DNA from: an uncultured Pelagibacteraceae bacterium
Lineage (GTDB): Bacteria; Pseudomonadota; Alphaproteobacteria; Pelagibacterales; Pelagibacteraceae
Length of the DNA: 64,000 nucleotides
NCBI GenBank assembly: GCA_902631255.1
Contig: CACOXS010000001.1
Location: 1 to 64,000 of the forward strand
Reading direction: 5' to 3'
The first letter of the stretch is position 1, and each line of letters starts with the position of its first letter. The notes below the pieces were generated by a model. It saw only the letters and a list, made by a program, of their open reading frames with translations, had not been told where the DNA came from and made no database searches. Shown piece after piece: positions 1-64,000 of this stretch. The translations under genes and the position numbers were made by a program.

Positions 1-2
1 GA

Positions 3-185
3 AAAATTTTAGGTCCAGTAAGCGCTCCTATCTTTAAATTAAAGAGCAAATATCGTGTGCGATTACTCATCAGAGGTGCTAAAAATCTTCAATTACAGAA
101 TAGTTTAGCGTCAATAATTCCAAAATATAAATTCGCCTCAGGAATAAAACTTTCAGTTGATGTTGATCCAATTAGCTTTAATTAA
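3..185 (+). CDS. priA: Primosomal protein N' (PriA helicase), C-terminal end only
   Basis: The open frame entering from the left edge encodes 60 residues and a TAA stop. The peptide contains GPVSAPIFKLKSKYRVRLL and ends in VDVDPISFN. That matches the last segment of PriA, where a GP-x-APxxKLxxxYRxRLL stretch precedes a terminal VDVDPxSF. PriA is the replication-restart helicase that reloads the replisome at stalled forks. Only the C-terminal domain is visible; the helicase motifs and zinc site lie outside the window. The gene ends 106 bp before atpH on the same strand. Identification rests on a short but characteristic tail. Confidence 0.85.
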   Translation, partial: KILGPVSAPIFKLKSKYRVRLLIRGAKNLQLQNSLASIIPKYKFASGIKLSVDVDPISFN

Positions 186-220
186 CGCTCAAAAAAACTA
201 ATTTTTAGCTAATGTGTTAC

Positions 221-249
221 TTGAAGACTATAAAGGCATGTGCTAATTA
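221..249 (+). promoter_or_regulatory. Putative sigma70 promoter of the atpHAGDC operon
   Basis: TTGAAG at 221-226 and TAATTA at 244-249 are separated by exactly 17 bp in the 106-bp gap between priA and atpH. Both hexamers are near consensus and lie 43 bp before the atpH start. The assignment is by inspection in an AT-rich background, so chance matches are possible. Confidence 0.5.
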
Positions 250-291
250 AATCGTGATTTTAAATTAATCATATTCATTTAAAGGGTAAAA

Positions 292-849
292 TTGAGTAAA
301 AATAAAGGATTTTCAGATACTACAGCTAATAGATATTCTTTAGCTTTGTATGAGTTAGCGAAAGATTCTAACTCATTGGTTAATGTAGAAATAAATGCAA
401 AAGATTTTTTAAATTTAATTTCAAATAATAAAGATTTTAAAAATTTTATAAAGGATCCTACATTAAACAGAGAAGTTTTGACTAGTGTAATTAATAAGAT
501 TTCAGATAATTTTAAGTTAGAAATTCTTTTTAAAAATTTTGTAAATTTTTTGGTCTTAAAAAGAAGATTTTTTTATCTAGAGCAAATTTTAAAAACATTT
601 ATCGAAATATGTTCAGAAAAAAGAGGTGAATTGAAAGCAGAAATTAAATCTGCAAAATTACTTAATCAAGAAGAGATTAAAAAAATTACAGATGAATTAT
701 CAAATAACTTCAAATCTCAAATAAAATTAAACTATATTCAAGACGAAAGTTTAATTGGAGGTTTGGTCATTCAAGTGGGAAGTACTATGATTGATACATC
801 AATAAAAAGTAAATTACAACAAATTGAAAATAGAATGATAGAGGCATAA
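292..849 (+). CDS. atpH: F0F1 ATP synthase subunit delta
   Basis: This 185-residue protein is the peripheral-stalk delta subunit that joins the alpha3beta3 head of F1 to the b subunits of F0. It is recognised from the N-terminal NRYSLALYELAKDS segment, the C-terminal LIGGLVIQVGSTMIDTSIKSKL motif typical of delta/OSCP, and its place as first gene of an F1 operon. The start is TTG at 292 with an AAAGGG stretch about 8 bp upstream; there is no in-frame ATG near the conserved N-terminus. The stop abuts the atpA ATG with no spacer. The F0 genes are absent, as is usual in alphaproteobacteria where F0 is encoded elsewhere. Confidence 0.95.
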   Translation: MSKNKGFSDTTANRYSLALYELAKDSNSLVNVEINAKDFLNLISNNKDFKNFIKDPTLNREVLTSVINKISDNFKLEILFKNFVNFLVLKRRFFYLEQILKTFIEICSEKRGELKAEIKSAKLLNQEEIKKITDELSNNFKSQIKLNYIQDESLIGGLVIQVGSTMIDTSIKSKLQQIENRMIEA

Positions 850-2385
850 ATGGAAATAAATCCTTCAGAAGTCACAAAAATATTAAAAGAACAAATTAAA
901 AATTTTGGAGAAAAGGCAGAAATTTCTGAGGTTGGACAGGTATTGTCTGTAGGTGATGGTATAGCAAGAATTTACGGCCTTGATAATGTTCAAGCAGGAG
1001 AAATGGTTGAATTTTCTGATGGATCAAAAGGAATGGCTTTAAATCTAGAAAGTGAAAATGTTGGAGTTGTAATTTTTGGTGACGACCGGAATATTAAAGA
1101 AGGTGACGTTGTAAAAAGAACTGGAAGCATTGTGGATACCCCTGTTGGAAAAGAGTTATTAGGTAGAGTGGTAGATGGATTAGGAAATCCAATTGATGGA
1201 AAAGGTGCTTTGGACAAAGGCATTACAAAAAGTAGAGTTGAAGTTAAGGCACCAGGAATAATTCCAAGACAATCTGTTAGCGAACCAATGCAAACAGGTC
1301 TTAAATCAATCGATAGTCTTGTACCAATTGGAAGAGGTCAACGTGAGTTAATTATTGGAGATCGTCAGACAGGCAAAACTGCTGTAGCAGTTGATACAAT
1401 TATCAATCAAAAAAAAATTAATGAGTTGGGCGATGAAAAACAAAAACTTTATTGTATTTATGTTGCCGTTGGTCAAAAACGATCAACTGTAAGACAAATT
1501 CAAAAAACTTTAGAAGAAGCAGGAGCGATGGAATATACAACTATAGTCGCGGCAACAGCATCTGACTCAGCTCCACTTCAATTTTTAGCTCCTTACACTG
1601 GATGTGCAATGGGAGAATATTTTAGAGATAATGGAATGCATGCTTTGATTATTTATGATGATTTATCTAAACAAGCGGTTGCTTACCGACAAATGTCACT
1701 GATCTTAAGAAGACCACCAGGTAGAGAGGCATACCCAGGTGACGTATTTTATCTTCATAGTAGATTACTGGAAAGGGCTGCTAAATTAAGTGATGATCAC
1801 GGCGGAGGTTCGTTAACAGCTCTTCCGATCATTGAAACTCAAGGTGGAGACGTTTCTGCTTATATTCCAACTAATGTAATTTCAATTACTGATGGACAAA
1901 TTTTTTTAGAAACTGAGTTATTTAACCAAGGTATAAGACCAGCAATTAATGTTGGTCTCTCTGTATCTCGGGTTGGATCAGCTGCACAAACAAAAGCTAT
2001 GAAAAAAGTATCAGGATCAATGAAGCTCGAATTAGCACAATATAGAGAAATGGCAGCTTTTGCTCAATTTGGATCAGATTTAGATGCCTCAACCCAACAA
2101 CTTTTGAATAGAGGATCAAAATTAACTGAGTTATTAAAACAGAAACAATACTCACCAATGACTGTTGCTGAACAGGTAATCTCTGTATTTTGTGGAGTAA
2201 AAGGATATTTAGATGATATTGATTTAAAAGATATTGCTGAATTTGAAAACAAGATTATTGAGAGATGTAAATCTGATAAACTAGAATTAATCGAGTCTAT
2301 TCAGAATTCAGGTAAATTAGAAGAGGCAACAGAAAAAAGCTTAATTGACGTAATTACTAATCTTAAGAAAAATTTTAAATCTTGA
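850..2385 (+). CDS. atpA: F0F1 ATP synthase subunit alpha
   Basis: The 511-residue protein is the non-catalytic nucleotide-binding subunit of the F1 head. The P-loop GDRQTGKT is at about residues 170-177, as in E. coli. The segments [23 protein letters not shown] and [27 protein letters not shown] are hallmark alpha-subunit motifs. Length matches the family (about 510). It starts directly after the atpH stop and is followed 7 bp later by atpG, consistent with one polycistronic message. No unusual residues were seen. Confidence 0.98.
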
Positions 2386-2392
2386 TTTATTT

Positions 2393-4688
<2,296 letters not shown>

Positions 4689-4689
<1 letters not shown>

Positions 4690-5081
4690 TGAGTGATGAA
4701 TTTAAAATAGAAATAGTTAATCCAGAGAAATCCTTCTTATCAAAAAAGGATGTTAATGAGGTAGTTGTTCCTGCATTTGAAGGAGAAATGGGGATACTAA
4801 AAGATCATATTTCTATAATTTCATTTTTAAAACCAGGCATTATTACCATTCAAGCGAAATCTGGTGAAGAAAAGTATTATGTTGAGGATGGAATTATTGA
4901 ATTTAAAAATGATACTTTGTCCATTTTAACTAGCTATATCCTTAATTTAAAAGATATTGAGAAAAATAAATTGCTGGAATTATTAAAAAATGCAGAGGAA
5001 GAGTCTAATAAACCAGAAATTAGTGATCAATTGAAATATTTGGCTGATCAAAAAGTTGAAACTTTGAAGTCTATCAATTAA
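4689..5081 (+). CDS. atpC: F0F1 ATP synthase subunit epsilon
   Basis: The 130-residue epsilon subunit closes the F1 operon. The N-terminal beta-sandwich is visible in FKIEIVNPEKSFLSK, VVVPAFEGEMGILKDH and KYYVEDGIIEFKNDTLSIL. The C-terminal helical part is short (about 45 residues, EKNKLLELLKNAEEE), so any inhibitory hairpin would be reduced; that is inference. The last 8 bp overlap the 3' end of the convergent rppH gene, which leaves no room for a terminator between the two operons. Confidence 0.95.
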
Positions 5082-5550
5082 TTATTGTTTTTATTTTTTC
5101 TTTAAGTTCTTTATATACATGATATTTGAAATCTACTACCACTTCAGTTATTTTATCTAATTCAATCCATTTCCACTTTAAAAATTCTGGTTTATTTGTT
5201 TTAATATTTATATCTTCATCATTACCCAGATATCTCATTAAAAACCATTTTTGTTTTTGTCCCTTGTATTTACCTTTCCATATAATACCTAATAAATTTT
5301 TTGGTAGTTCGTAGGTAATTGTGCCTTCTATTTCTGTTATAAGTTTTACATTTTTGATACTAGTCTCTTCCTCTAATTCTCTATAAGCAGCAGCTAAAAA
5401 ATCTTCTCCGTCATCTACCCCACCTTGTGGCATCTGCCAAAAATTTTTTGGATTATCAATTCGTTTTGCTACAAAAACTTTATTCTCCTTGTTAAGGACA
5501 ACAATTCCCACTCCACTTCTAAGTGGCAGATTTTTGAATTTTTCTTCCAT
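5074..5550 (-). CDS. rppH: RNA pyrophosphohydrolase / Nudix hydrolase
   Basis: The 158-residue Nudix protein resembles RppH/NudH, which removes pyrophosphate from 5' triphosphorylated mRNA and so starts decay, and also cleaves dinucleoside polyphosphates. The Nudix box covers about residues 43-65, with E49 and the R57-E58-L59..E61-E62 catalytic core. The usual Gly two residues after the last Glu is Ser64. WQMPQGGVDDGE is characteristic of the RppH group. It is the last gene of the long minus-strand rplU operon, 1 bp after ctpA, and overlaps atpC tail to tail. Confidence 0.88.
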   Translation of the reverse strand: MEEKFKNLPLRSGVGIVVLNKENKVFVAKRIDNPKNFWQMPQGGVDDGEDFLAAAYRELEEETSIKNVKLITEIEGTITYELPKNLLGIIWKGKYKGQKQKWFLMRYLGNDEDINIKTNKPEFLKWKWIELDKITEVVVDFKYHVYKELKEKIKTIIN

Positions 5551-5551
5551 A

Positions 5552-6679
5552 TTAGCCTTTAAGAAGTTTAATGGCGTATTCTAACTGATTGTCGGTTTCA
5601 GTTTTGATTCTGAAATCATCATTTTCCTCATCAATTTCTATATCTGGAGATACACCAACTTCAGAAATAGATTTTCCAGAAGGAAGATAATATTTAGCTA
5701 CTGTAAGCCTAATTGCTCCATCATTTTTAAGGGGGATGATAGATTGTACTGATCCTTTACCATAACTATTTTTACCTAATAAAATTGCTCTTTTGTGATC
5801 TTTGAGGGCTCCTGCTACTATTTCTGATGCTGAAGCTGATCCAAAGTTAATAAGAACAATCAAGATTTTTCCATTTGTAAGGTCACCTTTTTTTGCAAAC
5901 CATTTTCTATTTTCAGAAGGTTTTCTACTTTTTGTGGATACGATCTCTCCATTATCTAAGAAAAAGTCGGAGATTCTTATTGCTTGAGAAAGTAGTCCGC
6001 CAGGATTGTTTCTTAAATCTAAAATGTATGACTTAACATCTTTATTTTTTTCTAATTTTTTAATTTCTCTTTCTATTTGTTTACCACTATTTTCATTAAA
6101 CGAGGTTAGTCTCAAATAACCTATACTTTTTTCTAAAACGTCAGCTTTAACAGATTGAATTTGTATAATCTCTCTTACAACATTAAATATTAGAGCTTTT
6201 CTCTCTCCACGTCTTCGAATTGTGAGTTCAATTCCTGATCCAACTGGCCCCCTCATTAAATCAACAGCTTCGCTGAGAGATTTGCCCTGAACTTGAACAT
6301 CATTAATTTTAACAATATAGTCGCCTGCTTTAATCCCCGCTCTAGATGCTGGCGTGTCATCTATAGGAGAAATGACTTTTACAACACCTGACTCCATACT
6401 CACCTCAATACCAAGACCCCCAAATTCACCACTAGTCTCAGTCTGCATTTCATTAAATATTTCTGGAGACATGTATGCCGAATAAGGATCAAGAGATTGT
6501 AGAAGGCCATTGATTGCAGAGTCCATACTCTCAGATTGATTAATTTCATCTACATATTCTTTATTAATTTTTTCAAGTACTTCTCCAAATAAATCAATTT
6601 TTTTGTAAATATCATTTTCAGCAGAATTCACTTGCTGAAATAGAAAATAAAATAAAAATAATATTAATGCTTTTTTCAT
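5552..6679 (-). CDS. ctpA: Carboxyl-terminal processing protease (S41 family)
   Basis: The 375-residue periplasmic serine protease carries an N-terminal signal peptide (residues 1 to about 20, ending near VNSAE). A PDZ domain at about 90-170 contains GGLGIEVSMESGVVKVISPI and the substrate-binding segment. The S41 core has GSASASE at about 280-286 with the nucleophilic Ser, and K308 in SYGKGSVQ as general base. The family trims C-termini of envelope proteins. The gene starts within the rsfS stop codon (1-bp overlap) and is followed by rppH. Length fits alphaproteobacterial CtpA, although the C-terminal tail is short. Confidence 0.93.
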   Translation of the reverse strand: MKKALILFLFYFLFQQVNSAENDIYKKIDLFGEVLEKINKEYVDEINQSESMDSAINGLLQSLDPYSAYMSPEIFNEMQTETSGEFGGLGIEVSMESGVVKVISPIDDTPASRAGIKAGDYIVKINDVQVQGKSLSEAVDLMRGPVGSGIELTIRRRGERKALIFNVVREIIQIQSVKADVLEKSIGYLRLTSFNENSGKQIEREIKKLEKNKDVKSYILDLRNNPGGLLSQAIRISDFFLDNGEIVSTKSRKPSENRKWFAKKGDLTNGKILIVLINFGSASASEIVAGALKDHKRAILLGKNSYGKGSVQSIIPLKNDGAIRLTVAKYYLPSGKSISEVGVSPDIEIDEENDDFRIKTETDNQLEYAIKLLKG

Positions 6680-7029
6680 TAGATAATTAATTTTTCTTTA
6701 GGTATTAACTCTGACCACATTTTTTCAAGTTCATAAAATTTTCTTTTTTCTGGGTGAAAAATATGAACAATTAAGTCTATACCATCAATTAATTTCCATT
6801 CACTACTATCTGCACCCTCAATTTTTGAATTTTTTATGCCGTTATCTTTAAATTTTTCCAAAACTTGCTCAGATAAAGATTGTATGTGCCTAGATGAAGT
6901 GCCGCTCGCAATAATCATAAAATCAGCCATAGAACTTTTATCTTTGAGATCTATACTTATTATGTCTTGAGCCTTATTAATATCCAATGTTTTGATGATA
7001 GAATTTTTAAGATCTGAAATTTTATCCAT
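6679..7029 (-). CDS. rsfS: Ribosomal silencing factor RsfS (Iojap family)
   Basis: The 116-residue protein fits the RsfS/Iojap family, which binds ribosomal protein L14 and blocks 30S-50S joining when nutrients are scarce. The conserved pattern includes KDKSSMADFMIIASGTSSRHIQSL and the C-terminal WKLIDGIDLIVHIFHPEKRKFYELEKMW. Lineage-typical order nadD-rsfS-ctpA supports the call. It lies 16 bp after nadD and overlaps ctpA by one base. Confidence 0.93.
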   Translation of the reverse strand: MDKISDLKNSIIKTLDINKAQDIISIDLKDKSSMADFMIIASGTSSRHIQSLSEQVLEKFKDNGIKNSKIEGADSSEWKLIDGIDLIVHIFHPEKRKFYELEKMWSELIPKEKLII

Positions 7030-7045
7030 TAATTAATTTAGACTA

Positions 7046-7567
7046 TCAAATTTTCCTTAATTGAGAAGACGAAATATTGACTTTATTAAAATTAACAAAT
7101 TTAAATTTATCACTTTTAAGGGTTTTATATGTCTTTGAATTTAATGATTTTTTCTTATATCCATATCTATCAAAAACTAAAATATTACATTTTTCTGAAA
7201 TCTGTCTCCATTTATGCCATTTATGAAAATTAACTAAATTATCTGCACCCATTAAAAAAAAAATTTCATTTTTTTTATTTTTGTTGAAGTAATTAATTAG
7301 ATTTATTGTTTTATTTGATTTAATTTTATTTTCATAAAATTTGACCTCAATAAATTTATTTTTTTTAATAATCTTTTTACATTCTTTAATTCTAGATTGC
7401 AGGCTTAAAGAACTTTTTATTTTAAAAGGATTTTTTTTTGTAATGGCCCATATAATCTTTTCAAGTTTAAATCTTTTTACTGCTTCTTTAGATATAGCTA
7501 GATGACCATTGTGAGCAGGATCAAATGAACCACCTAAAATTCCAATTCTTTTTTTTTTCAAATTCAA
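7046..7567 (-). CDS. nadD: Nicotinate-nucleotide adenylyltransferase
   Basis: The 173-residue protein converts nicotinate mononucleotide and ATP to deamido-NAD. The nucleotidyltransferase signature GGSFDPAHNGHLAISKEA is at about residues 11-28, with the (H/T)xGH-type NGH motif. FFLMGADNLVNFHKWHKW is the substrate-binding stretch, and the second motif ISSSQLR lies near the C-terminus. It is slightly shorter than E. coli NadD (213). One base separates it from proA, and rsfS follows. Confidence 0.92.
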   Translation of the reverse strand: MNLKKKRIGILGGSFDPAHNGHLAISKEAVKRFKLEKIIWAITKKNPFKIKSSLSLQSRIKECKKIIKKNKFIEVKFYENKIKSNKTINLINYFNKNKKNEIFFLMGADNLVNFHKWHKWRQISEKCNILVFDRYGYKKKSLNSKTYKTLKSDKFKFVNFNKVNISSSQLRKI

Positions 7568-7568
7568 A

Positions 7569-8818
7569 TTACTTCCTTATTTGGCCTTTGCTAGTGACTT
7601 GATATTTGTAGGAAGTAAGTTGATTAAGTCCTACGGGACCTCTAGGTGGAAGTGTGTTAGTTGAGATTCCCACCTCACCACCAAACCCAAATTCACCTCC
7701 ATCTGCGAATTGTGTTGAAGTATTGTGCATAGCTATTGAACTTTTTACCTCATTTAAAAATTTTTTTGCTGCTTTTTTGTTTTGAGTAATTATACAATCC
7801 GTATGCATGGTTCCGTATTTGTTAATATGGACTATGGCTTCATCTATATTTTTTACCGATTTCACAGATACAATAGGTGATAAATATTCTTTTGACCAAT
7901 CTTTAATTGAAGCTTTCTGAATTTTTTTATCAATAAGTTTTCTTATCTTATTATCACCAATAATTTTACATCCATTTTCTTCTAAATTTTTTAAAATTTT
8001 ATTTCCAAATTTCTTGATTATTTTTTCGTGTAAAAGAATTGTTTCGGTTGCTCCACATATTGCGGTATTCCTCATCTTAGCATTTTGAACTATTTTATCT
8101 GCAATCTTAGGATTTGCATTTTTATCTACATAAGAATGACAAACACCTTCCAAATGACCAATTGTTGGAACAGATGACAAATCCTGTACTTTTTTAACTA
8201 AACCTTTTCCACCTCTTGGAATTATTACATCAATAAATTTACTCATTTTTTGTAGAAGAAAATCAACAACACTTCTTTTTTTAAGTTTTAAAAACTGAAC
8301 AAAATTTTCATCAACATTATTTTTCTTTAGTGATTTTCTAAAGAATTTTGTGAGAATAAGATTAGAATAATATGCTTCAGATCCACCTCTTAAAATGACA
8401 GAATTTCCAGACTTAAAACATAACGATGCAACATCTGCTGTAACATTGGGTCTACTTTCGTATATAACGCCAATTACACCAATAGGTATAGATACTTTTG
8501 ATATTACTAATCCATTTGGCCTTTTCCATTTTTCTAAAATGACATTTGTAGGATCCCTTAAACTAATAATTTTTTTTATAGAATTTGTTATCGCAATTAT
8601 TTTTTTGTCATTTAATATTAATCTTTGGATCAAATTATTTTTAATACCTTTTTTATAGGCATTTTTAATATCCTTTTTATTTTCTTTAATTATCGATTTT
8701 TTGTTTTTTAAGATTAGAAGACGATAATCTTTTAGAACTTTGTTTTTTTTTTTTGTACTTAACCTTTTAATAATAGCTTTTTTTGATTTTTTTCCGATAT
8801 TAGTTAGTAGTTTTTGCA

Positions 8819-8819
<1 letters not shown>
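7569..8819 (-). CDS. proA: Gamma-glutamyl phosphate reductase
   Basis: The 416-residue enzyme reduces gamma-glutamyl phosphate to glutamate semialdehyde in proline synthesis. Visible family segments are PIGVIGVIYESRPNVTADVASLCFKSGNSVILRGG, the catalytic Cys region KMRNTAICGATETIL, and the C-terminal TQFADGGEFGFGGEVGISTNTLPPRGPVGL. Length equals the family norm. Its start overlaps the proB stop by one base, giving a proBA pair inside the rplU-obg-nadD operon. The N-terminal 80 residues are notably Lys-rich, as with many AT-rich SAR11 proteins. Confidence 0.96.
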
Positions 8820-10907
<2,088 letters not shown>

Positions 10908-10925
10908 CTATTTTGAGTTGTAATA

Positions 10926-11180
10926 TTAATTGGGTTTTACTGAAACAAAAGTTCTATCGGATTTTGTTTTTTTAAAAACAACTTTACCTTTTATTACTGA
11001 AAAAATTGAGTGATCTTTACCCATACCCACATTTTCTCCTGGAAATATCTTAGTACCTCTTTGTCTAACAATTATGTTACCTGGAATAACATTTTGACCA
11101 CCATATTTTTTTACACCAAGTCTTCTGCCGGCACTATCTCTACCATTCCTTGATGATCCACCAGCTTTTTTTGTAGCCAT
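10926..11180 (-). CDS. rpmA: 50S ribosomal protein L27
   Basis: The 84-residue L27 reaches the peptidyl transferase centre through its basic N-terminus. The sequence [20 protein letters not shown] and the following LGVKKYGGQ and [12 protein letters not shown] segments are diagnostic. Residue Ala2 follows the initiator directly, so there is no cleavable N-terminal extension of the Firmicute type. It lies 11 bp downstream of rplU with an AAAGGAAT ribosome-binding sequence. Confidence 0.98.
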
Positions 11181-11191
11181 ATTTTATTCCT

Positions 11192-11590
11192 TTATTTACT
11201 CAATTCTTTTTTTTCAGAATCTTTTTTTATTGGTTTAGAAATATTCTCAGCCTCAGATAAAATTTTACCATCTTTTGAAAAAATTTTATTTATTCTAATC
11301 ATAGAATATTCTTGTCTATGACCATTTTTCCTTCTTGAGTTTTGTCTTCTTCTTTTTTTAAAAACAAGTACAGTTCTATTTTTACTATTTTTTATTAGGT
11401 TTGCTTCGACTTTGGCACCTTGAATTGTTGGTGAGCCAATTTCTATCACTTTATTATCGCCATAGGCCAATATATCATTAAATTCAATTTTAGTATGAGA
11501 TTTTGAATCTGGTAATTTTTCAACTTTTAAAATTTCACCAGACTTCACCTTATATTGTTTTCCACCTGTTTGTATAACTGCGTATGACAT
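11192..11590 (-). CDS. rplU: 50S ribosomal protein L21 with C-terminal extension
   Basis: The 132-residue L21 binds 23S rRNA. The core MSYAVIQTGGKQYKVKSGEILKVEKL and KKRRRQNSRRKNGHRQ is typical. E. coli L21 has 103 residues; here about 28 extra mostly charged residues (SEAENISKPIKKDSEKKELSK) follow the conserved core, and such tails are common in alphaproteobacteria. It is the first gene of the minus-strand operon that runs to rppH, and a promoter is visible directly upstream. Confidence 0.97.
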   Translation of the reverse strand: MSYAVIQTGGKQYKVKSGEILKVEKLPDSKSHTKIEFNDILAYGDNKVIEIGSPTIQGAKVEANLIKNSKNRTVLVFKKRRRQNSRRKNGHRQEYSMIRINKIFSKDGKILSEAENISKPIKKDSEKKELSK

Positions 11591-11611
11591 AAAATAGATT
11601 TTTTATCAGGC

Positions 11612-11639
11612 AATATAGTCAGGCCATTTCTTTAGTCAA
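11612..11639 (-). promoter_or_regulatory. Putative sigma70 promoter of the rplU operon
   Basis: Reading the minus strand, TTGACT (11639-11634) and TATATT (11617-11612) are separated by 16 bp and end 21 bp before the rplU ATG. Both hexamers match consensus at five of six positions. The site lies in the 58-bp gap between gloB and rplU and would drive at least rplU-rpmA-obgE, and probably the whole run to rppH, since no later gap in that run exceeds 27 bp. Confidence 0.6.
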
Positions 11640-11648
11640 GCCTATTAA

Positions 11649-12368
11649 CTAAAAATTATCCTTTAAATCTCTTAATTTTGAAAAACTTTTTAAATCTTTT
11701 GCTTTAAGAAATATATTACATTCTAATTCATCAGCTAAAGTGCTTGGTATTGTTGGTAATGCATTCTGAAGTTTTTTATTAATCTCTAAGATTTTATTTT
11801 TTAATTTTAAATTATTAGAATCATTGGCAATACAAAAATTTGAGTTTTGTAAAGTATATTCATGGCCACAATATATTTCCGTATCTTTTGGTAATGATTT
11901 GATTTTCTTAAGTGAATTATACATTTGTTCATAGGTACCTTCAAAAATTCTGCCACACCCTAAAGAGAATAGAGTATCACCTGTAAAAATTTTTTTTTCT
12001 TTAAAAAAATGAAAAGCGATATGACCAGATGTATGACCCGGAACATGATAAATTTTTGCCTCAAAATTATCTTGCTTCCATATTTGGTTATCCTCTAGAG
12101 ATATATCAATCTCAGGTATACGATTTTTATCTCCAATAAACCCAACTACCTTAGAATTATACTTTTTTTTTAATTCAAGATTTCCACCCACATGATCGTA
12201 ATGATGGTGTGTATTAAGTATGAATTTTAAATTTATTTTTGAATTATCAAGATAATTGATTATTGGTACAGACTCGCTAGGGTCAATGACACAAGCGGTT
12301 TGATTTACTTCATCAATGATCAAGTAGCTATAATTATCCTGTAGACATTTAACAATTTCAATTTTCAT
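11649..12368 (-). CDS. gloB: Hydroxyacylglutathione hydrolase (glyoxalase II)
   Basis: The 239-residue metallo-beta-lactamase-fold enzyme hydrolyses S-lactoylglutathione to lactate and glutathione. The dinuclear metal motif THHHYDHVGG starts at residue 53 (H54, H56, D58, H59). Further ligands lie in HVPGHTSGHIAFHF and FTGDTLFSLGCGRIFEGT, and CGHEYTLQN carries the glutathione-site Tyr. Length is slightly below E. coli GloB (251). It sits immediately after metW (no spacer), in the metX-metW-gloB run under the SAM-II riboswitch. Confidence 0.93.
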   Translation of the reverse strand: MKIEIVKCLQDNYSYLIIDEVNQTACVIDPSESVPIINYLDNSKINLKFILNTHHHYDHVGGNLELKKKYNSKVVGFIGDKNRIPEIDISLEDNQIWKQDNFEAKIYHVPGHTSGHIAFHFFKEKKIFTGDTLFSLGCGRIFEGTYEQMYNSLKKIKSLPKDTEIYCGHEYTLQNSNFCIANDSNNLKLKNKILEINKKLQNALPTIPSTLADELECNIFLKAKDLKSFSKLRDLKDNF

Positions 12369-12965
12369 TTATTTTTCTATTAAAAATATACCAAGTTCTC
12401 CAAATAAATTTTTAAAAATAAGATTTGAGTTATTAATATCAGAAACATTTTCATTAATTAATGCTAAAGATTTAAAAATTTTAAAGTTAATAATCTTAGA
12501 AAATCTGACAAAATCTTTTATCGTGCACATATGAATGTTTGGTGTGTTATACCAATCATGAGGTAAAGAGTTTGTAATTGGCATTGTTCCTTTAAATAAT
12601 AAATTTAATCTTACTTTCCAATGCCCAAAATTTGGAATAGTTACTATAGCTTTGTTACCAACTCGTAAAAGCTCTTTAATTACGGTCTCAGGATTTATAA
12701 AAGCTTGTAAAGTTTGTCCAAGAACAACATACTCAAAAGAGTCATTTGGAAATTGCTTTAAATCAAATTCTGCATTCCCTTCAATAACAGTCAGCCCTTT
12801 AGCAATACAAATTTGCACTTTTTCTTTTGAAATCTCTATTCCTCTTATATTAGCGTTTTTATTTGTCTTTAAAAATTCCATCAAAGTTCCATCATTACAT
12901 CCTACATCAAGAACTTTTGCATCTTTCTCAATTAAATCTGAAATAATTTTATATTCTGGTTTCAT
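12369..12965 (-). CDS. metW: Methionine biosynthesis protein MetW (SAM-dependent methyltransferase fold)
   Basis: The 198-residue protein is recognised from its methyltransferase motif I, VLDVGCNDGTLMEFL (residues 18-32), YVVLGQTLQAF in motif II, and VTIPNFGHWKVR with the following PHDWYNTPNIHMCTIKDF typical of MetW. MetW acts with MetX in homoserine acylation in proteobacteria; its exact chemistry is less settled. Motif I has Asn24 where Gly is more common. The start overlaps the metX stop by 4 bp, indicating coupled translation. Confidence 0.93.
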   Translation of the reverse strand: MKPEYKIISDLIEKDAKVLDVGCNDGTLMEFLKTNKNANIRGIEISKEKVQICIAKGLTVIEGNAEFDLKQFPNDSFEYVVLGQTLQAFINPETVIKELLRVGNKAIVTIPNFGHWKVRLNLLFKGTMPITNSLPHDWYNTPNIHMCTIKDFVRFSKIINFKIFKSLALINENVSDINNSNLIFKNLFGELGIFLIEK

Positions 12966-14086
12966 GAATGTTTTTCTGCATAAGATTTATCTAAAAAATT
13001 TTTAAGAGCTTTTAAGAAATCGGAAACATTTAGCAAAAAAGAATCGTGGCCTTTATCAGACTCAATTTCAACAAAACCTACATTTGCACCAACTGCGTTT
13101 AAGGCAATTACAATGTCTTTATTTTCTTGTGTTGGATAAAGCCAATCTGAGGTAAAGGATATTACAAAAAATTTCGCTTTAGTATTTTTAAAAGCATCAG
13201 ATAAATTTCCATTAAATTGTTTTACTAAATCAAAATAATCCATTGCTCTAGTAATATATAAATAACTATTCGCATCGAACCGATCTACAAATACCGAGCC
13301 CTGGTATCTAAGATAACTTTCAATTTGAAAGTCAGCATCAAAACCAAATTTTAAATCATCTCTTTTTTGAAGTTTTCTACCAAATTTTTCTTGAAGTCCT
13401 TTTTTTGAGAGATAAGTAATATGTGCAGCCATTCTAGCTACAGCTAATCCTTTATCGGGTACAATATTTTTTGAATCATAATCTCCATCAGACCAATTAT
13501 GATCTGCCGCAATGGCTTGTCTGCCAAGTTCATTAAAAGCAATATTTTGTGCAGAATGACTTGAAGTACAAGCAATTGGTATTGCTGTTTTAGCTTTATC
13601 AGGATAATTACTAATAAATTGTAGGACTTGCATTCCACCCATTGAACCGCCTATAACTGAAAAAAGTTTTTTTATTCCAAAAAAATCTAACAAATTAATT
13701 TGTGCATTCACCATGTCATTAATTGTGATGACTGGGAAATCTGTTCCATAAATTTTTTTTGTCTTGGGATTTTCATGGCTAGGCCCAAAAGATCCCATAC
13801 ATCCACCTATTACATTTGCACAAATTACAAAATATTTATCTGTATCTATCGACTTACCAGAGCCTACCGCGTAAGACCACCAACCATCCTTTTTGGTCAC
13901 TGGATTTATACCTGTTACAAATTGATCACCTGTTAAAGCATGAAATACTAAAATTGCGTTATCTTTTTCATTATTGAGTGAACCATAAGTTTCATACGCT
14001 AAAGGAAAATTATTAATAGTCTGACCACAATCTAATTTAAGTGGTTTTTCAACAATCAACGTTTTTATATTTTGTTTTATATTCAT
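12962..14086 (-). CDS. metX: Homoserine O-acetyltransferase MetX
   Basis: The 374-residue alpha/beta-hydrolase-fold acyltransferase activates homoserine for methionine synthesis. The nucleophile is Ser148 in the elbow VIGGSMGGMQ; the acid is in ISFTSDWLYP and the base in SDKGHDSFLL. FHALTGDQF, GGCMGSFGPSHENP and RAMDYFDL are family segments. Length is normal. No convincing Shine-Dalgarno sequence precedes the ATG. A SAM-II riboswitch with its own promoter lies in the leader, so expression should fall when SAM is abundant. metW and gloB follow. Confidence 0.96.
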   Translation of the reverse strand: MNIKQNIKTLIVEKPLKLDCGQTINNFPLAYETYGSLNNEKDNAILVFHALTGDQFVTGINPVTKKDGWWSYAVGSGKSIDTDKYFVICANVIGGCMGSFGPSHENPKTKKIYGTDFPVITINDMVNAQINLLDFFGIKKLFSVIGGSMGGMQVLQFISNYPDKAKTAIPIACTSSHSAQNIAFNELGRQAIAADHNWSDGDYDSKNIVPDKGLAVARMAAHITYLSKKGLQEKFGRKLQKRDDLKFGFDADFQIESYLRYQGSVFVDRFDANSYLYITRAMDYFDLVKQFNGNLSDAFKNTKAKFFVISFTSDWLYPTQENKDIVIALNAVGANVGFVEIESDKGHDSFLLNVSDFLKALKNFLDKSYAEKHS

Positions 14087-14118
14087 AATAAAAGCTGAAA
14101 GTTGAATTGTGAGAAAAA

Positions 14119-14173
14119 AAACTTTTTTAGCGGTTTTTTTAAAGCGCTCGCAATTCAGGTAAATCAGCGCATA
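14119..14173 (-). promoter_or_regulatory. SAM-II riboswitch upstream of metX
   Basis: On the minus strand the leader reads GCGCTGATTTACCTGAATTG, then CGAGCGC, then GCTAAAAAAG. A perfect 5-bp stem pairs GCGCT (14170-14166) with AGCGC (14148-14144). The loop carries CTGATTTA, and the 3' part carries GCTAAAAA. These are the conserved parts of the SAM-II (metA motif) pseudoknot aptamer known from alphaproteobacterial metX and metA leaders. Seen directly: stem, motifs and position. Known: SAM binding lowers expression. The aptamer ends about 33 nt before the metX ATG. Confidence 0.9.
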
Positions 14174-14176
14174 AAT

Positions 14177-14205
14177 TTTGTACTAGAAGTTATTTGGTAT
14201 GTCAA
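14177..14205 (-). promoter_or_regulatory. Sigma70 promoter of the metX-metW-gloB operon
   Basis: On the minus strand a perfect TTGACA (14205-14200), a 17-bp spacer and TACAAA (14182-14177) lie immediately upstream of the SAM-II aptamer. The transcript would therefore begin at or just before the first aptamer stem. The consensus -35 box and exact spacing make this one of the best promoters in the window. Confidence 0.7.
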
Positions 14206-14289
14206 TTTTTAAAAATAATTACATTTAAACTATATAAAAAAATGTTTTTTTATTTATAAAGAGCATAAAATTTATAAAAGTTGGCTACC

Positions 14290-15363
14290 ATGAGATTTAA
14301 GAAATTAAATATTGAAACCTATGAGCCTGGAAAATCCAGTCTTAAGAGATTTCATCAAGTTGTAAAGTTATCTGCAAATGAGTCAGCCTTAGGTGTCAGC
14401 TCAAAGGCTAAAAAAATTTTATCTGATAAACATTTGAGTTTTTTTAGGTACCCAGATGGTAAGTCTAATGCCTTAAGAAGACAAATTTCTAAAAAATTTA
14501 AATGTAATGAAGATAGAATTATTTGTGGCGCTGGATCTGATGAGGTTATTCAAATGTTATGTCAATTATTCTTGAATCCTAAGGATGAAGTTATTCTTCC
14601 TCAGTATAGTTTTTTAATGTACAGGATATATGCTAAAATAGTTGGTGCAAAAGTTATTTTTGCTAAGGAAAATAATTTTAAAATATCAATTCCTGAAATT
14701 ATTAAAAATGTTTCAAAAAAAACAAAAATTGTTTTTTTAGCAAATCCTAATAATCCAACTGGAACATACTTAACAAGTTCTGAGCTTTTAGAACTTAGAA
14801 AAAAATTGAGAAAAAATATTCTGCTAGTAGTGGATGATGCATATGCAGAATATATGAAAAATAATGATTATAAAAGTGGATTAAAATTATTCAAAAATAA
14901 ACAAAATGTCTTTATTTTAAGAACGTTTTCTAAAATATACGGTCTATCTTCTTTAAGAGTAGGGTGGGGATATGGATCAAAAAAAATTATTAAAGCACTG
15001 AATGTTATTAAGCCACCTTTTAATGTTAATGAGGTAGCACAAAAAGCTGCCATTGAGTCTCTTAAGGATGCTAAGTTTATAACTCGTTCAGTTAAACACA
15101 ATATTATTTATGCAAAAAAATTGAAAAATTTTCTTAACCAATATGGAATTAATTCAAATAATATATCAGCCAATTTTTTATTATTAAATTTTGAGAAATG
15201 TAAATTTAAAGCGAAATATTTTTATGAAAAATTAAAGATGAAAGGAATTATCTTAAGATCAACAGAAAATGGCTACAATATAAAAAATATGTTACGATTA
15301 ACTATTGGATCAAAAACAGATAATTTAAAATTTATGCGAGCAGTAAAAGGAATGTTTAATTAA
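14290..15363 (+). CDS. hisC: Histidinol-phosphate aminotransferase
   Basis: The protein (357 residues from the ATG) is a fold-type I PLP aminotransferase of the HisC group, acting in histidine synthesis and, in many alphaproteobacteria, in aromatic amino acid transamination. PLP-site features include ANESALGVS, CGAGSDEVIQML, FLANPNNPTGTYL, VVDDAYAEY and RTFSKIYGLSSLRVGWG with the Schiff-base Lys215. A TTG at 14281 could add three residues; the ATG at 14290 was preferred because no Shine-Dalgarno sequence favours the TTG. The stop overlaps the next gene by one base. That neighbour makes tyrosine or phenylalanine, which supports a dual role. Confidence 0.9.
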   Translation: MRFKKLNIETYEPGKSSLKRFHQVVKLSANESALGVSSKAKKILSDKHLSFFRYPDGKSNALRRQISKKFKCNEDRIICGAGSDEVIQMLCQLFLNPKDEVILPQYSFLMYRIYAKIVGAKVIFAKENNFKISIPEIIKNVSKKTKIVFLANPNNPTGTYLTSSELLELRKKLRKNILLVVDDAYAEYMKNNDYKSGLKLFKNKQNVFILRTFSKIYGLSSLRVGWGYGSKKIIKALNVIKPPFNVNEVAQKAAIESLKDAKFITRSVKHNIIYAKKLKNFLNQYGINSNNISANFLLLNFEKCKFKAKYFYEKLKMKGIILRSTENGYNIKNMLRLTIGSKTDNLKFMRAVKGMFN

Positions 15364-16259
15364 TGAAAAATGTGCTCATTATCGGCTGTGGCTTGTTAGG
15401 ATCTTCGTTAGTAAAAAGAATTGCAAAAAAAAAATTAGCAAAAAAAATTTTTATTTTTGAAAAATCTAAAAAAAATATATCAAAGATCAAAAGACTAAAG
15501 TTGCCAGGAACTCTTGTAAATAAATTACAAGAGGTAGTTGCAGAATCAAATCTAATTATTTTTTGTACGCCAATGAGTGAATACAAAAAGATGATATTAA
15601 GATTAAACAATAATTTTAATTCAAAACAAATTATTACTGATGTAGGTTCGTCAAAAATAGAGTCTTCAGCAATAATTAAAAAAAATTTAAAAAAAAAAAT
15701 ATCCTGGATTCAAAGTCATCCTATAGCTGGGTCAGAAGTAAGTGGGCCTGAGCATGGTAAGGAAAATCTGTTTGAAAATAAGTGGTGTGTATTGATTAAA
15801 AATAAGAAAATAAATATGAAACATTTAAAATTTTTAAATTCTTTTTGGAAAAAAATGGGTTCAAAAACTGTAATCATGAATGCGGAAAGACACGATAAAA
15901 TATTTTCAATTACAAGTCATTTACCACATTTAATAGCTTACAATTTGGTTAAATCAGCTCAAGATTTTGAGAAAAAGCAAAAATATGACTTAATTAAATA
16001 TAGTGCAGGTGGATTAAGAGATTTTTCAAGAATCGCTGCATCAAATGAAATTATGTGGAGAGATATTTTTTTTGATAATAGAAAAAATGTTTCAAGAGCA
16101 ATTGATATATTTATCAAAAATTTAAGATCTTTTAAGACAGATATTAATTCAAAAAATAATAAATCAATTCTTAAAAAATTAATTCAAACAAAAAAAGTGA
16201 GGTCTAAAATAATCAAATTAAAACAGGATGTAAATAAACCTGACTTTGGTAGAGATTAA
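15363..16259 (+). CDS. tyrC: Prephenate/arogenate dehydrogenase (TyrA family)
   Basis: The 298-residue protein has an N-terminal Rossmann motif IGCGLLGSS at residues 6-14. The prephenate dehydrogenase core follows, with ITDVGSSK, the catalytic His region SHPIAGSEVSGPEHG, LFENKWCVL and the helical SITSHLPHLIAYNLV and GGLRDFSRIAASNEIMW segments. It catalyses oxidative decarboxylation on the way to tyrosine. Whether prephenate or arogenate is the substrate cannot be read from the sequence; the hisC-tyrC pairing is typical of the cyclohexadienyl/arogenate type. The 3' end overlaps the convergent NlpC/P60 gene by 4 bp. Confidence 0.9.
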   Translation: MKNVLIIGCGLLGSSLVKRIAKKKLAKKIFIFEKSKKNISKIKRLKLPGTLVNKLQEVVAESNLIIFCTPMSEYKKMILRLNNNFNSKQIITDVGSSKIESSAIIKKNLKKKISWIQSHPIAGSEVSGPEHGKENLFENKWCVLIKNKKINMKHLKFLNSFWKKMGSKTVIMNAERHDKIFSITSHLPHLIAYNLVKSAQDFEKKQKYDLIKYSAGGLRDFSRIAASNEIMWRDIFFDNRKNVSRAIDIFIKNLRSFKTDINSKNNKSILKKLIQTKKVRSKIIKLKQDVNKPDFGRD

Positions 16260-17011
16260 TAATTACCGATATTACTTACTTTTTTAACTTTCAGATTTGC
16301 AGTTTTTTCAATTAATTGAATTGTTTGTTTAGTTGGCATTACTACCACCTTCTTTTTTGGTCCATAAGCATGAATAAATTTAGACTTACTTAGGCATATA
16401 CCGACATGGCCTTTCCAAAATATTATATCTCCTTTACTTAAATCTTTACCTTTTTTTCTTTTACAAAACTTTATTTGATCTTTTGTATCTCTTGGAAAAA
16501 ATATTCTGTTAAAATAAAAATAAATTTGGATCAAAGCAGAGCAATCAATACCACCAGTGGTTTTTCCACCCCATAGATATTTACTACTTTTAAATAATTT
16601 CATTATTTTTAAATAATCTTTCTCAAGATGATCAATTTTAACAACATCACTTTTTTTTATCCATCTGTGTTTTTTAAACTCAATAAGACCTTTATTTTTG
16701 TTTAAAACTGATATGCCAGATGCAAAGTAAAGATAATTTTTTGTTGGTAAAAATTTATTTTTTTTTTTAATAAATATTCTAGATTTTGTTTTTTTTATCT
16801 TAAAAGTCGGCTTAAAATTTTTGTAAAAATATTTTTTTTTAATATAACCAGTATAATTATCAAAATTAGTTTTTATTTTAACCCAGTTTTTTTTATTTTT
16901 TAATACCTTAAATTTTTCACCGTATAAAATTTGTGATAAAGTTTCAGAATTATTAGAAGGTTCTGCATTTATATTTCCAAGTGAAAAATTATAAAAAAAA
17001 TTATTTTTCAT
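16256..17011 (-). CDS. NlpC/P60 family cell-wall peptidase with SH3-type N-terminus
   Basis: The 251-residue protein has two SH3-like regions (about 10-65 and 85-128), including the WVKIKTNFDNYTGYIKKKYF pattern of bacterial SH3 domains. A C-terminal NlpC/P60 cysteine peptidase domain follows. The catalytic residues are Cys157 in GGIDCSALIQ, His202 in GHVGICL and a third polar site at His214 in FIHAYG. Such enzymes cut gamma-D-Glu to diamino acid bonds in stem peptides. No signal peptide is evident, which favours cytoplasmic muropeptide processing. It overlaps the upstream AmpG-like permease by 11 bp, so the pair likely imports and trims cell-wall fragments (inference). Confidence 0.85.
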   Translation of the reverse strand: MKNNFFYNFSLGNINAEPSNNSETLSQILYGEKFKVLKNKKNWVKIKTNFDNYTGYIKKKYFYKNFKPTFKIKKTKSRIFIKKKNKFLPTKNYLYFASGISVLNKNKGLIEFKKHRWIKKSDVVKIDHLEKDYLKIMKLFKSSKYLWGGKTTGGIDCSALIQIYFYFNRIFFPRDTKDQIKFCKRKKGKDLSKGDIIFWKGHVGICLSKSKFIHAYGPKKKVVVMPTKQTIQLIEKTANLKVKKVSNIGNY

Positions 17012-18377
17012 TAATCTTTAATTTATTTCTTATTATCCATAATATAATTAAAGATGGTATTACCATTATAGCAGTTAAAATAAAAAATACCCCCCAGTCT
17101 CCATTAAGCCAATCAACTAAAGCCCCCGATGATGAGGCTAATGTAGTTCTTCCAGCGGTACCTATTGAAGCTAATAGAGCATATTGAGTTGCTGTGTAAG
17201 TTCTATCAACTAATAATGATATGAATGCAACAAAAGCAACAGTGGCAAAAGCTGCTGCTATGTCGTCAAAGATTACAGCTATTGCAAAAAGTATTTCAGA
17301 TTTATCACTCCACGCTAAAAGACTGAACAATAGATTTGTGCTCGCCATTAAAATTCCTGCTAAAAACATTGCTTTTAAAACACCAGATCTTATTACAAAT
17401 AGTCCACCTAGCAGAGTGAAGATGACAGTCGTTATCCATCCCAAAGTTTTTGAGTAAATAGCAATATCTGATTTACTAAAACCAATTTCTTTATAGAATA
17501 TAATAGACATACGTCCTAAAAAAGCCTCTCCAACTTTGAATAAAAAAACAAACCCTAGTATCCCCAACGCAATTTGAAAGCTATTTTTTTTAAAAAAACT
17601 TATTATAGGTCCGCTGATTGTTCCACTTATCCAAGTAATAGTTTGACTAAGAAAATTTGAATTTTGGAATTTACTAGCAATTAATTGATCATTTTTTTTC
17701 TGATTAATTTGTCTTTCAGTTGAGCCAGTTTCATTGACAAACATCAATCCAATATTCATTAGAATTATTAAAGTACCTAAGATTAAAAAAGTTAGTTGCC
17801 AATAATTTTGAAAACCTAAATTTTCTAATAAATCTGCAGAAAATAATGACAAAACTCCGCCTAATTTATATCCGCTCCACCACCCAACGACAGCCATCGC
17901 TGCGCCCGCAGCCATAGATTTACTCTCGTTTTCGCTAATTTGCTCAATCCTTAAAGCATCCACAGTAATATCTTGTGTTGCTGAGGCAATTGCAATGAGT
18001 AAACCTACTGATATTACAAGAGCTAAATTTTCTGAAGGATCAATTACACTCCACAAAAATAATGAGATTAAGATTAATATCTGCATTAGGACAATCCATC
18101 CTCTTCGATGTCCAATTTTTTTTGTCAGGTATGGTATTTGAATACGGTCGATTAAAGGAGCCCATAAATAATTAAATGCATAAACTGCAAATATAAGACC
18201 AGCCCAACCGACTGTAGATCTGCTTAATCCATCTTCCTTTAACCATAAACTTAAACTACTACCTATCAATACCCAAGGAAAACCAGAGATAGCGCCAAGC
18301 AATAATATTTTTAACATTCTTTTATCGAAATAAACTGAAAATGTTTCTGAAAGGGATTGTTTTTTTATTTCTATCAT
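17001..18377 (-). CDS. ampG: AmpG-like MFS permease (muropeptide uptake)
   Basis: The 458-residue multi-pass membrane protein fits the AmpG branch of the major facilitator superfamily, which brings anhydro-muropeptides into the cytoplasm. Recognisable features are the N-terminal GFSSGLP-like segment (here GAISGFPWVLIGSSLSLWL), FAVYAFNYLWAPLIDRI, HRRGWIVLMQ and ASATQDITVDALRIEQISENE. About 12 hydrophobic segments are visible. It is 3 bp from trkH upstream and overlaps the NlpC/P60 gene downstream. Substrate is inferred from family and neighbour. Confidence 0.85.
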   Translation of the reverse strand: MIEIKKQSLSETFSVYFDKRMLKILLLGAISGFPWVLIGSSLSLWLKEDGLSRSTVGWAGLIFAVYAFNYLWAPLIDRIQIPYLTKKIGHRRGWIVLMQILILISLFLWSVIDPSENLALVISVGLLIAIASATQDITVDALRIEQISENESKSMAAGAAMAVVGWWSGYKLGGVLSLFSADLLENLGFQNYWQLTFLILGTLIILMNIGLMFVNETGSTERQINQKKNDQLIASKFQNSNFLSQTITWISGTISGPIISFFKKNSFQIALGILGFVFLFKVGEAFLGRMSIIFYKEIGFSKSDIAIYSKTLGWITTVIFTLLGGLFVIRSGVLKAMFLAGILMASTNLLFSLLAWSDKSEILFAIAVIFDDIAAAFATVAFVAFISLLVDRTYTATQYALLASIGTAGRTTLASSSGALVDWLNGDWGVFFILTAIMVIPSLIILWIIRNKLKINEK

Positions 18378-18380
18378 TTT

Positions 18381-19820
18381 TTAATTTCTCCAGAATGAAG
18401 GTAAAAATAATACTAATATAGCAAATAGCTCCAGCCTTCCCAAGATCATACCGATTGTTAAAATCCATTTGGAAAAATCTGGTAATGAGGAGAAATTCCC
18501 GTTAGGTCCAATTATTGATCCTAAACCTGGACCAACATTTGAAATAGAGGTCGCAGCGCCTGAAATTGCGGTAATAAAATCAAGTCCATTTAAAGATAAT
18601 AACGCAGACAATAAAAAAAATATTATTAAGTACATGTAAATAAAAGAAATGATCGATGCTATGAATTTATCATCAATTGGATTTTTATCGTATTTCAACA
18701 CAAAAACGCCCTTAGGGTAAATAATTTTTTTTAGTTGATTAATTACAAACGAATAAAGAATCTGAAAACGAAATATTTTTATGCCACATGTTGTTGAACC
18801 AGCACAACCACCTATAAACATCAAAGCTAAAAATAATACTAGAGGAAAGCTCCCCCAATTGTCAAATTGAGCATTGACATAACCGGTTCCGGTTAGAATA
18901 GAAATAACGTTAAAGAAAATTGATCTTAAATCAAATGAACTTGAATTGTTTAAAGTAAGATAAATCGATAAAATGAAAATTGATACGAATATTATCTTAA
19001 TAAATGTTTTGATTTGAGAATCTGATGTAAAAATAGATCTATTGCCATTTAAAAATTTAATGTACACGATAAATGGTACACTTCCTAAAATAATAAATAC
19101 CATAGCCGTAGTTTCTATCGCTAAGCTATTAAAAAAACCAATGGATTGATTGTAATTAGAGAATCCACCAGTTGCTATAGTTGTCATCGAATGTGTAATA
19201 CTATCAAAAATATTCATTCCAAAAATATTGTAAGTAATTGCACACAGCACTGTTAATCCAGAGTAAATATAAATCAATCTTAGAGCAACTTCTTTAGACT
19301 TTGGAAGAATTTTTTCAGATGAATCATTATTTGAAATTTTAAATAATTGCATTCCCCCAACATTCATGATGGGCATTAATGTAATCGCCATCACGATAAC
19401 ACCAATACCTCCCAACCATTGAAGTATTGCTCTCCAAAATAATATCCCTTTAGGCATATTTTCTAAGTTTGATATGATTGTTGAACCAGTCGTTGTAATA
19501 CCTGACATACTTTCAAAAAAGGCATTTGTGACTGAAAATTCTAGATTAGAGAATATAAAGGGCAATGAACCAAATATAGCAATACTTAACCATGCTAATG
19601 CAGTTAGAAGGAATGCTTGTTGCAAATTAAGTTTTTTTTCATGATCTAGATTGGAGAGAAAAAATAAGGTTCCAAAAATGATTGTAACAATTGCTGCACC
19701 AAAAAAAGAAGAATCTATTTGACCATAAATAAATTGTACAATTATTGGAACAAGCATAAAAATACCAAGAATTATTTGAAGAATTCCAAGAGTGAAAAAA
19801 ACTGTTTTATAATTAGACAT
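18381..19820 (-). CDS. trkH: Trk/Ktr-type potassium uptake protein (TrkH family)
   Basis: The 479-residue integral membrane protein is a K+ translocating subunit of the TrkH/TrkG/KtrB superfamily, with repeated M1-P-M2 units. Pore-loop glycine motifs appear in MSGITTTGSTI, TIATGGFSNYNQS, ILTGTGYVNAQF and AISGAATSISNVGPGLG. FIGGCAGSTTCGIKIFR is a TrkH-type linker. The regulatory TrkA partner is not in the window. It is the first gene of the trkH-ampG-NlpC run and is divergent from lysK across an 87-bp gap. Confidence 0.92.
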   Translation of the reverse strand: MSNYKTVFFTLGILQIILGIFMLVPIIVQFIYGQIDSSFFGAAIVTIIFGTLFFLSNLDHEKKLNLQQAFLLTALAWLSIAIFGSLPFIFSNLEFSVTNAFFESMSGITTTGSTIISNLENMPKGILFWRAILQWLGGIGVIVMAITLMPIMNVGGMQLFKISNNDSSEKILPKSKEVALRLIYIYSGLTVLCAITYNIFGMNIFDSITHSMTTIATGGFSNYNQSIGFFNSLAIETTAMVFIILGSVPFIVYIKFLNGNRSIFTSDSQIKTFIKIIFVSIFILSIYLTLNNSSSFDLRSIFFNVISILTGTGYVNAQFDNWGSFPLVLFLALMFIGGCAGSTTCGIKIFRFQILYSFVINQLKKIIYPKGVFVLKYDKNPIDDKFIASIISFIYMYLIIFFLLSALLSLNGLDFITAISGAATSISNVGPGLGSIIGPNGNFSSLPDFSKWILTIGMILGRLELFAILVLFLPSFWRN

Positions 19821-19907
19821 TTTGAAAGAACATTATTTTATGGTAAATAAATTTCAACTCTATAAGAATTAAGTAGTTCGCTAATAGAAGATTTTGTTGA
19901 ATTATTC

Positions 19908-21470
19908 ATGATAAAAAAAGAAAACTTAGAAAAAACAAGCTCTTGGCCAATCGTTGAAGCAAAAAAAATGCTTAGAGAAAGAAAATCTTTTTTAGAAAAA
20001 AAAGGTAAAATTACACTACAGACTGGATATGGCCCAAGTGGACTTCCTCACATAGGAACATTTGGAGAAGTTGCTAGAACTTCTATGATGGTTAATGCGT
20101 TAAAACTATTAACTGATCTTCCAACAGAAATTATCACTTTTTCTGATGACATGGATGGTTTTAGAAAAGTACCAGATAATGTACCCAATAAAGAATTGTT
20201 AGAAAAAAACCTTCATAAACCTTTGACAGACGTGCCAGATCCTTTTGAAAAATATAATAGTTTTGGTGAACATAATAATGAGAAATTAAAAAAGTTTTTA
20301 AATAATTTTAATTTTAAATATAATTTCAAAAGCTCTACTCAATTGTATAAATCAGGTTTTTTTAATCCAACACTTCAAATTATTTTAAATAATTATGATG
20401 GAATAATGAATATCATTATGCCTACTTTAGGAAAAGAACGTCAAAAAACTTATTGTCCATTTCTTCCTATTTGTCCAGAAACAGGACATGTTTTAGAAAT
20501 TCCAGTTAAAGAAATTGATAATTCTAAGTCTAAAATTGTATTTGATAATAATGGTAAAGATTTAGAATCAAGTATATTAGATGGTCATTGTAAACTTCAG
20601 TGGAAAGTAGATTGGGCCATGAGATGGTATGCGTTAGATGTTGATTTTGAAATGTACGGAAAAGATCTGATAGAAAGTGCAATATTATCCACTAAAATTA
20701 TTAAACTAATTGGAAAAAAAAACCCATCTGGTTTTGCTTATGAACTATTTTTGGATGAGAAAGGGGAAAAGATTTCTAAATCAAAAGGGAATGGAATAAC
20801 AATCGAACAATGGTTGGAGTACGCCTCACCAGAAAGTTTATCATTATATATGTATCAAAATCCAAAAAGAGCTAAAAAACTTTATAATGAGATAGTTCCA
20901 AAAACTGTTGATGAATATTTGGAATTTATTGAAAAGGCTAAAACCCAAGATGAGCTTCAGTTACTGATGAATCCAGTATGGCATGTTCATAATGGCAGTG
21001 TTCCAAAAGAAAAAATGATTATGTCATTTTCTATGTTATTAAATCTTGTAGAAACAAGTAATGCAGAAAACAAAGAATTATTATGGAAGTTTGTAAAAAA
21101 ATATAAAGAAAATATTTCTGAAAAAGATCACCCCATTTTTGATAATCTAGTTGGTTATGCTATTAAATATTTTAACGATGTAATAAAAGCCAAAAAAAAA
21201 TATAAAATACCTGATCAAATAGAAAAAAAAGCACTAGAGGCTCTAATATTAACTTTAGATAAATGTAATGACAAGATGTCTCCTGAGGAAATTCAAACTT
21301 TAATTTATTCAACAGGAAAAGAAAATGGGTATTCAGAAAATTTGAGAGATTGGTTTAAATTAATTTATGAAGTTGTATTTGGAGTCGAAAATGGTCCTCG
21401 AATGGGTTTTTTTATAAGTTTTTTTGGTGTTAAAGAAACTAAAGATCTTATAATAAATAAAATTAAATAA
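19908..21470 (+). CDS. lysK: Lysyl-tRNA synthetase, class I
   Basis: The 520-residue enzyme charges tRNA-Lys. It belongs to class I, not the common class II LysRS. It has the Rossmann-fold signature GPSGLPHIGTFGEVART, with PHIG at residues 47-50, and the KISKSKGNG motif at about 288. Class I LysRS is typical of archaea and alphaproteobacteria, which supports the taxonomic placement. The C-terminal helical anticodon-binding region is present. Its stop shares one base with the pyrD start. Confidence 0.95.
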   Translation: MIKKENLEKTSSWPIVEAKKMLRERKSFLEKKGKITLQTGYGPSGLPHIGTFGEVARTSMMVNALKLLTDLPTEIITFSDDMDGFRKVPDNVPNKELLEKNLHKPLTDVPDPFEKYNSFGEHNNEKLKKFLNNFNFKYNFKSSTQLYKSGFFNPTLQIILNNYDGIMNIIMPTLGKERQKTYCPFLPICPETGHVLEIPVKEIDNSKSKIVFDNNGKDLESSILDGHCKLQWKVDWAMRWYALDVDFEMYGKDLIESAILSTKIIKLIGKKNPSGFAYELFLDEKGEKISKSKGNGITIEQWLEYASPESLSLYMYQNPKRAKKLYNEIVPKTVDEYLEFIEKAKTQDELQLLMNPVWHVHNGSVPKEKMIMSFSMLLNLVETSNAENKELLWKFVKKYKENISEKDHPIFDNLVGYAIKYFNDVIKAKKKYKIPDQIEKKALEALILTLDKCNDKMSPEEIQTLIYSTGKENGYSENLRDWFKLIYEVVFGVENGPRMGFFISFFGVKETKDLIINKIK

Positions 21471-22522
21471 TGTTTTCAAATTTAAGATCTCTAATTTTTA
21501 AACTTGATCCAGAGACAGCCCATGGTTTGGCAATAAAGTCATTAAAATTTAATTTTGTGCCAAATGTTTTGGATAAAAATAAAAATAGCCATTTATTTAA
21601 GACTAAATTATTTGAAAAAGAAATAGAAAATCCAATTGGAATGGCAGCAGGATTTGACAAAAATGCTGAGGTTTATAATTCTTTATTTAAATTGGGATTT
21701 GGTTTTGTGGAGGTGGGGACAGTTACACCTCTTAAACAATATGGCAACCCCAAGCCAAGAGTTTTTAGATTAGTTGAAGATGAAGCATTAATTAATAGAT
21801 TAGGTTTTAATAACTTAGGTGCAAAAAACATTGTTGATAGGATCTCAAGTAATAAACAAATTGGTTTACTTGGAATTAACATAGGTCCTAATAAAGATAC
21901 AAATGATAGATTGAAGGATTATATTGAATGTTTAAAAACCTTCCATGAATTTGCAGACTATATTACAATTAATATTTCATCTCCTAACACTGAAGAGCTG
22001 AGAAATTTTCATGATCAGGAAAAATTGAATAGTTTATTAAATATCATCAATAGTGAAAAAACAAAACTAAATTCAAAAATTCCAATTGTAGTAAAAGTCT
22101 CACCAGATATCAAAGATCAGGAAATACCCAAAATATCTGATGTTCTTTTAAGCAATAATATAAAAGCAGTCATTTTATCGAACACCTCTGACTCTACTCG
22201 AGATAAATTAAATGACATTCAAAAGCATCAAAAAGGAGGTTTGTCAGGTAAACCAATAGAAGAAAAATCTACAACACTGATTAATAAATTTTATAAAACT
22301 CTTGGTAATAAAATTAAAATTATTGGAGTTGGTGGAGTAGACTCGGGAATAAGTGCATACAATAAGTTTTTAGCTGGAGCGAGTTATGTTCAACTTTATA
22401 CAGGTATGGTATACAGAGGACCAAATATTGTAAACCTTATTAAAAAAGAGCTTAAGGAATTATTGATAAGAGATGGTGTTAAACATTATAGTGAAATCAT
22501 AGGGAAAAAAACAACTTCTTAA
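21470..22522 (+). CDS. pyrD: Dihydroorotate dehydrogenase, class 2 (quinone-dependent)
   Basis: The 350-residue membrane-associated flavoenzyme oxidises dihydroorotate to orotate in pyrimidine synthesis. Class 2 features include the N-terminal helix region ([15 protein letters not shown]) used for quinone access. The FMN site is seen in [52 protein letters not shown] with the class 2 catalytic Ser region, and [25 protein letters not shown]. It overlaps lysK by one base; rpmB follows after 52 bp with its own promoter. Confidence 0.96.
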
Positions 22523-22533
22523 ATTTTATAAAC

Positions 22534-22562
22534 TTGACGCAATCATCAACTCACTTTATATA
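22534..22562 (+). promoter_or_regulatory. Putative sigma70 promoter of rpmB
   Basis: TTGACG (22534-22539) and TATATA (22557-22562) are separated by 17 bp and sit 12 bp before the rpmB ATG. This gives a very short leader but a near-consensus promoter, consistent with separate strong expression of a ribosomal protein gene. Confidence 0.6.
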
Positions 22563-22574
22563 GTCGGAAATATT

Positions 22575-22889
22575 ATGTCGAAAAAATGTGAACTTACTGG
22601 CAAAATTCCCCTTAAAGGTCATAATGTTAGTCATGCTAATAATAAGACAAAGAGAAGATTTTTACCTAATTTAAAAAAAGTAAAATTTACGAGTGAACTT
22701 TTAAAGAGAAGCATGAAACTTACTGTAAGTAATGCTGGTGTAAGATCTGTAGATAAAAAAGGAAGTTTTGACGAGTTTTTAAAGACTGTAAAAAATAAAA
22801 ATTTATCTCCAAGATTAAAGAAGATGAAGAAAAGTTTATTAATTAAGTCTCCATTTCAAAAAAAACAAGTTCAATCTAAGACAGCTTAA
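22575..22889 (+). CDS. rpmB: 50S ribosomal protein L28
   Basis: The 104-residue protein has the L28 signature [30 protein letters not shown] and the following [21 protein letters not shown]. It is a structural 50S protein. The alphaproteobacterial-type C-terminal extension (residues about 78-104, [20 protein letters not shown]) is present; E. coli L28 is 78 residues. It overlaps the next gene by one base. Confidence 0.97.
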
Positions 22890-23437
22890 TGAATAAAACT
22901 TTTTTTATACTCTCATTTTTAATGGGAGCAATTGTTTTAGCATCTAACTATTTAGTTCAGTTCCCTGTAAAACATTATGGTTTAGAAGAAATATTAACTT
23001 ATGGAGCTTTTAGCTACCCGATTGCTTTCTTGATCACAGATTTAGCCAACAGATCTTTTGGCAAAATAGTTGCTAGAAAAATTGTTTATATTGGTTTTGC
23101 TATAGGTATTAGCTTTACGCTTTTATTCTCAACAAACTTCACAGACTTAATATCTATAAGAATTGCAATTGGATCTGGTACTGCTTTTTTAGTTGCACAA
23201 CTCTTGGATGTTCAAATTTTTGATAAATTGAGAAAAAAAGAATGGTTTGTTGCACCTTTAACGTCATCTTTGATAGGTTCAACAATTGATACTTTTATAT
23301 TTTTTTCAATATCTTTTTATGGAACAGGCATTCCTTGGATCACATTGTCTTTAGGAGATTTAAGTGTAAAAATTTTTGTTGCTTTAATGATGTTAATCCC
23401 TTTCAGACTACTGCTGAAAACACTTAAACCAGTTTAG
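22889..23437 (+). CDS. Queuosine-precursor transporter, YhhQ/VUT family
   Basis: The 182-residue membrane protein has about six hydrophobic segments and fits the VUT (vitamin uptake/YhhQ) family, which imports preQ0/preQ1. Family-like features are FSYPIAFLITDLANRSFGKIVARKIVYIGF near residues 40-70 and the C-terminal SSLIGSTIDTFIFFSISF motif. The gene abuts rpmB and ends 2 bp from the convergent agmatinase-like gene. Substrate is by family only. Confidence 0.82.
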   Translation: MNKTFFILSFLMGAIVLASNYLVQFPVKHYGLEEILTYGAFSYPIAFLITDLANRSFGKIVARKIVYIGFAIGISFTLLFSTNFTDLISIRIAIGSGTAFLVAQLLDVQIFDKLRKKEWFVAPLTSSLIGSTIDTFIFFSISFYGTGIPWITLSLGDLSVKIFVALMMLIPFRLLLKTLKPV

Positions 23438-23439
23438 AT

Positions 23440-24393
23440 TTAATATAAATATTTATAAGATAATATTTTATAAGCCAACTTTGCTACTAGAAAATTGTAG
23501 GAATTAAATCCTTTAATTGGTGCGAGCTCATTTATATCTGCGCCAACGATGTTTGAATTTTTGGCTGCAATCTTAATTATATCTAAAACTTCATCCCATA
23601 GTAAACCACCAGGTTCAGGTGTTCCAGTTGCAGGCATGATACTCGAATCTAAACCATCTACATCGAAAGTTAGATACACAGTCTTATTTTTAATAAGTTT
23701 TTTAAATTTTTTTAGATTCCATTTTGACTTATCTTTTGCCCAAAAAATACTAATTCTAGATTTATTTTTTTTTAAAAAAGGTATCTCTTCTCTAGAAATA
23801 TTTCTTATTCCAAATGAGATTATTGAAACATTCTTATAATCTAAACATCTCCTGATAGCAGATGCGTGTGAAAATTTCTCACCATTGTAACTTTCTCTTA
23901 AATCTGCATGAGCATCAAAATGTAAAAGGCAGATGTTTTTGTGTTTTTTAACAAATGGAACTATACATCCTGGCGTGATTGAATGTTCACCACCAAAAGT
24001 CATAGGAAAAAGTTTTTTATTAAGAATTTCTTTATTTACTTCAGCTATCTTTTTTAAAGCTTTTTTAATATTCTTATCAATCTTAAATGGTTTTAAAGTT
24101 TTAATACCAATTTTTTTGTAAGGTTCACAATTTAATTCCTCATCATATAATTCAACTTGATGTGAAGCTTTAATTATCTCTTTTGGGCCATTTTTAGTCC
24201 CACCACCATAACTCACAGTTTTTTCTAGACCAAAAGGAACAATTACAACTTTTTCTTTAAAATTGAATTTATTATCTATTCCAAGAAATCCTTTTTTATT
24301 TGAAAGATATTGCAATGTTTTATCCAAAAATTTTTGTAAAGTTTTTTCTATCTCTATTTTTCCATTCACCTTTATGATATGCATCACTTGCAA
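23440..24393 (-). CDS. speB: Agmatinase-like ureohydrolase (arginase family)
   Basis: The protein (up to 317 residues) belongs to the arginase/agmatinase family. The binuclear Mn ligands are in FGGEHSITPG, LHFDAHADLRESYNG and LTFDVDGLDSSIMPATGTPEPGG. The family removes urea from a guanidino compound; agmatine is the likeliest known substrate. The longest frame overlaps the upstream deoxyhypusine-synthase-like gene by 74 bp. Family similarity begins near residue 45, so a later start such as a TTG near the upstream stop cannot be excluded. No arginine decarboxylase lies in the cluster, so the real substrate is open. Confidence 0.85.
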   Translation of the reverse strand: MQVMHIIKVNGKIEIEKTLQKFLDKTLQYLSNKKGFLGIDNKFNFKEKVVIVPFGLEKTVSYGGGTKNGPKEIIKASHQVELYDEELNCEPYKKIGIKTLKPFKIDKNIKKALKKIAEVNKEILNKKLFPMTFGGEHSITPGCIVPFVKKHKNICLLHFDAHADLRESYNGEKFSHASAIRRCLDYKNVSIISFGIRNISREEIPFLKKNKSRISIFWAKDKSKWNLKKFKKLIKNKTVYLTFDVDGLDSSIMPATGTPEPGGLLWDEVLDIIKIAAKNSNIVGADINELAPIKGFNSYNFLVAKLAYKILSYKYLY

Positions 24394-25363
24394 TCAAAGG
24401 TAATACACTTGTTGCCTCAGCAAAAACCATTTGTTCTTTCGTGACATCAACTTTACCCCATGAACTTGCCTCTTTTAAAGTTGAACTGCTACACGCACCG
24501 TCTCTTGAGTCTGCTACAGTAATTTGCACAGCATATTTATGCATTTCAACATCTTTACCTAAAAGTTCAGCACATATGACTGTGTCCTGAATAAAATTTT
24601 TTGGCACTCCACCACCTATCATGAATAATCCAGAACCTTTTGATTTAATTTTTATTTCAGTTAATTCTCGAAATTCTCTTATAGAGTCTATTGTAATATG
24701 TGATTTTGGGTTCTTTTCTTGATGAATTACTAAACCAAAACCAGCGCTAGAGTCTGTAAAAGCAGGACAGAATATTGGCACATTGTGATCATAGGCAGTT
24801 TCAATTAAAGAGTCTTTCTTTACCGAGTTTTTTTTAAGATATTTTCCCATTTCGTGAATAAATTCTCTAGAGGTATAGCTTCTAGGCTCCAAGTTATCAG
24901 CTATTTCACAAATTTTCTTATCACAAATTTGCAATTCATCTTCGTCAATGTAAGTATCGTATATTCTATCAATATAATTTTTTCTAAGTTCAGTATCATC
25001 TTGAAATTGAGAGCCTTGATAATGCTTAAATCCTAATGCCTCAAAAAAATCCATATCAATTATCGAAGCACCAGTTGCAACGATTGCATCTACCATATTG
25101 TATTTGACTAAATCTTTGTAAATATTCATACAACCCGCTGCTGAGGTCGAACCAGCTAAAGTTAGAAAAATTGTACAATCTTTATCTTTTAACATTTCAT
25201 TATAGATGTTTGCTGCATTTGCAGTTTCTCTAGATACAAATGACATTTTCTCCATTGATGAAATAATTTTTCTAGAGTCAAAAGATGTAATATCTATATG
25301 TTCAACTGGATTTTTAAGAAAGTCTTTTTTACTATTATGTCCTAGATTTTTATTTTTTGACAT
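24320..25363 (-). CDS. Deoxyhypusine synthase-like protein (possible homospermidine-type synthase)
   Basis: The 347-residue protein is a homologue of eukaryotic/archaeal deoxyhypusine synthase. NAD-site-like segments are FLTLAGSTSAAGCMNIYKDL and VDAIVATGASIIDMDF. The catalytic lysine motif SSWGKV is intact (Lys304). SLIETAYDHNVPIFCPAFTDSS and FMIGGGVPKNFIQD are further family features. True DHS moves an aminobutyl group from spermidine to eIF5A, which bacteria lack; relatives such as homospermidine synthase transfer it to putrescine. It sits between a decarboxylase (1-bp overlap) and the agmatinase-like gene, so a polyamine role is very likely. The exact product is unknown. Confidence 0.85.
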   Translation of the reverse strand: MSKNKNLGHNSKKDFLKNPVEHIDITSFDSRKIISSMEKMSFVSRETANAANIYNEMLKDKDCTIFLTLAGSTSAAGCMNIYKDLVKYNMVDAIVATGASIIDMDFFEALGFKHYQGSQFQDDTELRKNYIDRIYDTYIDEDELQICDKKICEIADNLEPRSYTSREFIHEMGKYLKKNSVKKDSLIETAYDHNVPIFCPAFTDSSAGFGLVIHQEKNPKSHITIDSIREFRELTEIKIKSKGSGLFMIGGGVPKNFIQDTVICAELLGKDVEMHKYAVQITVADSRDGACSSSTLKEASSWGKVDVTKEQMVFAEATSVLPLIASDAYHKGEWKNRDRKNFTKIFG

Positions 25364-26547
25364 TAAGCAACTAAAGTATCTTTGTTGCTGTCTTTGTTAT
25401 AGAGGCTCATTATAGCATTATCTTCAACTTCATAAATTTTATTAGAATAGAAACCATTAAATTGTGTTCTAAAGGTTAAGCCGTATGAACCTAATTGTCC
25501 AAGTTCTATATAATCATTTTCTTTAATATTATTAGGTAAAAGAAAAGGACCTTTCATGTAATCCATGCTGTCGCATGTTGGTCCATAAAAATCAAATGCA
25601 GTTAATTTTTTTGAAATAATTTTGTTTGAATTATCTTTTATCATTTTAGATGGAAACACAATATTTGGTGTTCCTGCATCAAAAAGTGTTCCATAAGTTC
25701 CATCATTTATATAAAGTTTTTGTTTTTTTCTTAAGTTAACCCGAACTATAGTTGAACCACTTTCAGCAACTAAAGCTCTGCCTGGTTCACAAATTATTTC
25801 TGGTAAATTTTCAATCTTTAAATTTTCTAGACCTTTCTTAATTTCATCAAAATAACTCTCTAAAGAGGGTGGAATTAAATCTGGATAGATAGTTGGAAAG
25901 CCGCCTCCTATATTTAAATAATCAGGAACAATTTTCGTTTTCTTTATTATATTTGCAATTTCGGAAATCCCTTTTGAGTATGAAATTGGATGCATACATT
26001 GCGATCCTACGTGAAAACTTAATCCAATCTTTTTTGAATGTTGTTTTACTAATCTTAAAAGTCCTGCCGCCTCTGAACTTATAGCACCAAATTTTTTTGA
26101 TAAGTCAATTTCAGCATGTTCATTCGATACAGCCACCCTTACAAATAATTCTAAATCTTTTGCATTGCTGGTGCTCTCAATAATTTTTATCAATTCATCT
26201 TTAGTATCGAGTGCAAATGTTTTGACTCCATATTTGAAGTATGCTTCACTTATATCTTCTCTACTTTTAATTGTGTGCATGAAAGAACACTTAGATACTT
26301 GATCAAATTTTCTGACTGCTTTTATCTCTTCCACTGAGGCAACATCAAATTGATTAATACCACTTTTTAATAAAGTTTTGATTACCTCAGGATGAGGATT
26401 TGTTTTGACAGCATACAGAATTTTACCTGGAAAGTTTTTTTGAAAAAATTTGGAAGCTGAAAGAATTGATTTCTTTCTAATACAATAAACCGGTTTGTCT
26501 GGTCTCAGTTGATTAACTAATTCTTCAACCGACTTAAATTTTTGCAT
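25363..26547 (-). CDS. Ornithine/lysine decarboxylase, alanine-racemase fold
   Basis: The 394-residue PLP enzyme is a fold-type III (eukaryotic-ODC-like) basic amino acid decarboxylase. The PLP lysine is K48 in LYAVKTNPHPEV. HVGSQCMHP and NIGGGFP are the phosphate-binding regions. The catalytic Cys325 lies in the ODC signature GPTCDSMD. It makes putrescine from ornithine or cadaverine from lysine; the sequence alone does not decide. It is the first gene of a three-gene polyamine unit and is preceded by a G-rich Shine-Dalgarno-like stretch (GGGGGG at 26561-26556) and a leader with a possible attenuator hairpin. Confidence 0.9.
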   Translation of the reverse strand: MQKFKSVEELVNQLRPDKPVYCIRKKSILSASKFFQKNFPGKILYAVKTNPHPEVIKTLLKSGINQFDVASVEEIKAVRKFDQVSKCSFMHTIKSREDISEAYFKYGVKTFALDTKDELIKIIESTSNAKDLELFVRVAVSNEHAEIDLSKKFGAISSEAAGLLRLVKQHSKKIGLSFHVGSQCMHPISYSKGISEIANIIKKTKIVPDYLNIGGGFPTIYPDLIPPSLESYFDEIKKGLENLKIENLPEIICEPGRALVAESGSTIVRVNLRKKQKLYINDGTYGTLFDAGTPNIVFPSKMIKDNSNKIISKKLTAFDFYGPTCDSMDYMKGPFLLPNNIKENDYIELGQLGSYGLTFRTQFNGFYSNKIYEVEDNAIMSLYNKDSNKDTLVA

Positions 26548-26575
26548 TTTTCATGCCCCCCAAAAAAAATTTAAC

Positions 26576-26606
26576 AAAAAAAAGTCTTTTTATTTAAAAA
26601 AACTTT
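26576..26606 (-). terminator. Possible attenuator hairpin in the decarboxylase leader
   Basis: On the minus strand, AAAGTTTTTTTAAATAAAAAG followed by ACTTTTTTTTG forms an imperfect 10-bp inverted repeat that runs directly into eight T. It lies about 30 bp before the decarboxylase start, within the 120-bp divergent gap. The layout resembles an intrinsic terminator, but the stem is almost entirely A/T, so it would be weak and could be compositional. Confidence 0.3.
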
Positions 26607-26695
26607 AATGAATCGAGCAATTAATTCAATACTTACCTAATGTAAAGCAAATAATGACCTATTGAATTGTGGAAAAAAATTCCCATATTGGATAT

Positions 26696-27259
26696 ATGAA
26701 AAACGAAAGTTCATTACAAAATTTAGCTAATTTCAACAATAAATCACTATTAATTGTTGATGATGACAATCCATTTAGAGAAAGATTGGCTAGGGCCATG
26801 GAAAAAAAGGGTTTTGAAGTTATTCAAGCTGAAGGTGTGCAAAAAGGAATTGATACAGTCAAAGCAAAAAAACCAGGATTCGCTGTTGTTGATCTGAGAT
26901 TGGGTGATGGTAATGGTTTGGAAGTTGTAAAACAAATACAAACCTCTAATCCTGAAAGTAGAATAATAATGTTAACAGGATATGGAAATATTCCAACTGC
27001 TGTTGCAGCAATAAAAGAGGGTGCAATCGATTATTTGGCTAAACCTGCAGATGCAGATGATGTTGAAAAAGCTCTTTTAGCTGATCCTGCTAAAAAAGCG
27101 GCTCCACCTGAAAATCCAATGTCAGCAGATAGAGTGAAATGGGAACATATACACAGAGTTTTTGAATTGTGTAACAGAAATGTTTCAGAGACAGCAAGAA
27201 GACTAAAAATGCACCGAAGAACTCTTCAAAGAATTTTATCTAAAAGATCACCTAAATAA
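26696..27259 (+). CDS. regA: RegA/ActR/PrrA-type response regulator
   Basis: The 187-residue regulator (from ATG 26696) has a receiver domain with VDDDNPFRERLARAMEKKGFEV and phospho-acceptor Asp66 in VVDLRLGDGNG. A C-terminal Fis-type helix-turn-helix follows (NRNVSETARRLKMHRRTLQRIL). This matches RegA/ActR/PrrA, global redox and acid response regulators of alphaproteobacteria. A GTG at 26669 would add nine residues, but GGA just before the ATG and family alignment favour the later start. No RegB/ActS kinase is adjacent. The 3' end overlaps bioY by 8 bp. Confidence 0.9.
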   Translation: MKNESSLQNLANFNNKSLLIVDDDNPFRERLARAMEKKGFEVIQAEGVQKGIDTVKAKKPGFAVVDLRLGDGNGLEVVKQIQTSNPESRIIMLTGYGNIPTAVAAIKEGAIDYLAKPADADDVEKALLADPAKKAAPPENPMSADRVKWEHIHRVFELCNRNVSETARRLKMHRRTLQRILSKRSPK

Positions 27260-27803
27260 GTTTTCTTAATTTAAAAATTTTCTTAGCAACAAGCACAAGT
27301 AAAGTTATCTTAAATATTTCAGCTAATAGAAAAGGCTTGACACCTAAATCGAATATAGGTTTGTCCCATCCGATTAGTGTCCCTAACCACAAAATACCAA
27401 AAATATAGATTGTTGATACTGCAAGTATAAGTTTTGAGAAAATGATTAAAAAATTATCTTTTAATTTTACAAAAGAAGCTAAAAAACAAGCTGAAAGAAA
27501 TCCAATTAGATAGCCCATTGTTGGACCTGTAAAATAAGCTAAACCTATTCCTCTTTCCGGAGAATTCGAAAACACGGGAAGACCTGCAATTCCTTCAATT
27601 AAATATAAACCAATTGTCGCAACACCTATTTTATATCCAAAGCTTATTCCAATAAAAAGAACTACAAAAGTTTGCATTGTCATTGGAACTGGATAGAAAG
27701 GAATTTTAATTTTTGCCGAGACAGCAAGTAACACAGAACCTAAAAAAATTACAAGTATTGATTTAATTATTTGGGCTTGTGTATTTTGCTTTATAAGTTC
27801 CAT
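27252..27803 (-). CDS. bioY: Biotin transporter BioY
   Basis: The 183-residue membrane protein is the substrate-binding S component of the biotin ECF transporter. The family signature is clear in IPFYPVPMTMQTFVVLFIGISFGYKIG, YLIEGIAGLPVFSNSPERGIG and the loop TGPTMGYLIGFLSA. About six transmembrane helices are predicted. No energising bioM/bioN genes are adjacent; solitary BioY is known to work in several alphaproteobacteria. It is a single-gene unit divergent from polA. Confidence 0.92.
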   Translation of the reverse strand: MELIKQNTQAQIIKSILVIFLGSVLLAVSAKIKIPFYPVPMTMQTFVVLFIGISFGYKIGVATIGLYLIEGIAGLPVFSNSPERGIGLAYFTGPTMGYLIGFLSACFLASFVKLKDNFLIIFSKLILAVSTIYIFGILWLGTLIGWDKPIFDLGVKPFLLAEIFKITLLVLVAKKIFKLRKLI

Positions 27804-27849
27804 AAAAAATAATACTCTTATTTCTGTCTATAATCTATATTAATTTCTA

Positions 27850-30624
27850 ATGGGAAAAATTAAAAAAACAGATCATTTTTATTTAATTGATGGATCAGGT
27901 TACATTTTTAGAGCGTATTATGCGTTACCACCATTAACGCGTAAAAGTGATGGATTACCGACGGGTGCAGTGAGTGGTTTTTGCAGTATGCTTTTTAAAC
28001 TTCTAGAGGACTCAAAGTCAAATCAAAATTTACAAAAACCAACGCATTTTGCAGTTATATTTGACTCTGCTAGAAAAACTTTCAGAAACGAAATTTATAG
28101 TGATTACAAAGCTAATAGAGCTGAAGCACCTGATGATTTAGCTCCTCAATTTGATTATATTAGAAAATCAGTATTAGCTTTTAATTTACCTTCATTGGAA
28201 TTGATAAATTATGAAGCTGATGACTTAATTGCAACGTATGTTGAAATGATTTTAAAAGAAGGTGCAAAAGTAACAATAGTATCCTCAGATAAGGATTTAA
28301 TGCAATTATATAAAAAAAACGTTCGAATTTATGATCCAATGAAAAATAAGTTTATTTCAGAGGAAGATATTGAAAATAAATTTGGCGTAGGTGCAAGTAA
28401 GGTAATTGATGTCCAGGCTTTAGCTGGTGATAGCAGCGATAATGTACCAGGAGTTCCTGGAATTGGTGTTAAAACAGCTGCAGAATTAATTAATAAATAT
28501 GGAGACCTTGAAAAACTTTTAAAATCTGCTCATGAGATTAAACAAAACAAAAGAAGAGAAACACTCATTGAGAATAAAGATAAGGCTTTAATAAGTAAAA
28601 AACTAGTGACATTAAAAAGTGATGCTCCAGTAAATAAAAATCTAACAGATCTTGAATTAAAAAGTGTTGATAAAGATAAACTCTATAAATTTTTGAGGGA
28701 GATGGAATTTAATAGATTGTTGAGTTCGGCTATCTCTGCATATGGGGAACCAAATTTAACAAGTATCAAAAATGAAGTTAAAATTGAAAAAAATCAAAAA
28801 GCAATCAATAAAAAAGAATATTATCTAATTGAAAATTTGGAACAAATCGACAACTGGATAACTGAAGCTGAGGAGTTAGGTGAAGTTGCAGTAGATACCG
28901 AAACAAATTCATTAGATCCTCATCAGGCAGATCTAGTCGGTGTTTCATTAAGCTCAAAAATTGGAAAAGCTTGTTATATTCCTATTGGTCATAAATCTAA
29001 CAAATGTATCGAAAAAGATTTAGTTTTAAAAAAGTTAAAACCTTTACTTGAGGATCCTAGTATCAAAAAAATAGGTCAAAATATAAAATTTGATTTTATA
29101 GTTTTTTTCAAACACGGAATTAATATGACTTCAATGGAAGATACTATGCTGATGTCCTATGTTCTTGATGCAGGAAAAAATAGACATAATATGGATACAT
29201 TGTCAGAAATTCATTTAAACCATAAAACAATATCTTTTAAAGATTTAGTTGGCACAGGAAAAAAGGAGATTAATTTCAGTGAAGTAGATGTTGAAAAAGC
29301 CAAAGATTACGCAGCCGAAGATGCTGATATTACATTTAGATTATACAAAAAATTTCAAAAAAGTTTGAAGGATGAAAAAATGATAAATATCTACGAGATA
29401 TTTGAAAAGCCTTTATTAAAAATTCTTGCTTTTATGGAAATTGAGGGAGTTAAAATAGATAATAAATTTTTAAAATCATTATCCACTAAATTTGAAAAAA
29501 AGATTGTTAAAATTCAAAATGAAGTTTTTAAAATATCAAAAAAAAAATTTAATATTGCATCACCAAAACAACTTGGGGAAATATTATATAATGATCTTAA
29601 AATTGCAGATTTAAAAAAAACAAAAAAAGGGAGTTTTGCAACAAGCGCTTCAGTTTTAGAAGATTTAGCATTTAAAGGTCATAAGTTTCCCCAATTAGTA
29701 TTGGATTGGAGACAGGTATCTAAATTGAAAAATACCTACTCAGACTCTTTGCCGGAACATATCAATCCTAACACACAAAGGGTACATACTTCTTTTTTAT
29801 TAGCAGCTACTACAACTGGCAGATTAGCGTCAAGCGATCCAAACTTACAAAATATTCCGATTAAATCGGAGGATGGTAAAGATATCCGTAAAGCATTTAT
29901 AGCAAAAAAAGATCATGTTTTAATTTCTGCAGATTATAACCAAATTGAGATGAGAATTTTGGCTGATTTGGCTGATGTGAAAGGATTAAAAAAAGCTTTT
30001 AAAAACAACGAAGATATTCATTCACTCACAGCTAGTCAAATTTTTAATGTTGATATTAAAAAAGTAAATCAAGATCAGAGAAGAAAAGCTAAAGCTATAA
30101 ATTTTGGAATTATATATGGGATTTCACAATATGGATTAGCAAAACAAATTAATGTTACTAATCATGAAGCTGAGGAATTCCTTAAAGCTTATTTTTTGAA
30201 ATTTCCAGAGATTAAAATTTATATGGACCGAACAATAAAGTTTTGTAGAAAAAGTGGATTTGTAAATAATATTTTTGGAAGACGATCACATTTTATTAAT
30301 ATCAACGATAAAAACTATAATATTAGAAATTTCCAAGAGCGCGCAGCAATTAATGCTCCAATTCAAGGTTCTGCTGCAGAAATAATGAGATTAGCCATGA
30401 TAAGACTTAATAAAAAATTAAATGATCAAAAAAATCAAAATACAAAAATGTTGTTGCAAATCCATGACGAATTAATTTTTGAAACTCCCAAAGAAGAGGC
30501 AAAAAGAGTCAGTAAAATTATAATTGATGAAATGTCTAGTGTTGTTAAGAGTGAACAGCATTCTTTTTCCATACCTTTAACAGTTGATCTAAATACCGGA
30601 GAAAATTGGGGTACACTTCATTAA
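27850..30624 (+). CDS. polA: DNA polymerase I
   Basis: The 924-residue enzyme fills gaps and removes RNA primers. Three domains are visible. The 5'-3' exonuclease (1 to about 300) has YEADDLIATY and GDSSDNVPGVPGIGVKTAAEL. The 3'-5' exonuclease (about 325-515) keeps VAVDTETNSLD, GQNIKFDFIVF and YAAEDADITF, so proofreading appears intact. The polymerase domain has motif A ISADYNQIEMRIL, motif B RRKAKAINFGIIYG and motif C LQIHDELIFE. Length is normal. It is a single gene followed after 45 bp by chvI. Confidence 0.98.
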   Translation: MGKIKKTDHFYLIDGSGYIFRAYYALPPLTRKSDGLPTGAVSGFCSMLFKLLEDSKSNQNLQKPTHFAVIFDSARKTFRNEIYSDYKANRAEAPDDLAPQFDYIRKSVLAFNLPSLELINYEADDLIATYVEMILKEGAKVTIVSSDKDLMQLYKKNVRIYDPMKNKFISEEDIENKFGVGASKVIDVQALAGDSSDNVPGVPGIGVKTAAELINKYGDLEKLLKSAHEIKQNKRRETLIENKDKALISKKLVTLKSDAPVNKNLTDLELKSVDKDKLYKFLREMEFNRLLSSAISAYGEPNLTSIKNEVKIEKNQKAINKKEYYLIENLEQIDNWITEAEELGEVAVDTETNSLDPHQADLVGVSLSSKIGKACYIPIGHKSNKCIEKDLVLKKLKPLLEDPSIKKIGQNIKFDFIVFFKHGINMTSMEDTMLMSYVLDAGKNRHNMDTLSEIHLNHKTISFKDLVGTGKKEINFSEVDVEKAKDYAAEDADITFRLYKKFQKSLKDEKMINIYEIFEKPLLKILAFMEIEGVKIDNKFLKSLSTKFEKKIVKIQNEVFKISKKKFNIASPKQLGEILYNDLKIADLKKTKKGSFATSASVLEDLAFKGHKFPQLVLDWRQVSKLKNTYSDSLPEHINPNTQRVHTSFLLAATTTGRLASSDPNLQNIPIKSEDGKDIRKAFIAKKDHVLISADYNQIEMRILADLADVKGLKKAFKNNEDIHSLTASQIFNVDIKKVNQDQRRKAKAINFGIIYGISQYGLAKQINVTNHEAEEFLKAYFLKFPEIKIYMDRTIKFCRKSGFVNNIFGRRSHFININDKNYNIRNFQERAAINAPIQGSAAEIMRLAMIRLNKKLNDQKNQNTKMLLQIHDELIFETPKEEAKRVSKIIIDEMSSVVKSEQHSFSIPLTVDLNTGENWGTLH

Positions 30625-30669
30625 TTTAATTGCCCAAATTAGAACAATTTAGTATTTTTATAATTGAGT

Positions 30670-31377
30670 ATGCAGAAACAAACAATTGCCCTTGTTGACG
30701 ATGATAGAAATATTTTAACAAGTCTGAGTATAGCTTTAGAGAAGGAGGGATTTAAAGTTCAAACATATATTGATGGTGAAAGCGCTTTAATTGGCTTAAC
30801 TAGAACCCCGCCGGATCTAGCAATCGTTGATATTAAAATGCCAAAAATGGATGGAGAAGAACTACTTAAAAAGCTAAGAAAAAAAACTTCTCTACCAGTT
30901 ATTTTTTTGACCTCTAAGGATGATGAAATTGATGAATTGCTTGGGTTGAAATTAGGAGCAGATGATTTCATAAAAAAATCTGGAGGCTTTTCAATTAAAG
31001 TGTTGATTGAGAGAATAAGAGTGCAACTTAGAAAGAAAGATTCAAAAGAAATTATAGAAGAAAACAAAAGTATAATATCTCACGGTAAGTTAAAACTAGA
31101 TCCTTCACAATTAGAGTGTGAATGGAATGGTAAACAATTGCCAGACAAACTTACTACTACCGAATTTTTATTAGTTAAGGAATTAGCAAAAAGACCAGGT
31201 ATAATCAAAGAAAGAGCTCAGTTGATGGATATAGCCTATAGAGAAGATACCGATATAGAGGACAGAACAATAGACAGTCATGTGAAAAGAATAAGAAAAA
31301 AATTTAAAAAGGTTGACCCTGAATTTTCAGCTATAGAAACTAGATATGGAAGTGGATATAGGTGGAATGTTAGTTGA
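30670..31377 (+). CDS. chvI: Two-component response regulator ChvI
   Basis: The protein (235 residues from ATG 30670) is an OmpR-class regulator. The receiver has [19 protein letters not shown], phospho-Asp54 in [12 protein letters not shown], and [23 protein letters not shown]. The winged helix is in the C-terminal third ([40 protein letters not shown]). ChvI controls envelope and acid-stress genes in alphaproteobacteria. A TTG at 30664 gives two extra residues; the ATG fits the usual MQ-x-IALVDDD N-terminus. It overlaps chvG by 1 bp. Confidence 0.94.
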
Positions 31378-32918
31378 TGTTAAGCAATCTTCTTAAAAAC
31401 TTATCTATATTAAAAAAATTTTTATTTATTAATTTTATTTTTTTTACAATTATTGGAATTTTTCTTTTTATTTACTTAAAAAATGTTCAACCAAATTTGA
31501 TAAAAAAAAAATCATCTAATCACATTGAAATGATTAATAATACAATTGATAATTTGACAAGACTAAATGTCGAATTTGTAGAAGATGATATTAGGAAATT
31601 TCTTTTTTCCACAAGATTTCTTTTTCAAAATTTAGATAGAGTGATATTTTTTGATAATCAATTAAACTTAATTGGTGATACAGATACCTTAGATCTTGAT
31701 CCTAGATCGTTTTCACAAAGATTAGATATTGTTGAATTTGAAGTATTAACTGAAAAAAAAACTAAAGAAATCACTGAGAAAAAAAATATTGATGTTGGAA
31801 ATAATAACGTTGTTTCTCTTAATGATGTACTTTTAAATTACGCATCCTCAAAAAATTTTGGAACACCTTTTACTTTTACCCAAGAAGAGTTCAATAAATT
31901 TAAGCTGACAACAATTAAAAATGTAATGCAAAAAGGTGAAAATATTGGTTATTTAGCTATTACAGAAAATGCAAATGATGTTAAAGCAGCTATAGATGAA
32001 AGAAAAACATTTGTAATTAGAACAGCTTTGGCTATTGGCTTAGTAATATTAATTTTCTCTTTTGTTTTAAATAGATATTTTCTAAAACCAATCAAAAATT
32101 TAGTAACGTATACGGAAACAATCAGAAATAAAGATCCGAAAGTTACTAATCTTGATATTTTAAAAAAAAGAAATGATGAACTAGGATTACTCTCAAAATC
32201 GCTAGATGATATGACAAATGAATTAACTAAAAGGATTTCACATGCTGAAAATTTTTCAACAGATTTAGTTCATGAAATAAGAAATCCACTAGCTTCTCTC
32301 AAGAGTGCTTCCGAAATTTTACATGATACGACTGATGTTGAACAAAGGATTAAATTAATTGATATTCTGAGTCACGATGTTCAAAGAATTGAAAGATTGA
32401 TTACAGATTATTCACAAATGTTAAAAGATGAAGTTGCATTAAGTAAAGAAAAAATTAAAAAACTTGATATCGAGCCAATTATTAAATCAGTAGTAGATGA
32501 TTTTAATAATATTTATAAATTAAAAAGGGGAATAAATATTTCTTATTCGAACGATGGAAAAAACAAATATTTGATAAATGGAATAGAAAATAGAATTGAA
32601 CAAATAGTCGCTAATCTTTTGGATAATGCAATATCTTTCAGTGGTGACAATAAAGATGTAATTGTTAAGGTTTCAAAATTGGAAAACGACAAAGTTTCAA
32701 TTAATATTTTGGATGAAGGACAAGGATTTAAAGAAAAAGATACCAATAAAATATTTAAAAGATTTTATAGTAATAGACCTGATAAATTTGGACAACATTC
32801 AGGACTTGGTTTAAATATTGTTAAAAATTTAGTCGATTTACATAATGCTACAATAAGAGCATCTAACAGATTAGACAGAAAAGGAGCAAGTATGGAAATT
32901 ATATTTCCAAATGCTTAA
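31377..32918 (+). CDS. chvG: Sensor histidine kinase ChvG
   Basis: The 513-residue inner-membrane kinase has a first transmembrane segment at about 16-36, a periplasmic sensor region, a second transmembrane segment near 222-240 and a HAMP linker. The H-box DLVHEIRNPLASLKSA carries phospho-acceptor His299. The ATPase domain has N-box EQIVANLLDNAISFS, a DEGQGF G1 region and HSGLGLNIVKNL. It pairs with ChvI, whose TGA overlaps the ATG (TGATG). In many relatives PTS genes follow chvG; here ahcY comes next after 45 bp. Confidence 0.93.
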   Translation: MLSNLLKNLSILKKFLFINFIFFTIIGIFLFIYLKNVQPNLIKKKSSNHIEMINNTIDNLTRLNVEFVEDDIRKFLFSTRFLFQNLDRVIFFDNQLNLIGDTDTLDLDPRSFSQRLDIVEFEVLTEKKTKEITEKKNIDVGNNNVVSLNDVLLNYASSKNFGTPFTFTQEEFNKFKLTTIKNVMQKGENIGYLAITENANDVKAAIDERKTFVIRTALAIGLVILIFSFVLNRYFLKPIKNLVTYTETIRNKDPKVTNLDILKKRNDELGLLSKSLDDMTNELTKRISHAENFSTDLVHEIRNPLASLKSASEILHDTTDVEQRIKLIDILSHDVQRIERLITDYSQMLKDEVALSKEKIKKLDIEPIIKSVVDDFNNIYKLKRGINISYSNDGKNKYLINGIENRIEQIVANLLDNAISFSGDNKDVIVKVSKLENDKVSINILDEGQGFKEKDTNKIFKRFYSNRPDKFGQHSGLGLNIVKNLVDLHNATIRASNRLDRKGASMEIIFPNA

Positions 32919-32963
32919 AGAGTTGTATTGATTAATTAATTCTTTATTGTTAGAAGACGCACC

Positions 32964-34250
32964 ATGGAAGATTTCAAAGTTAAAGATTTGACCCAAGCTG
33001 AATTTGGAAGAAAAGAAATTTCAATAGCAGAGAGTGAAATGCCTGGCTTAATGGCTTTAAGAGAAGAATACTCCGGAAAGACACCACTAAAAGGAGCGAA
33101 AATTATTGGATGTCTGCACATGACTATTCAAACAGCTGTTTTAATTGAAACACTTGTTGCTTTAGGTGCAGAGGTAAGATGGTCATCATGTAACATTTTT
33201 TCAACTCAAGATCATGCAGCGGCTGCAATCGCCAAAGCTGGAATTCCAGTATATGCTTGGAAGGGAGAAACTGAAGAGGAATATGTTTGGTGTATTAAAC
33301 AAACGATTGAGGGTAAAAAAGATTGGGCGCCTAACATGCTTTTAGATGATGGAGGAGATCTCACTGCAATGATGCATCAAGAGTATAAAGAATTACTTAA
33401 AAATGTAAAAGGTGTTTCAGAGGAGACAACAACAGGCATTAAAGCTCTTAATAAAATGGAAAAAGATAAAACTTTGTTAGTGCCTGCAATAAACGTAAAT
33501 GATTCTGTCACTAAATCTAAATTTGACAATCTTTATGGATGTAGAGAAAGTTTAGTTGATGGCATAAGAAGAGCTACAGATGTTATGATGTCTGGAAAAA
33601 TTGCTATAGTAGCTGGATTTGGAGATGTTGGTAAAGGAAGTGCTGCATCTTTACGACAAAGCGGTGCTAGGGTATTAGTTACTGAGGCTGATCCAATTTG
33701 CGCATTACAAGCAGCAATGGAGGGTTATGAAGTGGTTTTGATGGAAGAGGCAATTAGCAAAGCTGACATTGTCGTTACAGCAACTGGTAACAAAGATATT
33801 GTTACAGCTGATCATATGAGAGAAATGAAAGATAGAGCAATTTTGTGTAACATAGGACACTTTGATAACGAAATCCAAGTTGAAGCTTTAAAAAATTATA
33901 AATGGACTGAAGTAAAACCTCAAGTTCACGAGATAGAATTACCAAGTAAAAAAAGGATTATTTTATTAGCAGAAGGTAGATTAGTTAATTTAGGTTGTGC
34001 CACAGGTCATCCAAGTTTTGTAATGAGCGCATCGTTTACTAACCAAGTGATTGCACAGATAGAACTTTGGAATAATCATAAAAACTATGAGAACAAAGTT
34101 TATGTTTTACCAAAACATCTAGATGAGAAGGTTGCCACACTCCATCTTAAGAAAGTTGGAGCAAAATTAACCAAATTATCAAAAGAACAGGCGGACTATA
34201 TAAGCGTTGGAGTCGATGGTCCTTTTAAACCTAATGCCTACCGCTATTAA
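32964..34250 (+). CDS. ahcY: Adenosylhomocysteinase (SAH hydrolase)
   Basis: The 428-residue NAD-dependent enzyme splits S-adenosylhomocysteine into adenosine and homocysteine, relieving product inhibition of methyltransferases. Signatures are [17 protein letters not shown], the Rossmann motif [17 protein letters not shown] with [16 protein letters not shown], and the C-terminal [14 protein letters not shown] that closes the NAD site of the neighbouring subunit. It overlaps the tsaE start by about 17 bp. No SAH riboswitch was seen in the 45-bp leader. Confidence 0.98.
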
Positions 34251-34683
34251 AAGTGATAGAATAGATTTATCTTCAGAAAAAGAAACAGAGGAACTTGCAT
34301 GTACATTTTTAAAAAAAATCAAGCCTGGAAGTTTTATTTTTTTATATGGTGAAATTGGAGTAGGAAAAACTACTTTTATTAGATACCTTATTAATCAATT
34401 TCAAAAACTTAATAAATTAGAGATAACGGAAGTTACGAGTCCCACTTTTAATTTGTTAAATGAGTATCAAATAAATGATTTCAAGATAAATCATTATGAT
34501 CTATTTAGATTAAAATCTGCCGAGGAAATTAAAAATTTAGATTTATTTGAGGATAATAAAAATATAATTACTTTAGTAGAATGGCCACAAATAATTAAAG
34601 AAAAACCAAAAAATTTGATAGAATTAGTTTTCAAGTATGGAAAAGATCACAAAAATAGATCTGTGCAAATTAAAGGTTTATAG
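34234..34683 (+). CDS. tsaE: tRNA threonylcarbamoyladenosine biosynthesis ATPase TsaE
   Basis: The protein (149 residues from ATG 34234) is the small P-loop ATPase of the t6A tRNA modification complex with TsaB and TsaD. The Walker A motif is [10 protein letters not shown], followed by [13 protein letters not shown], the INHYDLFRL segment and LVEWPQII, all diagnostic. Earlier in-frame starts at 34207 (TTG) and 34216 (ATG) would lengthen the overlap with ahcY to as much as 44 bp; the chosen ATG gives a normal N-terminus. amgK follows 13 bp downstream. Confidence 0.92.
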
Positions 34684-34696
34684 CCTCTATTCCTGA

Positions 34697-35635
34697 ATGC
34701 CAAAATTAATTAAAATAAAGGGAGATGCATCTTTTAGAAGTTTTTTTAGAAAGAAAGTAAATGGTAAATCCTCTATCTTGGTTTATGCCAAAAAAGAAAA
34801 ATTTAAAAATTTACTTGTATACGATGCAGTAAATAAAATTTTAAACAAGAACAAAATATTAGCACCAAGATTGTATTCCCAAAGATATAATGAAAATTTC
34901 ATTGAAATAGAAGATTTTGGAAATGAAACTGTTTTCAAAATATTAAAAAAAAAGGATAAAAATAAACTAAGTTATTTTAATCAAATAATTAAATTGTTAA
35001 TAAAAATGCAGTCTATAAAACATAAAAAAGTAAAAAATTTTAGAAATCAAAATTATACAATTCCAAAATATGATAAAAAGATTTTAATAAATGAGGCAAA
35101 TTTATTTTGTGACTGGTATGCAAAGAATCATTTATCAAAATCAAGGAAAAAAAAATTTTGTAAAAATTTTCAAAAGATTATTAAAAAATTAACTTTGAAA
35201 CTAAAATTAAAAGATAATATTTTCGTCCACAGAGATTTTCATGTTTCAAATTTAATGTCAGTTAAAAATCAAATAGGTCTTATTGATAGTCAGGATGCGT
35301 TAATTGGCAACAAAGCTTACGATTTAGCCTCTTTAATAGATGATGTGAGAATAAAAACCTCTTACTCTTTTAAAGAGAAAATTTTTAAGTTTTATACAAA
35401 AAAACAAAAAAACTTGGATATTAAAAAATTCAAGAATGATTTTGAAATTTTATCAGTTTTAAGAAATCTAAAAATTATTGGAATATTTACCCGCCTAGCA
35501 CTCAGGGATAGAAAAAAAAATTACTTAAGATTAATTCCTTACACTTGGCAACTTATTAATATGCGTATTGATCAAAATCAAACATTCATTGATTTGAAAA
35601 ATTTATTAAGTCAAAATTTTAAAAAGATTAAATGA
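34697..35635 (+). CDS. amgK: Anomeric N-acetylmuramate/N-acetylglucosamine kinase-like phosphotransferase
   Basis: The 312-residue protein has the aminoglycoside-phosphotransferase fold: the N-terminal GDASFRSFFR resembles the SDASFRRYFR element of AmgK, and the catalytic loop is VHRDFHVSNLM, with metal-binding Asp in IGLIDSQDAL. AmgK phosphorylates MurNAc at the anomeric carbon for cell-wall recycling. Overlap by 4 bp with the downstream MurU-like gene and position after tsaE match the known alphaproteobacterial arrangement. Very Lys-rich and divergent; function is inferred mainly from the pairing. Confidence 0.82.
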   Translation: MPKLIKIKGDASFRSFFRKKVNGKSSILVYAKKEKFKNLLVYDAVNKILNKNKILAPRLYSQRYNENFIEIEDFGNETVFKILKKKDKNKLSYFNQIIKLLIKMQSIKHKKVKNFRNQNYTIPKYDKKILINEANLFCDWYAKNHLSKSRKKKFCKNFQKIIKKLTLKLKLKDNIFVHRDFHVSNLMSVKNQIGLIDSQDALIGNKAYDLASLIDDVRIKTSYSFKEKIFKFYTKKQKNLDIKKFKNDFEILSVLRNLKIIGIFTRLALRDRKKNYLRLIPYTWQLINMRIDQNQTFIDLKNLLSQNFKKIK

Positions 35636-36321
35636 GAATTAAAACAGCTTTAATATTATGTGCAGGCCTCGGAACGAGGTTAAATCCACTTACCTTAAAG
35701 ACACCCAAGCCTCTTTTGAAATTAAATGAAAAAACAATGTTAGAAGTTTGTATAAATCTAACTTTGAAACTGGGTGTTCAAAAAATTTTTATCAACACAT
35801 TTCATTTAGGTGATCAAATCTCAAAATTTATTGGAAATAAAAAGTTTCCGATAAATATTCAAATAATCAAAGAAGAAAATGAGATACTTAATACAGGTGG
35901 AGGAATATTAAATTTGATAAATTATTCAGATGATAACGATTTTATAATTTTTAACCCAGATACTTTATGGCACAAAGATTATCTTTATGAAATCACTCAA
36001 ATGCAAAATTTTTATTTTTCTAATAAACTAGATAATATTCTCCTGCTATCAAATAAAGAATTAAGTTTCGATAAAAATTTTTTAGGTGATTTCACATTAG
36101 AAAATAATTTGATAAAAAAAAATGAAAAAAACGATTTGATATATATTGGTTGTCAAATTTTGAACAAAAGTTTATTTAAAGAATATAGAGTCTCAAATTT
36201 TTCTATTACAAAAATATGGAATAATTTGCGAAAAGAAAATAAATTAAATGGTTTTCAAAGTAAAAAAAAATTCTATCATTTAACAAATTTAGATGTCTTC
36301 AAAAAACTAAAAGATCTTTAG
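35632..36321 (+). CDS. murU: N-acetylmuramate-1-phosphate uridylyltransferase-like protein
   Basis: The 229-residue nucleotidyltransferase has the sugar-nucleotide pyrophosphorylase motif ALILCAGLGTRLNPLTLKTPKPLLKLNEK at residues 5-33, followed by NTGGGILNLI and FNPDTLWH. With AmgK it would make UDP-MurNAc directly from recycled MurNAc, bypassing de novo synthesis. The start overlaps amgK by 4 bp. The 3' end overlaps convergent gpmA by 23 bp, the longest tail-to-tail overlap in the window. Confidence 0.86.
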   Translation: MRIKTALILCAGLGTRLNPLTLKTPKPLLKLNEKTMLEVCINLTLKLGVQKIFINTFHLGDQISKFIGNKKFPINIQIIKEENEILNTGGGILNLINYSDDNDFIIFNPDTLWHKDYLYEITQMQNFYFSNKLDNILLLSNKELSFDKNFLGDFTLENNLIKKNEKNDLIYIGCQILNKSLFKEYRVSNFSITKIWNNLRKENKLNGFQSKKKFYHLTNLDVFKKLKDL

Positions 36322-37012
36322 CTCTTTCCTTATCAAGATATTCACATTTCGCTATTACAAAATTTTCTCTAAATTCTATCAACATTGGGTTTCCAGTAGG
36401 TATTTCTAAATTAGAAATTTGTGTGTTATTTAAATTAAATAAATTCTTACATAGAGCCCTAATAGAGTTCCCGTGTGCAGATATTAAAACATTATTATTT
36501 TTTAAATTTTCTTTCACGTGTTTTTCAAAAAAATTTATAACTCTTTCATAAGTGTCTTTTAAAGACTCAGTGTTAGGTAACAATTCTCTCGGAATGTGTT
36601 TATAAGTATCAATATTAATTGGATGATATGGACTTTCCTTTTTTAGTGGATCTGGTCTTAGATCCCATGATCTTCTAAACTTATAAATTTTATCCTCACC
36701 AATTTTTTTACTCATCTCAATTTTATTCAAACCAGTTAGCACTCCGTAATGTCTCTCATTCAATTGCCAAGCTTTAGTAAAATTTTTTTTATCATCTAAT
36801 TCTTGTTGAATTATTTTAAGAGTATTATTTGCTCTTAATTGAAGAGAGGTATAATAAAAATCAATTTTGATGTTTTTGTTTTTTAATAGAGATCCTGCTT
36901 TTTTGGCCTCCAATATACCTTTGTCGGTCAAATCAACATCAACCCAACCAGTAAATTTTTTCTCTAAATTCCAAGTACTTTGTCCATGCCTTACTAATAT
37001 TAAAAAACTCAT
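36299..37012 (-). CDS. gpmA: 2,3-bisphosphoglycerate-dependent phosphoglycerate mutase
   Basis: The 237-residue enzyme interconverts 3- and 2-phosphoglycerate. The phospho-histidine is His9 in LVRHGQSTWN; the second catalytic His is in ISAHGNSIRAL. GWVDVDLTDKG and LNERHYGVLTGLNK are family segments. Length is normal for the dPGM type. It is a single-gene unit whose 3' end overlaps murU on the other strand; the upstream 45-bp gap is shared with the VanZ-like gene. Confidence 0.95.
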   Translation of the reverse strand: MSFLILVRHGQSTWNLEKKFTGWVDVDLTDKGILEAKKAGSLLKNKNIKIDFYYTSLQLRANNTLKIIQQELDDKKNFTKAWQLNERHYGVLTGLNKIEMSKKIGEDKIYKFRRSWDLRPDPLKKESPYHPINIDTYKHIPRELLPNTESLKDTYERVINFFEKHVKENLKNNNVLISAHGNSIRALCKNLFNLNNTQISNLEIPTGNPMLIEFRENFVIAKCEYLDKERAKDLLVF

Positions 37013-37057
37013 ATAATTATCTTTAAATTAAATTTATAAATAAAACTATTAAATTAA

Positions 37058-37456
37058 ATGATAAATTTTTTTTCAAAATTTAAAATATTTTTTTATGTAA
37101 TCAATTTATTATTAATCATCTTATATTTATTTCCTGGAAGTCTATTGGGATGTATTTTTTTTGATAATTGTAAAGTTCAACCACAAATTACACCAGATTT
37201 TCTCCAAATATCCTCTAACCACTTTTACACTTTCGGATTGGTTACTATTTTAGGATATTTTACTTTTTTAAATTCAGAAAAATTAAAACTAGTTTTATAT
37301 TATCTTTTGGTAATTTCAGTTTTATTAGAAGTGTTTCATATATTAATTCCTGAAAGGAGTTTTCAGTGGTCAGATCTGTTTGGAAATTTATTAGGGGTGG
37401 TAGTTGTAATTTTTGTCAAGAATCTTATAAATAAATATGGGATCACTAAAAAATAA
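37058..37456 (+). CDS. VanZ-like small membrane protein
   Basis: The 132-residue protein has four hydrophobic segments (about 10-30, 55-72, 76-95, 108-125). The last pair flanks EVFHILIPERSFQWSDLFGNLLGVV, which matches the E-xxQ-xxP-xRxxxxxDxxxNxxG pattern of VanZ-like proteins. Their function is mostly unknown; VanZ itself gives low-level teicoplanin resistance. The 3' end overlaps the next lipoprotein gene by 20 bp in another frame. Confidence 0.65.
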   Translation: MINFFSKFKIFFYVINLLLIILYLFPGSLLGCIFFDNCKVQPQITPDFLQISSNHFYTFGLVTILGYFTFLNSEKLKLVLYYLLVISVLLEVFHILIPERSFQWSDLFGNLLGVVVVIFVKNLINKYGITKK

Positions 37457-38036
37457 ATTTGTTATATTATTTATTTTTTTCTTAACAGGATGCTCATCAG
37501 TTCCATCTAATACTGCAAATAGTTGTTTAATATTTAGTGAGCGTTATCTCTGGTACAAGTATGCAAAAAAAACAGAGCAAAAATGGGGTACTCCTATTTA
37601 TATTCAATTAGCTATTATAAAAATGGAGTCAGATTTTGACTGGTTAGCTAAGCCAGCTAGACAAAAAATATTTAAAGTAATCCCTTATAAACGCCCATCA
37701 AGTTCATTTGGATATTCTCAGGCAGTAAAAGGGACTTGGGAACAATATAAAAAAGAGACAGGAAATAAGTTAGCAACAAGAGCTAGATTTAAAGATAGTG
37801 TCGATTTCATTGGTTGGTATACCAGTAAATCAGAAACTATTTTAAAAATTTCCAAACAAGACGCTTTTAAACAATATTTGGCCTATCATGAGGGCTGGGG
37901 AAATTTTAAGCATTATAAAAAAAATAAAAAAGTTATTGGATTAGCCAAAAAAGTTGAGAAACAATCTAATATTTATAAAAAACAATTATTAAGTTGCAGC
38001 AATTCTTTAAATAAAAATAAATATATTATTTTTTAG
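37437..38036 (+). CDS. Lipoprotein with transglycosylase (SLT)-like domain
   Basis: The 199-residue protein begins with a lipoprotein signal (about residues 1-19) and a lipobox LTGC, so it is probably anchored in the outer membrane. The mature part contains YIQLAIIKMESDFDW, matching the catalytic-Glu helix of soluble-lytic-transglycosylase-like folds, and SSFGYSQAVKGTWEQY, matching the GxxQ motif, then YLAYHEGWGNF. It likely cuts peptidoglycan glycan strands. The 3' end overlaps the RND pump gene by 11 bp on the opposite strand. Confidence 0.78.
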   Translation: MGSLKNKFVILFIFFLTGCSSVPSNTANSCLIFSERYLWYKYAKKTEQKWGTPIYIQLAIIKMESDFDWLAKPARQKIFKVIPYKRPSSSFGYSQAVKGTWEQYKKETGNKLATRARFKDSVDFIGWYTSKSETILKISKQDAFKQYLAYHEGWGNFKHYKKNKKVIGLAKKVEKQSNIYKKQLLSCSNSLNKNKYIIF

Positions 38037-41000
38037 AAAGTTCTTTTTTTAACTCAAGGTCTATTACATCAATTCTTTTAGTGTTTTTTGCTAAAGCTAA
38101 ATACATTGATGGAGTAACGTATAATGTGAAAAAAGTTGAAATTATCATACCACCCAAGATGGTTGCTCCTACAGCTAATCTTGATCCTTCACCTGCACCT
38201 GGGCCAATATTTCCTATAACCAGAGGTATCATTGCGATCATTGTACTTAATGATGTCATAATAATAGGCCTAAATCTTACTGCACAAGCCTCTTTCACGG
38301 CTAATTCAATACTTTTTCCTGTAGTCCTTATTCGATTGGCATAATCAACAATTAAAATACTATTTTTAGTCGATATACCGATAAGTATTATCAAAGCGAT
38401 CTGAGAAAAAATATTAACTGAACTATTTAAAAATAAAATAAATATTAACCCACCAAAAATTGCCAAAGGAACTGTTAAAACTATAATAAATGGATGAATG
38501 AATGAATTAAACGTTGCTGCCATCACCAAGTAAGCTGTGAGCAATGCGAGAGCAAAAATTATAAATAATTCATTACTAGTCTCTTTAATTTCCTCGGATT
38601 TACCTTTCCAGGTAATTTGATTTTTTGGAGCCAAATCTGCCATTATACTCTCAAAGAATTTTATCGCCTCGGTTAAAGTGTATCCTTCATTAATATTTGC
38701 AGATATCGTGACTGCTCGTTGTCTATTGTATCTTGCAAGTTCTTTCGCTGAACCCTCCTCTTTAAAACTAACTAAATTTGATAAAGAAATTAGTTTTCCA
38801 TTTGTTTCAGAACGAACAAAAATTTTTGAAACTCCTTCTTTATTCCTTCTATCAGATAAATATTGCTGAACTAAAATTGGGTATTCTTTACCTAATTTAT
38901 TGAAAGTTGTAATTTTTTTTCCTCCATAAAGAGTTTCAAGTGTTTCTCCTATTGCTTTTGTTGATACACCTAAGTCTTTAGCTTTATTTTTATTAATAAC
39001 TAATTTTACTTCAGGCTTGTTTCGATTGTAATCAGACTCAATTCTTGAGAGACTTTTATTAGACCTCAATTTTCTAATTACTCTTTTTTGAATTTCTTCA
39101 AGTTCCTCATAGGTACTACCATAAATAACCATTTGTACTGGCTTATTATAGTTAGACACCCTGATTGATTGTGGAGATATTGGAAATGCAAGAGCTTGAG
39201 GTAATGTAACAATTTTTCCTATAGCCTCTCTTAAAACAACCTGTTGTCCCTTTTTCCTATTTTTCCAATCATCCAAAAGTGCAATTATGATAAAACTATT
39301 ATATGAGTTTGCTGAACTACCAAAACCAGGTACTCTCATAATGAACCTAGAGTACGGACTATTTTCAGCTTGTAAAAGTGGGATTAATCTAGCTTCAACT
39401 TTTTGTGCCTGTTCTTGTGTGTACTCAAAAGAACTTCCTTCATCTGTTGCGCCAATAATTAAATAAGCACCACGATCTTCCATTGGCAATAATTCTTTTT
39501 TAGAAAAACTAAACAATAATACAGAACAAATAACTATAAATATAATAAAAGAACCCACTAATTTTGTTTTGTGAGCAATTACATCTAGAGTTTCTCTATA
39601 GAATTTTGAAAATCCTAAAAATATTTTTTCAAATTTTTGAATGAAAATCCTCTTTGAAGTCTTTTTATTTAAAAATTTACTTGCGAGCATGGGCGACAAG
39701 GTAAGAGCAACAAATGATGAGACGACTATTGAAAATGATAATGCAATTGCTGTTTCTCTAAATAATGTTCCTGAAATTCCCTCGATGAATATTAGTGGTA
39801 AAAATACAGCTACTAGAATTAATGTTGTTGCTATTATTGCAAATGAAATTTGTTTAGATCCTTTATAAGCAGCAACTAGTGGAGTTTCTCCATTTTCAAT
39901 TCTTCGATATATCGCATCAGTCATAATCACTGAGTCGTCAGTAATTATTCCAATCGCTAAAATAAAACTTAAAAGAACAAATATATTTATGGACAATCCA
40001 AATATATAAAGACCTAAAAAAGATGCTATTAAGCTTACTGGAAGAGCGATTGCTGGAACGACTACAGCTTTAAGATTCCCGAGAAATAAATAAATTATTA
40101 GTACTACTAATACAAAAGCAATCAAAAGGGTTTTATATACCTCTTCAATAGCAGCTTCCACGTAGTTTGCTCTATTAAATGAAACTCTTAAATCTAATTC
40201 ACTTGGTAAAGATTTTTTAACTTCTACTATCTTTTTTTTGATTTCATTCGAAAGTTCGACTGTTGAGGCCCCGCTTCTTGCATAAATACCAATACCTACT
40301 GTCCTTAAATTAACCTGATCTTTTGTTTGGGCTTTAAAAAGTGTTTTTTCTGAAACAGGTCCAAATTCAATATCAGCAACATCAGATAACAAAATGACTT
40401 TATTATTTGTTTTTTTTATTGGTAACTGTTTAATTGAATTTATATCGTTGTATGATTTATCTAAATTTAATGTTAGATCAATGTTATCTGCCTCAAGAGT
40501 ACCAGCTGGAAGACTTATATTTTCTCCACGCATTGCAAGTTCGACTTCCTTAATAGTTAAATCATTTGCAGCAAGTTTAATTGGATCTATCCAAACTCTG
40601 ATACTTAATTCTCTTAGACCACCAACAAGAATCCTTCCAACATTTTTAATACTGGAAAACTGATCAATTAAATATCTCTCTGCATAGTCTCCTAATTCAA
40701 GATCACTCCAAGTTGCAGATGATAACGACAACCACATAGTCGTGGTAAAACCAGCTGCCCTTTTTAATATTTGAGGAGGATCAGACTCAGTTGGTAAATT
40801 ATCTACAACTCTCGCAACTCTTTCTCTTATATCGTTTGCAGCATTGTCTAAATCAATGCTAGTATCAAACTCTACGTTAATTGTGCTTTTTCCATTCTCA
40901 GATTTTGAGTCTATATTTTTTATACCTTCAGCACCTCCAATAACATCCTCAACGACTTGAGTAACTTCTTGATCCACAATTGATGCTGATGCAGATTTGT

Positions 41001-41154
41001 AATCTACTTGGACTTGGACTACAGGTGGCTGTATTCCATTGGGCAATTCTCTAACCGGTAATTTCCAAAAGACAAATAAACCAAAAATAATTAAGATTAA
41101 AGACATTACCCAAGAAACAGCCGGTCTTTTTATGCTTAGTTCAGTAATAAACAT
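38026..41154 (-). CDS. RND family efflux transporter, inner-membrane pump
   Basis: The 1042-residue protein has the RND layout: a transmembrane helix at residues 12-30, a large periplasmic loop, helices 2-6, a second periplasmic loop and helices 8-12. It belongs to the HAE1/AcrB-like group. Signatures include RPAVSWVMSLILIIFG, SENGKSTINVEFDTSIDLDNAANDIRERV, the proton-relay segment FVLLSFILAIGIITDDSVIMTDAIYR, and the C-terminal repeat STKNSILIVDYAN. The charged pair DD in helix 4 is kept. The substrate cannot be predicted. The fusion protein gene is immediately upstream; no TolC gene is nearby. Confidence 0.93.
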   Translation of the reverse strand: MFITELSIKRPAVSWVMSLILIIFGLFVFWKLPVRELPNGIQPPVVQVQVDYKSASASIVDQEVTQVVEDVIGGAEGIKNIDSKSENGKSTINVEFDTSIDLDNAANDIRERVARVVDNLPTESDPPQILKRAAGFTTTMWLSLSSATWSDLELGDYAERYLIDQFSSIKNVGRILVGGLRELSIRVWIDPIKLAANDLTIKEVELAMRGENISLPAGTLEADNIDLTLNLDKSYNDINSIKQLPIKKTNNKVILLSDVADIEFGPVSEKTLFKAQTKDQVNLRTVGIGIYARSGASTVELSNEIKKKIVEVKKSLPSELDLRVSFNRANYVEAAIEEVYKTLLIAFVLVVLIIYLFLGNLKAVVVPAIALPVSLIASFLGLYIFGLSINIFVLLSFILAIGIITDDSVIMTDAIYRRIENGETPLVAAYKGSKQISFAIIATTLILVAVFLPLIFIEGISGTLFRETAIALSFSIVVSSFVALTLSPMLASKFLNKKTSKRIFIQKFEKIFLGFSKFYRETLDVIAHKTKLVGSFIIFIVICSVLLFSFSKKELLPMEDRGAYLIIGATDEGSSFEYTQEQAQKVEARLIPLLQAENSPYSRFIMRVPGFGSSANSYNSFIIIALLDDWKNRKKGQQVVLREAIGKIVTLPQALAFPISPQSIRVSNYNKPVQMVIYGSTYEELEEIQKRVIRKLRSNKSLSRIESDYNRNKPEVKLVINKNKAKDLGVSTKAIGETLETLYGGKKITTFNKLGKEYPILVQQYLSDRRNKEGVSKIFVRSETNGKLISLSNLVSFKEEGSAKELARYNRQRAVTISANINEGYTLTEAIKFFESIMADLAPKNQITWKGKSEEIKETSNELFIIFALALLTAYLVMAATFNSFIHPFIIVLTVPLAIFGGLIFILFLNSSVNIFSQIALIILIGISTKNSILIVDYANRIRTTGKSIELAVKEACAVRFRPIIMTSLSTMIAMIPLVIGNIGPGAGEGSRLAVGATILGGMIISTFFTLYVTPSMYLALAKNTKRIDVIDLELKKELSKK

Positions 41155-42024
41155 TTATTTTTTAATAGGTTTTATTTTTCCCCTAGGTCTTACTTTTTTT
41201 AATCCTTCTGCAACGATTATTTCCCCTTCATTTAATCCAGAAATTACCTCGATGTTTTTATTACTTCTTAGACCTGTTTTAACCTCAGTTTTATTTGCAA
41301 CATTTTCGCCATTTATTTTGTAAACATAGGATTTGTCGCCTTCAATCATCACGCTTGTATCAGGTACACTTAATGAGTTTCTGAGATTAAATTTTACGCT
41401 TACTTCTAAAAGAGATCCCGAGATAAGTTCAAGATCACTATTTTGCACTTTAATTCTGGATAATATACTTCTTGTATCGGCGTTAATCCTGCTTGACACA
41501 AAATCAACTTCACCTGAAAAAGTTTTATTTTTAAAACTGGATAATTTTACTTCAACTGGAAGACCTTTTTTAATAGATGCAGAGTAATTCTCTGGAATTT
41601 TGATGTCTGAGTAAATAGTTGAATTATCATCTAATGTTATGATGAATATATTGTTAGATACAAGAATATCTTCCGTGAGACCAGTATAACCAAGCACTCC
41701 ACTGAATGGAGCTATAATATTTCCACTTTTCAACTTGATTAATACGTCTCCTTTTTTAACAAAGTCTTTTAATTTTAAATCTTCATAAAGATCATCTTTT
41801 TTAATTTTGAAAGTTTCAGATTTTTTTGAAATTGCTGTACCAAATGTTTCTATCGTTTCAGCAAATTCCTTTTTAACCACTTCGGTGACAATTATTCCTG
41901 GAGGGGGTCTTTTACTAAATTTTTTTTTAAAATGATTTCCAATCATTGTTCTACCAACAATTACTGCTGCGATGATTAGAAAAAATATCAAAATGATTGA
42001 TATAGTTTTAGTTGATCTTTTCAT
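41155..42024 (-). CDS. RND efflux periplasmic adaptor (membrane fusion protein)
   Basis: The 289-residue HlyD/AcrA-type adaptor has an N-terminal membrane anchor (about 7-26), a split lipoyl/barrel-sandwich region with VKKGDVLIKLKSGNIIAPFSGVLGYTGL, a beta-barrel domain (FSGEVDFVSSRINADTRSILSRI) and a C-terminal membrane-proximal part ending in LNEGEIIVAEGLKKVRPRGKI. It is short because the alpha-helical hairpin between the lipoyl halves is nearly absent. It sits directly before the pump gene with no spacer, so the two form one export unit. Confidence 0.9.
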   Translation of the reverse strand: MKRSTKTISIILIFFLIIAAVIVGRTMIGNHFKKKFSKRPPPGIIVTEVVKKEFAETIETFGTAISKKSETFKIKKDDLYEDLKLKDFVKKGDVLIKLKSGNIIAPFSGVLGYTGLTEDILVSNNIFIITLDDNSTIYSDIKIPENYSASIKKGLPVEVKLSSFKNKTFSGEVDFVSSRINADTRSILSRIKVQNSDLELISGSLLEVSVKFNLRNSLSVPDTSVMIEGDKSYVYKINGENVANKTEVKTGLRSNKNIEVISGLNEGEIIVAEGLKKVRPRGKIKPIKK

Positions 42025-42030
42025 TTTTTT

Positions 42031-42846
42031 TTAAATTAAACCGTATTCAGCCCAAGAGCCATCATAAATACAGGGTCGATATTTATCATTTATTAAAGAA
42101 TATGCTAGTGCCAAAACACACGCGGTTACGCCGGATCCACATGAAAAGACAATGTTTTTATCATTTAAGATTTTTAAGGAAGATTGAAAAATTTTTTCAA
42201 GTTCTTGTTTATCTTTAAAAGTTCTATCCTCATTAAGACAAAAGCTAAATGGTATGCATACAGAATTTTTAATACTTCCACTTTTTAATCCCTCTCTAGG
42301 CTCAGGAATCTTTCCTTCAAATCTTTCTTTGCTTCTTGCATCAACAACCGTAAAAGTTTGATTTAATATATTTTGGTTAATTGAATCTTTGGTTTTAACT
42401 AATTCGAGTTTTTCAAAACTTTTGTAGTCTGACTTAATAACTTTAGATAAATTATTTGTTACTTTTCTTTTTTCTTTCAGCCATTTTTTTAAACCTCCAT
42501 TTAAAACATGAACTAGTTTAGGATCATGACCATAATAGATAAAATTAAACCAACATCGACAGGAACTTACAACATCAGAATTATCATAAATAATAATCAT
42601 ATCCTTATTTTCAATTCCCATTTTTGAGACTATTTTTTCCCAATTATTTTTATCCACTAACATATGTGGTAGATTTGTATTTTTGTCAGAATTATCATCT
42701 AGGTCAAAAAAAATAGACTCTGGGATGTGTTGAATTTTATACTCATCAAAACCCTTTCTTTTCGTTTGTGGCATGTGCCATGAGCAATCAATTATTTTTA
42801 CTTTGTCTTTATTTTTTTCGAGCCAATCAGTTTCTACTAATGACAT
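42031..42846 (-). CDS. sseA: 3-mercaptopyruvate sulfurtransferase (two-domain rhodanese)
   Basis: The 271-residue protein has two rhodanese domains. The active site loop of the second is CGSGVTA with Cys236, which is the mercaptopyruvate type rather than the CRKGVTA-like thiosulfate type. The N-terminal DWLEKNKDKVKIIDCSWHMP and ARSKERFEGKIPEPREGLKSGSIKNSVCIPF segments fit SseA. It moves sulfur from 3-mercaptopyruvate to thiols or cyanide. The start overlaps the msrA stop by one base, linking it with sulfur-oxidation repair. Confidence 0.9.
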   Translation of the reverse strand: MSLVETDWLEKNKDKVKIIDCSWHMPQTKRKGFDEYKIQHIPESIFFDLDDNSDKNTNLPHMLVDKNNWEKIVSKMGIENKDMIIIYDNSDVVSSCRCWFNFIYYGHDPKLVHVLNGGLKKWLKEKRKVTNNLSKVIKSDYKSFEKLELVKTKDSINQNILNQTFTVVDARSKERFEGKIPEPREGLKSGSIKNSVCIPFSFCLNEDRTFKDKQELEKIFQSSLKILNDKNIVFSCGSGVTACVLALAYSLINDKYRPCIYDGSWAEYGLI

Positions 42847-43289
42847 TATCTCTTTTCTAAATATTTTTGATGATATTCTTCAGCGATACAATAGTTTTTT
42901 AGAAGGGAAATTTTTGTTACAACCTTCCCTGATAACTTTTCATTGACCTGGTTTAGAATATCTTCTGCAGTTTTTTTTTGATTTTCATTCAAATAAAAGA
43001 TTTCACTTCTATATTGTGTACCAAAATCTGGCCCTTGAGAATTTAGGGTAGTTGGGTCATGAATTTCAAAAAAAATTTTTAAAATTTCTTCATAAGTAAT
43101 TACCTTCTCATCAAAATCAATTTTAACAACTTCAGCATGATTTGTATTTCCTGTGCAAACTTCTTTATAGGTTGTTTGCGAACTATTACCACCACAATAG
43201 CCAACTTCAGTTTTGATAACACCATTAATTTTGCTGAATTTGATTTCAGGGCCCCAAAAACATCCGAGTGCTAAAACTGCTATTTCCAT
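42846..43289 (-). CDS. msrA: Peptide methionine sulfoxide reductase A
   Basis: The 147-residue enzyme repairs methionine-S-sulfoxide. The catalytic Cys10 is in LGCFWGPE, and TEVGYCGGNSSQTTYKEVCTGNTNHAEVVKIDFD with HDPTTLNSQGPDFGTQYRSEIFY is diagnostic. It is compact, starting 9 residues before the catalytic Cys. A resolving cysteine may be C134 near the C-terminus (NYCIAEEYHQKYL). It forms a two-gene unit with the sulfurtransferase. Confidence 0.95.
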   Translation of the reverse strand: MEIAVLALGCFWGPEIKFSKINGVIKTEVGYCGGNSSQTTYKEVCTGNTNHAEVVKIDFDEKVITYEEILKIFFEIHDPTTLNSQGPDFGTQYRSEIFYLNENQKKTAEDILNQVNEKLSGKVVTKISLLKNYCIAEEYHQKYLEKR

Positions 43290-43324
43290 TGATTATGATT
43301 TAAATTAATTTACAAATTATTCGT

Positions 43325-44209
43325 ATGCTAAGTAAAAATCAATTGGGATTTTTGTACATGTTTATGTCTGTTTGTGCATTCTCACTAATGGATATAATTG
43401 TCAAGTGGTCGGTCAATTATCCAATTGGGCAGGTTTTATTTTTTAGAGGGTTCTTTGGAATATTATTTTATTTTTTTATTATACCGAGAGATAGACTTCA
43501 CAATTTTTATCAAACTAAAAGACCAGGCTTGCATGCTTTGAGGTGCTTATCGGGTTTAGTTGCTTTAGTAGCAATTTTTATTGCTTTAAGAAAATTACCC
43601 CTAGCAACTGTGGTAAGTATTTCTTTTGCTGCTCCAATTTTTACAACTATATTTTCAATTTTTTTATTAAGTGAGAAAGTTGGAATTTATAGATGGTTAG
43701 CTGTGATAGTTGGTTTTATAGGAATATTAGTAATCACTGAACCTGGGATAAGTGAACTTAACATCTATTATATTTTTCCCATAATATTTTGTCTTGGTCT
43801 TTCTTATGTAGCAATATCAATAAGACAGTTATCGACCACAGAACCAGTTTGGTTAATTTCATTCTATTTTTCCTTATCAATAACTTTATTGAGTTTTTTA
43901 ACTATTCCACATGGATGGGTTATGCCTAATTTACAGGATTTTATTCTATTATCTTTTGTTGGCATTTTTGGAGGTGTTGCAAATTTATGGTTAGGTCAGT
44001 CATATAAGTATTCCGAGGTTTCTTTGGTAACTCCTTTAAAATATTTAGCTCTTTTGTTTGCAATTATTTTTGGATATTTCATTTGGGGTGAGGTTCCAAC
44101 AATCAAAACTCTTCTTGGAGCCTCTTTGGTAATTATTTCAACATTAATTATTTTTAGAAGAGAAATTTATAATAAAAAAATAATCACTTCTAAAACAATC
44201 AATGACTAA
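43325..44209 (+). CDS. DMT superfamily (EamA) transporter
   Basis: The 294-residue protein has ten hydrophobic helices arranged as two EamA repeats. Family features are FMSVCAFSLMDIIVKWSV, RGFFGILFYF, LPLATVVSISFAAPIFTTIFSIFLLSEKVG with the RWLAVIVGFIGILVI helix, and the second-repeat counterpart VSLVTPLKYLALLFAIIFGYFIWGEVPTI. The substrate is unknown; relatives export amino acids or metabolites. It overlaps the next gene by 8 bp and is divergent from msrA over 35 bp. Confidence 0.88.
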   Translation: MLSKNQLGFLYMFMSVCAFSLMDIIVKWSVNYPIGQVLFFRGFFGILFYFFIIPRDRLHNFYQTKRPGLHALRCLSGLVALVAIFIALRKLPLATVVSISFAAPIFTTIFSIFLLSEKVGIYRWLAVIVGFIGILVITEPGISELNIYYIFPIIFCLGLSYVAISIRQLSTTEPVWLISFYFSLSITLLSFLTIPHGWVMPNLQDFILLSFVGIFGGVANLWLGQSYKYSEVSLVTPLKYLALLFAIIFGYFIWGEVPTIKTLLGASLVIISTLIIFRREIYNKKIITSKTIND

Positions 44210-44837
44210 AACTCCAAAATACTGGAATAAAGCTAAAAGATATTTATCTAAAAGGGATAAAATAATGTCAAGATTAATTAAAAATTATCGAAGTCCCAAT
44301 GAAACGATTCTTACCTCAAGAAAGGATATTTTTTTTTCATTATGTAAAAGTATTATTGGTCAGCAGATAAGTGTTGCTGCAGCAAATTCAGTTTTTTCAA
44401 AATTTAAGAAAAAATGTAAAAATAAAATAAATCCTAAAACCGTATCTAAATTGACCTTTACACAACTTAGAAATTGTGGATTAAGTAGGCAAAAAGTCTT
44501 TGGAATTAAAAGTTTAACAAAACAAATTCTTAATAAATCCTTTAATCCCAAATTAATAAAGAATATGAGTGATGAGGAAGCTATAGTTTATTTATCTAAT
44601 TTAAGACAAATAGGTAGATGGTCGGCTGAAATGATTTTACTTTTTACTTATAATAGATCTGACATTTGGCCTATACAAGATATTGGGCTTTTAAGAGCGA
44701 TTTCTAAAAATTATAATAAAAGATATTTTCCACCAGAAAAATTTATATCTCTACTTAAAAAGAGATTTTCACCTTACTGCTCAGTAGCTACATGGTATTT
44801 GTGGAGAAGTATAGATCCTGAACCTATTCAGTACTAA
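44202..44837 (+). CDS. DNA-3-methyladenine glycosylase II (HhH-GPD family)
   Basis: The 211-residue protein is a helix-hairpin-helix DNA glycosylase of the AlkA type. LCKSIIGQQISVAAANSVFSKF is the conserved first helix, LRQIGRWSAEMILLF the HhH hairpin, and WPIQDIGLLRA carries the catalytic Asp. No iron-sulfur cluster cysteines follow, so it is not a Nth/MutY type. It removes alkylated bases from DNA. The 5' end overlaps the transporter by 8 bp and the 3' end overlaps the convergent DUF1330 gene by 14 bp. Confidence 0.87.
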   Translation: MTKTPKYWNKAKRYLSKRDKIMSRLIKNYRSPNETILTSRKDIFFSLCKSIIGQQISVAAANSVFSKFKKKCKNKINPKTVSKLTFTQLRNCGLSRQKVFGIKSLTKQILNKSFNPKLIKNMSDEEAIVYLSNLRQIGRWSAEMILLFTYNRSDIWPIQDIGLLRAISKNYNKRYFPPEKFISLLKKRFSPYCSVATWYLWRSIDPEPIQY

Positions 44838-45120
44838 ATCCCTCAACGATTTGCATGTGTCTTATCGTGGTCTTTTTGGCTAAATCCCAACCAGCCTGAT
44901 ATTCTTTTGATTGATGACATTTAAAAGCTTGCTCGTAATTTGGAAATTCCCAAACGACAGTTCTTAAAAAATCATCACCATCGAAAGTTATATGTTTGCC
45001 ACCTCTAACTAAAGGTAAACCACCATAACTTTTAATAATTGGGGTTACTGTCTCTGCATACTTTTTTAAATTTTCTTGGTCATCCACTTTAGTATACAAA
45101 CTTATCCAATAAGCCTTCAT
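44824..45120 (-). CDS. DUF1330 family protein
   Basis: The 98-residue protein fits DUF1330, a small dimeric alpha/beta-barrel (ferredoxin-like) family of unknown function. Family features are the KAYWISLYTKVDDQENLKKYAETVTPIIKSYGGLPLVRGG stretch and FPNYEQAFKCHQSKEYQAGWDLA. It has a strong GGAG ribosome-binding site 5 bp before the ATG, unlike most genes here. It is a single gene. Confidence 0.85.
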   Translation of the reverse strand: MKAYWISLYTKVDDQENLKKYAETVTPIIKSYGGLPLVRGGKHITFDGDDFLRTVVWEFPNYEQAFKCHQSKEYQAGWDLAKKTTIRHMQIVEGFSTE

Positions 45121-45148
45121 GATTTCTCCTTTTTAATTATTTTTAATT

Positions 45149-45691
45149 ATGATAATAAATTTCATGGCTGAGAAATTAGTTATCAGTTTTGATGAATATA
45201 CTCAAATTGTTGAAAAGTTAGCAATACAAATTCATGAAAAATATAAACCAACTGTATTAGTTGGTATTATGAGAGGGGCAGCTCCTATTATTGATATTTT
45301 ATCAAGAATTTTGAAATTACCAATCGCATATATTGTTATTCAAAGTTATTCAGGTAAAGGTTTAGAGGATCAACAGGGCCAATTGATGTTTGCAAGAGAA
45401 ATAAGTTCTTTGGCAAATAACAAGGATTTTAATAAGGTTCTTCTAATAGATGATCTTTCAGATACTGGTTTAACGCTTAATAAAAGCATTGAGTGGTTGA
45501 AAAATTATGGCCCAACTAAAGATTATATAAAAGAGGTAAAAACTGCCTGTTTATGGAAAAAGAAATCATCAACTTTCGAGCCTGATTTTTGTCCTATCAG
45601 ATTAGATTCAGATCCATGGATTGTTCAACCTACAGAACATTATGAGGAATTGTCTATTGATGAGATTTTGAGAAAAAATAAACAGGGCTAG
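45149..45691 (+). CDS. Purine phosphoribosyltransferase (xanthine/hypoxanthine type)
   Basis: The 180-residue protein is a type I phosphoribosyltransferase. The PRPP-binding loop is VLLIDDLSDTGLTL, with VGIMRGAAPIIDILSRIL as the first pyrophosphate loop and the hood-like segment KSSTFEPDFCPIRLDSDPWIVQPTEH, typical of XPRT/Gpt-like enzymes. An internal ATG at 45164 gives MAEKL and could be the true start. The convergent purine permease gene and the shared terminator support purine salvage. The exact base is not decided by sequence. Confidence 0.82.
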   Translation: MIINFMAEKLVISFDEYTQIVEKLAIQIHEKYKPTVLVGIMRGAAPIIDILSRILKLPIAYIVIQSYSGKGLEDQQGQLMFAREISSLANNKDFNKVLLIDDLSDTGLTLNKSIEWLKNYGPTKDYIKEVKTACLWKKKSSTFEPDFCPIRLDSDPWIVQPTEHYEELSIDEILRKNKQG

Positions 45692-45709
45692 TATAAACTA
45701 GCCCTGTTT
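45680..45709. terminator. Bidirectional intrinsic terminator between phosphoribosyltransferase and purine permease
   Basis: AAACAGGGCTAG (45680-45691), a 6-nt loop TATAAA and CTAGCCCTGTTT (45698-45709) form a perfect 12-bp stem with A/T-rich flanks on both sides. It serves both convergent genes. The TAG stop of the phosphoribosyltransferase (45689-45691) is inside the left arm. Confidence 0.88.
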
Positions 45710-45718
45710 AATTAATAT

Positions 45719-47029
45719 TTAAGCAACTGCAAAACTAACAACACTTAAAATTGCTATTACCCAAATAGCTGGTGAAGTAGTTGCAAATTTTCCAGTAAAT
45801 ATCTTGATCAATGCATATGATACGAAAGCTAGAGCAATACCATTGCTGATACTATAAGTTAAAGGCATAGCGATCATCGCAAGAATTGCTGGAGCAGATT
45901 CCGAAACATCATTCCACTCTATGTCAGTAATATTTCTTATAAATAGAACTGAAACAAAAAGTAAAGCAGCACCATCAATTTGTTTTGGCAAACTAGTTGC
46001 TAAGGGTGCAAAAAATATACATGCTAAAAATAATATACCAATTACCAAAGAGGTCATGCCAGTCTTTCCACCAGCTTTTACTCCGGCCCCAGACTCAACG
46101 TAACTAGTTACAGTTGTAGTTCCCATTACAGCTCCAGCAACAGTACTAACGCTGTCTGATAACATTGCTTTATTGATGTCTTTAACTTTTCCATCTTTGC
46201 CTACTTTTCCAGCTACATTAGCAACTGAAGTTAAAGTTCCTGCAGTATCAAAAAAGTCTACAAACAATAGAGTAAATATGACCGTAGACATTCCAGCTGT
46301 CATAGCTGCAGATAAATCAAATTCAAAAAGGTAAGTCATTGAAGGTGGAGCACTTGCAATGCCATTAAATTTTGCAAGACCCGTAGCCCAAGCAATTATA
46401 CTAAATACTAAAATACCAATAATGATATTACCTTTGACGTTCATCTTATCTAAAACAATTATTGCAATAAAAGTTGCACATCCTAATAAAACAAGTGGAT
46501 CACTTAAATTTCCAAGCTGTACTAATGTTACAGGATTATCAACAACTACTTCCATTATCTGAAGACCAATAATTGCTAAGAACAAACCAATTCCTGCACC
46601 AATTCCTAACTTCAAACTCTTAGGGATAGAGTTGATAAGCCATGCTCTTATTGGTGTTAATGATATAATTAAAAATAATACACCAGCAACTAGTACAGCA
46701 CCCAAAGCTTGTTGCGGTGTATATCCCATACCTGCACAAACTCCAAAGGCTACAAAAGCATTAATCCCCATTCCTGGCGCAAGACCAATCGGCCAAGTTT
46801 TTCCATGAAATGCCATTATGAAACAAGCCAAAGCAGTTGCTAGAATAGTTGCAGTGTAAACTGCGCCGAAATCAAAGAAACCTTTTTCGGGTCCAGCAAA
46901 TTCACCTGATAAAATAAACGGATTTAAAAACATAATATAAGCCATGGTTAAAAAAGTAGTAGTACCGGCTATTACTTCTGTTTTAAAATCTGTTTTGTGT
47001 TTTTTGTACTCAAAATATTTGTCTAACAT
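45719..47029 (-). CDS. NCS2 family purine permease (AzgA/PbuG-like)
   Basis: The 436-residue membrane protein fits the AzgA/GhxP/PbuG branch of nucleobase cation symporters for adenine, guanine and hypoxanthine. Signatures are the N-terminal KTEVIAGTTTFLTMAYIMFLNP, GLAPGMGINAFVAF, FTLLFVDFFDTAGTLTSVAN, and GTTTVTSYVESGAGVKAGGKTGMTSL. The start has a strong AGGAGG Shine-Dalgarno sequence 5 bp upstream. No purine riboswitch was recognised in the 118-bp gap before it. It faces the purine phosphoribosyltransferase, suggesting uptake and salvage of purine bases. Confidence 0.92.
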   Translation of the reverse strand: MLDKYFEYKKHKTDFKTEVIAGTTTFLTMAYIMFLNPFILSGEFAGPEKGFFDFGAVYTATILATALACFIMAFHGKTWPIGLAPGMGINAFVAFGVCAGMGYTPQQALGAVLVAGVLFLIISLTPIRAWLINSIPKSLKLGIGAGIGLFLAIIGLQIMEVVVDNPVTLVQLGNLSDPLVLLGCATFIAIIVLDKMNVKGNIIIGILVFSIIAWATGLAKFNGIASAPPSMTYLFEFDLSAAMTAGMSTVIFTLLFVDFFDTAGTLTSVANVAGKVGKDGKVKDINKAMLSDSVSTVAGAVMGTTTVTSYVESGAGVKAGGKTGMTSLVIGILFLACIFFAPLATSLPKQIDGAALLFVSVLFIRNITDIEWNDVSESAPAILAMIAMPLTYSISNGIALAFVSYALIKIFTGKFATTSPAIWVIAILSVVSFAVA

Positions 47030-47063
47030 TATTCCTCCTATCCTGACTAAATAGATGATTCTT

Positions 47064-47091
47064 TTGACAAATGCTTAGCCAAATCTAATTT
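47064..47091 (+). promoter_or_regulatory. Putative sigma70 promoter of the small lipoprotein gene
   Basis: A perfect TTGACA (47064-47069), a 16-bp spacer and TAATTT (47086-47091) lie 57 bp upstream of the lipoprotein ATG, inside the gap divergent from the purine permease. The -10 box is a moderate match. Confidence 0.5.
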
Positions 47092-47147
47092 TATCAACAT
47101 AATTCAACTAAGAAGTTTATATTTTGGTCATATTTAGAAGCTAGAAT

Positions 47148-47459
47148 ATGAAAATGAGAAATTTTAAATTAATCGTGTTGTTACTTAGTTTCTTCTTAAT
47201 GGTCACCGCATGCAAGACCGTACAAGAAAAAACTGACAAAATTGTTGAGCAAGAAAATAAAAGATTGAGTAAATACATAGGTCAATTATCCAGTGAACTT
47301 AAAATTGATCTAGGAAATCCTGATGAGGATTTTAAGAACGAAAAAGGAAATCAAGTTATTGTATATAAAACAAAAAAATATGGTATTTCTTGTGAAAGGA
47401 AATTTGAGGTAGACACTAACTCAGTGGTGATTGGATTTTCATCAAAAGGATGTTTTTAG
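47148..47459 (+). CDS. Small lipoprotein of unknown function
   Basis: The 103-residue protein has a signal peptide with a lipobox MVTAC (lipidated Cys at about residue 22). A short Lys/Glu-rich helical linker follows, then a compact region with VIVYKTKKYGISCERKFEVDTNSVVIGFSSKGCF. Two further Cys near the C-terminus may form a disulfide in the periplasm. This resembles small SmpA/YidR-like lipoproteins that share a DxxVxYxT-type strand, but I cannot name a family. It is a single gene with its own promoter, ending 42 bp from the hsp20 stop. Confidence 0.75.
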   Translation: MKMRNFKLIVLLLSFFLMVTACKTVQEKTDKIVEQENKRLSKYIGQLSSELKIDLGNPDEDFKNEKGNQVIVYKTKKYGISCERKFEVDTNSVVIGFSSKGCF

Positions 47460-47463
47460 TTTA

Positions 47464-47488
47464 CTTGCGGAGCTAGTTACCCCGCAAG
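47464..47488. terminator. Possible bidirectional hairpin terminator
   Basis: CTTGCGG (47464-47470) and CCGCAAG (47482-47488) form a 7-bp GC-rich stem with an 11-nt loop between the convergent lipoprotein and hsp20 genes. The downstream T tract is weak on both strands, so termination strength is uncertain. Confidence 0.45.
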
Positions 47489-47500
47489 CAAGGCTTTAAC

Positions 47501-47947
47501 TTATCTAATTTCGATTAGTTTTTTCTTCTTGTGCTCTGGTACAATTCTCTCGCAAGATATTGTTAGAAGTCCATCTTTGAGTTCAGCACCATTTACTTTA
47601 ACGTCATCAGCAATTGTAAATGATCTAGCAAATTGTCTTTGAGATATTCCCTTATGAATAATCTCTCCATCAGCATTTTTATCTTCAGATTTATCAACTT
47701 GTTTTGTTCTTACAGTTAATAAATTATCTTCGAACTCAACCTCAACATCTTTTTTGTTGAATCCTGCTAAAGCAACTTCAATAGCGTAGTTATCCTTACC
47801 AGTTTTTCTGATGTTGTATGGTGGGTAATTGGATTGCATTGTCATTGCACCATTTCCCAACATATTCTCAAATTGATCAAACATATCGTCGAACCCAATC
47901 GAGAATGGTCTTAATGAGTTAAATATAGATAGATCCTTACTTGTCAT
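47501..47947 (-). CDS. ibpA: Small heat-shock protein Hsp20 (IbpA-like)
   Basis: The 148-residue chaperone holds unfolding proteins during stress. N-terminal FNSLRPFSIGFDDMFDQFENML is typical of class A sHsps. The alpha-crystallin domain includes YAIEVALAGFNKKDVEVE, and KDGLLTISCERIVPE has the A/GxLxI signature. A C-terminal IEI motif is in KKLIEIR. A longer frame starts at 47968, but an AGGAGG Shine-Dalgarno sequence lies inside that extension, 5 bp before ATG 47947, which fixes the start. A sigma32-type promoter lies about 60 bp upstream. Confidence 0.93.
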   Translation of the reverse strand: MTSKDLSIFNSLRPFSIGFDDMFDQFENMLGNGAMTMQSNYPPYNIRKTGKDNYAIEVALAGFNKKDVEVEFEDNLLTVRTKQVDKSEDKNADGEIIHKGISQRQFARSFTIADDVKVNGAELKDGLLTISCERIVPEHKKKKLIEIR

Positions 47948-48006
47948 ATATCCTCCTTTGTTAAGCAAGTTTATTTATAAGCCCCATTAGGCGACCTACA
48001 AAACTT

Positions 48007-48034
48007 ATATGGGAACGATTTAAGTTTTTTCAAG
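48007..48034 (-). promoter_or_regulatory. Heat-shock (RpoH, sigma32-type) promoter of hsp20
   Basis: On the minus strand CTTGAAA (48034-48028), a 14-bp spacer and CCCATAT (48013-48007) match the sigma32 consensus CTTGAAA-N(11-16)-CCCATNT exactly. It is correctly placed about 60 bp before the hsp20 start. A leader of about 50 nt would lie between. Confidence 0.88.
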
Positions 48035-48042
48035 ATTGGAAA

Positions 48043-50118
48043 TTAAATTTTTTTTGAAATTTTTAGTGCAAAAGCATAGTCTAAAGCTATTTCTTCTATA
48101 GCACCATCTCTACCTGATTTTCCACCATGACCTGCATCCATTTCTGTTTTTAAAAGTAATAAATTATTATCTGTTTTTAGGTCTCTTAGCTTGGCAGTAA
48201 ATTTAGCAGGCTCATCAAACAATACTCTATTGTCACTTAAACTAGTGGTAATTAACATATGAGGGTAGTCCATTTTTTTTATATTATTATAAGGAGCGTA
48301 AGAAAATATATAATCAAAGTGATCTTTGTTATCTTTGGCATTACCAAACTCATCAAATTCGCCAACTGTTAATGGTAGAGAGTGATCAAGGTTAGTAGTT
48401 AAAGAGTCAACAAATGGAACCGCCATTATAATTCCTAAAAATAATTTTGGAGATTGGTTTACCACTGCTCCCATTAATAATCCACCTGCAGATCCACCCA
48501 TACCAATGATCTTTCCAGCAGAAGAGTATTTCTTTTCAATTAAATATTTAGCTGCATAAATGTAATCCTCAAAAGTATTTTTTTTGTTTGTTAATTTTCC
48601 TTCTTTCCACCATTTCATACCTTTTTCCATTCCACCTCTAATATGAGCTGTGGCCCAGATGATATCTCTGTTGATCAAACTCAAACGTGTAGATGAAAAA
48701 CTAGGGCTCATTGAATTTCCGTATGAACCATAACCGTACAATAAGACATTTGCAGTTCCATCAATCTTAGTTTTTTTATGTCTTGTTATTGTTAAAGGAA
48801 CCATTCTTCCATCATGAGATTTATATTCAATTCTCTCTACGATATAATCTTCTGAATCATGGCCCGATGGAATTTCCTGTTCTTTAACTAATTTTTTAGA
48901 TTTATCTGAAAGATTATATGAATAAACTCTTGATGGAGTTTTCGGCGATGAATATCCAAGGTAAATTTCGTCTGTGTTTCGATCTTTTTGTTTAAGAGAA
49001 ATATTTGGTACGTATACTTTTTCATCTGAAAAAATTAGTTCTTCCTCAAAATTTGTTGATATATTTCTAATGAATAACTTATCTAATGCATCAGAAGTTT
49101 CTGATCGAATTATCCAATTTTTTAAAAACACACAACCACCAATTAAAACCTCATCTTTTGAAGGCACAAAAGGTTTCCAATTTTGGTTATCTAAGCTTGA
49201 AGAGATATCAATCTTAAAATCTTCAGCACTATTATTTGTATGATTGTAAAAATTATTAGCCCAAGAATTTATAGAGTATAAAATCCCTCTTTGTCTTTTA
49301 ATAATTAATTTTGGTTTAGGAATTATTTCATCAACGCCAAAGTAGTATTGCTCTGATGTGTTATGATCAGAAGTTGTTATTAGATAATATTTTTCATCAG
49401 AGGTTAAGCTTATTCCAACTGTAAAAGCTTCACTTTTTTCCTCAAACACCAAATAATCCTCACTTAACTGGTCTCCAATTTTATGTCTATATATTTTTCG
49501 AGCACGATGATTTTCATCTAATTTTGAGTAAAAAATATATCTATCGTCAAGACTAAAAATAATACTGCCAGATGTGTCCGTTATTTCTTTTGTGACTAGC
49601 TCATTTGTTGAAATATCTCTTATGAATATTTTGTAATATTCTGACCCTTTGGTGTCCAGAGAATATGCAAGCAACTTATCGTTATGGCTTACTTCTAAAT
49701 CTCCCACTCCAAAATATTCAACGCCTAATTTTTCTTTTTCTTTATCTCCGTTCCAAATTTCCTCAACATTATCTGTATTAATTTTTTTACGAAGTTTGAT
49801 AGAATAATTTCCTTCTGTTGTGGTTTTTGTCCAATAATCATAAGTGTGATCTCTAAAAGGAAGAGACTCATCATCTAATTTTATTCTTCCCTTTATTTCA
49901 TCAAAGAGTTTTTTCTGTAAGTCTTTTGTATCTTTAAGATGATAGTCAGTATGATTGTTTTCTTCAATTAAGTATTTTTTTACTTCTGGATTTAATTTAT
50001 TTTTGTCTTTTAAGACTTCAAGAATATCTTTTTGATGTATCCAGCTGTAATTATCTTCCCAACTAGTATTGTGACAAGATTTTATTTCCAGTTTTTTTCT
50101 AAGTTGTGGTACCTTCAT
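48043..50118 (-). CDS. ptrB: Oligopeptidase B (prolyl oligopeptidase family, S9A)
   Basis: The 691-residue serine peptidase has an N-terminal beta-propeller (about 70-410) and a C-terminal alpha/beta-hydrolase domain. The nucleophile is in IGMGGSAGGLLMGAV; the Asp and His are in SLSDNRVLFDEPAKF and TEMDAGHGGKSGR. LTITRHKKTKIDGTANVLLYGYGSYG marks the oligopeptidase B group, which cuts after basic residues in short peptides. No signal peptide is evident. It is a single gene, and its tail lies 8 bp upstream of the hsp20 promoter. Confidence 0.92.
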   Translation of the reverse strand: MKVPQLRKKLEIKSCHNTSWEDNYSWIHQKDILEVLKDKNKLNPEVKKYLIEENNHTDYHLKDTKDLQKKLFDEIKGRIKLDDESLPFRDHTYDYWTKTTTEGNYSIKLRKKINTDNVEEIWNGDKEKEKLGVEYFGVGDLEVSHNDKLLAYSLDTKGSEYYKIFIRDISTNELVTKEITDTSGSIIFSLDDRYIFYSKLDENHRARKIYRHKIGDQLSEDYLVFEEKSEAFTVGISLTSDEKYYLITTSDHNTSEQYYFGVDEIIPKPKLIIKRQRGILYSINSWANNFYNHTNNSAEDFKIDISSSLDNQNWKPFVPSKDEVLIGGCVFLKNWIIRSETSDALDKLFIRNISTNFEEELIFSDEKVYVPNISLKQKDRNTDEIYLGYSSPKTPSRVYSYNLSDKSKKLVKEQEIPSGHDSEDYIVERIEYKSHDGRMVPLTITRHKKTKIDGTANVLLYGYGSYGNSMSPSFSSTRLSLINRDIIWATAHIRGGMEKGMKWWKEGKLTNKKNTFEDYIYAAKYLIEKKYSSAGKIIGMGGSAGGLLMGAVVNQSPKLFLGIIMAVPFVDSLTTNLDHSLPLTVGEFDEFGNAKDNKDHFDYIFSYAPYNNIKKMDYPHMLITTSLSDNRVLFDEPAKFTAKLRDLKTDNNLLLLKTEMDAGHGGKSGRDGAIEEIALDYAFALKISKKI

Positions 50119-50134
50119 AAAAAAGAAGAACTAT

Positions 50135-50638
50135 ATGAATATCATAATTTATACATTAGTCATTTTGACTATTTTATACTTTCTATTGAAATTTATAACT
50201 AAGATATCCTCAAAAAAAATATCAAAAGGTCTAAGGATTTTATTAATACTTGGATTCATTGTATTAGCAATTTTATTTGCCATAGGTGGGCGTTTTTTAT
50301 TAACTTTGCCTTTTACATTAGCTAGTCTTGCATTATTAAAATTAAAAGGTCTATCTATTTTTCAATTAATATCACTTTATAGATTAATTCAAACATTGAG
50401 AAGATCAGGAAGATTTTCTTTTAATCAATCGAACCTAAATAACTCATCTTCAATTTCAGTAACTGAAGCATATAAAATATTAAATTTAGATGTGAATAAA
50501 AAAATTACAAAAGAAGATGTAAATAAAGCTTATGTTAAAATACAAAAAAAAATCCATCCGGATATTTCACCGGAGACAGCTAGATTGTCCTCAATAGTAA
50601 ATGAAGCAAAAGATATAGTTTTGAACGATATTTCTTAA
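50135..50638 (+). CDS. Membrane-anchored J-domain protein
   Basis: The 167-residue protein has two or three N-terminal hydrophobic segments (about 2-22, 35-55, 57-75) and a C-terminal degenerate J domain (about 108-167). VTEAYKILNLD, a conserved KIHPDISPE with the HPD tripeptide, and ARLSSIVNEAKDIVL are visible. The layout matches alphaproteobacterial Tim14/PAM18-like DnaJ proteins thought to recruit Hsp70 (DnaK) to the membrane. Partner is inferred. The 3' end overlaps the glycosyltransferase gene by 4 bp. Confidence 0.8.
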   Translation: MNIIIYTLVILTILYFLLKFITKISSKKISKGLRILLILGFIVLAILFAIGGRFLLTLPFTLASLALLKLKGLSIFQLISLYRLIQTLRRSGRFSFNQSNLNNSSSISVTEAYKILNLDVNKKITKEDVNKAYVKIQKKIHPDISPETARLSSIVNEAKDIVLNDIS

Positions 50639-51597
50639 TTTAGAATCTCTAAAGCTTTATCAAATATTTTCTGCGGATTTATTCTATCTTTTCCAGAGGT
50701 ATGATGCCTAACAGTTTCTTCACCATCTGGAATTACCGGGAACATTTTAGAGTTATAATTTCCATAAATAATTGGCGTATCAACCATCAAAGTAATAGTT
50801 TTAGTCCCCAATGCAGCAGATAAGTGACTAAAACTTGAGTCATTACAAATAGACAGATTACAGTATTTTATGATCGGCAAAATTTCTTTAATCGATAAAT
50901 CATCTAAAGGTAAACATGTGTCTTTAAATTTAGACTGAAGTATTTCATTAAGAATAATTTGTTCGTCACTATTTTTACCAGTGGCAAGATAAAACTTACA
51001 TTTTTTAATTTTTGAAATTTTTTCCATAAAATCAATAAATATTTTCGAGGGAACCCTTTTTGTAGGTCCTGAGCCACCAATTCCTAAGAGTATATTAATT
51101 TTATTTCTATCAATGTTAAATTTTTTAACTGATTGTAAAATAGTTTCATCATCAATATGTATTTCAGGATCATCAATTTCTTTAATATTTAACTTATCTT
51201 TTAAAAATTTTTTAGGTGTATTAATAATGTGCTGGTCAGTTTTACTAAATAATGGATACTGATAAATTTCGGCTATTCCTGATAATTTTGCTATTAAGTT
51301 AAACCTAAGAGAAGAATTAAAAATGAAAATTTTATCAAAGTTTTGTTTTTTTAATTCTTTAATCAAATTTAAAGTTCCAAAAAAACCACCATGTTTATTG
51401 CTTAATTTTTTATCTCTTTCTAAGATAAGAATTTCATTAATGTAATTAGTTTGATGTAAGAATTCTGCAGCTTTAGAATTTTCTCTCACCAAGAGACTTA
51501 CTGGTGAATTATATTTTTTTGATATTGCCTTAATAAAGGGTAAAAAGATTACTGTATCGCCAATACCCATTCTATTTTGAACAGCTAATATTTTCAT
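50635..51597 (-). CDS. Glycosyltransferase family 9 (heptosyltransferase-like)
   Basis: The 320-residue protein has the GT9/heptosyltransferase fold. The N-terminal VQNRMGIGDTVIFLPFIKAI is the acceptor-domain glycine loop; the donor-binding C-terminal half has LLGIGGSGPTKRVPSKIF and CNDSSFSHLSAALGTKTITL. GT9 enzymes add ADP-heptose to lipopolysaccharide core, but other sugars are possible. SAR11 LPS is poorly known, so donor and acceptor are open. It is a single gene. Confidence 0.85.
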   Translation of the reverse strand: MKILAVQNRMGIGDTVIFLPFIKAISKKYNSPVSLLVRENSKAAEFLHQTNYINEILILERDKKLSNKHGGFFGTLNLIKELKKQNFDKIFIFNSSLRFNLIAKLSGIAEIYQYPLFSKTDQHIINTPKKFLKDKLNIKEIDDPEIHIDDETILQSVKKFNIDRNKINILLGIGGSGPTKRVPSKIFIDFMEKISKIKKCKFYLATGKNSDEQIILNEILQSKFKDTCLPLDDLSIKEILPIIKYCNLSICNDSSFSHLSAALGTKTITLMVDTPIIYGNYNSKMFPVIPDGEETVRHHTSGKDRINPQKIFDKALEILN

Positions 51598-51647
51598 ATT
51601 CGATTTATAAACTTTACTAATTTTTATATTTTATATAAATTTTTATT

Positions 51648-52532
51648 ATGACAAAAATAAGTGGGGTATATGCAGCTTCGATGTCAGTTCTGAACTCTGA
51701 TTTGAGCTTAAATATTGAAAAAACCATATCACATGCAGAAAATTTAATAGACCAAGGTTGTCATGGCACTGCAATTTTTGGAAGCACTGGCCAAGCACAA
51801 TTAATTCCTATCGTTGAAAAGATTAAATTACTAAATCACCTTTCAGAAAGTAAATACAAAGAAAAACATTTAATTGGAACAGGATTAAATTCTTTAAATG
51901 AAACAATTAATTTGATGAAAATTTCAGTTTCTCTTAACTTTAAAATATTTTTAATCATGCCACCAGCTTATTATAAATATCAAGACAAGGATGTAATAAA
52001 CTTTTACACAAAAATCATTGATGCAATACCAGAGTCTAAAATTATACTATATAATTTTGAGAAATTGTGTGGATATAAATTTAGTATTGAATGTGTGGAA
52101 AAATTGGTTCACAAATTTCCTGATCAAATTGTAGGTGTGAAGGATAGTTCTTACAATTTATTTGAAAAGTTAAAGTTGGAAAATTTTTCAGTTATGCCAG
52201 GTTCAGAGTCAAAATTACTTAAGGGATTAGAAAATGGTTGTTCAGGTATTATTACTGCAACTTGCAATGCTACATCTCAATTAGCTCGAAAAGTTTACGA
52301 TGATTTTAAAGAAAAGAAAGATCATTCTTTAAACCAAAAATTAATTAATGTCAGAAATACTTTTGAAAAATATAATTTAATTTCAGCTCTTCATACTTTG
52401 TTTTCAAAAGAGAACAAAATTTATGGAAATCTATTACCACCTTTAAGTTTACTTAGCGAAGTTGATGAGAGAAATCTTTTGCAGAGTTTAAAAAATTTAA
52501 ATTTTGAAACAAAATCACAATTGGTAGCTTGA
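51648..52532 (+). CDS. DHDPS/NAL-superfamily aldolase (dapA-like), substrate unknown
   Basis: The 294-residue TIM-barrel class I aldolase has the Schiff-base Lys in QIVGVKDSSYN and the general-base Tyr in ILYNFEKLCG. The pyruvate-binding loop reads FGSTGQ, where true dihydrodipicolinate synthase has GTTGE, so it is probably not the lysine-pathway enzyme. Relatives include N-acetylneuraminate lyase and KDG aldolase. It ends 1 bp before the cfa gene, but no functional link is obvious. Confidence 0.82.
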   Translation: MTKISGVYAASMSVLNSDLSLNIEKTISHAENLIDQGCHGTAIFGSTGQAQLIPIVEKIKLLNHLSESKYKEKHLIGTGLNSLNETINLMKISVSLNFKIFLIMPPAYYKYQDKDVINFYTKIIDAIPESKIILYNFEKLCGYKFSIECVEKLVHKFPDQIVGVKDSSYNLFEKLKLENFSVMPGSESKLLKGLENGCSGIITATCNATSQLARKVYDDFKEKKDHSLNQKLINVRNTFEKYNLISALHTLFSKENKIYGNLLPPLSLLSEVDERNLLQSLKNLNFETKSQLVA

Positions 52533-52533
52533 G

Positions 52534-53721
52534 ATGTATTTAGCGAGATTTCTTAATAAAGTATTTAAAAAAGGAGGGTTTATCCTGACCGATGCTGATT
52601 CCAAGGATTATATTATTGGTCAGCCAACTGACAATCCTATTAAATTAAAAATTCTTAATAAGAAACTCCATTATAAATTATTATTTCATCCAGATCTTTA
52701 CTTTGGGGAGGCATATACAAACGGAGATATAGTTATCGAAAATGGATCTCTGACAGATTTTTTAGATCTAGCATTGATGAATATTGGAAGAAACGAGTTA
52801 AACATTTTTAGTTATCTTTTAAATAAATTAAGGGGGTCATATCGATATCTTACCAATTTTAACTTTATCAAAAAATCTAAAATGAATGTTTCACATCATT
52901 ATGATATCAAAGATGATCTCTATGATTTGTTTTTAGATCCTAAAAGACAATATTCATGTGCTTATTTTAAAAATGAAAATGATAGTCTTGAAATTGCACA
53001 GAATAATAAGATTCAACATATAATTAAAAAATTAAACATTAAACCTGACCAAAAAGTTTTAGACATAGGATGTGGTTGGGGTTCATTAGCAATTGATATT
53101 GCGAAAAATGCAAAGTGTGAAGTTACAGGAATAACCTTATCAGAAAATCAACTAAACTATTGTAATCAAAAAGCAAAAGAAATGAATTTACAGAACCAAG
53201 TAAAATTTAAATTGATGGATTATAGAGAGCTAGATGAGAAATTTGACAGAATAGTGAGTGTTGGTATGTTTGAACACGTTGGAAGGAAATTTTATAAAAA
53301 GTTTTTTAAACAAATTGAAAAATTGTTGAAAGATGATGGTGTTTCGTTAATTCACACTATTGGGTCTGTTAACCCGCCAAGAGACCCTCATCCTTGGATT
53401 ACAAAATATATTTTTCCTGGTGGTTATACACCAAGCTTAAGTGAAGTAACGAATCCTATTGAAAAAGCTGGCTTAATTGTAACTGACATTGAAGTTTTAA
53501 GACTTCATTATGCTCATACTTTAAGACACTGGAAAGAAAACTGTTTAAAAAATAAAGATAAAATAATCCAAATGTTCGATGAAAAATTTTTTAGAATGTG
53601 GGAGTTTTATCTCGCTGGTTGTGAAATGGCATTTAAGTGGGGTGATCAAGTTGTTTATCAATTTCAACTCACTAAAAATTATAGATCAACTCCGGTGACT
53701 AGAGACTATATTTATCAATAA
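52534..53721 (+). CDS. cfa: Cyclopropane-fatty-acyl-phospholipid synthase
   Basis: The 395-residue SAM-dependent enzyme adds a methylene bridge to unsaturated acyl chains of membrane lipids. The N-terminal lipid-binding region (about 1-100) contains LLFHPDLYFGEAYTNGDI. The catalytic domain has HHYDIKDDLYDLFLDPKRQYSCAYF, motif I VLDIGCGWGSLAIDIA, MFEHVGRKFYKKFF and HTIGSVNPPRDPHPWITKYIFPGGY. These are diagnostic of Cfa/mycolic acid methyltransferases. Length is typical. Confidence 0.94.
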   Translation: MYLARFLNKVFKKGGFILTDADSKDYIIGQPTDNPIKLKILNKKLHYKLLFHPDLYFGEAYTNGDIVIENGSLTDFLDLALMNIGRNELNIFSYLLNKLRGSYRYLTNFNFIKKSKMNVSHHYDIKDDLYDLFLDPKRQYSCAYFKNENDSLEIAQNNKIQHIIKKLNIKPDQKVLDIGCGWGSLAIDIAKNAKCEVTGITLSENQLNYCNQKAKEMNLQNQVKFKLMDYRELDEKFDRIVSVGMFEHVGRKFYKKFFKQIEKLLKDDGVSLIHTIGSVNPPRDPHPWITKYIFPGGYTPSLSEVTNPIEKAGLIVTDIEVLRLHYAHTLRHWKENCLKNKDKIIQMFDEKFFRMWEFYLAGCEMAFKWGDQVVYQFQLTKNYRSTPVTRDYIYQ

Positions 53722-53750
53722 ATTATTGATAGAATCATTTCTTCTCAGAA

Positions 53751-54947
53751 ATGAAAAAAAAACAAAAAAAATCAAAGAAAAAAAGAAAAGTATTTAAAAA
53801 AGCCAAATCCTATAATTTTCGAAGAAAAAGTAAAAAAACTAAAAGGGTTGTTAAAAGACTCAAAAAAAAAAGAGTTATCAAAAAAAGGAGAAATAAGGTT
53901 AAAAATTTAAAAAAAACTAATTATTTAAAACAAATTAAAAAAACCCAAAACGACAGTATAGTTTTAAAATTAGTTAAATTACAGCTATCCCTGAAACCTC
54001 AATTTAATTTTAAATTTAATTTTAGTTTAGAAAAACATATTCAAGGTTTTTTTGACAAAATTTCAGAGACAATTTCAAGTTACAAAGTTTTAAAACGTGA
54101 TGAAAAAAGAAGAATTAAGATAGAAAAGATTGAAAGAGAGAGGGCAGAAAAAATTGAGTTGGCTAAACAAAAAGAGGAAGAACAATCTCTTAGAGTTAAA
54201 CTAAAAGAACAAACACTTAAAGAAGAAGCTAGATTAGAAAAACAACGAGTAAAAGATATAAAATTATTCCTAAGAAAAGAGCAGGCACTTTTGAGAATTG
54301 AGCAAGCTGAAAAACAAAAACAGTTTTTAAAACAATTAAGACTAGATAAACAAATTGAAAAATTCAGAATTAGAGAAGTCAAGGAACTAGAAAAACTTGA
54401 AAAAATTTCTTTAAAAGAAAAAAGAGAAGACTATGCAGGTTTACAAGAAAGAATTGATAAACTTAAGGAAAAATATCGATTACTTCGAGACCAAAAAATC
54501 AAAGAAAGGGTTGAAGCATTAGGGGTTAAACTTCAAGGTGATGAAGATAAAGAAACCTTATTAGAAAAAGAAAAAGAATATACTTTAGCAAGACAAAAAA
54601 TTGAATTTGCATTAGAAAGTTTTTACAGAAGTGCAAGTAGCCTAGTATTTCAGTTAAATAAAAGACATATCACCCGCGACATGCCTATTTTTCGTTGTAT
54701 AGACAGAAGATTTGAAACAGGTGAAGTTTTTATTAAATGGGATGAGTCACAAGATGATGACTGGTTATTGTTAATTTATATTAAAAATAATTCTCCAGAT
54801 GAAGGAATTGTTATTGAAGATAAAACTAATCCTGAAAAAAATCTTTCTCATGAATTTAGAAATGTAGATATTTTCAAAGCCTCAGATACAATGGTAGACT
54901 CTTTAACGCAACTCATTGCAAGGAAAAGAGCCAAAAATAATAATTAA
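53751..54947 (+). CDS. Lys/Arg-rich coiled-coil protein of unknown function
   Basis: The 398-residue protein has three parts. Residues 1-64 are extremely basic (37 of 64 are Lys or Arg), like a histone tail or nucleic-acid-binding tail. Residues about 90-290 form a long charged helical coiled coil rich in Lys, Glu, Arg and Leu. Residues about 290-398 are a compact, more conserved-looking domain with FRCIDRRFETGEVFIKWDESQDDDWLLLIYIKNNSP. There is no signal peptide. I do not recognise the family. It lies between cfa and a small membrane protein. A nucleoid or ribosome role is possible but unproven. Confidence 0.75.
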   Translation: MKKKQKKSKKKRKVFKKAKSYNFRRKSKKTKRVVKRLKKKRVIKKRRNKVKNLKKTNYLKQIKKTQNDSIVLKLVKLQLSLKPQFNFKFNFSLEKHIQGFFDKISETISSYKVLKRDEKRRIKIEKIERERAEKIELAKQKEEEQSLRVKLKEQTLKEEARLEKQRVKDIKLFLRKEQALLRIEQAEKQKQFLKQLRLDKQIEKFRIREVKELEKLEKISLKEKREDYAGLQERIDKLKEKYRLLRDQKIKERVEALGVKLQGDEDKETLLEKEKEYTLARQKIEFALESFYRSASSLVFQLNKRHITRDMPIFRCIDRRFETGEVFIKWDESQDDDWLLLIYIKNNSPDEGIVIEDKTNPEKNLSHEFRNVDIFKASDTMVDSLTQLIARKRAKNNN

Positions 54948-54977
54948 ACATTTATATTAAATTAGGTATTATCTGTA

Positions 54978-55271
54978 ATGATTTTAGGATCTGCCTTTCT
55001 AATAATTTTGTATTTAATTTTCAGATACATTATTGCATGGATCACATATTTTAATAATTTAGACCCAAGACTTGGTGATAGTACATGGCGGTTTACGTAT
55101 GATTATCCAGTAGTTGGTGAGAGAGATATCTCTGATTTGGATGATAAAGACTTTGTTAGATTAAGAAGAAAAAAGAATAAAATTATTTTATTAATGTACT
55201 CAATAGTCTTAGTGATGTTTGTATCTTCTATGTCTCTATTAAGTAAATTTTTATTATTTTTTACAAGTTAG
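54978..55271 (+). CDS. Small two-helix membrane protein, unknown
   Basis: The 97-residue protein has an N-terminal hydrophobic helix (about 2-22), a central soluble part with DPRLGDSTWRFTYDYPVVGERDISDLDDKDFVRLRRKKNK, and a C-terminal helix (about 71-94). It follows the basic coiled-coil gene by 30 bp on the same strand, so it may be co-transcribed. The 3' end overlaps the DCC gene by 11 bp. No family is recognised. Confidence 0.65.
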   Translation: MILGSAFLIILYLIFRYIIAWITYFNNLDPRLGDSTWRFTYDYPVVGERDISDLDDKDFVRLRRKKNKIILLMYSIVLVMFVSSMSLLSKFLLFFTS

Positions 55272-55617
55272 ATTTTTTAAGTTGCTTTTTATTTTTTAAG
55301 TAAAGAAAAAAAGCTACTATTTCATATACAATTGAAAATATATTAAAGATGATTGGTAACTTGAAAAATTTATAAAGAAATTTATATTTTGGCATTTTTT
55401 TCCATAATAATAAAAAAGCTTCCGCTCCTCCAATAACTTTTTCACCATCTTTGACATGCAGTCTTCTCAAAAGTTGTTTACTATTTTTAGAGGTTTCTTG
55501 TTCAGCTAATTCATTATCTGTAATATCAACCCAATCAATTTCCTCTATTTCTTCCTTCTTATAGAGATCAATTTCTGCCTTACAAATTTTACAAGAATTA
55601 TTAAAATAAACTTTCAT
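55261..55617 (-). CDS. DCC family (DUF393) thiol-disulfide oxidoreductase-like protein
   Basis: The 118-residue protein has the DCC thioredoxin-like motif in YFNNSCKICKAEIDLYKK; the family name comes from Asp-Cys-Cys, here Ser-Cys-x-x-Cys. IDWVDITDNE and RRLHVKDGEKVIGGAEAFLLLW are further family elements. A hydrophobic C-terminal segment (about 85-105) may be a membrane anchor. Family function is largely unknown. It is a single gene. Confidence 0.82.
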   Translation of the reverse strand: MKVYFNNSCKICKAEIDLYKKEEIEEIDWVDITDNELAEQETSKNSKQLLRRLHVKDGEKVIGGAEAFLLLWKKMPKYKFLYKFFKLPIIFNIFSIVYEIVAFFLYLKNKKQLKKSNL

Positions 55618-55702
55618 AATTAGATGTTTTATTACTAATTTGTCTCATATATGTACATGCGTAAAATACTCTAGTTGAAAAATCTTTGAAACAATCTATT
55701 TA

Positions 55703-57124
55703 ATGTCTTCTATGAGTAATTTCTTTGAAAAATCAGACCTATCAAGAAGTGAGGCTGAAAATATTATTTCGGACACTCTTGAGAAATGTGATGATGGTGA
55801 GTTGTACTTAGAAAATTCTAAATCCGAGTCAATTTTACTAGATGATAATAAGATAAAAAATTCTAGTTATAATTCAGATTTAGGATTTGGGTTTAGAGCT
55901 ATCTCTGATGAAGTAGTTGCTTATTCTCACTCTAACGAAATTTCAAAAAACTCATTAAAGCAATCTTCAGAAAATTTAAAATCGACACTTAAATCTGTCA
56001 AAGGTACCTATAATCATGAAATTCCTAAATCTAATAAGAAATATTACGAAAACATTAACCCTATTGAACAAAAATCTCTTAATGAAAAAATTAAAATACT
56101 TAATGAAGTAAATAATTATTTACGTTCAAAAGATGACAACATTAAACAAGTAACAGCTAATTTTTTGGGAGAACAAAAATCAGTTGAAATAATTAGATCT
56201 GGTGGAGAAACTTTAACTGATGTTCGTCCTTTAATAAGATTCAATGTATCCGTTATGCTTGAGAAAAATGGAAGAAAAGAGACAGGTGTGTATGGTGTTG
56301 GGGGAAGACAATCCTACGACTCTTATCTAAAAGATGATAACTGGAAAAGTGTTTGTGACGAGGCTTTGAGAATAGCTTCGGTAAATTTAGAGAGTAAACC
56401 TGCACCAGCTGGCGAAATGAAAGTTGTGCTAGGACCTGGTTGGCCAGCAATATTAATTCATGAGGCTGTTGGTCATGGTTTAGAAGGGGATTTTAATAGA
56501 AAAAAAACCTCAGCTTTTCATAATTTAATGGGCCAAAAAGTTGCAAGTGAGGGAGTTACAATTGTTGATGATGGTACTATTGATAACAGAAGAGGTAGTC
56601 TTACGATTGATGATGAGGGAACTCCGACAGAAAAAACTGTTTTAATTGAGAATGGGATTTTAAAAAATTTTATGCAAGATCGTCTAAACGCTCGTTTAAT
56701 GAAAACCAAATCTACTGGTAGTGGAAGAAGAGAAAACTATAGACATATAGTTCTTCCAAGAATGAGAAATACAATGATGCTGAATGGTAATCAGACTCAA
56801 GATGAGATGATTAAAGCTGTCGATAAAGGTATTTTTGCTGTGAGTTTTGGTGGTGGACAGGTTGATATTACATCTGGAAAATTTGTATTCAATTGTACTG
56901 AAGCTTATGAGATTGTTAATGGCAAAATTGGATCTCCAATTAAAGGCGCGACACTTATTGGAGATGGCCCTTCAATTTTAAAAGAAGTTTCTATGGTTGG
57001 GAATGACATGATGATGGATCCTGGTATTGGAACATGTGGAAAAGCTGGTCAAGGTGTCCCCGTAGGCGTTGCTCAACCATCTATACTAATTAATAAGATG
57101 ACTGTTGGTGGTACAAAACTTTAA
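55703..57124 (+). CDS. tldD: Metalloprotease TldD
   Basis: The 473-residue subunit is the catalytic half of the TldD/TldE heterodimeric protease. The zinc motif HEAVGHGLEGDFNRKKTSAF is at about residues 253-272. The conserved VLGPGWPAILIHEA, the STGSGRRENYRHIVLPRMRNT segment and the C-terminal GDGPSILKEVSMVGNDMMMDPGIGTCGKAGQGVPVGVAQPS identify it. Two ATGs at 55703 and 55712 are possible starts. The stop abuts the TldE ATG. Known substrates are small unfolded peptides such as CcdA and microcin B17 precursors; none is encoded nearby. Confidence 0.95.
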   Translation: MSSMSNFFEKSDLSRSEAENIISDTLEKCDDGELYLENSKSESILLDDNKIKNSSYNSDLGFGFRAISDEVVAYSHSNEISKNSLKQSSENLKSTLKSVKGTYNHEIPKSNKKYYENINPIEQKSLNEKIKILNEVNNYLRSKDDNIKQVTANFLGEQKSVEIIRSGGETLTDVRPLIRFNVSVMLEKNGRKETGVYGVGGRQSYDSYLKDDNWKSVCDEALRIASVNLESKPAPAGEMKVVLGPGWPAILIHEAVGHGLEGDFNRKKTSAFHNLMGQKVASEGVTIVDDGTIDNRRGSLTIDDEGTPTEKTVLIENGILKNFMQDRLNARLMKTKSTGSGRRENYRHIVLPRMRNTMMLNGNQTQDEMIKAVDKGIFAVSFGGGQVDITSGKFVFNCTEAYEIVNGKIGSPIKGATLIGDGPSILKEVSMVGNDMMMDPGIGTCGKAGQGVPVGVAQPSILINKMTVGGTKL

Positions 57125-58441
57125 ATGGTCAAAGATCAAGAATTTCTAGAGAAAAAAGCATCGTATTGTTTAGGTTTGGCTAAGAAATTAGGCGCAACCG
57201 AGTCTAGTGTGATTGTTAATAACTCTGTATCTGAAACTGTTAATTTTAGAAATAAAAAACTAGACGAGTCTAATAGATCAGATGATCTTGGAATAAGCAT
57301 CACCACTTACATTGGAAAAAAAAAGTCATCAATATCTTCCTCTAATTTACTTGATGATAACCTAAATATTTTGATTGAAAAATGTGTTGAGACAACAAAG
57401 AATACTCCTGAAGATGAATTTAATTCATTACCAGATAAAGATTTATTGGCCAAAGAGGTTAAGGATTTGAATCTTTATGACGATACTCATATAGAAAATG
57501 ATCAAAAAATAGATTATTTAAAAAAGTTAGAATCTGCTGCTTCCAATGATAAAAAGATTGTTAATACAGAATCTAGTTTTACTCAAAACAAATCAAATTT
57601 TATTTTAGCAAATAGTGGAGGTTTTTGTGCTGGCTACAAAACATCTTCATTTACAGCTTCCAGTGTTACAGTTGCCAAAGATGAAAAAAGTATGGAGAGA
57701 GATTATGAATATTCTAGTAAATGTTTTCTGAAAGACTTGGATGACGCAGGAGAATTAGGCAAACAAGCTGCTGATCAAACAATTAGAAAATTAAGCCCTA
57801 AAAAAATAGGTAGTGAAAAAATTGCTATAATTTTTGATAAAAGAATAGCTAAAGGAATACTGAGTACCTTTGCAAGCGCAATTTCATCATCAGCGATATC
57901 AAGAGGAACCTCTTTTTTAAAAGATAAAGTTAACCAAAAAATATTTTCAGATACAATTAATGTCTTAGATAAACCAGATATACTCAAAGGTTTAGGCTCA
58001 AGAAATTTTGATAGTGAGGGGGTTAAAACTGATACTCTTAAATTAGTAGACCATGGAATTTTAAAACATTATTTGATTGATACTTACAATGGAAAAAAAT
58101 TAAACCTCAAATCAAATGGAAGATGTGGAGGGACAAGTAATCTTTATTTTGAAAACGGAAATATTAGTTTTAAAGATTTATTGAATTCAAAATCAAAAAG
58201 TCTCTACATAACAGAAACTATAGGACACGGAAGTAATATTGTAACTGGTGATTATTCTGTAGGTGCAACAGGTTTTTTAGTGGAAAACGGAGAGTTTAAG
58301 TATCCTATAAATGAAATTACTATTGCAGGTAATTTTAAGGACATGTTTAAGAATATTACTCTCGCAAATGATTTAGAGTTTAAATATTCAACTAATTCAC
58401 CAACCATGATGATTGAGGGAATGGTTGTTGCTGGTAAATGA
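57125..58441 (+). CDS. pmbA: Metalloprotease subunit TldE/PmbA
   Basis: The 438-residue protein is the non-catalytic partner of TldD and lacks the HExxxH motif, as expected. Family segments are LGATESSVIVNNSVSETVNFRNKKLDESN, GISITTYIGKKKSSISSSNL, KHYLIDTYNGKKLNLKSNGR and YITETIGHGSNIVTGDYSVGATGF, with the C-terminal TNSPTMMIEGMVVAGK. It follows tldD with no spacer. Overlap with the next oxidase gene is 4 bp. Confidence 0.94.
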   Translation: MVKDQEFLEKKASYCLGLAKKLGATESSVIVNNSVSETVNFRNKKLDESNRSDDLGISITTYIGKKKSSISSSNLLDDNLNILIEKCVETTKNTPEDEFNSLPDKDLLAKEVKDLNLYDDTHIENDQKIDYLKKLESAASNDKKIVNTESSFTQNKSNFILANSGGFCAGYKTSSFTASSVTVAKDEKSMERDYEYSSKCFLKDLDDAGELGKQAADQTIRKLSPKKIGSEKIAIIFDKRIAKGILSTFASAISSSAISRGTSFLKDKVNQKIFSDTINVLDKPDILKGLGSRNFDSEGVKTDTLKLVDHGILKHYLIDTYNGKKLNLKSNGRCGGTSNLYFENGNISFKDLLNSKSKSLYITETIGHGSNIVTGDYSVGATGFLVENGEFKYPINEITIAGNFKDMFKNITLANDLEFKYSTNSPTMMIEGMVVAGK

Positions 58442-59409
58442 GTGAATTTTGCGTAATCGGCTCAGGTATTTCCGGAGCTACAATTGCGAATCTTCTTAAT
58501 AAAAAAAATTCAGTAATCCTATTTGATAAAGCGAGAGGTCCAGGAGGACGTGCATCTTTCAAAAGAATGAAAGGTAATATAGGCTTTGATCATGGCACTC
58601 AATACTTTTCGCCAAAAACACCAGAATTTAAAAAATTTACCAAAGATTTAATTAAAAAAAGAATTTTAAAGGTTTGGGTTGGTAAACACATTTTTCTTAA
58701 CTCCAAAAAAAAAGAAAATAAAAAACATCTGAAAATTATAGGTAAAAATGGAAACAATGATATTAGCAAGTACTTATTAAAGAAAATTAATTGTAACTAT
58801 CAAAGTGAATTAAAAAAAATTCATTATAAAAACAAACTTTGGCATTTATCATTTGCTGATGGAAAATTGAGATCTTTTAAAAGTATTATTTTGACCTGTC
58901 CTTTTCCGCAATTAAAAAAACTCTCTAAAAGATTCATAAATAATTCTTTTTTAAAAAAATCAATTAAAATGGATGCAAATATAACTACTATGATTGCTAT
59001 AAAAAAAAACAAAAAATCAAATAGTAGCTATCTTTTTGAAGATCCAATTCTTGGTTGGGCTGGTAATGAAAATTCAAAAAAAAGATTTAAATCAAAATAT
59101 GATTTATGGACCCTTCAAAGTACATTTAAGTGGGCAAATAAAAAAATTAATCAAAATAAAAATAATAAGAGAGAGAATTCAAAAATTATGATTGATAAGT
59201 TCTTTCAACTATCAAATATTAAAAAAACGAAAATAAACTTCTCTCTTAATCATGGTTGGAAATATTCTTCAAATTCAAAACCTTTCAAAATTAAAAGTTT
59301 TTGGGATCCAAAGAAAAAAATAGGTGTCTGTGGTGATTGGTTTGTAGGACCAAGACTAGAGTCGGGATGGATAAGTGCACAGGACTTATTTAAGAAAATT
59401 TCAAGATAA
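58438..59409 (+). CDS. FAD-dependent amine oxidase / renalase-like protein
   Basis: The 323-residue protein has an N-terminal FAD-binding Rossmann motif CVIGSGISGATIANLL, the ADP-ribose acidic end LFDKARGPGGRASFKRM and FDHGTQYFSP, the pattern of NAD(P)-binding amine-oxidase or renalase-like flavoproteins. The C-terminal GVCGDWFVGPRLESGWISAQDL closes the FAD site. The substrate is unknown. The start overlaps TldE by 4 bp, giving a tldD-tldE-oxidase run; a functional link is not established. It ends 1 bp from the convergent gene. Confidence 0.85.
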   Translation: MSEFCVIGSGISGATIANLLNKKNSVILFDKARGPGGRASFKRMKGNIGFDHGTQYFSPKTPEFKKFTKDLIKKRILKVWVGKHIFLNSKKKENKKHLKIIGKNGNNDISKYLLKKINCNYQSELKKIHYKNKLWHLSFADGKLRSFKSIILTCPFPQLKKLSKRFINNSFLKKSIKMDANITTMIAIKKNKKSNSSYLFEDPILGWAGNENSKKRFKSKYDLWTLQSTFKWANKKINQNKNNKRENSKIMIDKFFQLSNIKKTKINFSLNHGWKYSSNSKPFKIKSFWDPKKKIGVCGDWFVGPRLESGWISAQDLFKKISR

Positions 59410-59410
59410 A

Positions 59411-60091
59411 TTATTCAAAGCTTTTTAATCTGTACTCCCAATTACCCATCCTGGAATAAGTCACTTTTAAAATTCTTAAATTTTCTTGATCGTACCAAAT
59501 ATTAAAGTCTAATCGTTTATCTTTAGGAATATTCATATCTTTAGATTTAAGTGTAAAATGATCAGCATCATAAATTTTTCCATAAAGATCAATTTTTTCT
59601 TTTCCTATAAAAGTAACAACCTGTTCTTTAATACTTCCAGATATTGGGCTTATTTGAGATCCTGCTTGTAAGATTTTATGATTCCACCAATTTCCAATAA
59701 CGTTATTAGTTGTTGCTTCGCCATTGAATGAGGAGCCCCTGATATCATATTTTTTACTTTTTTTATTTAATTCTAAATTTACAAATTTTTCTTTATCATT
59801 TTGAAGAGTTTTAGAGTTAAAAGATATCAACTGATCTTTGATATATTTTTCTTCACCATATGACTCCACTTGAAAAATTGTAGCTCCTAATAGATCAACA
59901 GAAAATTTAAATTGATTTGTAATAATAGTTTCTTCGCCATTTCTCTCAAAAAAATAATAATTGTATCCAATTAATTCACCATTTCTAAAAATCTCCATTT
60001 CAATTTTGTTATATTTATTGTAGTGACCCATATGTGCCATGGAAATAACTGGAAAAATTACAATAATTAAGATGGCTATAAATTTTTTCAT
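59411..60091 (-). CDS. Secreted protein, DUF6134-like
   Basis: The 226-residue protein has a signal peptide (about 1-19, cleavage near SMAHM). The mature part is beta-strand-rich with KIEMEIFRNGELIGYNYYFFERNG, IVNNGNWW-like NVIGNWWNHKILQAG, and WYDQENLRILKVTYSRMGNWEYRL, resembling DUF6134-type periplasmic proteins (assignment by memory, tentative). It would act in the periplasm. It is a single gene between convergent and divergent neighbours. Confidence 0.7.
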   Translation of the reverse strand: MKKFIAILIIVIFPVISMAHMGHYNKYNKIEMEIFRNGELIGYNYYFFERNGEETIITNQFKFSVDLLGATIFQVESYGEEKYIKDQLISFNSKTLQNDKEKFVNLELNKKSKKYDIRGSSFNGEATTNNVIGNWWNHKILQAGSQISPISGSIKEQVVTFIGKEKIDLYGKIYDADHFTLKSKDMNIPKDKRLDFNIWYDQENLRILKVTYSRMGNWEYRLKSFE

Positions 60092-60141
60092 TTGGCAATT
60101 ACATTAGTGGACTTTATCTATAATAGAAATAACTTATTAAG

Positions 60142-60789
60142 ATGTTTTTAAAAATAAAGAAAATACCAAAAGTTAATTGGAGTTCTGAGAAGCCATATAA
60201 TTTTAAACCAAAATTTTCCACTTTCTTTTTTTTATGTTTTGGTCTGACGTTGTTTGGTCTTGGTGAAGGGTTATTGATTGTTTCCTTAACAGGCGCTTCT
60301 CCGTGGAGTGTTTTAGCTCAAGGTATTTCCTTAAATGTTAACTTAAGTATTGGAACAATTACTCTTTTAATAAGTATTGCTGTTTTAATTTTATGGATAC
60401 CTCTGGGCCAAAAACCAGGGATGGGCACAATATTTAATGCCTTAATTATAGCCTTTATGATTGATCTTTGTATTAAGTTTGTACCAACCCCGTCTAATTA
60501 TCTTAATCAATTAATCCTAGCAGTAATTTCTGTAATGATGGTTGGAATAGGTGGGGGCATTTATTTAGTTTCCAACCTTGGTGCAGGACCAAGAGATGGA
60601 TTAATGATTGGTTTACAAAAAGTAACTAACTTACCAGTGGCAGCCGTTAGAGCTTTTTTAGAAATTTCTGTTGTAAGTATTGGCTGGTATTTAGGTGGAA
60701 CAGTAGGGGTTGGAACTCTTTTATTCGCTTTTGGTATCGGTCCGTGCGTTGCTCTAGGTTTATTTTTAGTTGATAAAATTTTTGATTAA
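60142..60789 (+). CDS. YczE/YitT-family membrane protein
   Basis: The 215-residue protein has five or six hydrophobic helices. The repeated pattern LTGASPWSVLAQGISLNVNLSIGTITLLI and NLGAGPRDGLMIGLQKVTNLPVAAVRAFLEI matches the two-repeat YczE/YyaS family. Function is unknown; relatives affect membrane enzyme activity and stress. It ends in a 4-bp overlap with typA on the other strand. Confidence 0.8.
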   Translation: MFLKIKKIPKVNWSSEKPYNFKPKFSTFFFLCFGLTLFGLGEGLLIVSLTGASPWSVLAQGISLNVNLSIGTITLLISIAVLILWIPLGQKPGMGTIFNALIIAFMIDLCIKFVPTPSNYLNQLILAVISVMMVGIGGGIYLVSNLGAGPRDGLMIGLQKVTNLPVAAVRAFLEISVVSIGWYLGGTVGVGTLLFAFGIGPCVALGLFLVDKIFD

Positions 60790-62612
60790 GCAGCAGCACC
60801 TGATTTTTCACTTCTTTTTCTTTCATGAGGATCAAGAATAGCTTTTCTTAATCTACAAGATTCTGGGGTAATTTCTAAAGCTTCATCTGTGTTTAACATA
60901 CTTAATTGTTCAGCAATTGACATTTTTCTTACAGGAGTTAAGACAACATTTTCGTCAGTACCTTGTGTTCTCATATTAGTTAATTTTTTTCCTTTCATGA
61001 CATTAATAATCATATCTCCTGGCTTAGGTGATAGACCTACAATCATTCCCGGATAAACTGGATCGTTATGAGTTACAAACATTTCTCCTCTAGCCTGTAA
61101 ATTAAAGATTGCAAAAGCAACTGCCTTTCCTTGTTCCATAGAAATTAAAGCACCATTTCTTCTGCCCTCCATTTCCCCTTCAAATGGACCATATTCATGA
61201 AAAATTCTATTAATAACACCATTTCCTTTTGTTAGTGTTAAAAATCTACTTGTATATCCCATTAAACCTCTTGTTGGTGCATGAAATATAAGTCTCTTTT
61301 TATTTTTACCAGTATCTTTTAATTCTATTAGTTTACCTTTTCTTCTATTCATTGAATCAATTATTTTTGATGAATGTTCTTCATCAAGATCCATAGTAAT
61401 TTCTTCTATTGGCTCAAGTTTATTTCCATTTTCATCTTTTTTATAGAGAACTTTTGGAGGGCTCACTGTCATTTCAAAACCTTCTCTTCTCATTTGAGTA
61501 AGTAAAATTTCCAACATTAATTCACCCCGACCACTAACTACAAAAGAATCATTTCCCTCATTTTCAGTAAATGTAATTCCAACATTATTTTGTGCTTCTT
61601 GAACTAATCGATCTCTAATCTGTGTACTTGTAAGTTTTTTACCTTCTGTGCCAGCCAAAGGCGATGTATTTACAGTGATGGTGATTGACATAGTTGGAGG
61701 ATCTATAGGAGTAGCTTCTATTGGATCGTTAACTTCAAGATCACAAATAGTATCTGCAACGTTAGCTTTTTCTAAACCGGCAACAACTACAATATCTCCA
61801 GCTTCACCAACCTCAATTGGAACTTTTTTGGTACCTTCGTATCTAAAAATTTTAGTTAATCGACCTTCATCAACTTTCTCGCCATTTAAGTTGATTGCCT
61901 TAATTGCTTGATTAGCTTTTGCGGTTCCTTGTGAAATTCTACCGACTAAACTTCTTCCTAAGAAACTATCAGCATAAAGAAGTGTAGAGAGCATAGCAAA
62001 AGGTTTTGATTTGTCTAATTCAGCTGGTTTAACATGGTCTATAATTTTATCTAAAAGTGGATTAAGATTCTCTCTTGGACCATCAACTTCAAGATCTGCC
62101 CATCCAGACCTTCCACTAGCATATAATACTGGAAAATCTAGTTGTTCTTCATTAGCATCTAGACTCACAAATAAATCGAATGTTTCATCTAAAACTTCAT
62201 TAGCTCTTTGATCTGATTTATCCAATTTATTTATAACTACAATCGGCTTTAAACCCTGTTTTAATGCTTTTGCTAAAACAAATTTTGTTTGAGGCATTAC
62301 TCCTTCAGCAGAGTCTATGAGTAATAAAGCTCCATCAGCCATGCTAAGCACTCTTTCAACTTCTGCAGCAAAATCTCTATGACCGGGTGTATCAATTATA
62401 TTGATTCTTGAATTCTTCCAATTAATCGATGCAGGTTTAGCTAGTATTGTAATTCCTCTTTCTTTTTCTAATTCTCCAGAGTCCATCAGCCTTTCATCAA
62501 CAACCTCATTTTCTCTAAATGATCCACTTTGCTTCATTAAGTTATCAATTAAGGTTGTCTTGCCGTGATCAACATGGGCAATTATGGTGATATTTCTTAT
62601 AGTATTATTCAT
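60786..62612 (-). CDS. typA: Ribosome-associated GTPase TypA/BipA
   Basis: The 608-residue translational GTPase resembles EF-G and binds ribosomes during stress and 50S assembly. G1 is AHVDHGKTTLIDNL at residues 13-26, switch I has ERGITILAKPASINW, G3 is DTPGHRDF and G4 NKLD. The C-terminal domain keeps LMGYTSRFLTLTKGNG and LMLEILLTQMRREGFE. Length is the family norm. It is a single gene. Confidence 0.98.
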   Translation of the reverse strand: MNNTIRNITIIAHVDHGKTTLIDNLMKQSGSFRENEVVDERLMDSGELEKERGITILAKPASINWKNSRINIIDTPGHRDFAAEVERVLSMADGALLLIDSAEGVMPQTKFVLAKALKQGLKPIVVINKLDKSDQRANEVLDETFDLFVSLDANEEQLDFPVLYASGRSGWADLEVDGPRENLNPLLDKIIDHVKPAELDKSKPFAMLSTLLYADSFLGRSLVGRISQGTAKANQAIKAINLNGEKVDEGRLTKIFRYEGTKKVPIEVGEAGDIVVVAGLEKANVADTICDLEVNDPIEATPIDPPTMSITITVNTSPLAGTEGKKLTSTQIRDRLVQEAQNNVGITFTENEGNDSFVVSGRGELMLEILLTQMRREGFEMTVSPPKVLYKKDENGNKLEPIEEITMDLDEEHSSKIIDSMNRRKGKLIELKDTGKNKKRLIFHAPTRGLMGYTSRFLTLTKGNGVINRIFHEYGPFEGEMEGRRNGALISMEQGKAVAFAIFNLQARGEMFVTHNDPVYPGMIVGLSPKPGDMIINVMKGKKLTNMRTQGTDENVVLTPVRKMSIAEQLSMLNTDEALEITPESCRLRKAILDPHERKRSEKSGAAA

Positions 62613-62697
62613 AAATCTGGGTTCTTATACATATTTAAACACTTTTGAAAACTTAAAAAAAACTACACTAGGCTTGAAAAAATTAAGTGCTCTCTTT

Positions 62698-62814
62698 TTA
62701 ATTTGCGTTTTTTCGCTTTTCGCGTTTTAATTTTCTTTTTTCTTTAAAACTTAATTTAGGTTTTTTCTTAATACTAGAGTCTTTAAATGATTTTCCACTA
62801 TACCTTTTCGACAT
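62698..62814 (-). CDS. Candidate 38-residue basic peptide
   Basis: A minus-strand frame from ATG at 62814 to TAA at 62698 encodes 38 residues with 18 Lys/Arg. It starts MSKRYSGKSFKDSSIKKKPK and ends REKRKNAN. The balanced N-terminal half and basic tail look like a small nucleic-acid-binding or ribosome-associated protein. It lies 85 bp upstream of typA on the same strand, with no clear Shine-Dalgarno sequence. No family is recognised. It could be a chance frame in AT-rich DNA, though the run without stops is lysine-coded AAA rich. Confidence 0.45.
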   Translation of the reverse strand: MSKRYSGKSFKDSSIKKKPKLSFKEKRKLKREKRKNAN

Positions 62815-62850
62815 AAAAATAATTCAATATTACAAATTTTTTAAAGAAAA

Positions 62851-62878
62851 AAAAAGGGCAGTAAAAACTGCCCTTTTT
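62851..62878 (-). terminator. Strong intrinsic terminator-like hairpin
   Basis: AAAAAGGGCAG (62851-62861), loop TAAAAA and CTGCCCTTTTT (62868-62878) form a perfect 11-bp inverted repeat with a GC core and poly-T tails on both strands. On the minus strand it lies about 130 nt after the stop of the 130-residue membrane protein gene (63010) and is the likely end of that transcript or of a small RNA. On the plus strand no gene lies just upstream. Confidence 0.8.
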
Positions 62879-63009
62879 GAATTTTTGTTTGAGATTAATG
62901 AGGATTACATTCTCATACTGGTTTCTAATAATACTTGATTTACTTAACATTTTGAAAATTCCTTCATCACTCTTCATCACTATTTAAAGCATGTTAAAAG
63001 ATGATTATT
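62879..63009 (-). other. 131-bp non-coding stretch before a terminator; possible 3' UTR or small RNA
   Basis: Between the membrane protein stop and the hairpin lies a region with no convincing gene. On the minus strand it holds a small hairpin (ATGAG...CTCAT), a 10-bp direct repeat (CTTCATCACT twice at about 62961-62980), and a short frame with a GGA ribosome-binding sequence that would run through the terminator. A small RNA or long 3' UTR is possible; the sequence does not decide. Confidence 0.35.
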
Positions 63010-63402
63010 TTATTTTTCGAACTCTTTTTTAATTGGAGTAAAATATAAGAAAACTAATATCGCTCCACTATTTGCCCAACCTAATCCATCAAGCAAATAA
63101 GAGATTGGGTCATAAGCACCTATGCCCATTAACAACGCAAATATTGATCCCAAAATGAATAGAAATAAATACATTTGTTTTCCAATATTCTTAAATTTAT
63201 ATAATAGATATAAATTTACTAAGTATAATACCAAAAAAACTAGAGCAATTACTCCAAGCATATCGTTCATATCGTTTGATTGACTTATACCTTCATTAAA
63301 AGCGATAACTATTTCAGATTCAAAAAAAGCAGAAATAAATATTAAAATTATTAATGATAAATCTAATAAAATTAGTCTTTTGAATATTATTTTTAAATTC
63401 AT
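63010..63402 (-). CDS. Hypothetical four-helix membrane protein
   Basis: The 130-residue protein has four hydrophobic helices (about 8-28, 45-67, 75-97, 105-122). The loop between helices 1 and 2 has EIVIAFNEGISQSNDMNDMLG, and the C-terminus is charged (TPIKKEFEK). I recognise no family. It is a single gene at the start of the sparse right-end region, with the strong hairpin terminator downstream. Confidence 0.7.
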   Translation of the reverse strand: MNLKIIFKRLILLDLSLIILIFISAFFESEIVIAFNEGISQSNDMNDMLGVIALVFLVLYLVNLYLLYKFKNIGKQMYLFLFILGSIFALLMGIGAYDPISYLLDGLGWANSGAILVFLYFTPIKKEFEK

Positions 63403-63456
63403 ATTATGTTAATTATTACTACAATTTAAAAAAATACCAAATAAAATTGAATAAAA

Positions 63457-63618
63457 ATGGGACTATATACCAGTAGAAAAAATTTTGATTTTGAAAAATT
63501 TGTAAAAATTCTTGGAAGAGGAAGAAACTCTTATATTATTTTTGCAATAGAGGAGGCATGTGGTGGTGAAGAAAAATTAAAAGCAATTCAAAAGATGATT
63601 TCATTGAAGAGTCAGTAG
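63457..63618 (+). CDS. Candidate 53-residue small soluble protein
   Basis: The frame from ATG 63457 to TAG 63616-63618 encodes 53 residues with a balanced composition, including FDFEKFVKILGRGRN and IEEACGGEEKLKAIQKM. Two amphipathic helices are suggested, as in small regulators. Upstream there is no clear Shine-Dalgarno sequence. It fills a gap between two minus-strand candidates. No family is recognised, but the mix of Gly, Ala and Glu codons is unlike random AT-rich sequence, which favours a real gene. Confidence 0.5.
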   Translation: MGLYTSRKNFDFEKFVKILGRGRNSYIIFAIEEACGGEEKLKAIQKMISLKSQ

Positions 63619-63662
63619 AAACAGGAAGGAAACGAGAAGGGCAACTCGATTTAATTAATCAA

Positions 63663-63758
63663 CTATAAACCTAAGAATAATTTTACAATATAGAATAGTC
63701 CAAAGCACAATATTATGAATAAAATAGCACCTGATAGTAACTGCCATAGAAAAAACAT
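63663..63758 (-). CDS. Candidate 31-residue single-pass membrane peptide
   Basis: The minus-strand frame from ATG at 63758 to TAG at 63663 encodes 31 residues. It starts MFFLWQLLSGAILFIILCFG and ends in KLFLGL. Nearly the whole peptide is one transmembrane helix with Trp near the N-terminus and Lys near the C-terminus. Such peptides often regulate membrane complexes. Frame and composition are suggestive, but the ribosome-binding site is weak and the frame is short. Confidence 0.35.
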   Translation of the reverse strand: MFFLWQLLSGAILFIILCFGLFYIVKLFLGL

Positions 63759-63780
63759 AGTAAATTAATAATATAGTAAA

Positions 63781-64000
63781 ATGAGTTGGTTGTATAAGTT
63801 TTTATTGGATGTAATTGAAAAAAAAGATTTTTGTACGCAATGTCATTGTACAACATGTGGTGCAACTGAATTTAGAGCAACTCTTATTTCTAAATTAAAA
63901 ATTTATAGCAAGATTCCAAACATTACAAAATTATCAAAAACTAATGAAAAAAAAAGGTTTATTGCTCCAATGTACCTAGATTTAGAAAAAGAACTACAAA
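63781..64000 (+). CDS. Cysteine-motif protein, partial (runs off the window)
   Basis: An ATG at 63781 opens a frame that is still open at 64000, giving at least 73 residues. Residues 18-26 hold C-x-x-C-x-C-x-x-C-G, a possible zinc or iron-sulfur knuckle (CTQCHCTTCGATEF). A basic helix region and RFIAPMYLDLEKEL follow. No family is recognised from the visible part. The gene continues to the right. Confidence 0.6.
   Translation, partial: MSWLYKFLLDVIEKKDFCTQCHCTTCGATEFRATLISKLKIYSKIPNITKLSKTNEKKRFIAPMYLDLEKELQ

Follow-up and report, generated by a model that had tools for sequence, protein, structure and literature searches.

What does a SAR11 bacterium make with a decarboxylase, a deoxyhypusine synthase (DHS) homologue and a ureohydrolase encoded side by side, and in which order would the three enzymes act? 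The locus lies in a window of 64,000 nucleotides (GC content 29%) from an uncultured Pelagibacteraceae bacterium. All three open reading frames that a preliminary description had grouped as a cassette were recovered on the minus strand (25363-26547, 24320-25363 and 23440-24393), the last being shortened here:

26556-26654, minus strand: leader of the decarboxylase gene, with a TTATTTGCTTTACATT box, then a T-rich stretch closing in a G run that resembles a ribosome-binding site
25363-26547, minus strand: PLP decarboxylase of the alanine racemase fold, 394 aa, Pfam PF02784 at 130 bits, very probably an arginine decarboxylase (ADC)
24320-25363, minus strand: DHS homologue, 347 aa, NCBIfam NF002699 at 583.5 bits
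23440-24315, minus strand: arginase-family ureohydrolase (SpeB-like), 291 aa, TTG start, predicted to remove guanidino groups

The Pfam scores for DS (332 bits), Orn_Arg_deC_N (130 bits) and Arginase (PF00491, 206 bits for the 291-aa form) are far above chance. Lys48 and Cys325 of the decarboxylase and Lys304 in SSWGK of the DHS homologue are present as described, and the 1-bp overlap of their genes (TAATG) was confirmed and is also seen in 27 of 40 relatives. The 74-bp overlap reported for the DHS and ureohydrolase genes proved to be an ORF-calling artefact of choosing the first in-frame TTG. Starts were compared in 24 SpeB-type relatives, two of which were uninformative (L039, L051). In 19 of the remaining 22 the frame upstream of the SpeB gene is closed; the exceptions, with an open frame, are L056 and two near-copies of the window (L065, L066). 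We therefore take the ureohydrolase gene as 23440-24315, with its TTG at 24315, 4 nt after the DHS stop. Eighteen of the 19 closed-frame relatives start between 4 nt inside and 3 nt past the DHS gene end, and L067 starts 17 nt beyond it.

The first enzyme had been called an ornithine/lysine decarboxylase, a name that is justified at the level of the fold only. By profile it is a generic fold member (41 bits for NCBIfam DokD, whose cut-off is 700). According to the available passages of PMC9992855, the decarboxylases of Ca. Pelagibacter AAA797-I19 (394 aa) and Fonsibacter (396 aa), encoded in similar clusters, use arginine, and their activity with ornithine or lysine was undetectable. The earlier statement that the locus encodes no arginine decarboxylase is thus not supported. 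Orthology to these enzymes was judged by cluster and motif: [YF]INDGTYG[TS]LFD[AG]GxP occurs in 41/41 SAR11 rows, including the window and L034, whose gene content (a 396-aa decarboxylase and AguB+AguA in the third slot) matches the published Fonsibacter-type cluster. By analogy with these homologues, the window enzyme is very probably an ADC. Two PF02784 genes are present in each of 12 genomes; the other one in the window's genome most closely resembles diaminopimelate decarboxylase (231.6 bits for a 241-aa piece, cut-off 297.9).

The specificity helix carries a residue that we take to be Asp in ODC/LDC and Glu in chlorovirus ADC. Printed alignments to 2plj and 5gjm place Pro at this column in the window protein. 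The version first described, in which putrescine or cadaverine comes from an ornithine/lysine decarboxylase and aminobutyl transfer is the task of the DHS homologue, would agree with the fold and with the nearest PDB structures, which are lysine/ornithine decarboxylases (2plj), a chlorovirus ADC being listed as well. However, the absence of the ODC/LDC Asp and the undetectable ornithine or lysine activity of the homologues (PMC9992855) make this version highly improbable, and the decarboxylase partners recognised elsewhere, with queries that did not include an aspartate-aminotransferase-fold ODC, mostly belong to ADC families.

The DHS homologue clearly exceeds the equivalog cut-off of 500 bits for NF002699 ('bis(guanidino)-5-aza-nonane synthase', the caldomycin synthase family), as do three named Thermus homologues (541-546 bits). 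The six other DHS/SpeY models listed all stay under their cut-offs; the SpeY model NF001980 gives 189 bits (cut-off 450) and the deoxyhypusine synthase model TIGR00321 gives 233 (cut-off 304). Identity is 57-58% to the Thermus proteins, 26-27% to NF001980 SpeY and 31.5% to a segment of human DHS. The caldomycin synthase CdmS of Thermus thermophilus is itself only 27-33% identical to the other enzymes aligned with it in PMC10981699, including a SpeY of Cylindrospermum, so this putrescine-coupling SpeY is probably outside the NF002699 family.

The CdmS residues S67, E136, D143, F204, E293 and K299 are identical in the window protein at an offset of 5, giving a pocket of S72, E141, D148, F209, C291, E298 and the catalytic K304. 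Six of seven CdmS residues are thus kept (five of six without the catalytic lysine), their roles in CdmS deriving from docking to a predicted model (PMC10981699). The pocket reads SEDFCEK in 41/41 SAR11 rows (the window and 40 loci) whatever the third-slot type, SEDFLEK in 3/3 Thermus, AYDMLEK in 2/2 NF001980 proteins and NNEDDEK in human DHS; 79 other relatives have SEDFLEK (68), SEDFCEK (10) or SEDMLEK (1). Haloarchaeal DHS (NSENLEK in 2/2) lacks S72, E141 and F209. Since agmatine transfer has been proposed for that group, these residues are not a general mark of agmatine use; for Haloferax, a DHS that transfers agmatine, followed by an agmatinase, is the model favoured by the authors in the available text of PMC5178350.

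A search of genome contigs for relatives yielded 567 confirmed places, of which the best 80, the three named Thermus among them, were used; 41 SAR11 rows were thinned to 11 for a tree of 99 rows. The window falls within a CdmS-like set that includes the Thermus homologues (a 94-row split, support 94/93, just under the level of starred branches) and is separated from both NF001980 SpeY and DHS; the human row forms a long branch. This places the protein in the DHS superfamily, as had been assumed, and not in an unrelated NAD-binding family. Within the set, the window belongs to a Cys291 subclade of 22 rows (support 100/100), in which SAR11 adjoins a Sphingomonas plasmid copy (100/91). The replacement of CdmS Leu286 by Cys291, marking a separate subclade, counts against an agmatine-coupling function of the CdmS kind. 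The absence of an eIF5A substrate was borne out by PF01287, which matched in 0/12 genomes; a control in 14 genomes found eIF5A in three of four archaea and missed it in Haloferax volcanii, and one genome (G000) is 57% complete. The phage collection gave no DHS match.

We favour, at a probability of roughly 60%, a guanidine-late route in which the three enzymes convert arginine to homospermidine via caldomycin. The decarboxylase would convert arginine into agmatine, as shown for its homologues, the DHS homologue would join two agmatines into bis-guanidino-homospermidine (caldomycin), and the ureohydrolase would strip both guanidino groups as urea to leave homospermidine, the step shown for the Thermus pair. 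In relatives with AguB and AguA, deimination and decarbamoylation would replace this last step. According to the available text of PMC10981699, CdmS uses agmatine only, leaves putrescine untouched and gives homospermidine together with TtSpeBap; the imine in its coupling is likewise a deduction. This demonstrated route lends support to two earlier suggestions, namely that the cassette is one for homospermidine and that the ureohydrolase may act on the product of the DHS-like enzyme. The T. thermophilus pair and the window have in common six of seven pocket residues, the catalytic lysine among them, and a ureohydrolase partner, whereas CdmS has Leu286 where the window has Cys291. The shared NCBIfam family rests on three other Thermus species rather than on T. 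thermophilus. The SAR11 ADC is ODC-derived, and the loci of these three species gave no match to an ADC or SpeB query within 6 kb.

The ureohydrolase has the metal-site motifs GGEHS, FDAHAD and DVDGLD and passes the agmatinase model TIGR01230 (205 bits against 174, scored on the longer ORF); it remains below the agmatinase model NF002564 (120 against 302). We infer an enzyme of agmatinase/ureohydrolase type with a predicted substrate. It is 30% identical to the second Thermus ureohydrolase and 22.5% to the Thermus arginase type. A tree of SpeB proteins, considered as a guide to substrates, did not separate them; in it the SAR11 cassette SpeB joins a Staskawiczbacteria cassette SpeB (81/94, unstarred). 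A second arginase-family gene in the window's genome passes NF002564 (307.6 against 302), which leaves room for an agmatinase other than the cassette enzyme. Among the matches listed, many genomes of the window's genus have a strong second arginase-family gene at about 316-326 bits, including several of the AguBA type (G017 and G048, for instance), whereas the arginase family is missing altogether from the matches of others such as G022, G074 and G088. An agmatinase encoded elsewhere, the putative role of the second gene, would make a putrescine-producing hydrolase in the cassette redundant.

Of the 197 genomes surveyed in the order, 136 matched NF002699 and 133 of these exceeded the cut-off; the control of this survey matched 7 of 14 named genomes, three of them above the cut-off. 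All 136 belong to the window's family (f1) and none to f2; for eight f1 genomes the listing gives no match. Forty loci were selected from the matching genomes, 23 from the window's genus and 17 from other genera. The ADC and DHS genes are adjacent in 40/40, and the third slot, assigned by similarity and ORF size, holds a SpeB-like gene in 24 and AguB+AguA-like genes in 16. L051 carries an ORF of 260 aa between its DHS and SpeB genes, and SpeB occupies two frames in L039. AguA was matched by PF04371 in 15 of the 16 AguB-type loci, whereas in L070 the contig stops behind AguB. NCBIfam gave names to six AguB/AguA proteins of three loci, all at scores under the equivalog cut-offs (299-307 against 410, 233-252 against 382). 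In the order search, AguA occurs in 52 f1 genomes and lies at most 1.5 kb from DHS in 52/52. On the ADC tree eight slot changes are needed, at least six of them forced by starred branches. No DHS residue signature tracks the slot type at the sites compared with CdmS, and the approximately 20 DHS positions that differ between slot types are positions variable elsewhere too. More tentatively, SAR11 bacteria may make homospermidine via caldomycin, with two unrelated modules, either a ureohydrolase or a deiminase with an amidase, acting on caldomycin and repeatedly swapped behind an unchanged ADC-DHS pair.

Agmatine is the textbook substrate of both SpeB and AguBA. The free exchange of these two modules, at least six times in the third slot, therefore favours hydrolysis before coupling: the ADC would make agmatine, SpeB or AguA+AguB would yield putrescine, and the DHS homologue would act as SpeY and couple two putrescines to homospermidine. 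This order is given for SAR11 in the text and the Fig. 2 legend of PMC9992855 and resembles a proposal for Zymomonas (PMC8594446), and putrescine has been detected in SAR11 (PMC8437039). Against it stand the low NF001980 score, the low identity to NF001980 SpeY and the pocket residues, which follow CdmS, an enzyme that left putrescine untouched (PMC10981699); we consider it possible but rather unlikely. Family membership and pocket residues favour hydrolysis after coupling. Sequence alone cannot settle the reaction order, and the literature examined reports no assayed SAR11 DHS homologue.

Partners of the DHS family elsewhere were sought in 83 named loci, up to 6 kb per side and partly on short contigs. 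A recognised partner was present in 18 and absent from the other 65 within these limits, an absence that weighs against the favoured route. The partners, counted with the query sources L072, L147 and L150, comprise a pyruvoyl ADC (5), SpeA-like proteins (6, five of them weak at 20-22% identity), SpeD-like proteins (6, four beside SpeE), one alanine-racemase-fold decarboxylase, SpeB-like proteins (14) and AguA+AguB (1). The SpeA-like protein of L150 is below its NCBIfam cut-off. A Staskawiczbacteria contig (L147) has the order pyruvoyl ADC, DHS, agmatinase, with ADC and agmatinase above their NCBIfam cut-offs, and is the clearest case of an equivalent three-step cassette built with a non-homologous ADC. 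Such unrelated ADCs next to the same DHS speak for the favoured route. On the Sphingomonas plasmid, DHS lies beside a type III decarboxylase with no neighbouring hydrolase. As evidence for a putrescine substrate this was not decisive, because for a related operon the Zymomonas paper proposes an ADC with AguA/AguB encoded elsewhere (PMC8594446).

The SAR11 cassette itself is already in print: the ODC/ADC-DHS(SpeY)-arginase or -NCPAH-AIH clusters of Pelagibacter and Fonsibacter (PMC9992855) are essentially that of the window, down to the 394 aa of the Pelagibacter decarboxylase. The arginase/agmatinase and NCPAH/AIH alternatives are represented there by one Pelagibacter and one Fonsibacter; the DHS homologue is interpreted there as SpeY, and the assays tabulated in the available text are for decarboxylases only. 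The speDA-speY-speB/aguAB clusters of bacteria and archaea (PMC10407285) follow the same logic of ADC, DHS homologue and guanidine hydrolase with speB and aguAB as alternatives, but their ADC derives from SpeD. Cyanobacterial SpeY (NF001980) shares the DHS superfamily and homospermidine synthesis but differs in its 26-27% identity, pocket residues and separate branch. In the literature searched, which leaves most subscription journals outside, 'caldomycin' and '5-aza-nonane' occurred in PMC10981699 only, a text in which 'pelagibacter' is absent; passages on Pelagibacter and deoxyhypusine synthase did not propose agmatine coupling in SAR11. Genes and chemistry have each been published; their combination in SAR11 is a prediction, and one of modest novelty, since automatic annotation already spreads the idea through the NCBIfam name.

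Low levels of agmatine and putrescine were detected in cultured SAR11; HTCC1062 natively contained spermidine and homospermidine, HTCC7211 spermidine alone, in a panel of seven analytes without a guanidino-triamine (PMC8437039). Its authors questioned whether Dys2 serves primarily as a homospermidine synthase and for the HTCC7211 enzyme proposed, and left open, a mainly catabolic or promiscuous role, in which imported spermidine or norspermidine would be broken down or exchanged. We regard this as very unlikely, as for the use of spermidine that study gave preference to SpeE (PMC8437039) and the constant ADC adjacency argues for synthesis. If the guanidine-late route is correct, very abundant ocean bacteria would make a guanidino-polyamine outside those seven analytes, polyamine synthesis in SAR11 would run in a different order from the putrescine-first account, and a reaction shown in one thermophile would extend to mesophiles, with new substrates predicted for AguA and AguB. 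Even if putrescine comes first, the repeated exchange of the finishing module in one operon slot would be a natural experiment in pathway replacement.

The cassette is flanked by a Vut_1-family transporter of the queuosine-precursor type (plus strand) and by a divergent ActR/PrrA/RegA-type response regulator gene (plus strand). An Rfam search for a riboswitch upstream gave three chance-level matches, none near its gathering score. Promoter-like sites numbered 16 against a shuffle mean of 21.6, and terminator-like sites 3 against 1.7 in shuffles. The leader aligned in 19 of 41 upstream regions, clearly in closer relatives and weakly in L032, L034 and L045.

The gene position beside the deoxyhypusine-synthase homologue (DHS) is occupied either by a SpeB-like ureohydrolase or by an amidase and deiminase pair (AguB+AguA), and across 40 cassette loci (L032-L071), in the tree of SAR11 putative arginine decarboxylases (ADC), these two types have been exchanged at least six times. 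Loci L067 and L069 encode near-identical ADCs and yet differ in the type of their third slot. This slot and two further features of the window and its genome (G000) are as follows:

23440-24315, minus strand: third slot of the window's cassette, beside DHS
26556-26654: conserved leader upstream of the ADC gene, with a TTATTTGCTTTACATT box followed by a T-rich stretch with a terminal G run
G000:C10:6812-7630: second arginase-family gene (L170), passing NCBIfam agmatinase models

At L039 (genome G158) the third slot holds two tandem SpeB-like reading frames, perhaps one frameshifted gene.

AdoMet decarboxylase and spermidine synthase domains share a single open frame in locus L169 and in 10 of the 12 genomes searched, a fusion that is previously published. 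Among these 12, neither enzyme was found in the Fonsibacter-like G009 or in the incomplete G000. One TAA lies within the spermidine synthase matches of G001 and G007.

Nostoc genomes G197 and G198 carry both a DHS of the caldomycin synthase (CdmS)-like family and the cyanobacterial homospermidine synthase SpeY (NF001980). On Nostocales plasmids (L073, L074) the CdmS-like DHS adjoins rocD, with iron-uptake genes close by and no SpeB in its vicinity. In one genome of the window's genus, stop codons interrupt the DHS homologue (G176:C25:24782-25784).
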